NCBI GenBank assembly: GCA_029252265.1
Contig: JAQXBT010000071.1
Coordinates: forward strand, 1-49,111
Direction: 5' to 3'
From: Flavobacteriaceae bacterium
GTDB taxonomy: Bacteria; Bacteroidota; Bacteroidia; Flavobacteriales; Flavobacteriaceae
DNA length: 49,111 bases
The translations under genes were made by a program, and so were the position numbers. Shown piece after piece: positions 1 through 49,111 of the stretch. Positions within the stretch are counted from its first letter, which is position 1. Each line of letters opens with the position of its first letter. Under the pieces are notes generated by a model. That model did no database searches. It was not told where the DNA came from and saw only the letters and a program-made list of their open reading frames with translations.

Positions 1-177
1 ATACATGACATTGCACCTTATAGAGTTTACCTGGTTTCACTACAGCTTAACCTGTACATTCTTTCTGTTGCACTTTTCCTAGCCTTACGACTGGTGGCCG
101 TTAGCCACTATAATACACTTTGGTGTCCGGACTTTCCTCTCTTCGTTTAAAACGAACAGCGATAAGGCGATCTGCTT
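1..177 (-). ncRNA. rnpB: RNase P RNA (rnpB), 5' part, truncated by window edge
   Basis: Catalytic RNA of ribonuclease P, which trims the 5' leaders of tRNA precursors. On the minus strand the conserved core GAGGAAAGTCCGG is visible (complement of about 127-141), followed by the family-typical GGAAAAGTGCAACAGAAAG region (complement of about 61-82) and a GGTTAAGCTG-like stretch. These are hallmarks of bacterial RNase P RNA. Transcription runs leftward, so the 3' half lies outside the window. The 5' end is inferred at about 174-178, a few bases downstream of the -7 box at 183-190. The 5' leader pairs GTTCG with CGAAC, as expected for P1/P2-type helices, but I did not fold it completely. Confidence 0.9.
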
Positions 178-182
178 TGCCG

Positions 183-190
183 CAAAAGTA
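183..190 (-). promoter_or_regulatory. -7 promoter box TACTTTTG for rnpB
   Basis: Perfect match to the Bacteroidota -7 consensus TAnnTTTG on the minus strand, placed about 6 bases before the inferred RNase P RNA start. A clear TTG -33 element is not visible at the usual distance. Confidence 0.6.
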
Positions 191-255
191 CATAAATTGT
201 TAATAACTCCTTTTAATTTTAGAGCCTTTAATTTAGGCATTAGGCCATGAATATT

Positions 256-263
256 TAAATTTG
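256..263 (+). promoter_or_regulatory. -7 promoter box TAAATTTG for dnaX
   Basis: Matches TAnnTTTG. The expected transcription start near 269 would leave a leader of only about 11 bases before the dnaX ATG at 280. No strong -33 element is seen. Confidence 0.5.
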
Positions 264-279
264 TTTTAATAAGATTTTT

Positions 280-2013
280 ATGGATCCATTTATTGTGTCG
301 GCCTTAAAATACAGACCTCAATCATTTAAAGATGTTGTTGGGCAATCTGCTATTACCAATACTCTAAAAAATGCCATTGATCAAAACCACTTGGCCAAAG
401 CTCTCTTATTTACAGGTCCTCGTGGCGTTGGTAAAACCACTTGTGCACGTATTCTTGCCAAAATGATTAATAGTACTGGCGCTGAACACGTAAATGAAGA
501 TTTTGCTTTTAATATTTTTGAGTTAGATGCCGCTTCTAACAATTCTGTAGATGACATTCGAAGCCTCACAGATCAGGTGCGAATCCCACCGCAAGTTGGT
601 AATTATAAAGTGTATATTATAGATGAAGTTCATATGTTATCGGCTTCGGCATTTAATGCCTTTCTAAAAACATTAGAAGAGCCACCAAAACATTGTATTT
701 TTATTTTAGCAACGACCGAAAAACATAAAATAATTCCGACAATTCTATCGCGATGTCAGATTTTTGATTTCAAACGAATTACAGTGACGGATGCTAAAAA
801 CTATCTAAAAGTCATTGCACAAGAACAAGGAATTACTGCTGAAGATGATGCATTGCATATCATCGCTCAAAAGGCAGATGGCGCCATGAGAGATGCCCTT
901 TCTATATTTGACAGAGTTGTTAGTTTTTCTGGAAAAAACTTAACACGTCAGGCAGTCACTGAAAACTTAAATGTTTTAGACTACGACACCTTTTTTGAAG
1001 CTACCGATTTAATTCTAGCTAATAAAATACCCGATTTATTAGTGCATTTTAATCACATCCTTTCCAAAGGATTTGATGGCCATCATTTTATTACAGGCTT
1101 GGCCTCTCATTTTAGAGATTTATTAGTGAGTAAAACGCCACAAACTATTGAACTCTTGGAAGTTGGAGACGATACTAGAGTTACTTACAAGACACAATCA
1201 GAAGCAACCTCACAAGCGTTTTTAATTCAGGCTATTGAACTTGCAAATGAATGCGATCTCAAATACAAAACAAGCAAAAATCAGCGGCTTCTGGTCGAAC
1301 TTTGTTTAATGCAGCTTGCCTCTATCACTTTTGATGGAGAAAAAAAAAAGCCTAGTGGATTCATAATTCCTGCGTCCTACTTTAGGTCTAAAAGAATATC
1401 TGAAGTCAAAGTAAAACGTCCTGTTACAACTCCAGAAAATTCAACCAAAAAACAAACGAAGGAAACCCAGTCGGTTGTTGAAAAAATTGAAGAACCAAAA
1501 GAAACGTATCTAAAAAAAGAACTTCCTATACCCATCATTCAAAGCACACAAAGACCTTCTTCGGGATTGTCGTTGAGTAGTATTCGAAAGAAAAAAGAGC
1601 ATCAAATTAAGCTCATGGATGTCAAGGTTGATGAAGAAGACTTGCCAAATGATCCGTTTACCGAAGAAACACTTTTGAAATTTTGGAATATCTTTGTCAC
1701 TAAATTGGAAACAGATGGCAAATACAACCTTGCGGCAATACTTCAAATTGACACACCAAAACTCATCAATGGAAATACCATTCGATTAGAATTTCCAAAT
1801 ACCACCAATAAAATTGAAGTTGAACGCCAGCAATTCGATTTATTACAGTACTTGCGAAAGGCAGTCAATAATTTTTCGATTGTTCTAGATATTCATGTCA
1901 ATGAAAAACTTGAAAAACAATACGCTTACACTCCAGAAGATAAGTATAAAAAATTAGTTGAAAAAAACCAACACATCGAACTTTTGCGTAAAACATTTGA
2001 TTTAGATTTATAA
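280..2013 (+). CDS. dnaX: DNA polymerase III subunit gamma/tau
   Basis: Clamp-loader ATPase that loads the sliding clamp and, as the long tau form, joins polymerase cores to the replicative helicase. Walker A is GPRGVGKT (residues 46-53) and Walker B is DEVH (115-118); a sensor-like SRC motif lies near residue 165. The stretch after Walker A, where most DnaX proteins carry four zinc-binding cysteines, is shortened and has none. Domain III ends near residue 352 and is followed by a low-complexity linker rich in Lys and Glu, then a tau-type C-terminal domain (about 460-577). An A10 run at codons 354-357 sits at the domain III/linker junction and may yield a short gamma form (see separate entry). 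miaE follows after 3 bases. Confidence 0.96.
   Translation: MDPFIVSALKYRPQSFKDVVGQSAITNTLKNAIDQNHLAKALLFTGPRGVGKTTCARILAKMINSTGAEHVNEDFAFNIFELDAASNNSVDDIRSLTDQVRIPPQVGNYKVYIIDEVHMLSASAFNAFLKTLEEPPKHCIFILATTEKHKIIPTILSRCQIFDFKRITVTDAKNYLKVIAQEQGITAEDDALHIIAQKADGAMRDALSIFDRVVSFSGKNLTRQAVTENLNVLDYDTFFEATDLILANKIPDLLVHFNHILSKGFDGHHFITGLASHFRDLLVSKTPQTIELLEVGDDTRVTYKTQSEATSQAFLIQAIELANECDLKYKTSKNQRLLVELCLMQLASITFDGEKKKPSGFIIPASYFRSKRISEVKVKRPVTTPENSTKKQTKETQSVVEKIEEPKETYLKKELPIPIIQSTQRPSSGLSLSSIRKKKEHQIKLMDVKVDEEDLPNDPFTEETLLKFWNIFVTKLETDGKYNLAAILQIDTPKLINGNTIRLEFPNTTNKIEVERQQFDLLQYLRKAVNNFSIVLDIHVNEKLEKQYAYTPEDKYKKLVEKNQHIELLRKTFDLDL
1340..1355 (+). promoter_or_regulatory. dnaX: Candidate programmed frameshift/slippage site in dnaX (A10 then -1 stop)
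   Basis: Ten consecutive A (1340-1349) followed by G. Read in the dnaX frame, 1344-1350 is the heptamer A AAA AAG, the same slippery sequence in the same phase as in E. coli dnaX. A shift to the -1 frame after codon 357 reads GCC then TAG at 1353-1355, ending the protein one residue later (about 358 aa). A shift to the +1 frame meets TAA at 1364-1366 after five codons. Either ribosomal frameshifting or transcript slippage on A10, as known for Thermus dnaX, would therefore give a gamma-like product retaining domains I-III. A GGAG lies at 1336-1339, and a minimal CCTA/TAGG hairpin lies at about 1376-1386. Confidence 0.65.
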
Positions 2014-2016
2014 GTT

Positions 2017-2598
2017 ATGCTTGGATTAAAATTACCTTCCGACCCGAGATGGGTGAACATCGCTGAGAAAAATTTAGAACAAATTTTATCAGATCATGCT
2101 TTTTGTGAGCAGAAAGCGGCGAGTACTGCCATTTCTCTTATTGTAAGTTTTCCAGAATATACCGAATTGGTTCAAGAAATGATTGCTTTAGTGGAAGAAG
2201 AAATGAGTCATTTTAAAATGGTTCATGATATATTATTAGAACGTGGATTTGTCCTCGGTCGCGACCGAAAAGACGCCTATGTATCCCGCCTGTTACAATT
2301 TTTTCCTAAAGGTGGAAGTCGCACAACCCAATTGGTACATCGCCTGTTATATGCCGCTTTAATTGAAGCCAGAAGTTGTGAACGATTTAGACTCTTATCA
2401 GAACATTTAGAGGACAAGAAATTGGCTAAATTTTACAGAACTCTCATGATTAGTGAGGCAAATCATTACACTTCCTTTTTAGGTTTTGCAAGACAGTATG
2501 GCGAACGAGAAGATGTGGATCAAAAATGGGAAGCCTTGCTTGACTATGAAGCAACCATCATGAAGTCCTTAAGCATAAGTGAAACCATTCACGGCTAG
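2017..2598 (+). CDS. miaE: tRNA-(ms2io6A) hydroxylase MiaE
   Basis: Non-haem diiron monooxygenase that hydroxylates the isopentenyl group of 2-methylthio-N6-isopentenyladenosine at tRNA position 37. At 193 aa it has the expected length. The diiron ligands form a ferritin-like pattern: E31, E62xxH65, E117 and E147xxH150, with E117 in IEARSCERF, typical of the family. It starts 3 bases after the dnaX stop and is probably co-transcribed with it. The pathway also needs MiaA and MiaB, which are not in this window. It converges on the next gene with a 10-base gap and no visible terminator. Confidence 0.9.
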   Translation: MLGLKLPSDPRWVNIAEKNLEQILSDHAFCEQKAASTAISLIVSFPEYTELVQEMIALVEEEMSHFKMVHDILLERGFVLGRDRKDAYVSRLLQFFPKGGSRTTQLVHRLLYAALIEARSCERFRLLSEHLEDKKLAKFYRTLMISEANHYTSFLGFARQYGEREDVDQKWEALLDYEATIMKSLSISETIHG

Positions 2599-2608
2599 TT
2601 TAATCAAT

Positions 2609-3097
2609 TTACGGAGTAAGATTTTTTGGAAATAACTTATATTCTAAAATTCCGTTAGTACAACCGCCCCATGAATTTGTATTGAAATTAAGTTTTACAA
2701 TGCCGCAAGTTGGAATATTATCAATACTAGCATCTCCTATTTGATTAACTAGAGTAGTTAATGCATTGTTATGCCCAAAAATAATCACCTTAGAAAACCT
2801 AGGGTCAATTTCTTTGATAAAGGCCTCTAAATAAGCACCACTAAAATCATATAATTGATCTAAATATGACACCATTGATTCCTCAAAAACAGCATTTTTA
2901 ATAAAAGCTCGACAGGTTTCTCGAGTTCGTTTTGCGGTACTACAAAAGACGGCTTCGGGTTTGAAAGACTTTACAATATCTAAGGAGGACATAAATTCCG
3001 AATCAAATAAACCACGTTTATTTAAAGGACGTTTTTCATCTGGAAGTTGAAACTCCCAGGACGATTTGGCATGCCTTATAAAGGTGATTGATTTCAT
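2609..3097 (-). CDS. SixA-like histidine phosphatase family protein
   Basis: Small phosphatase (162 aa) of the histidine phosphatase superfamily. The N-terminus has the catalytic RHAKSSW motif (R8, H9), the SixA-type version of RHG, and a second conserved histidine is in FGHNN near residue 108. SixA in E. coli removes phosphate from phosphohistidine on HPt or PTS proteins. Whether this is the substrate here is unknown, since many Bacteroidota homologues are uncharacterised. No signal peptide is seen, so it should be cytosolic. It starts 6 bases after the pdxH stop on the same strand, suggesting a pdxH-phosphatase operon. Confidence 0.85.
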   Translation of the reverse strand: MKSITFIRHAKSSWEFQLPDEKRPLNKRGLFDSEFMSSLDIVKSFKPEAVFCSTAKRTRETCRAFIKNAVFEESMVSYLDQLYDFSGAYLEAFIKEIDPRFSKVIIFGHNNALTTLVNQIGDASIDNIPTCGIVKLNFNTNSWGGCTNGILEYKLFPKNLTP

Positions 3098-3103
3098 AGG
3101 AAA

Positions 3104-3751
3104 TTAAGGCGATAAACGATCCATTTTCCAGGAAAAATCTGTTTGTAATTGGTATCGAATACGATCATGAAGGCGGTTAGCTCTGCCCTGCCAAAATTCA
3201 ATTTCAATAGGTTTGATCATAAATCCACCCCAAAATTTTGGGCGCAAAATTTCTTTGTTTTTGTATTCTGACTCTAAGGATTTCAATTTTGATTCCAAAA
3301 CATCTCTACTTTCAATCACCGAACTTTGTTGAGATGCAATGGCTCCAAGTTGACTCCCTTTAGGTCTAGATTCAAAGTAACCATCACTTAAGTTATCTGC
3401 GATTTTTTCTGCACGTCCTTTAATAATTACTTGTCGCTCTGCGGCCGCCCAATGAAATGAAACACACACATTTGGATTGGCTGCAATAGCTTTTCCTTTT
3501 TCGCTTTCGTAATTCGTATAAAAGATAAAACCTTCATACGTATACTTTTTTAAAAGAACTACTCTGTTTTTAGGAAAACCATCGGTTCCAATTGTTGAAA
3601 TAGTCATAGCATTGGTTTCATCTTCTTGAAAATGAGTATCAACTTCATGAAACCACTTCTGAAATACTTCCATTGGGTTTTCTGAAATAGATGTCTCTAA
3701 CAAGGCGCCCTTTTCATAGGATTTACGGTAATTTCCTAAATCTTTTTCCAT
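3104..3751 (-). CDS. pdxH: Pyridoxamine 5'-phosphate oxidase
   Basis: FMN enzyme that oxidises pyridoxamine or pyridoxine 5'-phosphate to pyridoxal 5'-phosphate, the last step of vitamin B6 salvage. The 215 aa length is typical. Recognisable family features are the central NRVVLLK and FYTNYESEKG segments (FMN and substrate contacts), FHW, the SRPKGSQLGAIAS block, and a C-terminal IEFWQGRANRLHDR signature. The protein is intact. It is the first gene of a two-gene minus-strand unit with the SixA-like phosphatase. The 89 bases separating it from the divergent small membrane protein must hold both promoters; I did not find a convincing box for either. Confidence 0.95.
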   Translation of the reverse strand: MEKDLGNYRKSYEKGALLETSISENPMEVFQKWFHEVDTHFQEDETNAMTISTIGTDGFPKNRVVLLKKYTYEGFIFYTNYESEKGKAIAANPNVCVSFHWAAAERQVIIKGRAEKIADNLSDGYFESRPKGSQLGAIASQQSSVIESRDVLESKLKSLESEYKNKEILRPKFWGGFMIKPIEIEFWQGRANRLHDRIRYQLQTDFSWKMDRLSP

Positions 3752-3840
3752 AATTTTATAATCACATTCAAATTTACATAAATATATTATTTTTAGTGTC
3801 GTTGAATTATTAAATTTACGATGAGATAAATAGTTTTAAT

Positions 3841-4152
3841 ATGATGTATGGGAGTTTAATCACAGGGATTATTTTAATTGTAACAGGAATAGCTGTTAAG
3901 AATCATCCTGATTTAATCGCAGGATACAACACACTTCCTAAAGAAAAGAAAGATAAAATTGATGTGGAAAAACTAACAAGCATCACACGAAAATATCTGG
4001 TTTTAACAGGGTTAAGCGTCCTGTTTTCTAGTCTTATTTTAGCACTATTAAACATAGACCAACAAACTCAACTATATGTGGTGAGTGGATTGGTTATTGT
4101 AGGCGTCACAACTTTAATTATTCTATCCAACCGAATACCAGAAAAGGAGTGA
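3841..4152 (+). CDS. Small two-helix membrane protein, DUF3784-like
   Basis: 103 aa with three hydrophobic segments (about 4-20, 53-72 and 78-95). The motif KNHPDLIAGYNTLPKEKK between the first two is characteristic of the DUF3784 family of uncharacterised membrane proteins found in Firmicutes and Bacteroidota. Function is unknown. Start codons ATG-ATG at 3841; I keep the first. It converges on the rhomboid gene with a 20-base gap and no clear terminator. Confidence 0.75.
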   Translation: MMYGSLITGIILIVTGIAVKNHPDLIAGYNTLPKEKKDKIDVEKLTSITRKYLVLTGLSVLFSSLILALLNIDQQTQLYVVSGLVIVGVTTLIILSNRIPEKE

Positions 4153-4172
4153 AAAAAATAGTTTATGGTATT

Positions 4173-4820
4173 CTAAATGCCTTTTGTGTAATGCATAAAA
4201 AATAAAATCACAATTGGAACTGCCAGAACGAAAACCATCCATAAATGCGATTCTATAACTTGAGGTGCGATTAGTAACGTAATAATATAGCCGCCAATCG
4301 CCCCCCCAAAATGTGCATCATGTCCGATATTACCTTGGCGTGACTTTATCCCATATATGGAATATAACATGTAACCAACGCCCACAACATAAGAAGGAAT
4401 TGGGATCGGAATAAAATATAAATACATTTTCATACCAGGATATAATAAAATTGCTGCATATAGAATCCCAGTCACAGCGCCACTAGCACCAACCGCTGAG
4501 TAGTAAGATTCGTTTTTATGAAAGTGATAGGATAACAAATTTCCAAAAATCAAACTCCCAAAATAAATCAAAAAGAAATAAAACGGCCCGACGCTTGCTA
4601 AAACAATATCCGCAAAAAAATAGAGTGTTAGCATATTAAACAACAAATGTTGCAAGTCCACATGTAGAAAGCCAGAGACCAACATACGAAGTTGCTCACC
4701 ACGATTGATGCCGCCAACATTAAATTTATATGTTTCAAAGAAAGAGTGATCTTTAAACCCTTTTAAGGAGCAAAGCACGTTAATAACAATAATAATCAGG
4801 GTATAAATACTAATGTTCAT
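4173..4820 (-). CDS. Rhomboid family intramembrane serine protease
   Basis: Membrane protease of 215 aa with six hydrophobic segments. The catalytic dyad is visible: Ser113 in GASGAVTG and His170 in the segment HFGGAIGG. The oxyanion-side motif HLLFN (H58, N62) after the L1 loop fits an active rhomboid. It should cleave membrane-spanning substrates in the inner membrane; the substrate cannot be predicted. The gene is divergent from the LpxL-like acyltransferase with only 56 bases between start codons, where two promoter boxes lie back to back. Confidence 0.93.
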   Translation of the reverse strand: MNISIYTLIIIVINVLCSLKGFKDHSFFETYKFNVGGINRGEQLRMLVSGFLHVDLQHLLFNMLTLYFFADIVLASVGPFYFFLIYFGSLIFGNLLSYHFHKNESYYSAVGASGAVTGILYAAILLYPGMKMYLYFIPIPIPSYVVGVGYMLYSIYGIKSRQGNIGHDAHFGGAIGGYIITLLIAPQVIESHLWMVFVLAVPIVILFFMHYTKGI

Positions 4821-4844
4821 AAGGGTTACATATTAAATAAACTA

Positions 4845-4852
4845 TATCTTTG
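4845..4852 (+). promoter_or_regulatory. -7 promoter box TATCTTTG for acyltransferase gene
   Basis: Perfect TAnnTTTG match 25 bases before the ATG at 4877. It abuts a one-mismatch box on the other strand at 4853-4860 (TACTTTCG), which would serve the rhomboid gene. Confidence 0.55.
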
Positions 4853-4860
4853 CGAAAGTA
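4853..4860 (-). promoter_or_regulatory. Possible -7 box TACTTTCG for rhomboid gene
   Basis: One mismatch to TAnnTTTG, lying 33 bases upstream of the rhomboid start codon and directly adjacent to the opposite-strand box. Two polymerases could not occupy both at once. Confidence 0.35.
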
Positions 4861-4876
4861 AATTTAATATTTCTAA

Positions 4877-5749
4877 ATGCAATTATTAGCGTACATTTTA
4901 ATTTACCCAATTTTGCGGCTGGTCTCCCTCCTTCCGTTTCGGCTATTATATGCGGTATCTGATGCATTATACGTTTTGATATACCATGTTTTTGGATATA
5001 GAACCAAAACCGTAAAAGAGAATTTAAAACTGGTATTCCCTGAGAAATCAGATTTAGAAGTTAAAATAATTACAAGAAAATTTTATCACCATTTATGCGA
5101 TATGATTTTGGAATCGATTAAATCGATGACTATTTCTAAAGAATCCATGAAAGCACGTTTTACCTTCCAAAACATTGAGATTATCAAAGACTTTGAAAAA
5201 CAAAACAAAAGTATTGTTTTGATGTGTGCTCATTATGGAAGCTGGGAATGGATTTTTATTCTCCAAACCTACACGAGTCACCGTGGATATGGCATTTATA
5301 AACGTCTTCAAAATAAGTATTTTGACCGCTTAGTAAAATCGATTCGTGCACGCTACAACAGTTATTTAATTACCACAAAGGAAACATTTTCGGTGCTTGA
5401 GGATGCTAAAAAAAATGGCATCCTATCTCTAAATGGATTTGCATCTGACCAATCTCCAAAAAAAGACAAAGCTCGACATTGGAATGATTTTATGGGAATT
5501 AATGTACCCGTTCATACAGGGGCTGAAATGCTTGCAAAAAAACTAGATATGCCTGTCGTTTTTTTTTCAGTGAAACGCAAAAAAAGAGGCTATTATGAAG
5601 CGACCTTTGAAACCTTAGCTGAAGACCCTAGCTCGTTTAAGGACTATGAAATCACTGATAAATTTCTAAAACGTGTTGAAACTCAAATTCACGAGGCACC
5701 AGAGTACTATCTTTGGACGCATAAACGTTGGAAACATCGAAATACCTAA
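4877..5749 (+). CDS. Lysophospholipid/lipid A acyltransferase, LpxL (HtrB)-like family
   Basis: Inner-membrane acyltransferase of 290 aa. In this family the enzyme transfers an acyl chain to lipid A precursors or related lipids using an HxxxxE/D catalytic pair, visible here as H119 and E124 in CAHYGSWEW. An N-terminal hydrophobic anchor covers about residues 3-22. A downstream FASDQSPKK block corresponds to the conserved substrate-binding region, and the ending YLWTHKRWKHR is typical. Whether the acceptor is lipid A or an aminolipid such as those of Bacteroidota is not decidable from sequence. It has its own promoter box at 4845-4852. Confidence 0.9.
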   Translation: MQLLAYILIYPILRLVSLLPFRLLYAVSDALYVLIYHVFGYRTKTVKENLKLVFPEKSDLEVKIITRKFYHHLCDMILESIKSMTISKESMKARFTFQNIEIIKDFEKQNKSIVLMCAHYGSWEWIFILQTYTSHRGYGIYKRLQNKYFDRLVKSIRARYNSYLITTKETFSVLEDAKKNGILSLNGFASDQSPKKDKARHWNDFMGINVPVHTGAEMLAKKLDMPVVFFSVKRKKRGYYEATFETLAEDPSSFKDYEITDKFLKRVETQIHEAPEYYLWTHKRWKHRNT

Positions 5750-5797
5750 ATTTATGTATCTTTTTTCGCTTTTCTAAGCCATTAGCATATAAAATAT

Positions 5798-5805
5798 TAT
5801 ATTTG
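5798..5805 (+). promoter_or_regulatory. -7 promoter box TATATTTG for the YHS/DoxX operon
   Basis: Perfect TAnnTTTG match 22 bases before the ATG at 5828. It is the only convincing promoter ahead of the five-gene run. Confidence 0.55.
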
Positions 5806-5827
5806 TGTTGATCCCAAATCAAACATC

Positions 5828-6289
5828 ATGCGAAAACAATTGCCTACTTACCTCTTTTTTGGTTCTTTCTTTATTTTTTTCATTACAATACATGGTGCGT
5901 TTGCACAGCAAAATTTAGACAGTGAAAAACGTGCTGCATCTGGACATGATGTCGTGGAGTATTTTAATAACACTCCTATTGCTGGAAATCCAAATTTTCA
6001 GGTGGAATACAAAGATGCTATTTATCAATTCAAAAATCAATCAAACAAGAAACTTTTTGAAATGAATCCAAGTTGTTATGTACCACAATATGGCGGCTGG
6101 TGTGCCTATGCTATGGGGTACAACGGAGAAAAAGTAGAAATCAACCCCGAATCCTATAGTATTGAAGATAAAAAACTATACCTTTTTTATAAAACTACTT
6201 TTACAGACACCAAAAAGAAGTGGATGAAAAAAAACACCCCCCTCAAATTAGAAGCCAATCAAAATTGGAATCAATGGCTGAACAACTAA
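5828..6289 (+). CDS. Secreted YHS domain-containing protein
   Basis: 153 aa with a long hydrophobic signal peptide (about 1-27, ending GAFAQ) and a mature YHS domain: SGHDVVEYF, then an FKNQSNKKLFEMNP segment and YGGWCAYAMG. The YHS domain is a small module found in metal-handling proteins and oxygenases. Its two cysteines (in PSCYVP and GWCAYA) could bind metal, but this is inference. The C-terminal tail (WMKKNTPLKLEANQNWNQW) is common in secreted single-domain YHS proteins. Likely periplasmic. It is the first gene of the operon, followed by DoxX after 12 bases. Confidence 0.85.
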   Translation: MRKQLPTYLFFGSFFIFFITIHGAFAQQNLDSEKRAASGHDVVEYFNNTPIAGNPNFQVEYKDAIYQFKNQSNKKLFEMNPSCYVPQYGGWCAYAMGYNGEKVEINPESYSIEDKKLYLFYKTTFTDTKKKWMKKNTPLKLEANQNWNQWLNN

Positions 6290-6301
6290 AATCCTACGCT
6301 T

Positions 6302-6733
6302 ATGTTACCAAAAATAAATTTTGTGCTACGTTTAATTGTAGCTATTATTTTGATACAATCACTATACTTTAAGTTCAGTGGTCATCCTGAAGCCGTTCAT
6401 ATTTTTACAACCCTTGGTGTGGAGCCATGGGGACGACTTATGTTAGGTTTTTTTGAATTAATTGTTGGAATTGCACTTCTGCTACCAAAAACAAAAATTA
6501 GTGCCCTATTTGGATCAGCTGGACTCATGATCGGGGCATTAGGGGCGCATTTGTTCACTCCTTTAGGTATCGTTGTCACGTGGAATGGCAATTCAGATAA
6601 TGGTCAGTTATTTATGATGGCTGTGATCGCATTTATTTTAAGTATTATTAGTCTAATTCTCTACAGTACCGATAAACAATACACATTTGGGCAATTAATA
6701 TCAAAAGAGGTTTTCAAAAAAAAATCGATTTAG
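6302..6733 (+). CDS. DoxX-like integral membrane protein
   Basis: 143 aa with four hydrophobic segments (about 6-22, 45-62, 70-90 and 102-122), the arrangement of the DoxX/DoxD family. FKFSGHPEAV near residues 23-32 and the LGFFELIVGIALLLP segment are typical. DoxX proteins are associated with quinone-linked redox chemistry in a few organisms, but most bacterial members have no known function. It is separated from the ATP-grasp gene by one base, implying tight co-translation. Confidence 0.85.
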   Translation: MLPKINFVLRLIVAIILIQSLYFKFSGHPEAVHIFTTLGVEPWGRLMLGFFELIVGIALLLPKTKISALFGSAGLMIGALGAHLFTPLGIVVTWNGNSDNGQLFMMAVIAFILSIISLILYSTDKQYTFGQLISKEVFKKKSI

Positions 6734-6734
6734 A

Positions 6735-7766
6735 ATGAAATGGAAACGACTGTGGTATTATGAGTTTTGGCCTTATTGGATTTTTTATTTTCCAGCTTAC
6801 ATCTATTATTTCTATTTAGCCATCAAATCGAGACGATGGGTTTATTTTTCTGTATTAAATCCATGTATGAAATTTGGAGGCGCATTTTTGAGTTCTAAGC
6901 AACATTATTTAAAAACGATCCCTGATTTGTGGAAACCAATTACAATGCTTGTATCAGATTTAAATGAATTTGAATCGATCAAGAGTCAACTTGATTTTTT
7001 AAAATTGGAGTTCCCTTTGATTGTAAAACCAGATATGGGAGAACGTGGTAAAGATGTTGAAAAAATTGCTTCACTAGATGAGTTAAAATCATATTTAATG
7101 AACGTTCATCAAACTGTATTAATTCAAGAATACATCGACTACCCTATTGAACTTGGAATTCTATTTTACTGGGATCCCAATGGAAATCCCCAAATAAGCT
7201 CCATCGGTTCAAAAGAGTTCTGTAAACTGTTTGGAGATGGAACGCGTACTTTGGAAGCGCTTGTGGATGCAAACCACCGGATTGCACATCGGAAAACAAT
7301 TCTAAAAGAGCGTTTCGAAACACAATGGAATCAAATCATCCCAAAAGGAGAAGCGATACTTATTGAGCCTATTGGTAATCATAACCGTGGCACAACATTT
7401 TTAGATGCACGATCTCATTACTCAACAGAAATGTTAGAATGGGTGGTAAATTGCGTACAGCATATCCCCGATTTTGATTATGGTCGTATCGATTTAAAAA
7501 TTAAAAAATGGAATTCTTTCAAAACTAAAACTGGAATAAAAATATTGGAAATTAATGGTGTGAATTCTGAACCCATTCATATTTATGATCCTAGTTTTTC
7601 TATTTGGAATGCATACCAAACTATTTTCAAACACATGCATATCATTTATCAACTCAGTCAACATAAACTAAATAATCAAAGTCAAACACTCTCTCTTTTT
7701 GAATTTATTAGAGGTGCCCGAAAGGTATTGAGTAATAAAAGAGCATCCCAAATTTCCTATACATGA
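6735..7766 (+). CDS. ATP-grasp domain protein with N-terminal hydrophobic anchor
   Basis: 343 aa. Residues about 8-45 are aromatic and hydrophobic (WPYWIFYFPAYIYYFYLA) and look like a membrane-associated N-terminus. The rest is an ATP-grasp fold: FPLIVKPDMGERGKDVEKI is the conserved nucleotide-binding lysine strand and glycine-rich loop, VLIQEYIDYPIELGI is the adenine-binding hinge, and DFDYGRIDLKI followed by ILEINGVNSEP provides the acidic and Asn metal ligands. ATP-grasp enzymes form an acyl-phosphate and ligate it to an amine or thiol, as in D-Ala-D-Ala ligase. The substrate here is unknown. The 3' end overlaps the DinB gene by 4 bases (ATGA). Confidence 0.85.
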   Translation: MKWKRLWYYEFWPYWIFYFPAYIYYFYLAIKSRRWVYFSVLNPCMKFGGAFLSSKQHYLKTIPDLWKPITMLVSDLNEFESIKSQLDFLKLEFPLIVKPDMGERGKDVEKIASLDELKSYLMNVHQTVLIQEYIDYPIELGILFYWDPNGNPQISSIGSKEFCKLFGDGTRTLEALVDANHRIAHRKTILKERFETQWNQIIPKGEAILIEPIGNHNRGTTFLDARSHYSTEMLEWVVNCVQHIPDFDYGRIDLKIKKWNSFKTKTGIKILEINGVNSEPIHIYDPSFSIWNAYQTIFKHMHIIYQLSQHKLNNQSQTLSLFEFIRGARKVLSNKRASQISYT

Positions 7767-8275
7767 ACATAATCCCACATAAAAAAGTATTACAAGATCT
7801 AAAAGATTTATTAATTCAAATGGATGAAGATTCTTTTTGTCATAAAAACAAAACCCTCTTTGGAGGGTCTATTGGAGAACATTTTAGACATATTATTGAA
7901 TTTTATTTATGCTGTCTTTCCCAAAAAGGAACTAAAAACGTAAATTATGATGTCCGTAAAAGGGATAAGCAACTTGAAATAGATATTGGTTTTGGAATTG
8001 CGACTATTGATACATTAATAAGTACGTTGACTCAACTAGAAGCTCAAGATGATAAACCAATGTTCATGAAAAATTGTATGGAAGATGAAAAAGAAAATAA
8101 TCTTAGAATTGAAACCTCCTTTTTTAGAGAATTGATCTATTGTATGGATCATTGTATTCATCATCAAAGTCTTATTAAAACAGCCCTTTTAGAACAAAAT
8201 CTGATTCATTTTATTGACTCTAATTTTGGGGTTGCTTTTTCAACACAAATATACCGTAGCCAATGTGCATCGTAA
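7763..8275 (+). CDS. DinB/YfiT-like four-helix metalloprotein
   Basis: 170 aa. The pattern fits the DinB/YfiT superfamily, in which three histidines bind a divalent metal: H40 in GEHFRHI near the N-terminal helix, and H130 with H134 in the C-terminal helix (DHCIHHQSL, an HxxxH spacing). Members include thiol S-transferases that attach bacillithiol or mycothiol, but many are uncharacterised. Despite the historic name, a damage-inducible role is not implied. It overlaps both neighbours, so it is almost certainly co-translated with the ATP-grasp and NRDE proteins. Confidence 0.8.
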   Translation: MNIIPHKKVLQDLKDLLIQMDEDSFCHKNKTLFGGSIGEHFRHIIEFYLCCLSQKGTKNVNYDVRKRDKQLEIDIGFGIATIDTLISTLTQLEAQDDKPMFMKNCMEDEKENNLRIETSFFRELIYCMDHCIHHQSLIKTALLEQNLIHFIDSNFGVAFSTQIYRSQCAS

Positions 8276-8952
8276 CGTTTTTTCCGAATTCTGAGGGTTT
8301 TATTTTTACAAGTAACCGAGATGAAAAATACCAACGAAAAACATTAGAGCCAACCACGTATCAACACCCTACCCCTTTAATTTATCCAAAAGATATAGAG
8401 CAAGGTGGCACATGGTTTGCTGTCGCTCCCAAAAAAAAACAATTGGTCTACCTGCTAAATGCAACAGGAACTCAACCAGATCCGAATCTTAAAATTAGCC
8501 GTGGACAACTTCCTATACAATTACTTTTAAATGATCAGACGATTCTTTCAAAATCAACTTTAGCTAAAATAGCGCCTTTTCAATTGATAAAAGTTTGTTT
8601 TTTAGAGGTTCCAAGACTAGAAAGCTTCCATTGGGATGGAGTTCATTTAATCAACAAGACATTGGATGCGACTAAACCCCAAATTTGGAGTTCTAACACT
8701 CTTTATAACGAAGCAAAAAAACAAAGCTTAAAAAATGATTTTAAGAGTTCTTTGAACAATTTCTATCAGTGGATAGACTTGATTAGTTTTCATGAAAAAG
8801 TAGCACAACCGGTTAATAACTCTGTATTTTTAAAGAAAGAATTTGGCCTTCAAACAGTGAGTATCACAAGTTTGAAGCATCAAAACAAACAACTTGATTT
8901 GTATTATAATAACCTCCTTGAAGAGGATACCCCTTTAAAAAATGCAATTTAA
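8263..8952 (+). CDS. NRDE (TANGO2-type) family protein
   Basis: 229 aa. It starts MCIVTF and carries the diagnostic SNRDE motif at residues 17-21, as in the NRDE/TANGO2 family. A cysteine at position 2 would be exposed as an N-terminal nucleophile after removal of Met, as in Ntn-hydrolases, and the family is thought to have that fold. Animal TANGO2 relatives have been linked to haem trafficking and lipid metabolism; bacterial members are uncharacterised. The start overlaps the DinB gene by 13 bases. It is the last gene of the operon and converges on glmM 8 bases later with no visible terminator. Confidence 0.88.
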   Translation: MCIVTFFPNSEGFIFTSNRDEKYQRKTLEPTTYQHPTPLIYPKDIEQGGTWFAVAPKKKQLVYLLNATGTQPDPNLKISRGQLPIQLLLNDQTILSKSTLAKIAPFQLIKVCFLEVPRLESFHWDGVHLINKTLDATKPQIWSSNTLYNEAKKQSLKNDFKSSLNNFYQWIDLISFHEKVAQPVNNSVFLKKEFGLQTVSITSLKHQNKQLDLYYNNLLEEDTPLKNAI

Positions 8953-8960
8953 AATTGACA

Positions 8961-10349
8961 TCAAATCCCGGCGATTGCTTTAATTTCTGAAATAATTTTA
9001 TCCGCTAACTGATCTGCAGCACTTTGAGACGGCGCTTCTGTATAGATTCTAATAATTGCTTCGGTATTACTTTTTCTTAAATGCACCCATTCGGTTGGAA
9101 AATCAATTTTTACGCCGTCAATGGTAGAAATTTGCTCATGTGCATATTTAGCTTCCATTGCCACTAAAATAGCATCCACATCAATCGATGGATTTAAATC
9201 AATTTTTTTCTTACTCATAAAATAAGACGGATAGCTTGCTCTAAGTTCGCTGACCGCCATTTTTCGTTCTGCTAATAAACTCAAAAATAGGGCTACCCCC
9301 ACTAAAGCATCGCGTCCATAATGGGACTCCGGATAAATAATCCCGCCATTACCTTCGCCTCCAATAACGGCATTATTGGCTTTCATTGCATTGACAACAT
9401 TTACTTCGCCAACAGCACTTGCGGTGTACGTTCCGCCATGTTTTTCAGTCACGTCTCTTAAAGCTCGTGTAGAACTCAAGTTACTCACTGTATTTCCAGG
9501 TTTTTGACTTAAAATATAATCTGCACAAGCGACAAGGGTATATTCTTCTCCAAACATAATTCCTTTTTCATCCATAAAAGCCAAGCGATCCACATCTGGA
9601 TCGACGGCAATTCCGAAGTCAGCATTTGTAGAAACGACTTTCTCAGATAAATCTGTTAAATGTTGTTTGAGCGGTTCTGGATTATGAGGAAACTTTCCAT
9701 TTGGTTCGCAATGGAGTTTAACGGTTTCAACTCCCAATCGCTCTAAAAGAAGCGGGATTGCAATACCCCCCGTTGAATTAACAGCATCTACCACGACTTT
9801 AAATTTACCATCTGCAATGGCTTTCACATTCACCAATTCTAAATCTAAAACTTCATCAATATGGATATCAAAATACGCTTGATTGATCGTGATTGCTCCT
9901 AAGTCATCAACATCCACAAATTCCATAGAATCTGCTGCTGCAATATCTAAAACTCGTTGACTGTGTTCGGCATTTAAAAATTCGCCATTTTGATCTAAAA
10001 GCTTTAAGGCATTCCATTGCTTTGGATTATGACTCGCCGTTAAGATAATACCGCCATCCGCATGTTCTAAAGGAACCGCAATTTCAACAGTTGGCGTGGT
10101 TGATAGATCTAAATCTATCACATCGATGCCCATTCCAATAAGTGTATTCATAACTAAATTCTGAACCATTGCCCCAGAAATTCTGGCGTCTCTTCCAACC
10201 ACCACTCGATAATTTTCTTTAGAGCGTTGCTCTTTAATCCACGTTCCATAAGCAGCAGCAAATTTTACCGTGTCAATAGGTGTTAAATTATCACCAACGG
10301 TACCGCCTATGGTCCCTCGAATTCCAGAAATAGATTTAATTAATGTCAT
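8961..10349 (-). CDS. glmM: Phosphoglucosamine mutase (alpha-D-phosphohexomutase family)
   Basis: 462 aa enzyme that should interconvert glucosamine-6-phosphate and glucosamine-1-phosphate for UDP-GlcNAc, peptidoglycan and LPS synthesis. The catalytic phosphoserine loop is TASHNP (Ser106), the metal loop is DPDVDRLAF, the sugar-binding loop is GEGNGG and the C-terminal phosphate loop is RKSNTEAIIRIY. The sugar loop is GEGNGG rather than the GEQSGH of E. coli GlmM, so substrate preference (glucosamine versus mannose or glucose phosphates) is not certain. GC is high for the window: 47-48% in two 60-base lines I counted. Its start overlaps the acyltransferase stop by 4 bases. Confidence 0.85.
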   Translation of the reverse strand: MTLIKSISGIRGTIGGTVGDNLTPIDTVKFAAAYGTWIKEQRSKENYRVVVGRDARISGAMVQNLVMNTLIGMGIDVIDLDLSTTPTVEIAVPLEHADGGIILTASHNPKQWNALKLLDQNGEFLNAEHSQRVLDIAAADSMEFVDVDDLGAITINQAYFDIHIDEVLDLELVNVKAIADGKFKVVVDAVNSTGGIAIPLLLERLGVETVKLHCEPNGKFPHNPEPLKQHLTDLSEKVVSTNADFGIAVDPDVDRLAFMDEKGIMFGEEYTLVACADYILSQKPGNTVSNLSSTRALRDVTEKHGGTYTASAVGEVNVVNAMKANNAVIGGEGNGGIIYPESHYGRDALVGVALFLSLLAERKMAVSELRASYPSYFMSKKKIDLNPSIDVDAILVAMEAKYAHEQISTIDGVKIDFPTEWVHLRKSNTEAIIRIYTEAPSQSAADQLADKIISEIKAIAGI

Positions 10350-11413
10350 TTATTTTTAAATTTTAAAAAATAGCTTTCATAATATTTATATGAAAATTGA
10401 GCTATTATAATAGTAATTATTAAGGTTAATATATTGATTAAAATAATCATACAAATATCATTTAAAATATTGTAAGGTTGAATTTTTAAGGCACAAAAAA
10501 CAACAAAATTTAAAGCAATCGCGTGGTACATATAAAGTCCATAAGATATTTTACCTAAATGATTAAGCCATTTAAATTTAATATTTGGCACAAAATTATT
10601 GTGACTAATTGTGTATATAAAAAGTGGATACAAAATTGTAATGAATAAACTAGACCATATTGGGTTCTCAAATTCGAAGATAGAAGTGGAAAAATTTAAG
10701 GCAGTCAAAGCTATTATTAAATAGGATATACCTTTGTTGTTTTTAAATAACTCTAACTTATTTTCAATCCCTAAAATAGAGATTATTCCTCCAGAAAACA
10801 ATAAGAAAAACACACCGTTATATCTTCTAAATATACTGATGCTTTCCTGGTGATATATGCCAAAACACACAACCGTGAGGGTCAGAATAAAGTATAACAC
10901 ATATTTGTTATTTACAACAAACAATAAAGGGGCTACAATTAAGTAAAATTGTTCCTCAATACCAATAGACCATAAAATTTCTAAAATTCCGCCTGGCGCA
11001 TAAAGTTTAGAGAACACATTGGGAAGAAAAAATAGATTATATAAAATGCCTTCGTTAATTGAATAGGTCTTAGGGAAATCAATATTTAAAAAAGGTAAAA
11101 TCAGATTATAGAAAATCAACCCAAAAACTACAATTAGATAATATAAAGGCAAAATTCTTAAAGCTCTATTTTTATAAAACTTAGCGATGTTAAAATTATT
11201 TCTATTTTTTAAATTATAAATTTGACCAATAATTAAAAAACCACTTAAAACAAAAAACATATAAACCGCATGAGTTCCTTTAGAAAAAAGGTCTAACCCA
11301 TCAAAATATGGGAGATTTTGGTTTTTGGATAATTGAGGTAAATGAAAAATTAAAACAAAAAATGATAATACAAATCGAAGTACATCTAAGTTAGGAAGTC
11401 GTTTCAAAGGCAT
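10346..11413 (-). CDS. Acyltransferase 3 family membrane protein (OafA/YrhL-like)
   Basis: About 355 aa, integral membrane, with roughly ten hydrophobic segments. N-terminal features are LDVLRFVLSFFVLIFHL (catalytic-type His near the first helix) and the FFVLSGFLI motif, both hallmarks of acyltransferase 3 enzymes that O-acetylate cell-surface sugars or lipids. An upstream in-frame ATG at 11434 exists, but a TATTTTTG promoter box at 11424-11431 lies between the two, so I prefer MPLKRLPN at 11413. Base composition is strikingly AT-rich (about 21% GC in four 60-base lines counted) against 47-48% in adjacent glmM, suggesting acquisition. It overlaps glmM by 4 bases. Confidence 0.88.
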   Translation of the reverse strand: MPLKRLPNLDVLRFVLSFFVLIFHLPQLSKNQNLPYFDGLDLFSKGTHAVYMFFVLSGFLIIGQIYNLKNRNNFNIAKFYKNRALRILPLYYLIVVFGLIFYNLILPFLNIDFPKTYSINEGILYNLFFLPNVFSKLYAPGGILEILWSIGIEEQFYLIVAPLLFVVNNKYVLYFILTLTVVCFGIYHQESISIFRRYNGVFFLLFSGGIISILGIENKLELFKNNKGISYLIIALTALNFSTSIFEFENPIWSSLFITILYPLFIYTISHNNFVPNIKFKWLNHLGKISYGLYMYHAIALNFVVFCALKIQPYNILNDICMIILINILTLIITIIIAQFSYKYYESYFLKFKNK

Positions 11414-11423
11414 GTAGTTTGCA

Positions 11424-11431
11424 CAAAAATA
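11424..11431 (-). promoter_or_regulatory. -7 promoter box TATTTTTG for acyltransferase 3 gene
   Basis: Perfect TAnnTTTG match on the minus strand, 10 bases before the preferred ATG at 11413. The transcript leader would be only a few bases long. It decides the start choice. Confidence 0.45.
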
Positions 11432-11445
11432 CATAATATTGCCCT

Positions 11446-12027
11446 ATGAATTACTTAGCTCATATTTTTCTTTCTGGAGAACAACCCGATATTATGATTG
11501 GAAACTTTATTGCGGACAGCATTAAAGGCAAGAAATACACCTCCTACTCTGCTGAAATTCAAAAAGGAATTTTATTACACCGACAAATAGATTCTACCAC
11601 AGATGCCCATCTAGCATTTAGAAAAAGTACCAAACGCCTTCATGAAAATTATGGTCATTATTCAGGAATCATTGTGGATATATTTTACGATCATTTTTTA
11701 GCTAAAAATTGGTCTGATTACTCAGACATTCCATTAGAAGATTATATTCAATCGTTTTATAAATTATTGCGTGATAATTTTGATATACTTCCCAAAAACA
11801 TTCAAAAAATGGCCCCTATAATGATGGAAGGGAACTGGCTATTAATTTATGCAGATCTCGATGGCATTGACCGAGTTTTGGCAGGGATGAATCGGCGTAC
11901 AAAAAACAGATCAGGAATGGATACAGCAGGCCGAGAATTAAAAGAATTTTACACCTTATTTGAAGCAGACTTTAAGTTGGTTATTAATGACCTTCAAACG
12001 CTTAGTAAAAACTTTTTACGGGTCTAG
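11446..12027 (+). CDS. Acyl carrier protein phosphodiesterase (AcpH family)
   Basis: 193 aa. The N-terminus MNYLAHIFLS, GNFIADSIKG and the LLHRQIDSTTDAH block are diagnostic of the AcpH/DUF479 family. In E. coli AcpH removes the 4'-phosphopantetheine group from acyl carrier protein. The family has an HD-like fold with conserved His and Asp, seen here as H30-type and FYDHFLAKNW residues. Function by homology only. It converges on the methyltransferase gene, and the two stop codons share one palindromic CTAG (12024-12027). Confidence 0.88.
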   Translation: MNYLAHIFLSGEQPDIMIGNFIADSIKGKKYTSYSAEIQKGILLHRQIDSTTDAHLAFRKSTKRLHENYGHYSGIIVDIFYDHFLAKNWSDYSDIPLEDYIQSFYKLLRDNFDILPKNIQKMAPIMMEGNWLLIYADLDGIDRVLAGMNRRTKNRSGMDTAGRELKEFYTLFEADFKLVINDLQTLSKNFLRV

Positions 12028-12857
12028 TTTAAACCTTCATTCATAATTTTAAATATTTTAATGTCGGGTAATGTGCCTCTCACCTCATTCAGTTTCATAG
12101 TCATTGAAATGGCCTTGTTTTCGACCCAATCATTGTAATCTTTAATTGCTTTAAGTCTTAAGTTATTATCTAAATACCCTTCAGACACCATTTGCTTAGA
12201 ACCCGCTACTTTGGACCAAATTCCAACTTTAGATTTGAAATCGCTTCTTTGTCTTTCATAATGTTCGTCTGAATTAATTTTTTCAATAGAAATCAATCCA
12301 ATATCTTTCATCAGTTCAGGCAAATCATCAGCTATTCCATTGTTCATTCCAGCGTCACGTCTCCAGTTTAAAAAAGTAGTGTAAAATTCTTTCTTACTTA
12401 CAGGGGGCTCTGGGTTCCATTCAATGGTGTTATGATTATAATCAAGAATTGAAATGACACCTTTTGGATTTAATAATGACTTCATTTTTAGGAGAGCATC
12501 TTTAGGATTATTCAACCATTGTAAGGTTCTTGCCGAAGTAATCAAATCAAATTTTTGAGTAGGATTAAACTTAAATAAGTCTGAATGAATCAGCTCTAAA
12601 TTGGGCGTTTCTTTGTAGGTTTTTTCTCCACTCTTAATAAAATGTTCTGTCGTATCAATACCAATAACTTTTCCAGCATCTCCAATGATATTTGCAATAT
12701 CTCTTGAAATAGAACCCGTTCCACAACCAACATCTAAAACCAACATCCCTTTTTTAAGGATTGGGATTAGAGTTCGATAATCTACTTTTAAACGGCGATT
12801 GTCAAATATTTTTGTGGCTGCTTGACCGTCACGATCAATTCGTTTGTTGACTTTCAT
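12024..12857 (-). CDS. Class I SAM-dependent methyltransferase
   Basis: 277 aa. The SAM-binding motif I is VLDVGCGTGSISRD (about residues 40-53), followed by VIGIDTTEHFI (motif II acidic residue) and SDLFKF and SARTLQWL, as in ubiquinone/menaquinone-type or small-molecule methyltransferases. The C-terminal third is helical and not diagnostic. Substrate is unknown. It may be co-transcribed from the recG direction: recG ends 44 bases away, upstream on the other side, with no clear terminator between. Its stop overlaps the AcpH stop. Confidence 0.85.
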   Translation of the reverse strand: MKVNKRIDRDGQAATKIFDNRRLKVDYRTLIPILKKGMLVLDVGCGTGSISRDIANIIGDAGKVIGIDTTEHFIKSGEKTYKETPNLELIHSDLFKFNPTQKFDLITSARTLQWLNNPKDALLKMKSLLNPKGVISILDYNHNTIEWNPEPPVSKKEFYTTFLNWRRDAGMNNGIADDLPELMKDIGLISIEKINSDEHYERQRSDFKSKVGIWSKVAGSKQMVSEGYLDNNLRLKAIKDYNDWVENKAISMTMKLNEVRGTLPDIKIFKIMNEGLN

Positions 12858-12901
12858 GAATGTGTTATTTAGGGCGGGTGGTACACGAAAGTAATAAAAT
12901 C

Positions 12902-15007
12902 CTAGCTAATATAATTCCAGATATTCTTATACTTCCCCATTTTGATGTAGGTTTGCGCAATTGGTTGGTGCTTGACTTCCGCTAATTTCGGATCTGCAAC
13001 GAGTACTTTTTTTGCCCAATGACGAGCTAAAGACAAGATGTCTTTATCTTTTACAATATTGGCGATTTTTAAATCTAAAACCCCACTTTGTTGGGTACCC
13101 ATCATATCGCCTGGCCCTCGGAGTCGGAGATCTACTTCGGCGATTTCAAAACCATCACTTGTACGGACCATGGTTTGCATTCGGGTTTTACTATTCTCAC
13201 CTAGCTTATGACTGGTCATTAAAATACAATAACTCTGTTCACTTCCACGTCCAACGCGTCCTCTCAATTGGTGCAGTTGAGACAGTCCAAAACGTTCGGC
13301 ACTTTCAATAATCATGACCGACGCATTGGGTACATTAACGCCCACTTCAATAACCGTGGTAGCTACCATAATTTGAGTTTTTCCTTTGATAAAGCGTTCC
13401 ATCTCAAATTCCTTATCAGCAGGTTTCATTTGACCATGTACCATTGAAACTTGATAGTTTGGCATGGGAAAATCACGAACAATTCCTTCATAGCCATCCA
13501 TTAAATCCTTAAAATCTAAGGTTTCACTTTCGTTGATGAGTGGATACACAATATATATTTGTCGGCCTTTGGCAACTTCATCTCTAATAAAACCAATGAC
13601 TTTGAGTCGGTTACTATCGTACCGATGCACTGTTTTAATTGTTTTTCTACCTGCAGGTAATTCATCAATCACAGAGATATCTAAATCGCCATATACCGAC
13701 ATCGCTAAGGTGCGTGGAATCGGTGTAGCAGTCATCACCAAAATATGGGGCGGAGAGACATTCTTTTTCCAAAGTTTACTGCGTTGTGCCACACCAAAAC
13801 GGTGTTGTTCGTCGATAATTGCCAACCCAAGGTTTTTAAATTTAACTTTATCTTCTAAAAGAGCGTGTGTCCCAACAAGAATTTGCAAAGCCCCCGATTC
13901 TAGGTTTTCATGAATAACGCGTCGGGCGGCCGTTTTACTCGACCCAGTGAGTAAAGCAATTGTAACGCCGATAGAATCACAAAAAGGTTTCAGACCGTTG
14001 TAATGTTGAATAGACAAAATTTCGGTTGGTGCCATTAAGGCGGCTTGAAAATTATTGTCAATCGCAATCAGCATCGACATCAGGGCTACAATGGTTTTCC
14101 CAGAGCCAACATCGCCTTGTAACAACCGATTCATTTGCGCGTTGCTTCCCATATCAATTCGAATTTCTTTTAACACTCGTTTTTGAGCATTGGTCAATTC
14201 GAAGGGTAGATGATCTTTATAAAACGTATTAAAATATGACCCAACAGTCTCAAATCGATAGCCTTTAATCTTAGATTTATGAATGATATTTTTTAGAATC
14301 AACTGCAATTGAATGTAAAATAGTTCTTCAAATTTCAATCGAAATTGAGAAAGACTTAGTAAGTGTTGAGTTTTTGGAAAATGAATATTTAAGAGGGCTT
14401 CACTTTTAGAAATTAGTTTTTGATGTGCTATGATTTCTGATGACAGTGATTCTTCAAAACGCCCATTCAACTGTAAAAAGAGTTGCTCCATCATCTTACA
14501 AACCACACGGTTTGAAATCCCACGATTCGATAATTTTTCGGTCGATGGATAAATGGGTTGAATGGCTTTAGAAAGACCTTTATCATATTCGGTTTTGAGT
14601 TCAATGTCGGGATGTGGCATGCTAAACACTCCATTAAACAAATTGATTTTTCCAAAAATTACATAATCGGTATGTGTTTTTAGTTGTTCTCGAATCCATT
14701 TATGGCCTCTAAACCAAACCAACTCTAAATACCCAGTATCGTCTCTAAAAGTAGCAACGAGGCGTTTGCCACGCTTCTGGCCAATTTCTTTGAACCCAGT
14801 AATCTGACCCACAATTTGAATTTCAGCATTAGAGGCTTGGAGTTCCGAAACTTTATAAAACCGAGTGCGGTCAATGTAACGATTCGGAAACAAATGAATG
14901 AGATCTTGATAGGTTTGAATCCCCAATTCTTTACGCAATACTTCAGCACGACTCGGCCCCACTCCTTTGAGGTAATCTATGGGGGTTTGAAGTAATGTGT
15001 TTTGCAT
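12902..15007 (-). CDS. recG: ATP-dependent DNA helicase RecG
   Basis: Superfamily 2 helicase (701 aa, normal length) that reverses stalled replication forks and migrates Holliday junctions. An N-terminal wedge/OB region (about 60-160) is followed by Walker A GDVGSGKT, the DEQH box with HRFGVAQRSKL, TATPIPRTLAMSVYGDLD (motif III), then SF2 motifs V and VI (ATTVIEVGVNVPNA, QLRGRVGRG) and the TRG-like C-terminus. All core motifs are intact. It lies 13 bases downstream of the small membrane protein gene at 15021-15545 on the same strand. Confidence 0.97.
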   Translation of the reverse strand: MQNTLLQTPIDYLKGVGPSRAEVLRKELGIQTYQDLIHLFPNRYIDRTRFYKVSELQASNAEIQIVGQITGFKEIGQKRGKRLVATFRDDTGYLELVWFRGHKWIREQLKTHTDYVIFGKINLFNGVFSMPHPDIELKTEYDKGLSKAIQPIYPSTEKLSNRGISNRVVCKMMEQLFLQLNGRFEESLSSEIIAHQKLISKSEALLNIHFPKTQHLLSLSQFRLKFEELFYIQLQLILKNIIHKSKIKGYRFETVGSYFNTFYKDHLPFELTNAQKRVLKEIRIDMGSNAQMNRLLQGDVGSGKTIVALMSMLIAIDNNFQAALMAPTEILSIQHYNGLKPFCDSIGVTIALLTGSSKTAARRVIHENLESGALQILVGTHALLEDKVKFKNLGLAIIDEQHRFGVAQRSKLWKKNVSPPHILVMTATPIPRTLAMSVYGDLDISVIDELPAGRKTIKTVHRYDSNRLKVIGFIRDEVAKGRQIYIVYPLINESETLDFKDLMDGYEGIVRDFPMPNYQVSMVHGQMKPADKEFEMERFIKGKTQIMVATTVIEVGVNVPNASVMIIESAERFGLSQLHQLRGRVGRGSEQSYCILMTSHKLGENSKTRMQTMVRTSDGFEIAEVDLRLRGPGDMMGTQQSGVLDLKIANIVKDKDILSLARHWAKKVLVADPKLAEVKHQPIAQTYIKMGKYKNIWNYIS

Positions 15008-15020
15008 TAATTAATCCACT

Positions 15021-15545
15021 TTAATACGTTAGTAAATTATGAACTTCATTTTTTAAATACGCCAATGCGGCACTACTAGCTGATGGAGAATCTAAGGATT
15101 TTGTAAGAATGAGTTCACGAAACTGATCAGCTGTCATGGTCGTATTTGAGCTATCACAGGTTCTTATTTGTTGAATAGTGGTGTTTTTGGCGGTTATAAT
15201 GATGTTCCAACATTCATCAGTTAAATAAATTTGTTGGGCTAAATTATGTTCAAATTCTTGTTCAATATTTTGAATCAATAACTGCTCATAGTCTTCCTTT
15301 CTCTGAGAAATAGGGTGAATTCTAATCAATAAATTATTGGGCGCCATGCGTTCTAAAAATAAGGTCAACCGTTCATAGGCCTGGAGCTTCACGGGAAGTA
15401 TTTCCTTTTGAAGTGATTTATGAAGGATATAATGACGACGTTTGTTTTCGTTATTGGTGTATTCTTTGAAAAATAAATAAGCGATGACTCCAGTTAAAAC
15501 TGCAGGAATACAATACATTAAAAGACTAAAAAACTCTGTTTTCAT
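15021..15545 (-). CDS. Membrane-anchored hypothetical protein upstream of recG
   Basis: 174 aa with one N-terminal transmembrane segment (about residues 4-24), then a charged, probably cytosolic region with a predicted helical character (KRRHYILHKSLQKEILPVKLQAYER) and a Glu-rich middle. I recognise it only as a conserved hypothetical of Flavobacteriaceae commonly beside recG. No catalytic motif is visible. It is probably co-transcribed with recG (13-base gap). Confidence 0.65.
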   Translation of the reverse strand: MKTEFFSLLMYCIPAVLTGVIAYLFFKEYTNNENKRRHYILHKSLQKEILPVKLQAYERLTLFLERMAPNNLLIRIHPISQRKEDYEQLLIQNIEQEFEHNLAQQIYLTDECWNIIITAKNTTIQQIRTCDSSNTTMTADQFRELILTKSLDSPSASSAALAYLKNEVHNLLTY

Positions 15546-15735
15546 CTAACTAAATTAGGTGTTGATTAATAAATGCCAAGTTAATAATTTTCAACAATAT
15601 ACACACAAAATTTCGTGGCTTACAATTTAATTATTCCTTCAAAATAAACATTAATAAATTGTTTATAATTTATCTGAATTCGCCTTAAAAATACGAATTA
15701 CATTACTTAATTTCACATCTTAGAAAAAACAAAAT

Positions 15736-18057
15736 TTGAAACAGTATTTAAGTCAACTTAACGAAGCTCAATTGGCACCTACCCTTCAAAAGGAGGGGCC
15801 CATGATTGTCATTGCCGGCGCAGGATCTGGAAAAACCAGAGTCCTCACCTATCGTATTGCCTATTTGATGAGCGAAGGCATCGATCCCTTTAATATTTTA
15901 TCACTGACCTTTACCAACAAGGCCGCTCGTGAAATGAAAACACGAATTTCGACCATTGTAGGCGATAGTGAAGCCAAAAATTTGTGGATGGGGACCTTTC
16001 ACTCGGTGTTTGCGAAAATATTGCGTATTGAAGCAGATCGATTGGGCTACCCTTCAAATTTTACGATTTATGACACCCAAGATTCGCAACGTCTGATTTC
16101 TTCCATTATAAAAGAAAAAAAGTTAGATAAAGACATCTATAAATACAAACAAGTCCAATCGCGAATTTCATCTTATAAAAACAGTTTAATCACTGTGAAA
16201 GCCTATTTTCAAAATCCCGATCTAAAGGAAGCAGATGTGATGTCCAAGCGACCAGAAATGGGGGAAATTTATAAAGAATATGTATCTAGATGCTTCAAAG
16301 CAGGTGCGATGGATTTTGATGATTTATTGCTTAAAACCAATGAATTATTAACGCGTTTTCCAGAAGTATTAGCTAAATATCAAGACCGATTTCGGTATAT
16401 ATTAGTCGATGAGTATCAAGATACAAACCATTCTCAATATTTAATTGTGAGAGCGCTTTCCGATCGTTTTCAAAACATTTGTGTTGTTGGGGATGATGCC
16501 CAGAGTATTTATGCATTTCGAGGCGCGAATATCAACAATATCTTAAATTTCCAAAAAGATTATGACAACGTCAAAATGTTTCGATTGGAGCAAAATTATC
16601 GTTCCACAAAAAACATTGTCAACGCTGCGAATTCAATTATAGAAAAAAATCAAACCAAATTAGAAAAAGTCGTTTGGACGGCCAATGAGGAAGGTAAAAA
16701 AATTATTGTCAATCGCTCATTAACCGATGGTGATGAAGGCCGTTATGTGGCGAGTACCGTCTTTGAAAACAAAATGCAGAATCAAGCTAAGAATGGCGAC
16801 TTTGCAGTTTTGTATCGTACCAATGCGCAATCGCGTTCCATTGAAGACGCCTTGAGAAAACGAGGCCTAGAATATCGGATTTATGGTGGGCTTTCTTTTT
16901 ACCAACGAAAAGAAATAAAAGATGTCCTCTCCTATCTCCGCCTCATCATCAATCCATCTGATGAAGAAGCCCTCAAACGTATTATCAATTTTCCTGGACG
17001 CGGAATTGGACAAACAACCATCGATCGATTAATTATTTCTGCGAATGAACATAACAAATCCATTTTTGAAGTTCTAAAACAGCTTCATGAACTTCCAATC
17101 AATATCAATGGCGGCACCAAAACCAAACTGCAAAACTTCACCACAATGATTGAAAGTTTTCAGGTAATGAGCCAAACGGCTACTGCATTTGATTTGGCCG
17201 AACATGTATGTAGAGTTAGTGGACTAATTCAGGAATTTAAAAAAGATGGAACTCCTGAAGGAATTGGTCGAATGGAAAACATTGAGGAATTACTAAACGG
17301 AATAAAAGATTTTGTCGAAGAACAGCAAGAATTAGCAGATTCAACAGGATCCCTCGCTGAGTTTTTAGAAGATGTTGCGTTGGCAACGGATCTGGACAAT
17401 GAAAAAGGGGATGATAGTGACAAAGTAGCACTCATGACCATTCATTTAGCTAAAGGATTGGAGTTTGAATATGTGTTTATTGTCGGATTGGAAGAAGACT
17501 TATTTCCAAGTGCAATGAGTATGAGCACCCGTAGCGAATTGGAAGAAGAGCGACGCTTATTTTATGTGGCCTTAACCCGTGCCGAAAAACAAGCCTATCT
17601 TACGTACGCACTCTCTCGGTACCGTTGGGGGAAATTGGTCGATGCAGAACCTAGCAGGTTTATTGAAGAAATCGATGAGCAATATGTAGAGATTGTCACT
17701 CCGAAACAAGAACGCCGTTTCAATCCCATGTTAAGTGCGGATATTTTTGGAGATGTCGACCCCAATACAGTGCGGTATAAGAAACCTTCGTATCCGAAAA
17801 CAAAACCAAAGGTTCAAGAGAAATTTCAAATCTCGACCCCTAAAAACTTAAAGAAAGTCAGCGAAACCAAAGCCACATCAAACTTATTTGATAATAAATT
17901 AATTGTGGGGGATGTGGTAAATCATCAACGGTTTGGAAAAGGCAACGTTTTAAATATTGAAGGAAAAAATGCGGACCTAAAAGCTGAAATTAGATTTGAA
18001 AATGGAGGGGTTAAAAAACTGTTACTTCGTTTTGCTAAACTTGAAATTATTTCATAA
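15736..18057 (+). CDS. uvrD: UvrD/PcrA/Rep-type superfamily 1 DNA helicase (TTG start)
   Basis: 773 aa 3'-5' helicase for repair and fork maintenance. Visible SF1 motifs: the Q-motif region LNEAQ, Walker A GAGSGKT (28-34), DEYQDTNHSQ (motif II), GDDAQSIYAFRGA (III), the QNYRST motif (IV), TIHLAKGLEF (V) and VALTRAEK (VI). A C-terminal basic linker leads to an SH3/Tudor-like tail (GDVVNHQRFGKGNV), as in PcrA. The start must be TTG at 15736: the frame is closed by TAG at 15721, and the next Met would delete the Q motif. It is divergent from the recG pair. Confidence 0.95.
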   Translation: MKQYLSQLNEAQLAPTLQKEGPMIVIAGAGSGKTRVLTYRIAYLMSEGIDPFNILSLTFTNKAAREMKTRISTIVGDSEAKNLWMGTFHSVFAKILRIEADRLGYPSNFTIYDTQDSQRLISSIIKEKKLDKDIYKYKQVQSRISSYKNSLITVKAYFQNPDLKEADVMSKRPEMGEIYKEYVSRCFKAGAMDFDDLLLKTNELLTRFPEVLAKYQDRFRYILVDEYQDTNHSQYLIVRALSDRFQNICVVGDDAQSIYAFRGANINNILNFQKDYDNVKMFRLEQNYRSTKNIVNAANSIIEKNQTKLEKVVWTANEEGKKIIVNRSLTDGDEGRYVASTVFENKMQNQAKNGDFAVLYRTNAQSRSIEDALRKRGLEYRIYGGLSFYQRKEIKDVLSYLRLIINPSDEEALKRIINFPGRGIGQTTIDRLIISANEHNKSIFEVLKQLHELPININGGTKTKLQNFTTMIESFQVMSQTATAFDLAEHVCRVSGLIQEFKKDGTPEGIGRMENIEELLNGIKDFVEEQQELADSTGSLAEFLEDVALATDLDNEKGDDSDKVALMTIHLAKGLEFEYVFIVGLEEDLFPSAMSMSTRSELEEERRLFYVALTRAEKQAYLTYALSRYRWGKLVDAEPSRFIEEIDEQYVEIVTPKQERRFNPMLSADIFGDVDPNTVRYKKPSYPKTKPKVQEKFQISTPKNLKKVSETKATSNLFDNKLIVGDVVNHQRFGKGNVLNIEGKNADLKAEIRFENGGVKKLLLRFAKLEIIS

Positions 18058-18071
18058 AATTTGAATTTATC

Positions 18072-18692
18072 ATGGCTGAACTTCTGAAAATATATCCTGA
18101 AAATCCAAATCCAAAAGCCATTCAAAAAGTGGTTGATGTGCTTCGGAAAGGTGGACTTATTATCTATCCTACTGATACTGTCTACGGATTGGGCTGTGAT
18201 ATAACGAACGTTAAAGCATTGGAACGCATTGCGAAAATAAAAGGGGTCAAACTCGAACGCTCAAACTTTTCATTCATTTGTCACGATTTGAGTAATTTAA
18301 GTGATTATGTCACACAAATTGAAACGCCCATTTTTAAACTTTTGAAACGAAGTCTCCCGGGTCCTTATACCTTTATTCTTCCAGGTGCCAATTCACTCCC
18401 TTATCCGTTCAAGAAAAAGAAAACGGTTGGAATTCGAGTTCCAGATGATCCGATTGCATTAGAAATTGTAAGAGCGTTAGGAAATCCGATCGTATCCACT
18501 TCGATTCATGATGAGGATGAAATTTTAGAATACACAACCGATCCTGAATTGATTTTTGAAAAATGGAACTCCAAAGTAGAGTTGGTTATTGACGGTGGAT
18601 TTGGTGATAATCAACCCTCTACCGTTATTGAAGTCCATGGGACGGAAATTACTATTGTTAGAGAAGGTAAAGGAAGTATTGACATATTTTAA
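18072..18692 (+). CDS. YrdC/Sua5/YciO family protein (threonylcarbamoyl-AMP synthase fold)
   Basis: 206 aa YrdC-fold protein. The N-terminus GGLIIYPTDTVYGLGCDI is the conserved nucleotide/threonine pocket, followed by KLERSNFSFICHDLSNLS and PGPYTFIL, then GIRVPDDPI and VSTSIH. Family members make threonylcarbamoyl-AMP for the t6A37 modification of tRNA (TsaC/Sua5). The KxxRSxFS and CHDLSNLSDY segments resemble the YciO branch rather than TsaC, and YciO has not been shown to do the same job in all bacteria. I would annotate as YciO-like and not claim t6A synthesis. Likely an operon with uvrD (14-base gap). Confidence 0.85.
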   Translation: MAELLKIYPENPNPKAIQKVVDVLRKGGLIIYPTDTVYGLGCDITNVKALERIAKIKGVKLERSNFSFICHDLSNLSDYVTQIETPIFKLLKRSLPGPYTFILPGANSLPYPFKKKKTVGIRVPDDPIALEIVRALGNPIVSTSIHDEDEILEYTTDPELIFEKWNSKVELVIDGGFGDNQPSTVIEVHGTEITIVREGKGSIDIF

Positions 18693-18725
18693 AGACTAAT
18701 AATTAAGTGAGTACAGAAAAAATTT

Positions 18726-21557
18726 ATGAGCAAGTTTGATGAATTTATTGAAGTAAAAGGTGCCAGAGTACACAATCTAAAGAATATTGATGTTAAGATT
18801 CCACGGGATCAATTGGTGGTGATTACAGGGCTTTCTGGAAGTGGAAAATCGTCACTCGCCTTTGATACCATTTATGCGGAAGGACAACGTCGATATATTG
18901 AAACATTTTCTGCCTATGCACGTCAGTTTTTAGGAAGTTTAGAGCGCCCCGATGTTGATAAAATTGATGGACTTTCCCCCGTCATTGCCATTGAGCAAAA
19001 AACAACAAGTAAGTCCCCGCGATCTACGGTTGGAACCATTACTGAAATTTATGATTTTTTAAGGTTATTATTTGCAAGAGCAAGTGATGCTTATAGCTAT
19101 AATACCAATGAAAAGATGGTCAGCTACAACGATGCTCAAATTAAAGAACTGATCTTAGAATCTTTTCAAGGGCAGCGAATCTCAATATTATCTCCTATAA
19201 TCCGCTCTCGTAAAGGACATTACCGAGAGTTGTTTGAACAAATTGCTAAACAAGGGTTTGTAAAGGTTCGAGCCGATGGAGTGATTGTCGATATCACCAA
19301 AGGAATGAAACTCGATCGCTATAAAATGCATGATATTGAAATTGTAATTGATCGACTCAAAATTGATGAATCTACGCAGTCTATGAGTCGATTGAGTGAA
19401 AGTATCAATACGGCAATGCATCACGGCGAAAATGTATTAATGGTTATTGATGAAGAGACTAAAAACGTTCGTTTTTTTAGTCGAGATTTAATGTGTCCTA
19501 CTTCCGGTATTTCCTATCCCAACCCAGAGCCAAATAACTTTTCATTTAATTCTCCAAAAGGCGCCTGTCCCGACTGTAGTGGAATTGGAAGCTTGTATAA
19601 AGTTAATAAACATAAAATCATCCCTGATACAGCGTTGTCTATAAAAAATGGTGGACTCGCCCCTCAAGGAAATAAGAAGGACTCTTGGATTTTTAAACAG
19701 TTAGAACTCATTGCGCAGTGCTACAATTTTAAACTTACAGATCCCATATCAAAAATCCCAAAAGAAGCCTTAGAAATTATTTTATATGGTGGCAAAGATA
19801 AATTTTCGGTCGACAGCAAAACATTAGGGGTTGTACGTAATTACAGTATTGATTTTGAGGGGATTGCTAATTTCATAGAAAGCCAGTATAAGCACACCGA
19901 CTCGACCTCTATTAAACGTTGGACAAAGGGTTTTATGGATAAAATTAAATGTCCAACTTGCAAAGGTTCACGGCTTAAAAAAGAATCTTTATACTTCAAA
20001 ATAAACGGTAAAAACATCGCTAAACTCTCCGAAATGGATGTCATAGATTTAGTCGAATGGTTCAAGGTGCTTCCAAAGAATCTTTCAGAAAGTCAAACCA
20101 TAATTTCAAAAGAGATTTTAAAAGAAATTTCGACCCGATTGCAATTTCTATTGGATGTTGGATTGGATTATTTATCAATCAATCGGAGTTCAAAATCACT
20201 TTCTGGTGGCGAAGCTCAACGCATCCGTTTGGCAACACAAATAGGATCTCAATTAGTAGGTGTTTTATATATTTTAGATGAGCCCAGCATTGGCTTGCAT
20301 CAACGAGATAATGAAAAACTAATCAAGTCATTAATCGCTTTAAGAGATGTTGGAAATTCGGTCATAGTGGTAGAACACGATAAAGACATGATTGAACAAG
20401 CAGACCATGTGATCGATATTGGTCCAATGGCCGGAAAACATGGCGGTGAAATTATAAGTCAAGGCACGCCAAAGCAGATATTAAATAGTGATACCATGAC
20501 TGCTGATTATTTGAGTGGGGTGCGACAAATTGAAGTGCCTAAAAAACGCCGTGCGGGAAATGGGAAATTTTTAGAATTAAAAGGTTGTACAGGAAATAAT
20601 CTTAAAAACGTATCCATCAAACTTCCATTGGCCAAAATGATTGGAATTACGGGAGTTTCAGGAAGTGGAAAATCAACCTTGATAAATGAAACCCTTTACC
20701 CAATTTTAAATAATTATTATTTTCATGGAGTCATGGAACCAATGCCCCATACATCTATCAAGGGATTAGAACATTTAGACAAAGTAATTGACATTAATCA
20801 ATCGCCTATCGGGCGAACACCTCGAAGTAATCCTGCAACTTATACAGGTGTGTTTGGGGAAATTCGAGCTTTATTTGCGAAAATACCCGAAGCAATGATT
20901 CGAGGATATAAATTAGGACGTTTCAGTTTTAATGTGGTTGGCGGTCGATGTGAAACATGTAAAGGAGGTGGTCTACGAGTGATTGAAATGAACTTTTTAC
21001 CAGATGTGTATGTCGAATGTGAATCCTGTCAAGGAAAGCGTTTTAATAGAGAGACGTTAGAAATTCGATACAAAGGAAAATCGATTAGCGATGTTTTAAA
21101 TATGACGATTGATGAAGGTGTTGATTTTTTTGAACATATTCCAAAAATATTTAGAAAATTAAAAACCATTAAAGATGTTGGATTGGGGTATATCACACTC
21201 GGTCAACAAAGCACAACCCTCTCAGGCGGAGAAGCGCAACGAATTAAATTGGCTACAGAATTGAGTAAACGAGATACAGGAAACACCATTTATATTTTAG
21301 ATGAACCGACCACTGGACTTCATTTTGAAGATATTCGTGTATTGATGGGTGTTTTGAACACCTTAGTTGATAAAGGAAATACCGTCCTTATTATCGAGCA
21401 TAATTTGGATGTGATCAAAACGGTTGATTATATAATAGATATTGGTCCTGAAGGCGGTAACGGCGGCGGAGCGATCATTGCGAAAGGAACTCCAGAAGTT
21501 ATTATTAAAAACAAATTGAGTCATACCGCTAGATTTTTAAAAAAAGAATTACATTAG
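18726..21557 (+). CDS. uvrA: Excinuclease ABC subunit UvrA
   Basis: DNA-damage recognition ATPase of nucleotide excision repair, 943 aa. It has two ABC modules with Walker A GLSGSGKS (35-42) and GVSGSGKS, two LSGGEAQRIRLA/LSGGEAQRIKLA signature motifs and matching Walker B (LDEPSIGLHQRD, LDEPTTGLHFED). The C-terminal zinc module is intact (CETC ... CESC). The first zinc module reads CPTSG ... CPDC, so the second of four cysteines is Ser; a further CPTC pair lies near residue 410. The rest is standard. The gene is in line with uvrD and the YrdC-fold gene, giving a repair-rich unit. Confidence 0.97.
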   Translation: MSKFDEFIEVKGARVHNLKNIDVKIPRDQLVVITGLSGSGKSSLAFDTIYAEGQRRYIETFSAYARQFLGSLERPDVDKIDGLSPVIAIEQKTTSKSPRSTVGTITEIYDFLRLLFARASDAYSYNTNEKMVSYNDAQIKELILESFQGQRISILSPIIRSRKGHYRELFEQIAKQGFVKVRADGVIVDITKGMKLDRYKMHDIEIVIDRLKIDESTQSMSRLSESINTAMHHGENVLMVIDEETKNVRFFSRDLMCPTSGISYPNPEPNNFSFNSPKGACPDCSGIGSLYKVNKHKIIPDTALSIKNGGLAPQGNKKDSWIFKQLELIAQCYNFKLTDPISKIPKEALEIILYGGKDKFSVDSKTLGVVRNYSIDFEGIANFIESQYKHTDSTSIKRWTKGFMDKIKCPTCKGSRLKKESLYFKINGKNIAKLSEMDVIDLVEWFKVLPKNLSESQTIISKEILKEISTRLQFLLDVGLDYLSINRSSKSLSGGEAQRIRLATQIGSQLVGVLYILDEPSIGLHQRDNEKLIKSLIALRDVGNSVIVVEHDKDMIEQADHVIDIGPMAGKHGGEIISQGTPKQILNSDTMTADYLSGVRQIEVPKKRRAGNGKFLELKGCTGNNLKNVSIKLPLAKMIGITGVSGSGKSTLINETLYPILNNYYFHGVMEPMPHTSIKGLEHLDKVIDINQSPIGRTPRSNPATYTGVFGEIRALFAKIPEAMIRGYKLGRFSFNVVGGRCETCKGGGLRVIEMNFLPDVYVECESCQGKRFNRETLEIRYKGKSISDVLNMTIDEGVDFFEHIPKIFRKLKTIKDVGLGYITLGQQSTTLSGGEAQRIKLATELSKRDTGNTIYILDEPTTGLHFEDIRVLMGVLNTLVDKGNTVLIIEHNLDVIKTVDYIIDIGPEGGNGGGAIIAKGTPEVIIKNKLSHTARFLKKELH

Positions 21558-21578
21558 TGAGCTATAAAAAAACGATAC

Positions 21579-22268
21579 ATGGGACCAGAACAGAAACATA
21601 AAGGATGGAATGCAATAAAAACCAATGACTCTTGGGCGATTTTTAAAATCATGGGAGAATTTGTAAATGGCTTTGAAAAAATGAGCAAGATAGGTCCATG
21701 TGTCTCCATATTTGGATCCGCAAGAACTCCTACAGAAGATAACTATTATAAATTATCCACCGAAGTCGCTGGTGCCATTGTAGAAGCAGGTTACGGCGTT
21801 ATTACTGGCGGTGGGCCTGGAATTATGGAAGCTGGAAATAAAGGGGCCCATTTGGCCGGTGGAACCTCGGTTGGCCTTAATATTGATTTGCCTTTCGAGC
21901 AACATAACAATCCTTACATCGATCGTGATAAGAGTTTAGATTTTGATTATTTCTTTGTAAGAAAAGTTATGTTTGTTAAATATTCTCAAGGAATAGTTGT
22001 CATGCCTGGTGGGTTTGGAACATTAGATGAATTGTTTGAAGCGATCACTTTAATCCAAACTAAAAAAATTGAAAAGTTTCCAGTTATATTAGTTGGATCT
22101 ACTTTTTGGGAAGGACTACTTGTTTGGATTAAAGCCACACTCTTAGAACGATTTGAAACAATTAGTGCCAAAGATTTAGATTTAATTCATGTGGTTGATA
22201 CTTCAGAAGAAGTCATCGCCATCCTCAATAACTTTTATAAAGAGTATGAATTGAGTCCGAATTTCTAG
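21579..22268 (+). CDS. LOG family (TIGR00730) Rossmann-fold nucleotide phosphoribohydrolase
   Basis: 229 aa. It has the two signature motifs of the LOG family: GGGPGIMEAGNKGAH and PGGFGTLDELFEA (PGGxGTxxE). Family members hydrolyse nucleoside 5'-monophosphates to the base plus ribose 5-phosphate; in plants and some bacteria this activates cytokinins, while many bacterial members act on AMP-like substrates. Cytosolic. It begins 21 bases after uvrA, so it is likely co-transcribed, though a role in repair is not implied. Confidence 0.9.
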   Translation: MGPEQKHKGWNAIKTNDSWAIFKIMGEFVNGFEKMSKIGPCVSIFGSARTPTEDNYYKLSTEVAGAIVEAGYGVITGGGPGIMEAGNKGAHLAGGTSVGLNIDLPFEQHNNPYIDRDKSLDFDYFFVRKVMFVKYSQGIVVMPGGFGTLDELFEAITLIQTKKIEKFPVILVGSTFWEGLLVWIKATLLERFETISAKDLDLIHVVDTSEEVIAILNNFYKEYELSPNF

Positions 22269-22332
22269 AAACTAATTTTATATTGTGTAGCCCTTTATTT
22301 GTAGAACAATATTTGAGATCAATTTCAGAACA

Positions 22333-25179
22333 TTGAATTTAAACTATCTATTTAAAACTTTCCTAATTTTCATGATCTACTCAAGTGGAAACTTGTCATG
22401 GTCTCAACATTCTATTCAAATTGAGGCTAATATTTCACCTGAAGTAAAAACAGTTCACATCAAACAGAAAATTGAGTATCACAACACCTCTAATGATACT
22501 TTAAAAGTGCTGTATTTCAATGATTGGACGTCTAGTTTTAGCAGCTCAACTACGCCCCTCGCAACTCGATTTATTGAAGAGTTTGAAGATAATTTGTTTA
22601 CAGCAAAATCAAAAGATCGTGGCTATACTCAAATCGAATCGATCCAAGATTCTGAATTCAATGCAATAGAATATCAATATCTAAATAACCAAAGTGACAT
22701 ACTTGAAGTTTCACTTACTAAGCCTATTTATCCCAATACAACAACCGTTCTAAATTTTGACTATTCACTAATCGTTCAAAATGATAAATTTACAGCGTAT
22801 GGTGTGAATAAGAATCAAGAATTTGCTTTAAATTATTGGTACATTACACCTGTTGTTTATGAAAATAGTCAATGGCAACTGTTTAGCAATAAGAATTTGG
22901 GAGACTACTATACTCCGAATTCAACGATCGAACTGAATCTCAATGTCTTAGATCAATATCATGTCATTTCGGAATTAGAATTAAGCTCTAAAACCGTTAA
23001 AAACAAAAGAGCTTCTTACCAGTTTTTTGGAAAAAACCGTACTGATAGCAGATTGTTTATTACAAAGACTGCATTTAAAAGTATCCAAATAGATTCCCTA
23101 GAAATTGTAACCAATTATCACAATAAAAATATAAATGATATTGGTCAAGTATTGGTGTTTGACAAAGTTATTCAGTTTCTAAACACTGAACTTTTGTCCT
23201 ATCCGCACTCAAAACTATTACTATCAGAAATAGATACTAAAAAAACGCCTATTTATGGTCTCAATATTCTGCCCGATTTTTTAACCCCTTTTTCAAAACA
23301 ATTCGAATATGAGTTAACTATCGCAAAAAATTTAATTCAGTTACATGTAGATCAACTGTTAGTATTGAATCCAAGAAAAGAGCACTGGCTTAGATCTGGG
23401 TTTGAGACTTTGCTTTTAATGAAATATGTGGAACAATTTTATCCCGATCAGAAGATCATTGGAAAGCTTTCAAAACTATGGGGATTGCGCATTTACAATA
23501 TTTCAAAATTAAACTACAATGAGCAATATCGTTTATCGTATGCGCACATGGCCCGAATTGGTCGTGATCAAGCACTAAATTCTCAAAATGATGCGTTAGT
23601 AAAGTTTAATGAAACCTTGTCCAGTAAATACAAAGCAGCGCTCGGACTCTTGTACCTTGATGACTATATTGGGCGTTCTTCTTTATACCAATGGATGACG
23701 GAGTTCATAAAGTTATCGAATCAAAAACCTATTTATACTTCAGATTTCAAATCTTTTATAAAGTCGAAAACAACAAAAAATATTGACTGGTTTTTTGATG
23801 ACTATCTTACAAATAGTAAACAAGTAGATTATAAAATCACAAAGGTAAAATCCACCAAAGATTCAATTGTATTTAATATAAAAAATAAAAAATCAGGAAC
23901 GACTCCTATTTCTCTTTACACATTAAAAGATACTCTGATTACCTCAAAAATATGGTTGGAAAATATTGGTGAAGAAAAGCGATTTTCAATCCCCAATAAT
24001 CAAGAAGACCGACTCATTTTAAATTTCGAACAAAAAATACCTGAATTTAATTTTCGAAACAATTTTAAATCCTTAAGTCAGAAATCAGTATTTAATAAGC
24101 CTTTTCAAATTCGGTTATTTAAAGATGTTGAAGCACCAAATTATAATCAACTTTATTTAAATCCTATTGTCGAATTTAGAAATATCTATGACGGGTTGAC
24201 TCTAGGGGCAACGCTAAATAATAATGGTCTTTTAAGAAAATCATTTATATATGGTATTTCGCCAAATTATAGTGTCAACTCAAAGTCTTTAACTGGTTAT
24301 GTTAAGCTTGTAAAACGAACTTACTTTGAAGACCAACCCTTATATAACATTAATTATGGGGTATCATTATGGCGTTCAACGCTTGCTGAAAACGTGTTTT
24401 TAACAAAATTTGAACCCTATTTAAATTTTTATTTCAGAGTACCTTTTAACTTAAGATCCAATGCTTTTAAGAGATTGAGTTTTCGTTTTATTTCTATTAA
24501 TAAAACCCAAGTTCAATATCAAAATGGATTGAAATTAATTCCTTCCTATGATGTTTTTAATGTGAACTACCGTTTCTCAAATAATGAATTTGTGAAATTT
24601 AAAAATTGGTTTCTGGATGCTCAATTTTCAAAGACCTTTGGGAAAATTGCCCTTAAATATGAAGTTCGTCAGCGGAACAAAAATAATTTCCAATACAACT
24701 TGAGACTCTATGCAGGAAGTTTTTTATATAACACCACCCCTTCTGATGTGAATAATTTTAATTTTGCATTAGATCGCCCCAATGATTATTTAATTGAATA
24801 TAATTATTTAGGACAGTATGAATCCACGGGAATATTTAGTCAGCAAGTCATTCTAGCTGAAGGCGGTTTCAAATCAAAACTAAATACAGGCTATGCGAAC
24901 CAGTGGATTACAACCCTAAACGGAAGCGCATCAATTTGGAAATATGTTCAAGCCTATGGCGATATTGGTTTTATCAAAAATAAATATCAATCCCCCGAAT
25001 TTGTTTATGATTCTGGAGTTCGGCTAAATTTAATTACAGATTATTTAGAAGTCTATTTTCCATTTTACTCAAACCTAGGTTGGGAAATATCTCATCCGCA
25101 ATACAGTCAAAAGATTCGATTTATCTTAACCGCAGATCCTTTTAGTATTTTAGAATTATTTAGAAGAAAATGGTACTAA
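22333..25179 (+). CDS. M1-peptidase-like protein with lost zinc site and C-terminal barrel (TTG start)
   Basis: 948 aa secreted protein. The signal peptide (about 1-25, ending WSQ) only exists with the TTG start at 22333; the next Met (residue 14) would destroy it. Residues about 26-250 resemble the N-terminal beta domain of M1 aminopeptidases, and 320-480 the catalytic helical domain. Aligning WLRSGFE (352-358) with the family WLNEGFA puts K332-N-L-I-Q336 where HExxH should be and S355 where the third zinc ligand Glu should be, so the zinc site is gone. From about 590 to the end the sequence alternates hydrophobic and polar residues and ends WY, consistent with an outer-membrane beta-barrel. 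Function unknown. Confidence 0.75.
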   Translation: MNLNYLFKTFLIFMIYSSGNLSWSQHSIQIEANISPEVKTVHIKQKIEYHNTSNDTLKVLYFNDWTSSFSSSTTPLATRFIEEFEDNLFTAKSKDRGYTQIESIQDSEFNAIEYQYLNNQSDILEVSLTKPIYPNTTTVLNFDYSLIVQNDKFTAYGVNKNQEFALNYWYITPVVYENSQWQLFSNKNLGDYYTPNSTIELNLNVLDQYHVISELELSSKTVKNKRASYQFFGKNRTDSRLFITKTAFKSIQIDSLEIVTNYHNKNINDIGQVLVFDKVIQFLNTELLSYPHSKLLLSEIDTKKTPIYGLNILPDFLTPFSKQFEYELTIAKNLIQLHVDQLLVLNPRKEHWLRSGFETLLLMKYVEQFYPDQKIIGKLSKLWGLRIYNISKLNYNEQYRLSYAHMARIGRDQALNSQNDALVKFNETLSSKYKAALGLLYLDDYIGRSSLYQWMTEFIKLSNQKPIYTSDFKSFIKSKTTKNIDWFFDDYLTNSKQVDYKITKVKSTKDSIVFNIKNKKSGTTPISLYTLKDTLITSKIWLENIGEEKRFSIPNNQEDRLILNFEQKIPEFNFRNNFKSLSQKSVFNKPFQIRLFKDVEAPNYNQLYLNPIVEFRNIYDGLTLGATLNNNGLLRKSFIYGISPNYSVNSKSLTGYVKLVKRTYFEDQPLYNINYGVSLWRSTLAENVFLTKFEPYLNFYFRVPFNLRSNAFKRLSFRFISINKTQVQYQNGLKLIPSYDVFNVNYRFSNNEFVKFKNWFLDAQFSKTFGKIALKYEVRQRNKNNFQYNLRLYAGSFLYNTTPSDVNNFNFALDRPNDYLIEYNYLGQYESTGIFSQQVILAEGGFKSKLNTGYANQWITTLNGSASIWKYVQAYGDIGFIKNKYQSPEFVYDSGVRLNLITDYLEVYFPFYSNLGWEISHPQYSQKIRFILTADPFSILELFRRKWY

Positions 25180-25311
25180 CTGATGATGAAAAATCAGTTA
25201 AAACCAGTTTTAGTAACAATACAGTATTTAAATCTCTAATATTTTATTAAATCTTAATATTTGATCTCGTAATTATCAATGTAAAGGATAGGACAAAACT
25301 TCTAAATATTT

Positions 25312-25319
25312 TATATTTG
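25312..25319 (+). promoter_or_regulatory. -7 promoter box TATATTTG for the E1 gene
   Basis: Perfect TAnnTTTG match 23 bases before the ATG at 25343. It is preceded by AT-rich sequence without a clear TTG element. Confidence 0.55.
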
Positions 25320-25342
25320 CAACTCAAAAGAATTATTTCAGA

Positions 25343-27754
25343 ATGCAGATCAAAAATGACCTTACTAAAGATATTACATTTGAGGACTTCAAAACTGAAG
25401 TTTTAAATGACTATACAATAGCGGTCACCAGTAGAGAATGCAGCCTTCTAGGGCGTCGCGAAGTATTAACTGGAAAAGCGAAATTTGGAATTTTTGGGGA
25501 TGGAAAAGAATTGCCGCAGTTAGCATGGGCAAAAGCGTTTCAAAATGGTGATTTTAGATCGGGTTATTATAGAGATCAAACCTTTATGATGGCGATTGGA
25601 AAACTAAGCATTGAACAATTTTTCGCAGGACTTTACGGAAATACAGATATTAAGCACGACCCTATGAGTGCTGGTCGACAAATGGGTGGCCATTTTACAA
25701 CACATTCCTTAGATGAAAACTTTAACTGGAAAAATTTAACCAAGCAAAAAAACTCTAGTTCGGATATTTCTCCGACAGGAGCACAAATGCCACGATTACT
25801 GGGTTTAGCACAAGCGTCAAAAATATATCGAAATCTTAAAGATATTGATTCCGAAAAATTTTCTAATTCAGGCAATGAAGTTGCTTGGGGAACTATTGGA
25901 AATGCTAGCACGAGTGAAGGTGTGTTTTTTGAAACAATAAACGCAGCCGGAGTGCTTCAAGTTCCGATGGTTGTAAGCGTTTGGGATGATGAATACGGGA
26001 TTTCAGTTCATGCAAAACATCAAACTACCAAAGAAAATATTTCCGAAATTTTAAAAGGATTTCAAAGAGATTCGCATCATACAGGCTACGAGATTTTAAG
26101 AGTCAATGGATGGGATTATGTAGAACTCATTAATACCTATCAAAAAGCCAGCCGGTTAGCAAGAACAGAGCATATTCCTGTAATTATTCATGTGAACGAA
26201 CTGACACAACCTCAGGGACATTCCACTTCGGGATCGCATGAACGTTATAAATCAAGCGAACGATTAAAATGGGAACAATCAAATGATTGTAATGTGAAAT
26301 TTCGAGATTGGATTACCTCAAATGATATTGCAAATGATGAAGAACTCACAGCGATTGATCGAAGTATAAAAAAGGAAGTTAAAGCTGGAAAAACAAAGGC
26401 TTGGAAGAATTTTTCTGAACCTATCAAAGAAGAAAAACAAGCGGCTTTAAAACTCATGAAATCCGCAGCAGCGTCAGCATCACAAAAGGTGTTTATTGAT
26501 AAAATTATAGCCCAATTAGAACTAATTCATGAGCCCTTACGAAAAGACGTTTTAAGTACTGCTCGGAATATTTTAAAATATTTGATTCAAGAAAAAACAA
26601 CTGAAAAAGGTAAATTAATAGATTGGGTTAATACCTATTTTGAAGCAATTCAACCTAAATACAGTACCCTTCTCTATAGCGAATCAGAATATAGAGCAAC
26701 TAATATATCCGAAGTACTTCCTGTTTTTGATGCCACTTCAAAAATGGTTGACGGTCGAGTTATTTTAAGAGATAATTTTGACAAAATCTTAAGTAAAAAC
26801 CCGGAAGTGTTAATTTTTGGAGAAGATACGGGAACTATTGGAGATGTGAACCAAGGTTTAGAAGGCTTACAAGAAAAATACGGTGAAATGAGAGTTTCAG
26901 ATACAGGAATTCGCGAAGCAACAATTATTGGACAAGGTATTGGAATGGCATTACGTGGTCTAAGACCTATTGCCGAAATTCAATATCTAGATTATATGGT
27001 GTATGCGCTTCAAATTATAAGCGATGACTTGTCAACGCTCCATTACCGAACATTTGGAAAACAAAAAGCGCCATTGATTATACGAACTCGTGGACATCGC
27101 TTAGAAGGAATTTGGCACTCAGGATCGCAATTAGGAGGTATTCTTAATCTGATTAGAGGGGTGTATGTCTTGGTTCCGCGAAATATGACCAAAGCTGCTG
27201 GATTTTATAATACACTTTTAGAAAGCGATCAACCTGCAATGGTAGTAGAGTGTTTAAATGGGTACCGTTTAAAAGAAAAAGAACCGGCAAACCTCGGAGA
27301 ATTTAAAACGCCTGTTGGGATCGTAGAAACCATCAAAAAGGGGTCGGATCTTACCATCGTTTCTTATGGGTCTACTTTACGAATTGTAGAACAAGCAGCA
27401 AAATCACTTTTAGAAGTAGATATCGATGTTGAGATCATCGATATTCAATCACTCATTCCTTTTGATCTTCAAAAAGATATTTCAAAAAGTGTTGAAAACA
27501 CAAATCGATTGCTTATTGTTGATGAAGATGTCCCTGGCGGAGCCTCTGCTTATATTCTTAATGAAATTTTAGAACATCAGAACATTTATCAAAATTTAGA
27601 TAGCAAACCTCAAATGCTAACCGCAAAAGAACATCGACCCGCTTATGGTACGGATGGAGACTATTTTAGTAAACCCTCTACCGATGATGTTTTTGAAGTG
27701 GTGTATGCGATGTTTCACGAAGTGGACCCTACCTCCTATCCAAAATTAAGATAA
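25343..27754 (+). CDS. 2-oxoacid dehydrogenase E1, fused alpha and beta subunits (branched-chain type)
   Basis: 803 aa thiamine-diphosphate enzyme combining both E1 chains. The alpha-like half (about 1-390) has YYRDQTFMMAIG, the TPP-binding region ending NAAGVLQVPMVVSVWDDEYG and the HTSGSHERY-type loop (here HSTSGSHERYK). The beta-like half (about 460-803) has FGEDTGTIGDVNQGL, REATIIGQGIGMALRG and IRGVYVLVPRN. The TPP motif begins GNASTSEG where GD is usual. Likely part of a branched-chain 2-oxoacid dehydrogenase complex feeding branched fatty acids, which Flavobacteriaceae make in quantity. The E3 gene lpdA is at 41482 in this window; E2 is not here. Confidence 0.9.
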   Translation: MQIKNDLTKDITFEDFKTEVLNDYTIAVTSRECSLLGRREVLTGKAKFGIFGDGKELPQLAWAKAFQNGDFRSGYYRDQTFMMAIGKLSIEQFFAGLYGNTDIKHDPMSAGRQMGGHFTTHSLDENFNWKNLTKQKNSSSDISPTGAQMPRLLGLAQASKIYRNLKDIDSEKFSNSGNEVAWGTIGNASTSEGVFFETINAAGVLQVPMVVSVWDDEYGISVHAKHQTTKENISEILKGFQRDSHHTGYEILRVNGWDYVELINTYQKASRLARTEHIPVIIHVNELTQPQGHSTSGSHERYKSSERLKWEQSNDCNVKFRDWITSNDIANDEELTAIDRSIKKEVKAGKTKAWKNFSEPIKEEKQAALKLMKSAAASASQKVFIDKIIAQLELIHEPLRKDVLSTARNILKYLIQEKTTEKGKLIDWVNTYFEAIQPKYSTLLYSESEYRATNISEVLPVFDATSKMVDGRVILRDNFDKILSKNPEVLIFGEDTGTIGDVNQGLEGLQEKYGEMRVSDTGIREATIIGQGIGMALRGLRPIAEIQYLDYMVYALQIISDDLSTLHYRTFGKQKAPLIIRTRGHRLEGIWHSGSQLGGILNLIRGVYVLVPRNMTKAAGFYNTLLESDQPAMVVECLNGYRLKEKEPANLGEFKTPVGIVETIKKGSDLTIVSYGSTLRIVEQAAKSLLEVDIDVEIIDIQSLIPFDLQKDISKSVENTNRLLIVDEDVPGGASAYILNEILEHQNIYQNLDSKPQMLTAKEHRPAYGTDGDYFSKPSTDDVFEVVYAMFHEVDPTSYPKLR

Positions 27755-27837
27755 GTTCTAACTTGGCACAAATTTGTACTTGCATAGCTTTCAGTAAAAT
27801 CGTAACATTACACTAATGAATCGCTGAACTTTATTTT

Positions 27838-29322
27838 ATGGAAAGTCAAAACATTAAACCAATTACCCCAAAAGACAATATAATTATTGAAAATAAAGAG
27901 TTGAATATCTGGGAAGCACTTATTCCTGTCATCGCTCTTGTTGGAATGTTATTTTATAATGTATTTTTTGTGTTTGGTGACGATGCGCTTAGTGGTAGTA
28001 ATCAATTTATTTTGATATTAGGAGCTGCTGTAGCCGCTATTGTTGGGTTTTATAACAAAGTTAGTTATAAACAAATGTTAGAAGAAGTTGCCGAAAATGT
28101 AAAATCCACTACCGGGTCCCTTTTGATTTTATTAATGGTCGGAGCATTGGCTGGAACTTGGCTCATTAGTGGTGTAATTCCTTCCATGATTTATTATGGA
28201 CTACAAATCTTAAATCCCACATTTTTTCTCGTAGCTTCTGTGATCATTTGCTCAATCATTTCCATCGCTACAGGCAGTAGCTGGACCACATCGGCAACGG
28301 TTGGAATTGCATTAATTGGAATTGGAAATACGTTAGGAATTTCTGCTGGTATGACAGCTGGAGCTGTATTATCAGGCGCCTATTTTGGAGATAAAATGTC
28401 ACCGCTTAGCGATACTACAAATTTAGCCCCTGCAATGGCAGGAAGTGAATTATTTGACCATATAAAATATATGGCCTACACAACCATCCCAACCATCGTA
28501 ATTACACTAATTATATTCTTAATAATTGGGTTAAACATAGACACCACTGGAACCCCTGACATCTCTGATAAACTCGAAGCCATAGACGGTGCTTTTAATA
28601 TTTCTCCTTGGTTATTTAGTGTGCCTGTGTTAGTGATTGTTTTAATCATAAAAAAAACACCACCACTCATTGCACTTCTGATTGGAACCTTGTTGGGTGC
28701 TGTTGCAGCCATTATTGCACAACCGCAAATTATACTATCAATTGCAGAAAGCGATACACTTAGTTTTGAAACCGCTTATAAAGGGGTCATGAAAGCGATT
28801 ACGGTTGATACAGCCGTTGTATCTTCGAGTGAGGAATTAAATGACTTATTTACATCTGGTGGGATGCGTGGGATGTTAGGCACTATATGGTTGATTGTTT
28901 GTGCCATGGTTTTTGGAGGCGTTATGGATGCTATAGGCGCACTTTCTAGGATTAGTAAAGCACTTTTAAGCTTAGCCACCTCTACCTTTGGATTATTTGC
29001 AAGTACCGTAGCAAGCTGTTTAGCGCTTAATGTAACGGCTTCTGATCAATATTTGGCATTGGTTGTTCCAGGGAAAATGTTTAAAAAAGCTTATAAAGAT
29101 CGTGGTTTAGCCCCTGAAAACTTAAGCCGTACGCTTGAAGATTCTGGAACTGTTACTTCCGTGTTAGTACCTTGGAATACTTGTGGGGCTTATCAAAGTG
29201 GTGTTTTAGGCGTTTCAGTCGCAGACTATTTTGTGTTTGCCTTTTTCAATTGGATCAGTCCTTTTACCACACTTCTGTTTGCAGCGTTCTCTATCAAGAT
29301 AAAACAATTAGCAAAGTCCTAA
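27838..29322 (+). CDS. nhaC: Na+/H+ antiporter, NhaC family
   Basis: 494 aa integral membrane antiporter with about twelve hydrophobic segments. The family-typical ATGSSWTTSATVGIA segment (residues about 142-156), the GAYFGDKMSPLSDTTNLAPA signature and the late GTVTSVLVPWNTCGAYQ segment are present. Exchanges external protons for internal sodium, expected in a marine organism. The gene follows the E1 gene with an 83-base gap. No strong promoter box is visible in that gap. Downstream, a short AT-rich hairpin at 29353-29368 may terminate transcription. Confidence 0.92.
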   Translation: MESQNIKPITPKDNIIIENKELNIWEALIPVIALVGMLFYNVFFVFGDDALSGSNQFILILGAAVAAIVGFYNKVSYKQMLEEVAENVKSTTGSLLILLMVGALAGTWLISGVIPSMIYYGLQILNPTFFLVASVIICSIISIATGSSWTTSATVGIALIGIGNTLGISAGMTAGAVLSGAYFGDKMSPLSDTTNLAPAMAGSELFDHIKYMAYTTIPTIVITLIIFLIIGLNIDTTGTPDISDKLEAIDGAFNISPWLFSVPVLVIVLIIKKTPPLIALLIGTLLGAVAAIIAQPQIILSIAESDTLSFETAYKGVMKAITVDTAVVSSSEELNDLFTSGGMRGMLGTIWLIVCAMVFGGVMDAIGALSRISKALLSLATSTFGLFASTVASCLALNVTASDQYLALVVPGKMFKKAYKDRGLAPENLSRTLEDSGTVTSVLVPWNTCGAYQSGVLGVSVADYFVFAFFNWISPFTTLLFAAFSIKIKQLAKS

Positions 29323-29352
29323 ATACTTCCAATCTATTCAAAATAACTTTAT

Positions 29353-29384
29353 CTTATAGAACTATAAGAAATTATAATTTTTTA
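29353..29384 (+). terminator. Possible weak terminator after nhaC
   Basis: Inverted repeat CTTATAG/CTATAAG (29353-29359, 29362-29368), followed by an AT-rich stretch with a T run at about 29377-29383. The stem is AT-rich and short, so this is weak. Confidence 0.3.
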
Positions 29385-29410
29385 CCCCGATACGAAGTGA
29401 GTGCATTCTG

Positions 29411-29418
29411 TATCTTTG
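29411..29418 (+). promoter_or_regulatory. -7 promoter box TATCTTTG for peroxiredoxin operon
   Basis: Perfect TAnnTTTG match, with the ATG at 29455. It leaves a leader of about 30 bases. Confidence 0.55.
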
Positions 29419-29454
29419 CAATGAAATAATTTAACAACACTTAAAAAATATATT

Positions 29455-30093
29455 ATGGCAATTGTAGGAAAAAAATTCCCAAATCTAAACGTTGATGCAA
29501 TGAATGAGATGGGCGATACTTTCAAAGTAAACGTTCTAGAAGAAGCAATCAACAATAAGAAAAAAGTACTTTTGTTCTGGTATCCAAAAGATTTTACTTT
29601 TGTATGTCCAACAGAATTACACGCATTTGAAGCTGCTAAAGCAGAATTTGAAAAAAGAAACACCATTGTAATTGGTGCTTCATGTGATACGCCAGAAGTT
29701 CATTTCGCATGGTTATCAACAGCTAAAGACAATGGCGGTATCGAAGGTGTTACATATCCGATTTTAGCTGATTCTAATAGAAATTTAGCATCTACCTTAG
29801 GTATTTTAGATATTTCAGATGAGACTTATAATGAAGAAACTGGAGTCGTTTTAGTTGAAGGTGACAACGTTACTTACAGAGCTACTTACATCATTGATGA
29901 AGAAGGAACTGTAGTGCATGAAAGTGTGAACCATATGCCACTTGGTCGTAATGTTGCTGAGTTCTTGAGACTTGTAGATGCCTACACGCACGTACAAGAA
30001 AAAGGAGAAGTATGTCCTGCAAACTGGGAAGAAGGTAAAGATGCCATGGAACCAAATGCCAAAGGAACTGCTAGTTATTTAGCATCACACTAA
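29455..30093 (+). CDS. Peroxiredoxin, AhpC/2-Cys type
   Basis: 212 aa thiol peroxidase that reduces hydrogen peroxide and organic peroxides. The peroxidatic Cys51 is in FTFVCPTELHAF and the resolving Cys187 in GEVCPANWEEG, the typical 2-Cys AhpC arrangement. Cytosolic. It is followed after 12 bases by a thioredoxin-like protein, which could reduce the disulfide of this enzyme. An ahpF-type reductase gene is not seen in the window. Start chosen at the ATG after the TATCTTTG box. Confidence 0.95.
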   Translation: MAIVGKKFPNLNVDAMNEMGDTFKVNVLEEAINNKKKVLLFWYPKDFTFVCPTELHAFEAAKAEFEKRNTIVIGASCDTPEVHFAWLSTAKDNGGIEGVTYPILADSNRNLASTLGILDISDETYNEETGVVLVEGDNVTYRATYIIDEEGTVVHESVNHMPLGRNVAEFLRLVDAYTHVQEKGEVCPANWEEGKDAMEPNAKGTASYLASH

Positions 30094-30105
30094 AAACTGT
30101 TTACA

Positions 30106-30417
30106 ATGCAAGAACTTTCTGAAGACAATTTACAAACTATTATTTCCGACAATCCATTTGTAGTGGTTCAATACTCTGCTACGTGGTGTGGAAATTGTAG
30201 AATTATGAAACCAAAATTCAAAAAATTAGCCTCTGAAATGTCGGATGCTACCTTTGTGATGGTGGATGCAGAAAAATTCCCTGAAAGTAGAAAATTAGCT
30301 ACTGTAGACAATCTGCCTACTTTTGCGATTTTTAAATCAGGACAATTTATAAATCAAACCCAAACAAATAAGTTTGACGTTTTAAAAGAACTTGTCGATG
30401 AAGTTGCCAGTAATTAA
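30106..30417 (+). CDS. Thioredoxin-family protein (CGNC active site)
   Basis: 103 aa thioredoxin fold. The active site is WCGNCRIMKPKF (Cys28, Cys31), where classical thioredoxin has CGPC; Asn in place of Pro usually changes redox potential. The cis-Pro motif is present as NLPTFAIF. No signal peptide, so cytosolic. Position directly after peroxiredoxin suggests it is the electron donor for it; this is inference. Its 3' end overlaps the next gene by 20 bases. Confidence 0.9.
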   Translation: MQELSEDNLQTIISDNPFVVVQYSATWCGNCRIMKPKFKKLASEMSDATFVMVDAEKFPESRKLATVDNLPTFAIFKSGQFINQTQTNKFDVLKELVDEVASN

Positions 30418-30655
30418 ACATTTAACGCAATTTATTGAGGCCAACGACGAAGATTATATCGTTGAAACTCTTGAAACACTTGAAGCACTTACAGAAGTCC
30501 CAAGTCTGAAAGATGAAGAATTAGATGTCATTGGCGAATTAATTTCTAATATGTATGGCGCTCTTGAAGTCCATAAAATGATGAAAGATGGAACGCCTCA
30601 AAAAGAAGCTTTAAATAGTTTCATGAAACGCGTACTGGGTTCAATAGATACCTAA
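30398..30655 (+). CDS. Small conserved acidic protein in peroxiredoxin operon (DUF6952-like)
   Basis: 85 aa, acidic and helical, with no cysteine and no membrane segment. It begins MKLPVIKHLTQF with an ATG at 30398; an in-frame TTG two codons earlier is less likely. I recognise it as a small conserved hypothetical of Bacteroidota usually found after a peroxiredoxin-thioredoxin pair. Function unknown; linkage implies a role in peroxide or thiol metabolism. The start lies inside the thioredoxin gene, so translation is coupled. A strong terminator follows. Confidence 0.75.
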   Translation: MKLPVIKHLTQFIEANDEDYIVETLETLEALTEVPSLKDEELDVIGELISNMYGALEVHKMMKDGTPQKEALNSFMKRVLGSIDT

Positions 30656-30676
30656 TATTTTGACTTAAAAATACTA

Positions 30677-30706
30677 AGCCGTTTCTGAAAAGAAGCGGCT
30701 TTTTTT
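30677..30706 (+). terminator. Intrinsic terminator of the peroxiredoxin operon
   Basis: Ten-pair stem AGCCGTTTCT / AGAAGCGGCT with a GAAA loop (one G-U pair), followed by at least six T. Confidence 0.9.
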
Positions 30707-30771
30707 GTTATATTTATATAAAGAAAACACCCCAACGCCAATTCTTCTGAACTTAATTTTATAGGTAATTC

Positions 30772-31173
30772 ATGAAAACGATCGACACCAGAGAAGACCT
30801 CCAAGTTTTAGTCAATACATTTTATTCGAAAATCAGAAAAGATGCGTTACTAGGCCCCATTTTTAATACCCATATTAGCGAAGCGTTGTGGCCTGATCAT
30901 CTGGTAAAAATAACCGATTTTTGGGAAACCAATTTATTTGGTGTGCCCAAATTTAAAGGCAATCCATTACAAAAACATGCCAAAGTAGATAAAGTTGCAG
31001 ACTATACAATTAGTCAAGTACATTTTGGAAAGTGGTTACAATTGTGGGTCGAAACCATCAAAGAATTATTTGAAGGTGAGTACGCACAAAAAGCGATTCA
31101 TACAGCTCGTAAAATGGCCACTGGACAATATTTAATGATGTGGCAACAAAAACCAGAGGATAAAAAACATTAA
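30772..31173 (+). CDS. Group III truncated haemoglobin
   Basis: 133 aa haem protein of the truncated (2/2) globin family. Group III features are the start LVNTFYSKIRKDALLGPIF, the FWETNLFGVPKFKGNP segment before the distal region, and HFGKWLQLW containing the proximal-type His. Members bind oxygen, NO or sulfide and often take part in NO or peroxide defence. It is a single gene with its own terminators on both sides, near but not in the peroxiredoxin operon. Confidence 0.9.
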   Translation: MKTIDTREDLQVLVNTFYSKIRKDALLGPIFNTHISEALWPDHLVKITDFWETNLFGVPKFKGNPLQKHAKVDKVADYTISQVHFGKWLQLWVETIKELFEGEYAQKAIHTARKMATGQYLMMWQQKPEDKKH

Positions 31174-31212
31174 ATCATTAAGTGGTTAAAAGGAAACTTC
31201 AAAATTAAACAT

Positions 31213-31246
31213 AAAAAAAACCCCTTCTCAATGAGAAGGGGCTTTT
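31213..31246 (-). terminator. Bidirectional terminator between trHb and rpsA
   Basis: Perfect GC-rich hairpin CCCCTTCTC / GAGAAGGGG (stem 31221-31241). The minus strand reads into eight T (complement of 31213-31220), giving a strong rpsA terminator. The plus strand has CTTTT. Confidence 0.88.
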
Positions 31247-31267
31247 AAGTTATAAGACTATGGGTGA

Positions 31268-33100
31268 TTATTTCCCGTCCATTTTGTCTTTAAGCGCTTG
31301 TAAAGCATCATTCGCATCTCCTAAAGTAGGTTTTGCTTCTGCTGCACTACTTGCTGCTTTTTTAACGGCTGCTTTCACATGCTTCACTTCTTCTGCTTTA
31401 AAAAGAGCAGTATGAGATGCGACCACACGTTTGAATTCTTTATTGAACTCAATGATCAAAAACTCAGCTTCTTCGCCTTTTTTAAGTTTGTTTCCGTCTT
31501 CTTTTTCAAGATGGCGTGAAGGAATAAAAGCAATTACATCTTCGTTGAATTTCACAGTCGCACCTTTATCAACAATTTCTTCGATTGAAGCAGTGTGTTT
31601 CGTGTTTAATGCAAATTCAGTTTGATATTTATCCCATGGATTCTCCGTCGTTTGTTTATGACCTAAACTTAATTTTCTTGCTTCTACATCGAGTTCAAGA
31701 ACAATTACCTCTAAGTTGTCACCAACAGCACAGAATTCGCTAGGATGCTTAACTTTCTTAGTCCAAGATAAATCAGAGATATAAATCAATCCATCAATAC
31801 CTTCTTCTAATTCAACAAAAACACCAAAGTTTGTGAAGTTTCTAACAATTCCTGTATGCTTAGAAGCTACTGGGAATTTTGATGTAATATCTGTCCATGG
31901 ATCAGCAGATAATTGCTTGATACCTAATGACATTTTACGATCTTCTCTATCTAAAGTTAAGATCTGGGCTTTAATTTTATCGCCTACTTTAACGAAATCT
32001 TGTGCAGAACGTAGGTGTGTAGACCAAGACATTTCAGAAACGTGAATTAATCCTTCTACGCCTTCAACAACTTCGATAAATGCGCCATAATCAGCGATGA
32101 CTACAACTTTACCTTCAATTTCGTCTCCAATTTTAACATCTTCTCCAAGGGCATCCCATGGGTGTTTGCTTAATTGTTTAAGACCTAATTGAATTCTTGA
32201 CTTGTTTTCATCAAAATCAAGGATTACAACGTTTAATTTTTGATCGAGTTCAACAATCTCACTTGGATGGTTGATTCTTGACCAAGAAAGGTCTGTAATA
32301 TGAACTAGTCCATCAACACCTCCAAGATCCATAAAGACTCCGTAAGACGTGATATTTTTAACCACACCTTCTAGAACTTGACCTTTTTCTAGTTGACTGA
32401 TAATCTCTTTTTTCTGGATTTCAATATCCGCTTCAATAAGCGCTTTATGCGAAACAACAACGTTTTTGAATTCGTGGTTGATTTTAACCACTTTGAATTC
32501 CATTGTTTTGTTTACATACTGATCGTAATCTCTAATTGGTTTCACATCGATTTGTGATCCTGGTAAGAATGCTTCAATACCAAATACATCGACAATCATA
32601 CCACCTTTAGTACGACATTTAACGAATCCATTTACAATTTCTCCAGTTTCATTTGCAGCGATCACACGATCCCATGCTTTGATAACTCTTGCTTTACGGT
32701 GCGATAAAATTAATTGACCTGTTGCATCTTCACGCACATCAATTAATACTTCTACATTGTCACCTATTGCAAGGTTTGGATTGTAACGAAATTCATTTAA
32801 TGAAATAACACCTTCAGATTTTGCATTGATATCAATAATCGCATCACGATCAGAAATATGAATTACAGTTCCTTCAACCACTTGATCATCAAGAGTGTCT
32901 ACAAAATTACTTGCGACTAACTTCTCGAATTCATCAAGTTTAGCATCGTCAACAGGGTCAATACCCTCTTCGTAATTATGCCAGTTAAAATCTTTTAGAA
33001 ATTGCTCAGGATTTGCTTGAGCTTCGTTTACTTGTGGTGTTTCTACTGCGGTAGTTTCTGCAGTTGCTTCTTCCACATTTGTGATTTGTTCTTCAGCCAT
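31268..33100 (-). CDS. rpsA: 30S ribosomal protein S1
   Basis: 610 aa, tandem S1 RNA-binding repeats: clear copies are at KGQVLEGVVKNITSYGVFMDLGG, KIGDEIEGKVVVIADYGAFIEV, KHTGIVRNFTNFGVFVELEEG and more diverged ones before and after, about six in all. The N-terminus is acidic and the tail Ala/Lys-rich. S1 binds mRNA on the small subunit and is important where Shine-Dalgarno sites are weak, as in Bacteroidota. A TTTG at 33244-33247 and TAACATTG at 33216-33223 (minus) form a plausible promoter with a leader over 100 bases. Confidence 0.95.
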   Translation of the reverse strand: MAEEQITNVEEATAETTAVETPQVNEAQANPEQFLKDFNWHNYEEGIDPVDDAKLDEFEKLVASNFVDTLDDQVVEGTVIHISDRDAIIDINAKSEGVISLNEFRYNPNLAIGDNVEVLIDVREDATGQLILSHRKARVIKAWDRVIAANETGEIVNGFVKCRTKGGMIVDVFGIEAFLPGSQIDVKPIRDYDQYVNKTMEFKVVKINHEFKNVVVSHKALIEADIEIQKKEIISQLEKGQVLEGVVKNITSYGVFMDLGGVDGLVHITDLSWSRINHPSEIVELDQKLNVVILDFDENKSRIQLGLKQLSKHPWDALGEDVKIGDEIEGKVVVIADYGAFIEVVEGVEGLIHVSEMSWSTHLRSAQDFVKVGDKIKAQILTLDREDRKMSLGIKQLSADPWTDITSKFPVASKHTGIVRNFTNFGVFVELEEGIDGLIYISDLSWTKKVKHPSEFCAVGDNLEVIVLELDVEARKLSLGHKQTTENPWDKYQTEFALNTKHTASIEEIVDKGATVKFNEDVIAFIPSRHLEKEDGNKLKKGEEAEFLIIEFNKEFKRVVASHTALFKAEEVKHVKAAVKKAASSAAEAKPTLGDANDALQALKDKMDGK

Positions 33101-33166
33101 GGCTGTTTAAAAATTTGTATTTTACAGAAGTTAGATTCGATTAAGCCCTTCTATAAAAGCGTTATT

Positions 33167-33180
33167 AATTAAAGTTAATT
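33167..33180. promoter_or_regulatory. Inverted repeat in rpsA leader
   Basis: Six-base inverted repeat AATTAA-AG-TTAATT between the rpsA promoter and start codon. It could be an operator or a weak hairpin; AT-only, so low confidence. Confidence 0.25.
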
Positions 33181-33215
33181 CCTTTTACTGAATCTATTAT
33201 TTGCTAAAAGGAGTG

Positions 33216-33247
33216 CAATGTTACGATTTATCCCTAATTATACCAAA
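33216..33247 (-). promoter_or_regulatory. Promoter of rpsA (TTTG-N20-TAACATTG)
   Basis: -33 element TTTG at 33244-33247 and -7 box TAACATTG at 33216-33223, spaced by 20 bases as expected in Bacteroidota (one mismatch to TAnnTTTG). The leader of about 110 bases contains an inverted repeat AATTAA/TTAATT at 33167-33180. Confidence 0.5.
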
Positions 33248-33364
33248 TGAAATCTTATCTGTTTTTAAGAGAGACACTAAAGGCATGTTAAATTTGATGT
33301 TTTAGGATTGAAATTGGCATATTATTTGGTATATTGTCTATACAAATCTAAAATCTACTTAATT

Positions 33365-33742
33365 ATGTTAAAACATAAGTACCGATCCGTACTCGATCTA
33401 GGAGAAAAATTAAACATCCAAGACGGTGATGTAAAGATCCAAAACGGAATTTTAAACATTACAGGAACTGCTGGAACGCCTTATGAAAAAAATTTACTTT
33501 GGGATGCAATCAAATCTGTTGGTGGTGACAAACCTTCAGATCTTATTGCTGATATTCAGATTAGAGATGCCTCAGTTTTTCATAGACATACTGTCAAAAG
33601 AGGTGAAACACTAGGGGGAATTGCGAAGCAATACTATGGGAACGCAATGAATTATAAGCAAATTTTTCAGGCCAATACTGAAGTCTTAAAAAATCCTGAT
33701 ACGATATTTCCAGACCAAGAATTAGTGATTCCAAATCTATAA
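33365..33742 (+). CDS. BON-like plus LysM protein, similar to E. coli Kbp/YgaU
   Basis: 125 aa. A BON-like segment (about 18-65) is followed by a LysM domain HTVKRGETLGGIAKQYYGNA (about 75-94) to the end (FPDQELVIPNL). Order and size match E. coli Kbp (YgaU), a cytosolic potassium-binding protein. No signal peptide is seen, which fits a cytosolic role rather than peptidoglycan binding. A TTG 19 codons upstream (33308) is open in frame, but the MLKHKYRS start at 33365 suits the family better. Followed by a hairpin terminator. Confidence 0.8.
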   Translation: MLKHKYRSVLDLGEKLNIQDGDVKIQNGILNITGTAGTPYEKNLLWDAIKSVGGDKPSDLIADIQIRDASVFHRHTVKRGETLGGIAKQYYGNAMNYKQIFQANTEVLKNPDTIFPDQELVIPNL

Positions 33743-33770
33743 AGTAAAAAGTTTATAGAATTTATTACCA

Positions 33771-33799
33771 AAAAGACTACTGTGACGGTAGTCTTTTTT
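33771..33799 (+). terminator. Terminator after Kbp-like gene, convergent with cmk
   Basis: Stem AAAGACTAC / GTAGTCTTT with a 7-base loop (33772-33780, 33788-33796), followed by a T run. The minus strand has A-rich flanks, so it may work both ways. Confidence 0.8.
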
Positions 33800-33811
33800 A
33801 GTGAACTATCT

Positions 33812-34498
33812 TTATTTGAGCCTTGAATTTACAAGCTTCATTACTTGTTCAAATTGCTGTACCTTGTCTAAATTTGAGTTATCAATTCCAATGGCATCAT
33901 CTGCTTTAAACAAAGGCGAATCTTCTCTTGTAGAATCGATGTGATCTCGTGAGTTGATGTTTTCGAGCACTGCATCATATGTAACTTCTGCTCCACTTTG
34001 AATCAATTCATCATAGCGACGTTGTGCACGGGTACCAGCTGAGGCGGTCATAAAAAGTTTCAGTTCAGCATCTGGAAAAACAACCGTCCCAATATCTCTT
34101 CCATCCATTACAATTCCTTTATGAGCCCCCATTTGTTGTTGTAATTCTACTAATTTTTGACGCACTTCAGGCATAGTCGCCACAATACTCACACTATTGG
34201 AAACCTCCATGGTTCGAATCGCAGCATTCACATTATCTTCATTTAAATAGATTTCTGAAGCTTTTAGAAGTTCATTATACCTAAAGGATACTTTGATCTC
34301 AGCCAGATGATTTATAAGCACTTCTCTATTTAATTTTTTATCGATAATTAATCTATGATTTAAGGCATACAATGCTACAGCACGATACATTGCTCCAGAA
34401 TCAACATATACATACTGAAGCTTTTGAGCTAATTGTTTGGCCAGTGTACTTTTTCCTGTTGATGAAAACCCATCAATGGCTATTGTTATTTTTTTCAC
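33812..34498 (-). CDS. cmk: (d)CMP kinase
   Basis: 228 aa nucleoside monophosphate kinase that phosphorylates CMP and dCMP. The P-loop is GFSSTGKST (10-18), slightly different from the usual GxSGTGKST but common in Bacteroidota. DSGAMYRAVALYA is the CMP-binding motif, and DGRDIGTVVFPDA is present. Length is normal. The gene starts in direct contact with the porQ stop (1-base overlap at 34498), so the two are translated together. Terminator-like sequence lies downstream toward 33771-33799. Confidence 0.95.
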   Translation of the reverse strand: MKKITIAIDGFSSTGKSTLAKQLAQKLQYVYVDSGAMYRAVALYALNHRLIIDKKLNREVLINHLAEIKVSFRYNELLKASEIYLNEDNVNAAIRTMEVSNSVSIVATMPEVRQKLVELQQQMGAHKGIVMDGRDIGTVVFPDAELKLFMTASAGTRAQRRYDELIQSGAEVTYDAVLENINSRDHIDSTREDSPLFKADDAIGIDNSNLDKVQQFEQVMKLVNSRLK

Positions 34499-35517
34499 TA
34501 TTGTAAATTTATTTGTAGCCCCAGAAAACTTGTGTTTGTGGCGGATGAATAGCGGGCATGTGTATAACTAAATCTCATTTTATTAAATTTTAAACCTATC
34601 CCAAAGGATAATCCCGAAAAATTTCGTTGTTCTAAAATCATCAATTCGGCAGCACGTCTAAAACTATATCCAAATCTAAGATTAAATCCTTTATTAGGAA
34701 ACAATTCCGCGCCTATAATTGTATGTCTGACTAGATTTTTAAAAAAACTAATCTCTTCCTGCGTTTGATTATTGTTTAGATCTGAGGTCGCACGTGCTGG
34801 GTTAGAAACGGCAATCGGCCACTGTTGAAGATTCTCAAACGTTAAATGCCATTTTAAAGGAACATTTTCTAGTGTTTGAGACAACCCAAGATCTATCTCA
34901 AAAGGTAAAGACTCTTGCATACCAGCATAGGTGGTGAGTTGAGTTCCAAAATTCCGAACCACTAGAGCGGCATTAAAATCTAGATAATTATTAATGTATA
35001 TGATACCAATATCTGTCGCAATTCCAAAAGAATTGTATTGTTCTAACTTTGAGGAAATTAATTTAATATTCGTGCCGATATAAAAATCTGAATATCCAAT
35101 TTGAGTGGCATAGCCCAACGAAAGAGCAGCTTCAGCTCCAGAAAAAGTTCCTGTACTAACCCCATTTTCATCATAGCCATCAAAACTTCCATAATTCACA
35201 TAAGTCATCCCCATATGAAATGTTTGAATCCGACGATCCCAAGTATAGGCATAAGCAGCAGTTCCATACCGAATATCTCCTAAATAACTCGAATAATTCA
35301 ATGCCAACTGGTTGTCCATTTCAACGTTAATCGTTGCAGGATTGTACAGTGCTTGTGTGACATCATAATCTACATTTGTAAGCACCTTTCCACCAAGAGC
35401 CGCTTGCCTTGGAGAGGACATTAAATTTAAAAACTGATAAGTAGATTCGCCACCAAGTTGCGCATGAACTGAACCATAACCGCATAAAATTATAAAAAGC
35501 GCAACAAATATCCTCAT
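34498..35517 (-). CDS. porQ: Type IX secretion system protein PorQ
   Basis: 339 aa outer-membrane-associated protein of the type IX secretion system, which exports and anchors proteins with C-terminal signals in Bacteroidota. Signal peptide about 1-20 (MRIFVALFIILCGYGSVHAQ). The GGESTYQFLNLMSSPRQAALGG start of the mature part is diagnostic. The remainder has the alternating pattern of a beta-barrel. An ATG at 35517 is preferred over a TTG at 35526 because the TTG lies inside the -7 box at 35524-35531. It lies in a lon-porQ-cmk order typical of the group. Confidence 0.88.
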   Translation of the reverse strand: MRIFVALFIILCGYGSVHAQLGGESTYQFLNLMSSPRQAALGGKVLTNVDYDVTQALYNPATINVEMDNQLALNYSSYLGDIRYGTAAYAYTWDRRIQTFHMGMTYVNYGSFDGYDENGVSTGTFSGAEAALSLGYATQIGYSDFYIGTNIKLISSKLEQYNSFGIATDIGIIYINNYLDFNAALVVRNFGTQLTTYAGMQESLPFEIDLGLSQTLENVPLKWHLTFENLQQWPIAVSNPARATSDLNNNQTQEEISFFKNLVRHTIIGAELFPNKGFNLRFGYSFRRAAELMILEQRNFSGLSFGIGLKFNKMRFSYTHARYSSATNTSFLGLQINLQ

Positions 35518-35523
35518 TTTATA

Positions 35524-35531
35524 CAAAAGTA
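35524..35531 (-). promoter_or_regulatory. -7 promoter box TACTTTTG for porQ, leader nearly absent
   Basis: Perfect TAnnTTTG on the minus strand, ending 6 bases before the porQ ATG. Transcription would begin at or next to the start codon, implying a leaderless or near-leaderless mRNA. Confidence 0.5.
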
Positions 35532-35580
35532 AATAAATCAGTTCTTAAACGAATACTAGGAGGGTTTATTTTGTAGAACA

Positions 35581-35606
35581 CTAAAACCTTAGCTATAAGG
35601 TTTTAG
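35581..35606 (-). terminator. Eleven-base hairpin overlapping the lon stop
   Basis: Perfect 11-bp inverted repeat CTAAAACCTTA / TAAGGTTTTAG with a 4-base loop; the lon TAG stop lies within it. No clear T run follows on the minus strand, so it may be a weak terminator, a processing site or an RNA stabiliser between lon and porQ. Confidence 0.5.
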
Positions 35607-38040
35607 CATTTTTCACTTTTTGATTGGTGATCGCGATTTCAATAACCTCACTCATCTCAGAAACAAAATGAAATTTCAGACCTTTAAGGTAGGTTGCATT
35701 GATGTCATCAATATCACTTTTGTTTTCTTTTGAAAGAATGATATCTTTAATTTTAGCACGCTTAGCGGCCAAAATCTTTTCTTTAATCCCTCCAACCGGC
35801 AGTACTTTGCCACGCAAAGTAATTTCTCCAGTCATGGCTAAATTTTTCATGATTTTTTTCTGAGTAAACAAAGACACTAAAGACGTAAGCATTGTGATAC
35901 CCGCACTAGGGCCATCTTTTGGCGTGGCCCCTTCTGGTACGTGAATATGAACATTATACTTCTCAAAAATCGCATGATCTAAACCATATAAATCCGCATT
36001 CGCTTTGATGTATTCCATCGCAATCGTCGCCGATTCTTTCATCACTTTCCCTAAGTTCCCTGTGATGTTTAAAGTCCCTTTTCCTTTCGATAAAATAGAT
36101 TCAATAAATAAAATGTCACCACCAACACGCGTCCATGCAAGCCCTGTGACAACCCCTGCAACATCGTTATTTTCGTATTTATCACGTTCCAGTTTAGGAC
36201 TGCCCAAAACTTCTACTATGGTTTCATTTGAAACTTTAACTTCGTAAGACTCTTCCATTGCAATATTCTTGGCAGCATAACGCACCATTTTTGCGATTTG
36301 TTTTTCAAGCCCTCTCACTCCTGATTCTCTGGTGTAGCCTTCGACAATTTTTTCTAACTGAGGTTGAGCAATTTTAAGATCAGAGATTTTCATTCCATGT
36401 TCTTTAATTTGCTTTGGCAATAAGAATTTTTTTCCAATCTGAACCTTTTCTTCAATCGTATAACCCGATACATTGATGATTTCCATACGATCTAAAAGTG
36501 CGGGTTGAATGGTATTTAAACTGTTCGACGTTGCTACAAACATGACTTTAGAAAGGTCATAGCCCATTTCTAAAAAGTTGTCATAAAATGCTGAATTTTG
36601 TTCTGGATCTAAGACTTCTAACATTGCGGATGATGGGTCTCCCTGATTCGAACTCGATAGTTTATCAATTTCATCCAAAACAAACACTGGGTTTGAAGTG
36701 CCTGCCTTTTTTAAACTTTGCAAAATTCGACCCGGCATGGCGCCAATATATGTTTTTCTATGACCTCTTATCTCAGCTTCATCTCTCAAACCTCCTAAAG
36801 AAATGCGAACATATTCTCTTCCTAAAGCTTCTGCTATTGACTTCCCTAAGGATGTTTTACCAACACCAGGAGGGCCATACAGACAAAGAATTGGAGATTT
36901 CATATCATTTCTAAGCTTTAAAACAGCCAAATATTCTATAATTCGTCGTTTGACTTCTTCCAATCCAAAATGATCACGATCTAATACCTTTTGAGCCCGC
37001 TTCAAATCAAAATTATCCTTACTAAAAGAATCCCAAGGTAAATCTAAAAAGAGGTCTAAATAATTTCTTTGAATTGAATACTCCGCAACTTGTGGGTTCA
37101 TCCGTTGAAGTTTCCCAATTTCTTTATTAAAATGAGCCTCAACTTTTTCGTTCCATTTCTTCTTAACGGCACGAGATTTCATCTCTTCAATTTCTTCTTC
37201 ATAACTCACTCCGCCCAATTCCTCTTGAATGGTTTTAATTTGTTGTTGTAAGAAATATTCGCGCTGCTGTTGACTCATGTCACTTTGCACTTTGGATTGA
37301 ATGTCGTTCTTGAGTTCCAAGCGTTGAAACTCGACATTCATGTGCTTTAAGGTTAATAACGCACGTTCCTGAAGTTCATGAACTTCTAATAACTTTTGTT
37401 TTTCAACAACAGAAATATTCATGTTTGAGGACACAAAGTTGATTAAAAACGAGCTGCTTTCGATATTTTTAATAGCAAAAGATGCTTCGCTTGGAATTGT
37501 TGGACTTTGCTTTATAATTTGAAGTGCCAACTCTTTAATCGACTCAATAATGGCTGGGAATTCGGAGGTATCTAAAGGCGTAATTTCTGGAACATCCTGA
37601 ATTTTAGCCACCATATAAGGAGTTTCAGAAACCATCTCAGAAATTTGAAATCGCTTTTTCCCTTGAATAATTACGGTCGTATTTCCATCGGGCATTTTTA
37701 GGACTTTTAAAATCCTAGCCACGGTTCCCGTTGTATAGATATCATCAATAGTAGGGTCTTCGACGTTCTCATCTTTTTGAGACACAACTCCAATCACCTT
37801 AGAGCCCGAATTGGCTTCATTAATTAACTGAATAGATTTATCTCGACCTGCAGTTATAGGAATAACAACACCTGGGAATAGTACGGTGTTCCGGAGTGAA
37901 AGAATTGGAACTGAATCAGGTAACGATTCATTTTTTATAGCTTCTTCATCTTCAGTGGTCATTAAGGGGATTAACTCTGAATTTTCGTCAAAGTCTTGTA
38001 ATGACAAACTGTCAAGCATTGTAAATTTTGATTTGCTCAT
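35593..38040 (-). CDS. lon: ATP-dependent protease Lon
   Basis: 815 aa serine protease/AAA+ ATPase for misfolded and regulatory proteins. The N-terminal substrate domain is followed by Walker [10 protein letters not shown], Walker [10 protein letters not shown], and the proteolytic core with the catalytic Ser in [11 protein letters not shown] and Lys downstream. Length and domains are typical. Its last codons and stop are contained in the hairpin 35581-35606. A second transcription start for porQ lies just after it. The 158-base gap to the upstream MFS gene contains no obvious promoter box I would trust. Confidence 0.97.
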
Positions 38041-38198
38041 AAGTATATTAGGTCATTCTGTCATAAAACAGAACTAGTTTGGTATTAATAATTATTACAA
38101 AACGGAAGCATTAATCATTTTACAGAGTAGTTACTTTCCATTTATTACATAAAGTTCAAATGTTGTGCCAATTTGATAATCAGTAATAGATATAGAGA

Positions 38199-39515
38199 TT
38201 ATTTAACAAATTCAGTCGCTTTAACACGACTCAAAACAATATAAGCAAAAGCGAAAAAGACCGCCATTGAAAGCACTGAATACTGCATGGAATCAGTGAG
38301 CGCTATCAAGAACCCAAACACAAACATTCCTAGAACAATTGCTAGTTTTTCGGTCACATCATAAAAACTAAAATAAGTTGCATGGTCATGGGTTTCAGGT
38401 AATAATTTAGAATAGGTCGATCGACCTATAGCTTGCGTCGCACCTAAAACAAAGCCTAAAATAATTCCTAAACCATAAAAATAATAGTCTACATTGGGTT
38501 GGTTGACATCTAATGAAAAAGCCATAAAACAGACGCCACCCCATATAATTAGTGTTAGTTTTAAGGTTCTGATATTTCCAATTTTCTCTGATAGTTTGGA
38601 GAATAAATACGCCCCAAAAATTGCGACCACTTGTACCAATATAATTGTGAGAATTAAATTAGACGTTGGCAAACCTAGTTCTTTACTTCCAAAAATTCCA
38701 GCCATTAAAACAATGGTTTGAACCCCCACACTAAAACAAAAAAAGGAAACTAAAAAAGACTTAAGTTGTGGGTAATGTACCAATTCATTAAATACAATTT
38801 TTAACTCCTTAAGACCCTTCCATATGTAGTCTTTTTCAGGTTGATGGTTAAATACATTATTTGGTAAACGTCGATATGTTATTTGTGCAAAGCCAAGCCA
38901 CCAAATTCCAACCAACAAAAACGTAATTCGAGGTGCTAATGTTGGATCTGAAATTCCAAACCATTCGGGTTTTTGCACCATCACAAGGCTAAACACTAGC
39001 AATAATACCGAGCCCGCATACCCATAAATAAATCCTTGAGCACTGACTTTGTCTTGTTGTTCTGGAAACGCAACTTCTGGCAAATAGGCATTATAAAACA
39101 CGAGACTTCCCCAAAACCCAATACTTGCCAAAATGGTAAACGTAAGGGCCACCCAAAGCGTTTCTACGCCTGTAAAAAAGAACAAACACATCACCGACAA
39201 CGATCCTAGTAGGCAAAAGAATTTTAGAAATTTTAATTTATTCCCCATATAATCAGCAATCCCTGATAAAATAGGGGAAAAAAATGCGACAATTAAAAAG
39301 GAAAGCGAAAGTGTGTAATCATACAAAGTAGTGGGATTCCACTGCATCCCTAAGAACGAAATATCTCCGGCTTCGTTTGCAAATGAACTTGTGATGCTAC
39401 TGTAGTAAATTGGAAATACAGCCGTACTAATGACAAGCGGATAAGCCGAATTTGCCCAATCGTAAAAAGCCCATGCTTTGGTGAGTTTTTCACTTCCTCT
39501 TTCAAATATTTTCAT
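38199..39515 (-). CDS. UMF1-type MFS transporter (Atg22-like)
   Basis: 438 aa membrane protein with about twelve hydrophobic segments. The start KAWAFYDWANSAYPLVISTAVFP, with FYDWANSAY, and the later GATQAIGRSTYSKLLP are typical of UMF1/Atg22-like transporters. The substrate is not predictable; yeast Atg22 exports amino acids from the vacuole. The start codon directly follows the T run of a hairpin (39524-39543), so translation begins at a terminator end; see findings. Confidence 0.85.
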   Translation of the reverse strand: MKIFERGSEKLTKAWAFYDWANSAYPLVISTAVFPIYYSSITSSFANEAGDISFLGMQWNPTTLYDYTLSLSFLIVAFFSPILSGIADYMGNKLKFLKFFCLLGSLSVMCLFFFTGVETLWVALTFTILASIGFWGSLVFYNAYLPEVAFPEQQDKVSAQGFIYGYAGSVLLLVFSLVMVQKPEWFGISDPTLAPRITFLLVGIWWLGFAQITYRRLPNNVFNHQPEKDYIWKGLKELKIVFNELVHYPQLKSFLVSFFCFSVGVQTIVLMAGIFGSKELGLPTSNLILTIILVQVVAIFGAYLFSKLSEKIGNIRTLKLTLIIWGGVCFMAFSLDVNQPNVDYYFYGLGIILGFVLGATQAIGRSTYSKLLPETHDHATYFSFYDVTEKLAIVLGMFVFGFLIALTDSMQYSVLSMAVFFAFAYIVLSRVKATEFVK

Positions 39516-39543
39516 AAAAAAAACTGCTCAATTAGTTGAGCAG
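39516..39543 (-). terminator. Hairpin terminator abutting MFS start codon
   Basis: On the minus strand CTGCTCAA-CTAA-TTGAGCAG (stem 39524-39543), then seven T ending right at the ATG (39515). It would end the M48 transcript; the MFS gene must be read through or have an unseen promoter. It may act as an attenuator. Confidence 0.8.
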
Positions 39544-39582
39544 CTCCTAAATTAATGAATTATTTCAATTTAAAAGGAAGTA

Positions 39583-40398
39583 TTACCTAAAAGATGTCAC
39601 TCCAAATTTGCGCGCTTCAACCTTAGCTTGGTTAGACAGCGCTCTTAGATTAGAAATTCGAGAATCATTTGAGGGATGTGTACTCAAAAATTCTGGTGGG
39701 CCTTGTCCTCCACTATTTGCTTTCATGCGTTCCCATAACAAAGCAGCTTCATCTGGGTTATAGCCTGCAATAGCCGATAAGTATAAACCAATTTTATCTG
39801 CTTCTGCTTCATGACCACGACTAAAAGGTAACATCCCTCCTACGGATGAGCCCACCGCAAAAGCTTGCATCCACATGGCTTGTTCAGAGCTGCTTTTTTC
39901 TTGTGTGGCTACCGCTACTCCAACAGCCGCTGCTTGTTGTAGCATGCCCGCACTCATTCGTTGTTGACCGTGATTTGCTAGGGCGTGCGCTACTTCATGA
40001 CCCATAATAGCGGCAACACCTGCTTCGTTTTCAGCAATTGGCAAAATTCCAGTGTAAAACACAATTTTTCCGCCAGGCATACACCAAGCATTTACTGTTT
40101 CATCATCTACCAAATTGTATTCCCACTTATAATCTTTTAAATAGCCTTGATGATTATTGGCATCTAACCAACGTTCCGCAGCAACAGAGATTCGTTGACC
40201 AACTCTAGTAATCATTTTAGCATCTGAAGTTCCTTTAAGAACCTTATTTTCTGTTAAGAATTCATCGTATTGCGCAAAAGCCATGGGGAGCAACTGCGAA
40301 TTTGGCATGAAAGCCATCGTCTTTTTTCCTGTAAAAGGATTGGATGCACAAGACACTCCTATTAAAAATATTAAAAAAGTAAAAATTTGATTTTTCAT
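39583..40398 (-). CDS. M48-family metalloprotease, lipoprotein
   Basis: 271 aa zinc peptidase. Lipobox LIGVSC (Cys17) predicts export and lipid attachment. The zinc motif is HEVAH (H134, E135, H138), and the third ligand is E197 in RGHEAEAD. This is the Oma1/LoiP/BepA-like periplasmic branch, with a role in outer-membrane quality control in other bacteria. Two regions around the active site are rich in Ala/Gln, as in relatives. On the minus strand a TAAATTTG box at 40473-40480 could be its promoter. Confidence 0.92.
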   Translation of the reverse strand: MKNQIFTFLIFLIGVSCASNPFTGKKTMAFMPNSQLLPMAFAQYDEFLTENKVLKGTSDAKMITRVGQRISVAAERWLDANNHQGYLKDYKWEYNLVDDETVNAWCMPGGKIVFYTGILPIAENEAGVAAIMGHEVAHALANHGQQRMSAGMLQQAAAVGVAVATQEKSSSEQAMWMQAFAVGSSVGGMLPFSRGHEAEADKIGLYLSAIAGYNPDEAALLWERMKANSGGQGPPEFLSTHPSNDSRISNLRALSNQAKVEARKFGVTSFR

Positions 40399-40472
40399 AT
40401 TTGATTTGATTTGATAAACTTAAATAACAAAAAACGTTCCACTAATTGGACACAAATATCAATGATTCGTCA

Positions 40473-40480
40473 CAAATTTA
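40473..40480 (-). promoter_or_regulatory. Possible -7 box TAAATTTG for M48 gene
   Basis: Perfect TAnnTTTG on the minus strand, 74 bases before the start codon. The spacing to a -33 element is not convincing. Confidence 0.35.
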
Positions 40481-40493
40481 TGTGAAAAACAAA

Positions 40494-40522
40494 TTGACTG
40501 ATTAAAAAAACGCTTATTTTTA
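40494..40522 (+). promoter_or_regulatory. Promoter of tandem msrB genes (TTG-N18-TATTTTTA)
   Basis: TTG at 40494-40496 and TATTTTTA at 40515-40522, one mismatch to TAnnTTTG with near-ideal spacing. The ATG is at 40544. Confidence 0.5.
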
Positions 40523-40543
40523 TTAAAATTTAATTCCCTACTC

Positions 40544-41023
40544 ATGAATCTTAATAAATTTATCTCAATTTGTATACTTTGCTTATTTGTTTCTTGTCAA
40601 TCCGCAGCACAAAAAAAAGAAGTATTTAAAGTCATTAAAACTGACCAAGAATGGAAAACACAACTGAATGACCTTCAATACAACGTGCTAAGATCAGCCG
40701 GAACTGAACGTGCATATTCTAGCCCACTTAATAAAATTTACGAACCGGGTATTTATAGTTGTGCTGGCTGTGACACTCCGCTATTTGATGGCGATCATAA
40801 ATTTGACTCTAGATCTGGATGGCCTAGTTTTGATAGAGAAATTAAAGGTAATGTCGCTTTTTCTGTAGACTATAATATTGGAATGGCACGTACCGAAGAG
40901 CATTGTGCGACTTGTGGAGGTCATCTAGGACATGTATTTAATGATGGTCCACGAAACACAACTGGGAAACGGCATTGTATTAATGGCGCTGCTTTAAAAT
41001 TTACACCAACAAAAAATGAGTAA
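40544..41023 (+). CDS. msrB: Peptide-methionine (R)-S-oxide reductase MsrB, lipoprotein form
   Basis: 159 aa. Signal with lipobox LFVSC (Cys near 19) predicts lipid attachment in the envelope. The mature part is a complete MsrB: two CxxC zinc pairs (CAGC and CATC) and catalytic Cys145 in KRHCINGAALKF. Repairs methionine-R-sulfoxide in proteins. It overlaps a second, cytosolic MsrB by 8 bases, so envelope and cytosol copies are made together. Confidence 0.92.
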   Translation: MNLNKFISICILCLFVSCQSAAQKKEVFKVIKTDQEWKTQLNDLQYNVLRSAGTERAYSSPLNKIYEPGIYSCAGCDTPLFDGDHKFDSRSGWPSFDREIKGNVAFSVDYNIGMARTEEHCATCGGHLGHVFNDGPRNTTGKRHCINGAALKFTPTKNE

Positions 41024-41411
41024 CACAAAAATTAATAAATCAGAAGCTAATTGGAAAGAGGAATTATCCGACGAACAATACCGAATTCTTCGAAAAAAAG
41101 GCACAGAAATGCCGCATTCAGGCACTTATAATTTACATTTTGAAAACGGTACCTATTGTTGTGCAGGCTGCAATGAGCCCCTCTTTGAAAGCGACAAAAA
41201 GTTTGATGCACACTGTGGCTGGCCCAGTTTTGATGCCTCTATTAAAGGTAAAGTCGATTACATTTCTGATAAAACCTTAGGAATGATCCGAACAGAAATT
41301 GTTTGCAATTCTTGCGGCGGACATCTTGGCCATGTCTTTAATGATGGCCCTACCAAAACAGGCACACGTTACTGCGTAAATTCAGTTAGTTTGAAGTTTG
41401 AAAAATCATAA
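41016..41411 (+). CDS. msrB: Peptide-methionine (R)-S-oxide reductase MsrB, cytosolic form
   Basis: 131 aa MsrB without a signal peptide. Zinc pairs CAGC and CNSC, catalytic Cys120 in TRYCVNSVSLKF. It is a paralogue of the upstream lipoprotein MsrB, and the two share only moderate identity, so the duplication is not recent. It overlaps the upstream gene by 8 bases (translational coupling). lpdA follows after 70 bases with its own promoter. Confidence 0.93.
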   Translation: MSNTKINKSEANWKEELSDEQYRILRKKGTEMPHSGTYNLHFENGTYCCAGCNEPLFESDKKFDAHCGWPSFDASIKGKVDYISDKTLGMIRTEIVCNSCGGHLGHVFNDGPTKTGTRYCVNSVSLKFEKS

Positions 41412-41417
41412 TTAAAA

Positions 41418-41450
41418 TTGAAATTTTTAAATATAGGTTTTGTAAATTTG
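41418..41450 (+). promoter_or_regulatory. Promoter of lpdA (TTG-N22-TAAATTTG)
   Basis: TTG at 41418-41420 and a perfect -7 box TAAATTTG at 41443-41450, 31 bases before the ATG. Best-formed promoter pair in the window. Confidence 0.6.
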
Positions 41451-41481
41451 CACTTTAAAACCAATTCAAAATACCGATTAT

Positions 41482-42858
41482 ATGAGCAAATACGATGTTA
41501 TCGTTTTAGGAAGTGGCCCAGGAGGTTACGTTACAGCTATTAGAGCTTCACAATTAGGCCTTAAAACTGCCGTGATTGAAAAAGAAAGTTTAGGAGGCGT
41601 TTGTCTAAATTGGGGATGTATTCCTACCAAGGCACTCTTAAAATCTGCACAAGTATTTGAATATTTAAAGCATGCTGATGAATATGGCTTAACGGTTAAA
41701 GAATTTGATAAAGATTTTGATGCCGTTGTCAACCGAAGTCGTAATGTGGCCGATGGAATGAGTAAAGGCGTTCAGTTTTTGATGAAAAAAAATAAAATTG
41801 ATGTTATTTCTGGTTATGGAACACTAAAACCTGGAAAAAAAGTCGATGTTGATGGGACCGAACACAGTGCCGACCATATTATTATTGCAACGGGAGCACG
41901 TTCTCGCGAATTGCCTAACTTACCACAAGATGGTGAAAAAGTAATTGGCTATCGAAAAGCAATGACTTTAGAAAAACAACCAAAAAAATTAATAATTGTA
42001 GGTTCTGGTGCTATTGGCGTCGAGTTTGCCTATTTCTACAACTCAATGGGCACAGATGTGACTGTTGTAGAATATTTACCTCGAATTGTTCCCGTGGAAG
42101 ACGAAGACGTTTCTAAACAATTAGAGCGTTCTTTTAAGAAAAGTGGGATTAAAATTTTAACATCTACAGAAGTGACGTCGGTTGATACTTCAGGTGAGGG
42201 TGTTAAAGCAACTATCAAAACTAAAAAAGGAGAAGAAATTTTGGAAGCCGACATGGTATTATCTGCGGTTGGAATCAAAACAAATATTGAGAATATCGGT
42301 TTAGAAGATGTTGGAATTGTAACCGATCGCGATAAAATTTTAGTGAATGATTTTTATCAAACAAACATCCCTGGATATTATGCCATTGGCGATGTGACTC
42401 CTGGTCCTGCCCTCGCCCATGTTGCTTCAGCAGAAGGCATTTTATGTGTTGAAAAAATTGCGGGTCAACTCGTAGAAGCTATCGATTATGGAAATATTCC
42501 TGGCTGTACGTATTGTACACCGGAAATTGCAAGTGTTGGACTAACAGAAGCGCAAGCAAAAGATAAAGGTCTTGACATTAAAGTTGGTAAATTTCCATTT
42601 TCAGCCTCAGGAAAAGCGAGTGCTGGCGGCCATAAAGAAGGTTTTGTCAAAGTGATTTTTGATGCCAAATATGGCGAATGGTTAGGCTGTCATATGATTG
42701 GAACTGGTGTTACAGATATGATTGCAGAAGCCGTCTTAGGACGAAAGCTTGAAACAACGGGGCATGAGGTATTAAAGACAATTCACCCCCACCCAACAAT
42801 GAGTGAGGCCGTGATGGAAGCTGTTGCCGATGCTTATGGCGAAGTGATCCATATTTAA
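41482..42858 (+). CDS. lpdA: Dihydrolipoyl dehydrogenase (E3)
   Basis: 458 aa FAD-dependent disulfide oxidoreductase that reoxidises lipoamide in 2-oxoacid dehydrogenase and glycine cleavage complexes. N-terminal FAD motif GSGPGGYVTAIRA, redox-active Cys41/Cys46 in GGVCLNWGCIPTK, NAD motif GSGAIGVEFA, and catalytic HPHPTMSEAVMEA near the C-terminus. All are intact. It could serve the fused E1 at 25343, although the two are unlinked. Ends at a strong hairpin. Confidence 0.96.
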   Translation: MSKYDVIVLGSGPGGYVTAIRASQLGLKTAVIEKESLGGVCLNWGCIPTKALLKSAQVFEYLKHADEYGLTVKEFDKDFDAVVNRSRNVADGMSKGVQFLMKKNKIDVISGYGTLKPGKKVDVDGTEHSADHIIIATGARSRELPNLPQDGEKVIGYRKAMTLEKQPKKLIIVGSGAIGVEFAYFYNSMGTDVTVVEYLPRIVPVEDEDVSKQLERSFKKSGIKILTSTEVTSVDTSGEGVKATIKTKKGEEILEADMVLSAVGIKTNIENIGLEDVGIVTDRDKILVNDFYQTNIPGYYAIGDVTPGPALAHVASAEGILCVEKIAGQLVEAIDYGNIPGCTYCTPEIASVGLTEAQAKDKGLDIKVGKFPFSASGKASAGGHKEGFVKVIFDAKYGEWLGCHMIGTGVTDMIAEAVLGRKLETTGHEVLKTIHPHPTMSEAVMEAVADAYGEVIHI

Positions 42859-42880
42859 ACAATAAACGATTTATAAAAAA

Positions 42881-42907
42881 AGACAGTCTGAAAAGGCTGT
42901 CTTTTTT
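42881..42907 (+). terminator. Terminator between lpdA and aroQ
   Basis: Stem AGACAGTC / GGCTGTCT (one G-U pair), loop TGAAAA, then six T. On the minus strand seven T follow as well, so it can stop both convergent genes. Confidence 0.88.
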
Positions 42908-42911
42908 GTTA

Positions 42912-43325
42912 CTAAAAACTTTGTAAAGCGAGTTCGTAACTTTGTAACCCAAATCCTAGGATCACGCCCTTTGCATTTGGTGATATATAGGATTGATGCC
43001 TAAACTCTTCACGAGCGAAGGTATTGGATATATGTACTTCGATAACAGGCGTTTCAATGGCTTTGATCGCATCACCAATTCCAACAGAAGTGTGGGTATA
43101 TGCGGCGGCATTTAAGATAATTCCATCATAAGAAAAACCAACCTCTTGAATTTTATCAATCAACTCCCCTTCTATATTGGATTGAAAATAGGATAACTCA
43201 AAGCCTGTGTATTTCCTTTTTAACTCTGTAAAAAAGTCTTCAAACGTTTGTGCGCCATAAATACCGGGTTCACGCTTGCCCAATAAATTTAAATTAGGTC
43301 CATTAATGATGATGATTTTTTTCAT
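42912..43325 (-). CDS. aroQ: Type II 3-dehydroquinate dehydratase
   Basis: 137 aa enzyme of the shikimate pathway, converting 3-dehydroquinate to 3-dehydroshikimate. The N-terminal INGPNLNLLGKREPGIYG contains the catalytic-loop Arg18 and Tyr23. NAAAYTHTS and VIEVHISN complete the active site. Type II enzymes form dodecamers. Length is slightly short but normal. A TATTTTTG box at 43418-43425 lies 92 bases before the start. Convergent with lpdA. Confidence 0.95.
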   Translation of the reverse strand: MKKIIIINGPNLNLLGKREPGIYGAQTFEDFFTELKRKYTGFELSYFQSNIEGELIDKIQEVGFSYDGIILNAAAYTHTSVGIGDAIKAIETPVIEVHISNTFAREEFRHQSYISPNAKGVILGFGLQSYELALQSF

Positions 43326-43417
43326 GTGTTTATATCTATTATTTTGAAAGTCTCACACTGCTTGCTACACATCATTCAGAAAGTTGGTAATAATCTCAGT
43401 ATGTAAGATTCATGTGA

Positions 43418-43425
43418 CAAAAATA
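43418..43425 (-). promoter_or_regulatory. -7 box TATTTTTG for aroQ
   Basis: Perfect TAnnTTTG on the minus strand. It lies just downstream of the barrel-gene terminator (43446-43468), within the partial repeat copy. Confidence 0.4.
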
Positions 43426-43475
43426 CAAAAGTTATAGTAAAAAAAAAGAGGAAGTGTCGCTTCCTCTTAAATTTA
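43423..43475 (-). repeat. Third, short copy of the repeat tail plus terminator
   Basis: Gapless alignment of these 53 bases with 45418-45470 gives 5 mismatches as counted by eye. It covers the conserved tail next to the terminator and the terminator hairpin itself. The long upstream part of the repeat is missing here. Confidence 0.75.
43438..43468 (-). terminator. Terminator of barrel gene 43496-44020
   Basis: Stem AAGAGGAAG / CTTCCTCTT (43446-43454, 43460-43468), loop of 5, then at least eight T on the minus strand. Almost identical to the terminator of gene 45486-45989. Confidence 0.88.
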
Positions 43476-43495
43476 AAATAGTTAAGATATTTATC

Positions 43496-44020
43496 TTAAA
43501 ACTTGTACTGAACGCCAACAGAAAACTTCATGATAGAATCAGAGTCTTCAGCATCTTCTATTGTGAAAGTAAAGTAATCTAGGTTAGCTGCTAAACCCCA
43601 GTTACCTCCTAGTGAGTAATTGTAAGTTGCTCCAATGATCCAAGCACTTTCAACATCTTCGTCAAGTTCCATGCCACCTGATTTCATAGATACAGAAGAA
43701 AAGGCATATTGAGGTTTGAAATCAAAATCTCCGAAAGAGATCATTGGACCAACAGCAAAATATCCAACTCCAATAGTAACATCTCCTTCTTTTGAAGCAT
43801 GACTAGTAGCGCCCCAGTTCACTGTTGCACCCCATGTTTCATTGAAACGGTAACCTGCATTGATGAGACCTAAATCTAATCCTGTTTTAGCTGCGTCAGC
43901 TAAATCCCCTTGTGGAATTGCAGCACCAATTGAAACACCGATGTATTTTTTAAAATCTTGTGCAGTTGACGTGTTTGTTAAAAACAAAGCAAGAGCTAGA
44001 GTAAGTAATAATTTTTTCAT
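43496..44020 (-). CDS. Outer-membrane beta-barrel protein A
   Basis: 174 aa. Signal peptide about 1-20 (MKKLLLTLALALFLTNTSTAQ). Mature part alternates polar and hydrophobic residues (GAAIPQGDLADAAKTGLDLG, YNYSLGGNWGLAANLDYF) and ends in QYKF, a terminal aromatic typical of outer-membrane barrels, probably eight strands. Similar to OmpW/OprF-type small barrels, but no specific family is certain. First of four such genes on the minus strand; the upstream gap to the next gene is 454 bases and contains repeat copy 1. Confidence 0.8.
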   Translation of the reverse strand: MKKLLLTLALALFLTNTSTAQDFKKYIGVSIGAAIPQGDLADAAKTGLDLGLINAGYRFNETWGATVNWGATSHASKEGDVTIGVGYFAVGPMISFGDFDFKPQYAFSSVSMKSGGMELDEDVESAWIIGATYNYSLGGNWGLAANLDYFTFTIEDAEDSDSIMKFSVGVQYKF

Positions 44021-44236
44021 AATTTGAATTTTAGTTTATAGTTAATAAATCAAACTTAAACAAAAAATTATAATAAATTACATGTAATTTAATAAAAATG
44101 TACGTTTATCGGTAAAATATAGCCTTTAATAGAGTGAAAAACAATAATGTCACTTAAAAAACAATCAATATATTATTTAGTAAAGTAAATTTATTAGGAA
44201 AAAATAGTAGTTTCTCATTGATATAAAACATAATTC

Positions 44237-44433
44237 TAGCATCGTATTGAGATTATTGGTCATCAATACTTTCGAAATAATTATATGTGTATTTGAATTA
44301 TTATATTACTAGACATAGTATTCGTGTTTGAATAAAAATATTTAATCAATGGTTTCTTATCAATTCAAACATTGACCACCATAAAATACGTTTGTTTTCA
44401 TAAAAGACATACAAATGTTATGGTACAAAAAAA
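44237..44433 (-). repeat. Long non-coding direct repeat, copy 1
   Basis: Pairs with 45246-45442 at a constant offset of 1009, without gaps, with about 12 mismatches counted by eye. Three runs are identical: 44237-44279 (43 bases), 44313-44335 (23) and 44338-44379 (42). Contains inverted repeats GTATTGA/TCAATAC (44244-44250, 44263-44269) and TGTTTGAAT/ATTCAAACA (44325-44333, 44363-44371). Confidence 0.92.
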
Positions 44434-44456
44434 AGGAGCCACTAAGCTCCTTTTTT
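44422..44456 (-). terminator. Terminator of barrel gene 44475-45029
   Basis: Stem AAAAGGAGC / GCTCCTTTT (44431-44439, 44446-44454), loop CACTAA; T runs on both strands. Sequence differs from the terminators of genes A and C. Confidence 0.88.
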
Positions 44457-44474
44457 AAATAAATTAGTGATAAA

Positions 44475-45029
44475 TTATAGTCTAAACCCTAATCTTAACA
44501 TTCCAGTAACAGAACCATCTAAAGCAAAAGCAGTATCATCAGCAGAAATAATTCCTAAACCATATCCAATCTCAGTTCCAATATATACTTTAGGAATAAT
44601 GTAATAATCTGCTCCCAAAAAAACGCCTGCACCAACGGTAAACGCATCGTCAGTACCGTCGTCAGCAAATCCAACACTCCCCTGGTATCCCCAATACGTA
44701 GAAAGACGTTCGGCACCAGAAAAATGGTTTTCAATTCCGTACCCAAGACCAACAGCAAAGGCAGTATCCATACCATCTACACCTGTATCAACAATTTCTA
44801 AATTAACTGATAAACGGGTGGCTTGAGTCTCTGATTTAAATGAACGCATCATAAGAGTTCCAGAAGTCGACTCTGCAAACATTGCAGTCCCATCCAAGTT
44901 TGGCATAAATTTCATTTCGAAAGCAGTATCGCCAGCAGTTGGTTTGTTGAATGTACCAGCATTTGTTGTAATTTGAGCACTGGCGTAACTAATGGATGCT
45001 AAAGCAATAATTGTAAATAATTTTTTCAT
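44475..45029 (-). CDS. Outer-membrane beta-barrel protein B, flanked by direct repeats
   Basis: 184 aa with a signal peptide (about 1-19, ending YASAQ). Mature part has repeated Gly/aromatic strands (AFAVGLGYGIENHF, YIGTEIGYGLGI) and ends LRLGFRL. A small barrel of unknown role, not clearly a recent paralogue of A or C. It is the gene between the two long repeat copies, so homologous recombination could delete or amplify it. A TATTTTTG box at 45102-45109 lies 72 bases before its start. Confidence 0.78.
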   Translation of the reverse strand: MKKLFTIIALASISYASAQITTNAGTFNKPTAGDTAFEMKFMPNLDGTAMFAESTSGTLMMRSFKSETQATRLSVNLEIVDTGVDGMDTAFAVGLGYGIENHFSGAERLSTYWGYQGSVGFADDGTDDAFTVGAGVFLGADYYIIPKVYIGTEIGYGLGIISADDTAFALDGSVTGMLRLGFRL

Positions 45030-45101
45030 AATATTTTAGTTTGTTTATTATTAATAATATAAAATTAAACAAAAAATTATAATATATTAAAAATTATTTA
45101 A

Positions 45102-45109
45102 CAAAAATA
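45102..45109 (-). promoter_or_regulatory. -7 box TATTTTTG for barrel gene B
   Basis: Perfect TAnnTTTG on the minus strand, leader about 65 bases. The matching position in copy 1 reads TACATTTT and is less convincing. Confidence 0.45.
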
Positions 45110-45245
45110 TACTCTTATCGGTAAATAACAGCATTTAACAGAGTGAAAAACAATAGTGTCACTTAAAAAAATCAACATATAATTAAGATAAGTAATTTAC
45201 TAAGCAAAAAACCCGTAATTTCTAATTCATAAAAAATATAAATTA

Positions 45246-45442
45246 TAGCATCGTATTGAGATTATTGGTCATCAATACTTTCGAAATATTTATAAGTTTA
45301 TTTGAATCATTATATTTTTAAACATAGTATTCGTGTTTGAATAAGCATATTTAATCAATGGTTTCTTATCAATTCAAACATTGACCACTACAAAATACGT
45401 TTGTTTTCATATAAGACATACAAATGTTATGGTACAAAAAAA
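45246..45442 (-). repeat. Long non-coding direct repeat, copy 2
   Basis: Partner of 44237-44433, same orientation. Both inverted repeats are retained. Similarity continues, more diverged and with small gaps, to about 45108 (shared TATCGGTAAA, GAGTGAAAAACAATA, TGTCACTTAAAAAA). Confidence 0.92.
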
Positions 45443-45463
45443 GAGGAAGCGACGCTTCCTCTT
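45431..45463 (-). terminator. Terminator of barrel gene 45486-45989
   Basis: Stem AAGAGGAAGC / GCTTCCTCTT (45441-45450, 45454-45463), loop GAC, then T run on the minus strand. Confidence 0.88.
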
Positions 45464-45485
45464 AAATTTAGATTTGATTAAATAA

Positions 45486-45989
45486 TTAGAAATGCAAAGC
45501 AAAACCAATATTAAATTGAAAGATATTTTCATCAGAAAAATCTTCGTTCATAGTTAAGTTATAACGTAATCCTGGTTCAATTGAAACATTTTCACCTAAG
45601 AAAATGGCATACCCAGCTCCTAAGCCTAGCCATGAAGGATTCTCTTCATAGTCTTTAATTGAAGCTCCTGTATAATCCAAAGTTAAAGGAATATTTCCCA
45701 TTAGATAATACTTCCCACCAATTCGATAAGAAAAAGCATTAGTGTCGGTTAAAGAATTTCCAGAATATCCTAAACCTACTTTAATTGCTAGGTCATCTAT
45801 TACAAAGTAACCTCCGTCAACTCCAATGCCATATACAGACTCCCCATCTACAGAGTTGAATGAGAAAGATGTAGTTCCCACCATTTGATTTGCAATGTTA
45901 GTTTCAATTAATAAGCTTCCTTTTTCAGTTTGTGCATTAACAATAGTTAAAGCAAACACAGCCGTAGCTGTTAAAAGTAATTTTTTCAT
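45486..45989 (-). CDS. Outer-membrane beta-barrel protein C
   Basis: 167 aa, signal peptide about 1-19 (ending IVNAQ). Mature part with barrel-like strands (YGIGVDGGYFVIDDLAIKVGLGY, WLGLGAGYAIF) and a terminal F (ALHF). Resembles the Bacteroidota outer-membrane beta-barrel (OMP_b-brl) group. A perfect TACATTTG box at 46023-46030 gives a leader of about 28 bases. The terminator is nearly identical to that of gene A. Confidence 0.8.
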   Translation of the reverse strand: MKKLLLTATAVFALTIVNAQTEKGSLLIETNIANQMVGTTSFSFNSVDGESVYGIGVDGGYFVIDDLAIKVGLGYSGNSLTDTNAFSYRIGGKYYLMGNIPLTLDYTGASIKDYEENPSWLGLGAGYAIFLGENVSIEPGLRYNLTMNEDFSDENIFQFNIGFALHF

Positions 45990-46022
45990 AATAAATTTTG
46001 GGTTTTTTTAATTAATAATTTG

Positions 46023-46030
46023 CAAATGTA
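46023..46030 (-). promoter_or_regulatory. -7 box TACATTTG for barrel gene C
   Basis: Perfect TAnnTTTG on the minus strand, 33 bases before the ATG. Confidence 0.5.
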
Positions 46031-46328
46031 GAATAAAAACTGAGTTAAAAAAATATCACAAAATGGTCATGCTTGAGTTTTAAAAATACTGTTTTATATT
46101 TCAATAAATTAGATGAACAATAATTTATTAACTCTATTCTTTCATAATTAGGGTTAAAGTCGAAATTCAAATATTGATATCTTTGGAAAACAAATTCTAA
46201 AGGAGAAGTGTGTGACTTATAACATTTAAAACTAGAATTAAGTTTTAGTGTTTTTAGCTTTGGAAATGGAGGAATTCGGGTTTTAATACTTCTAAACTAA
46301 GTTTCATTGATTAACTAAGTGTTAAACA

Positions 46329-46354
46329 AAAAAAAATATTTTTTAAAAATATTT
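46329..46354 (-). terminator. Weak AT-only hairpin downstream of barrel gene D
   Basis: AAAAATATT / AATATTTTT inverted repeat. AT-only and about 80 bases from the stop, so uncertain. Confidence 0.25.
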
Positions 46355-46433
46355 TTAAGCTCATGAATTAGTGCCAAAACGGGGCTCTTTTCTGTGATTC
46401 GCTAGCAGTTTTAAAAGTTGTAAGTCTCTATAT

Positions 46434-46994
46434 TTAAAAATTATACCCAAACGAAAATTGAAACACTCTGTTTTTCCATTCAGCATCTGAGTTTTCCAGA
46501 TCATAAATGTTTGATAATCCAAAATTGAAACGCATTGCAAAATTAAAACCTTCTTCTAACTTATATCCTAAACCTAGATTAACTCCATACTCAATTGGTT
46601 TAAAACGATCTTTAGAATTTCTAATGACCGTATTGTTTTGATTTTTAGCTTCTGACTTAATTAAAAATCCTATTTGAGGACCTAATTCGAGACTTAAATA
46701 TTCAATAACATAATATTTAGCCATAATAGGAACGTTTATAAAATTTGTATTTATTGAGATATCAGAATTTCTTGCACCTTGAGCAGAATAGGTCAGCTCT
46801 GGTTGAATTGAAAACACATAAGATAATGGAAGTTCAACAACCGCTCCAAAATGAAATGAGATTCTTGGATCTGTATTTGGGCTACAGGTATTTGCTATAT
46901 TCCCCCCCCCTTTTATACCAAAAGCTACGTCTTGAGCATTCATAGTACATAAGGTAATTAACGTAATGGCAGATAAGGCTATTTTTTTTATCAT
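46434..46994 (-). CDS. Outer-membrane beta-barrel protein D (PorT-like), with nine-G tract
   Basis: 186 aa, signal peptide about 1-21 (ending MNAQ). Mature start DVAFGIKGGGNIANT matches the FGxKGGxN start of the PorT-family outer-membrane barrels, and the ELTYSAQGAR, YLSLELGPQIGFL and final FSFGYNF strands fit. Codons 29-31 are GGG GGG GGG, a nine-G homopolymer (46902-46910) right after the signal peptide. Gain or loss of one base would put the gene out of frame near its start. As sequenced the frame is open. Confidence 0.82.
   Translation of the reverse strand: MIKKIALSAITLITLCTMNAQDVAFGIKGGGNIANTCSPNTDPRISFHFGAVVELPLSYVFSIQPELTYSAQGARNSDISINTNFINVPIMAKYYVIEYLSLELGPQIGFLIKSEAKNQNNTVIRNSKDRFKPIEYGVNLGLGYKLEEGFNFAMRFNFGLSNIYDLENSDAEWKNRVFQFSFGYNF
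46902..46910 (-). repeat. Nine-G homopolymer inside barrel gene D
   Basis: Nine consecutive C on the plus strand (G in the coding strand), exactly filling codons 29-31. By eye it stands out as a long G/C run in AT-rich sequence. Confidence 0.95.
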
Positions 46995-47459
46995 AAAATT
47001 GGGGTTTTAAAATAATTAACTTCTTAAATATATTATAAAAAATTGGAGTGAAAAAACTTATCTAAACCTCTATTAGCAAACCTTATTTACTATTGTTTGA
47101 TTAATGTGTTATTTTTTTAAACAAAATAATTTTATATGTAAAAATTCATGTTTTAAAAAACTCACCTTTTTAACCTTAAAAAAAATAATTTTTTAATTTA
47201 AGACTACTATTAAACCATTAACTGCTGATGTTTAAAATTATATATATTAAACAATAATAAGTACAGATATTTTTAAAATAAATCATGTGGAAAGCTTCAA
47301 AAAAGCTCTTAATTATGAAAAATATAAATACCAAATCATTTAATGGACTTCAAATAAAAAATAAATCCTATCAAAACTCATAAAATTTTAAAAATACCAA
47401 CCGTATTATGTCAATCTTTTTGTAATATCGTTGCATATAAATTCTAAAATAATATTGTT
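46995..47459. other. Non-coding divergent gap between barrel gene D and M28 gene
   Basis: 465 bases, very AT-rich, between divergent genes. A TATCGTTG box at 47426-47433 may be the promoter of the M28 gene. A 32-codon open frame at 47285-47383 (plus) starts MWKASKKL and has no support as a gene. A weak AGCTT/AAGCT hairpin lies near 47294-47308. Confidence 0.6.
47426..47433 (+). promoter_or_regulatory. Possible -7 box TATCGTTG for M28 peptidase
   Basis: One mismatch to TAnnTTTG, 26 bases before the ATG at 47460. Confidence 0.4.
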
Positions 47460-48965
47460 ATGAAACATAAAATTTCACTTTTAATACTTGTTTTGGTTGC
47501 TTACAATGGTTATGGGCAATCTAAAAATCAAGAGTCTTATGCAAACAGTATCACAGCAGACGAATTAAAAGAAAAACTATACACTTATGCCTCTGATGAA
47601 TTTGAAGGTAGAGAAACAGGAACTAAAGGATTAGAGATTGCTATAGACTACTTGAGAAAGCATTATACAAATCTAGAAGTAGGATCCGCAAAATCAAATG
47701 GCGATTATTTCCAAAAAGTCCCCCTAACCATTGTAAATACCCCAGAAGTATCAATAAATGTAGAAAAAGAATCGTTTCGTTATTATGATGATTTTATAAG
47801 CATCGTAGATGCTCAATCAGGTCGCATTAATTCTAAAGACATTGTACTTGTCGGCTATGGCATTGAAGACGAAAAATACAATGACTATGAAGGACTTGAC
47901 GTTGAGGGTAAAATAATCGTTGCGATTGGTGGAGAACCAAAAGACGAAAATGGAAATTTTATTATAAGTGGTAATGACGGGAGTTCAAAATGGTCCAACG
48001 GACGTCAAGAACTGAGAGCAAAAAGTCGTGCTGCAAGAGCCTCCGGTGCAAAAGCATTTTTTTTAATTGATGAATCACTCTTTAAGCGGTATTCCTCTTA
48101 TTATAAAGCACTTGATGAGCGTGGGGGTGAAAGTATTTTATCGCTCGATGTCAACGACGAATCGATGTATGCATTTTTAGTGAGTCAATCCATGGGAGAT
48201 GCTTTATTGAAAGCAAATGAACTTAGTATCGACTTCGAACAAAAAAGTGAACCCATCTCCTCAGACAACGTTGCAGCGATGATTAAAGGCTCAGAAAAAC
48301 CAGACGAATACATTATACTCTCTGCGCATTTAGATCATATTGGTGTTCATGACGGCGAAGTTTTTAATGGAGCTGATGATGATGGTTCTGGAACCGTTGC
48401 TATTTTAGAAATTGCAGAAGCATTCAAAACAGCGGTTAAAAATGGACAAGGCCCAAAGCGCTCCATTATTTTCTTACATGTCACTGGGGAAGAAAAAGGA
48501 TTGCTTGGTTCTCAATATTACACCGATTATGATCCTATAGTTCCTTTGGCTCAAACGGTTGCTAATTTAAATATCGATATGATTGGTAGAACTGATCCTA
48601 AAAGAATTGAAGGCAAACGAAATTACATCTACCTTATTGGGAGTGATAAACTTAGTACGGATTTACATAACTTATCCGAAAACGTCAATACGAAGTACAC
48701 CAACATAGAATTAGACTACACCTATAATGACGACAACGATCCAAATCAATTTTACTACCGTTCTGACCATTATAATTTTGCTAAAAACAACATTCCAGTG
48801 ATCTTTTATTTTAATGGAACCCATGACGATTATCACCAAGCTTCCGATACGCCTGATAAAATTCAATACGATTTATTAGAAAATAGAACGCGTTTGGTAT
48901 TTCATACCGCTTGGGAATTAGCAAACAGAGACGAAGCCGTCCGTGTGGATAAAGCAATTAAGTAA
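47460..48965 (+). CDS. M28-family aminopeptidase, secreted
   Basis: 501 aa with a signal peptide (about 1-20, ending NGYGQ). The zinc site is H290 in SAHLDHIG, D306 in NGADDDGSG, E344/E345 in VTGEEKG, the DMIGR Asp and the HQASDT His, the full set of a dizinc M28 peptidase. A PA-domain-like insert lies about 120-260. It should release N-terminal residues from peptides outside the cytoplasm. No type IX sorting tail is visible. A hairpin follows the stop. Confidence 0.93.
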   Translation: MKHKISLLILVLVAYNGYGQSKNQESYANSITADELKEKLYTYASDEFEGRETGTKGLEIAIDYLRKHYTNLEVGSAKSNGDYFQKVPLTIVNTPEVSINVEKESFRYYDDFISIVDAQSGRINSKDIVLVGYGIEDEKYNDYEGLDVEGKIIVAIGGEPKDENGNFIISGNDGSSKWSNGRQELRAKSRAARASGAKAFFLIDESLFKRYSSYYKALDERGGESILSLDVNDESMYAFLVSQSMGDALLKANELSIDFEQKSEPISSDNVAAMIKGSEKPDEYIILSAHLDHIGVHDGEVFNGADDDGSGTVAILEIAEAFKTAVKNGQGPKRSIIFLHVTGEEKGLLGSQYYTDYDPIVPLAQTVANLNIDMIGRTDPKRIEGKRNYIYLIGSDKLSTDLHNLSENVNTKYTNIELDYTYNDDNDPNQFYYRSDHYNFAKNNIPVIFYFNGTHDDYHQASDTPDKIQYDLLENRTRLVFHTAWELANRDEAVRVDKAIK

Positions 48966-48990
48966 CCTACTCCTAAATTAAACATACAAA

Positions 48991-49019
48991 AAAAGCTTCT
49001 CTGTAATAGAGAAGCTTTT
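48991..49019. terminator. Bidirectional terminator between M28 gene and tRNA-His
   Basis: Twelve-base stem AAAAGCTTCTCT / AGAGAAGCTTTT with loop GTAAT. T runs follow on the minus strand (seven) and TTTT on the plus strand. Confidence 0.9.
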
Positions 49020-49026
49020 GCTTTTG

Positions 49027-49101
49027 GGTGGAAGACCGGGTTCGAACCGGCGACCCCTGGTACCACAAACCAGTGCTCTAACCAGCTGAGCTACAACCAC
49101 C
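49027..49101 (-). tRNA. tRNA-His (anticodon GTG)
   Basis: Minus-strand cloverleaf. Anticodon stem CTGGT / ACCAG with loop TTGTGGT; the anticodon is GTG. T arm GTTCGAAC with CCGG stem. An extra 5' G (position -1, complement of 49101) pairs with C73, as required for tRNA-His. No CCA is encoded (the 3' flank reads CAAAAG). Acceptor pairs 5-68 and 6-67 are both U-U mismatches. Terminator at 48991-49019 follows. Confidence 0.93.
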
Positions 49102-49111
49102 GTTTGGCATT

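Follow-up and report, generated by a model that had tools for sequence, protein, structure and literature searches.

A repeated spacer around an outer-membrane barrel gene as the probable trace of a recombination hotspot beside aroQ in a Flavobacteriaceae bacterium

Why does one barrel gene lie between two copies of the same non-coding DNA?

In the window that we analysed, by which we mean the whole 49,111-nt stretch of contig JAQXBT010000071.1 from a Flavobacteriaceae bacterium (here G000), a single outer-membrane barrel gene, B (44475-45029, minus strand, 184 aa), is bracketed by two long direct repeats of non-coding DNA, and the question is how such a repeat came to surround one gene of an array whose members look so unlike each other. 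Our answer, which we hold to be probably right, is that the repeat was left behind by recombination at a hotspot beside aroQ, where barrels are swapped, gained and lost as cassettes between shared flanks; the recombination event itself is something that we infer from its products in the sequence.

The array consists of four barrel genes, all on the minus strand: A (43496-44020, 174 aa, PF13505), B, C (45486-45989, 167 aa, a weak PF13505 match) and D (46434-46994, 186 aa, PF13568). On the left it is bordered by aroQ (type II 3-dehydroquinate dehydratase, 42912-43325, minus strand), which is a conserved neighbour in 13 of 18 genomes, and on the right by an M28-type peptidase (47460-48965, plus strand), which stands at the other border in all congeners with a contig reaching that far. 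The names aroQ and M28, like Lpd and XerD below, are what we take these genes to be from recognition of their sequences and not from a family search. Since all four barrels are read from the minus strand, each repeat copy is upstream of one barrel (A or B) and just past the terminator of the previous one (B or C). The source genome is a 1.89-Mb draft, 89% complete, and our comparison set comprised 17 other genomes of the genus, with one genome per species and draft assemblies throughout.

How long is the repeat, and where else is it found?

The sequence-only reading had described a non-coding direct repeat of 197 nt with about 12 mismatches at an offset of 1009, and this is real. As measured, copy 1 (44232-44433, minus strand, upstream of A and downstream of B's terminator) matches copy 2 (45241-45442, minus strand, upstream of B and downstream of C's terminator) without gaps over 202 nt, with 13 mismatches (94%) at the same offset, and the identical runs of 43, 42 and 23 nt that had been noticed are reproduced from the mismatch positions. 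The second copy is found by BLAST at E = 2.9e-84, so the repeat is not due to chance. The gapless core is confirmed, but its extent had been understated, since gapped homology (477 columns, 83.9%, 44007-44477 against 45016-45484) takes in the whole spacer of about 430 nt, beginning at the T-run of the terminator and reaching past the start codon into the first codons of A or B. Along this spacer the likeness is uneven. The distal block just described is 93.6% identical in the gapped alignment with one gap column, the middle part (44162-44231 and its counterpart 45171-45240, minus strand) about 80% with 7, and the proximal part, which runs through the promoter region and start codon into the first codons of A (44007-44161) or of B (45016-45170, both minus strand), 87% with 10, or 82% if aligned without gaps. 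Taken together, the spacer outside the distal block is about 85% identical with 17 gap columns, and the distal 200 nt are significantly more alike than this remainder (P = 0.006).

Each of A, B and C is followed by a terminator-like hairpin on the minus strand. Those of A (43446-43468) and C (45441-45463), both found by the consensus scan, are near-identical to each other, and that of B (44429-44456, GGAGC..GCTCC plus a T-run), which is outside the consensus scan list and appears as a hairpin in the plus-strand fold, is unlike both.

Searching the genome and its relatives with the unit, as the sequence-only reading had proposed, gave two copies in its own genome and none in any of the 17 congeners, the sister species G008 included, so that part of what that reading had named as counting against it was indeed found: the unit is absent from relatives and is not conserved. 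Among 40 genomes the two copies are the only significant matches (E <= 0.001); the matches in congeners at E 0.002-10 are short and AT-rich, and we took them as chance. No exact 30-mer of the repeat occurs in GTDB genome contigs or in viral contigs, and phage records gave no match. Non-coding DNA that is present twice and has no evident source might suggest a small mobile or dispersed repeat (MITE- or REP-like) or an artefact of assembly, and we consider either very improbable. There are just the two copies, both in the barrel array and in the same register with the adjoining promoter, no terminal inverted repeats were seen at the block ends, and congeners and sampled relatives hold no copy; as for an artefact, 13 mismatches and several gaps separate the two copies and each adjoins genes that are unique, which is unlike a collapsed or chimeric repeat.

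Were the barrels duplicated along with their spacers?

An offset of 1009 that stays constant over about 430 nt, together with the common start MKKL of the A and B proteins, is what one might expect had a spacer-plus-barrel unit been duplicated in tandem and its barrels then diverged fast. The proteins largely refute this, and we give it very little credence. The sequence-only reading had noted that the adjacent barrels are far more different than the repeat, and indeed A and B compare at E = 0.14, with similarity limited to the signal peptide and mature parts that are unrelated. In addition, each has its own orthologues in other species: A in four congeners at 78-85%, plus a distant relative at 42%, and B in G008, G006 and G011 only, giving it a patchy presence in 4 of 18 genomes. 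With no likeness past the signal peptide and with separate orthologues, the A and B families must be older than the repeat. The comparison of C with B is weak and partial (E = 0.017). B itself has no Pfam match, and is predicted to be an 8-stranded barrel with an OmpW/OmpA-like fold on the basis of a structure model (pLDDT 72, pTM 0.65) that Foldseek relates to OmpW/OmpA at E of about 1e-4.

Which barrels does the locus hold in other species?

Between aroQ and M28, the set of same-strand barrels differs in nearly every congener. Where G000 has A-B-C-D, its sister G008 (sister by a tree of flanking core proteins) has B alone; G006 has A-X-B-Y-C-Z, G011 B-Z, G009 A-C-Z, G003 A-remnant-Z, G004 A-Z', G014 X-Z, G007 D-X before its contig ends, G012 Z'-C, and G015 and G017 each Z'. 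G004 stands apart in that its Z' shares 90% identity with the Z' of the distant G012 but 46% with the Z of its own close relatives, which, like the divergence of B described below, points to import. Decayed barrels also occur in the hotspot, since Y of G006 (L045:6543-7040) is apparently frameshifted close to its end and G003 has a barrel remnant between A and Z (L048 5681-6696), of the same kind as Y.

The aroQ side of the locus has its own irregularities. In G003 aroQ (L048:4570-4981) is frameshifted, and its first 48 codons or so are 77% identical as compared with 90% for the rest, a divergent start that is possibly a recombination junction or an assembly error. The aroQ leader (window:43326-43495) falls into a long class of about 164-172 nt, which keeps an early ATGAA and a possible GTCACA/TGTGAC stem, and a short class of 78-96 nt, and these classes do not follow the tree, G011 having the short one and its sister G006 the long.

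Do promoters and barrel genes change partners?

They do, and it is here that the idea of barrel cassettes swapped between shared flanks, already raised from the sequence, finds good support, both in the reassortment of promoters and ORFs among congeners and in the strong divergence of B between sisters. Weak alignments of short AT-rich sequence are unreliable, so we used only strong ones with controls, namely 216 unrelated upstream pairs whose local-alignment z had a mean of 0.07 and a maximum of 4.6. Against that background, the region upstream of B in G008 resembles the region upstream of C in G000 over 381 nt that end at the start codon (63.5% identity, E 5e-28, z 12.5), which is expected if the ORF of C was replaced by that of B at a shared start ATTATGAAAAAATT. 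Likewise, the upstream region of A in G004 resembles that of C in G006 and G009 (z 14.5 and 13.7), and within G006 the upstream regions of Y and C are alike (78% over 165 nt and 74% over 229 nt, z 20), so that there, too, a barrel stands between two copies of a spacer.

The upstream regions of B in G000, G008, G006 and G011, on the other hand, are not alike (z -1.1 to 2.7). In G000 the proximal part of the A spacer is similar to what precedes A in congeners (z 5.7-6.6, where controls reached 4.6 at most), and the proximal part of the B spacer is similar to what precedes A in G006 (z 6.1) and unlike what precedes B in congeners (z 0.3-2.7). Because both of its spacers resemble the A upstream regions of other species, the B gene of G000 most likely carries an A-type spacer.

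The B gene also stands out for its divergence. Between G000 and G008 its product is 69% identical in amino acids and its 4-fold sites are 0.47 identical, as compared with 0.82 for M28, 0.81 for aroQ and 0.73 for Lpd among the flanking core genes (P = 4e-7, 3e-4 and 1e-4, respectively). Selection for a changing protein would not by itself make synonymous sites diverge and replacement by a foreign allele would, so that the B allele looks, by its sequence, to have been imported in one of the sister lineages, although relaxed codon bias could account for part of the high 4-fold divergence.

Is the distal block functional, or has it been homogenised?

Another suggestion made from the sequence was that the non-coding DNA is under strong constraint, and our results do not support it. 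It would be consistent with a distal block that is functional, as a small RNA, a leader or a cluster of operators kept by selection in front of two co-regulated barrels, and there are hints in that direction: the distal identity is higher, a perfect 7-bp inverted repeat, GTATTGA-N12-TCAATAC, is present in both copies (44244-44269 and 45253-45278) and nowhere else exactly in the genome, and the words ATTGA/TCAAT are in mild excess (5 against 1.7, P about 0.02, post hoc). However, the block is absent from the sister species and from 16 other congeners, its mismatches are spread as if at random (P = 0.51 for the longest run and 0.20 for the variance of the gaps), it has no match to an Rfam family, and its predicted RNA folds, which differ between the two copies, score close to shuffled sequence (gene strand, z -0.05 and -0.99; opposite strand with the terminator left out, -2.0 and -1.7). 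We therefore think this reading improbable. A small RNA or structured leader was rejected as an identity, the plus-strand z of about -4 having arisen from the terminator hairpin included in the fold, and so was a decayed barrel ORF, because six-frame translation of the repeat gave no match.

The first 50-85 nt or so of the repeat resemble the promoter and start of aroQ, the two spacers scoring 10.9 and 7.5 bits with a profile of the short leaders against a shuffled maximum of 5.9, and the start of the repeat is 80% identical over about 50 nt to the region upstream of aroQ in L110. Gapped alignments of the repeat with the first 50 or so codons of aroQ looked collinear, and for two or three species beat 180 of 180 decoy genes; however, with G000's own aroQ at z 1.3 and an aroQ coding profile that finds nothing, we do not accept a coding homology, and reject the repeat as a relic of the coding part of aroQ.

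Homogenisation by gene conversion, also proposed at the outset, is the rival that we take most seriously, and we would still bet against it. It would hold that, with no exchange of cassettes, the distal half of two old related spacers was recently made alike, and for the distal 200 nt that may be so, the contrast in identity and gap columns with the rest of the spacer (P = 0.006) being what it would leave behind. Intergenic DNA differs more between the sister species (86% gapped in the aroQ leader, 77% next to M28), so that the 94% distal match, if neutral, would be young, and the A-type promoter region predates the repeat, since congeners have it before A and G006 has it before B. What gene conversion leaves unexplained is that no congener has the distal block in front of A or B, and likewise the swapped pairs of promoter and ORF. 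It can act together with cassette exchange, and the raised identity of the distal 200 nt would be compatible with a conversion tract or with a small regulatory element such as the inverted repeat.

How might cassettes be exchanged?

Under cassette exchange, the mechanism that we propose, homologous recombination, presumably of the RecA type, would act on non-coding flanks that different barrel genes have in common. The 3' arm would be the terminator and the sequence just past it, the 5' arm the promoter, start codon and beginning of the signal peptide, and recombination would insert, delete or replace the ORF between them, at times leaving a second copy of a flank. In G000, B most likely arrived in the interval that separates C from A and gained a duplicate of the A spacer as its upstream region, as the likeness of both spacers to A-type upstream regions of congeners suggests. 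Against the reading stands the better conservation of the distal 200 nt between the copies than of the rest (P = 0.006), which one duplication followed by even decay would not predict. Two like spacers would give A and B similar expression, and would remain a substrate for the loss or gain of B. In well-studied bacteria, RecA-dependent exchange can use repeats of this size (202 nt, including identical stretches of more than 40 nt), which makes deletion or amplification of B through the repeat plausible by analogy. The order of events, the enzymology and the co-expression of A and B are matters that we infer, as is the benefit, which may lie in changing exposed barrels, for example against phages or predators.

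Is the locus used in this way outside the genus?

Beyond the genus, 65 of 80 aroQ loci from other Flavobacteriaceae (L059-L138, aroQ at about 7001) have a detectable barrel relative nearby, and the genomes checked hold just 1-14 matches to PF13568, the commonest barrel family. A XerD-like recombinase gene lies on the other side of the locus in 64 of the 80, with the barrels usually between aroQ and this divergent gene. In L067, L094 and L135 aroQ and the XerD-like gene are just 60-110 nt or so apart, resembling empty sites. In Cellulophaga sp. 20_2_10 (L069:4758-6498) three tandem barrels precede aroQ that have spacer, promoter and a near-identical signal peptide in common (84% over 284 nt) and little similarity in their mature parts, so spacers common to different barrels do recur at the aroQ locus. 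At L114 (5586-5684 and 6239-6337) a barrel gene's final codons, together with its terminator, recur at 89% identity beyond the 3' end of a small lipoprotein-like gene, much like a leftover 3' flank.

A bolder version of our reading, which we put forward tentatively and would not expect to prove correct in full, is that the whole family has a dedicated site beside aroQ, where often unrelated barrel ORFs are exchanged between species as promoter-trapped cassettes. The universal arms would then be the segments made up of spacer, promoter and signal peptide and of terminator and aroQ promoter, and the distal repeat of 200 nt would count among these arms, derived in part from the 5' region of aroQ.

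Does it resemble any known system?

The evolutionary strategy is a known one, although our literature searches found no report on this aroQ-adjacent locus. One likeness is to the bab (hop) adhesin genes of Helicobacter pylori, outer-membrane protein genes in which homologous recombination within the genome alters both the locus and the 5' region and so gives new promoter/ORF pairs, including chimeric bab genes with swapped 5' regions (PMC4552749). As there, the set of outer-membrane protein genes at one locus varies among relatives, here between aroQ and M28, and new combinations of 5' region and ORF arise, a C-type promoter standing before B in G008, A in G004 and Y in G006. However, bab genes are close paralogues with most of their sequence in common, whereas the barrels here are unrelated or barely related, as A and B are, and what they have in common is non-coding flanks and signal-peptide starts; the exchange is seen between species, and no phase-variable CT tract was noticed at this locus. 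We therefore class the hotspot as working like bab and not as a member of that system.

In the p28/OMP-1-type loci of Ehrlichia and Anaplasma, as here, barrel genes follow one another on one strand at a single chromosomal site, and an intergenic promoter precedes each of them, but those genes represent one paralogous family in large stable arrays, whereas the aroQ hotspot has 1-6 genes of several families with turnover between species. Integron cassettes, too, are same-strand ORFs gained and lost between constant borders; in this genus no integrase gene lies between or beside the barrels at the hotspot, and the shared flanks (72-430 nt) look like ordinary substrates for homologous recombination. 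The XerD-like recombinase genes do flank most of the loci outside the genus, but XerD is a housekeeping protein.

What would this mean for the organism?

If our reading is true, one site beside aroQ lets us see the way in which the barrels exposed by an uncultured marine flavobacterial lineage are reshuffled, and a conserved non-coding repeat of this sort may be a homology arm left by gene exchange, and not necessarily a functional RNA or regulatory element. Cultured relatives with like loci, such as Cellulophaga, make the mechanism testable, and the locus would offer a simple target for PCR or read mapping with which to follow the rate at which barrels are reshuffled in the sea.
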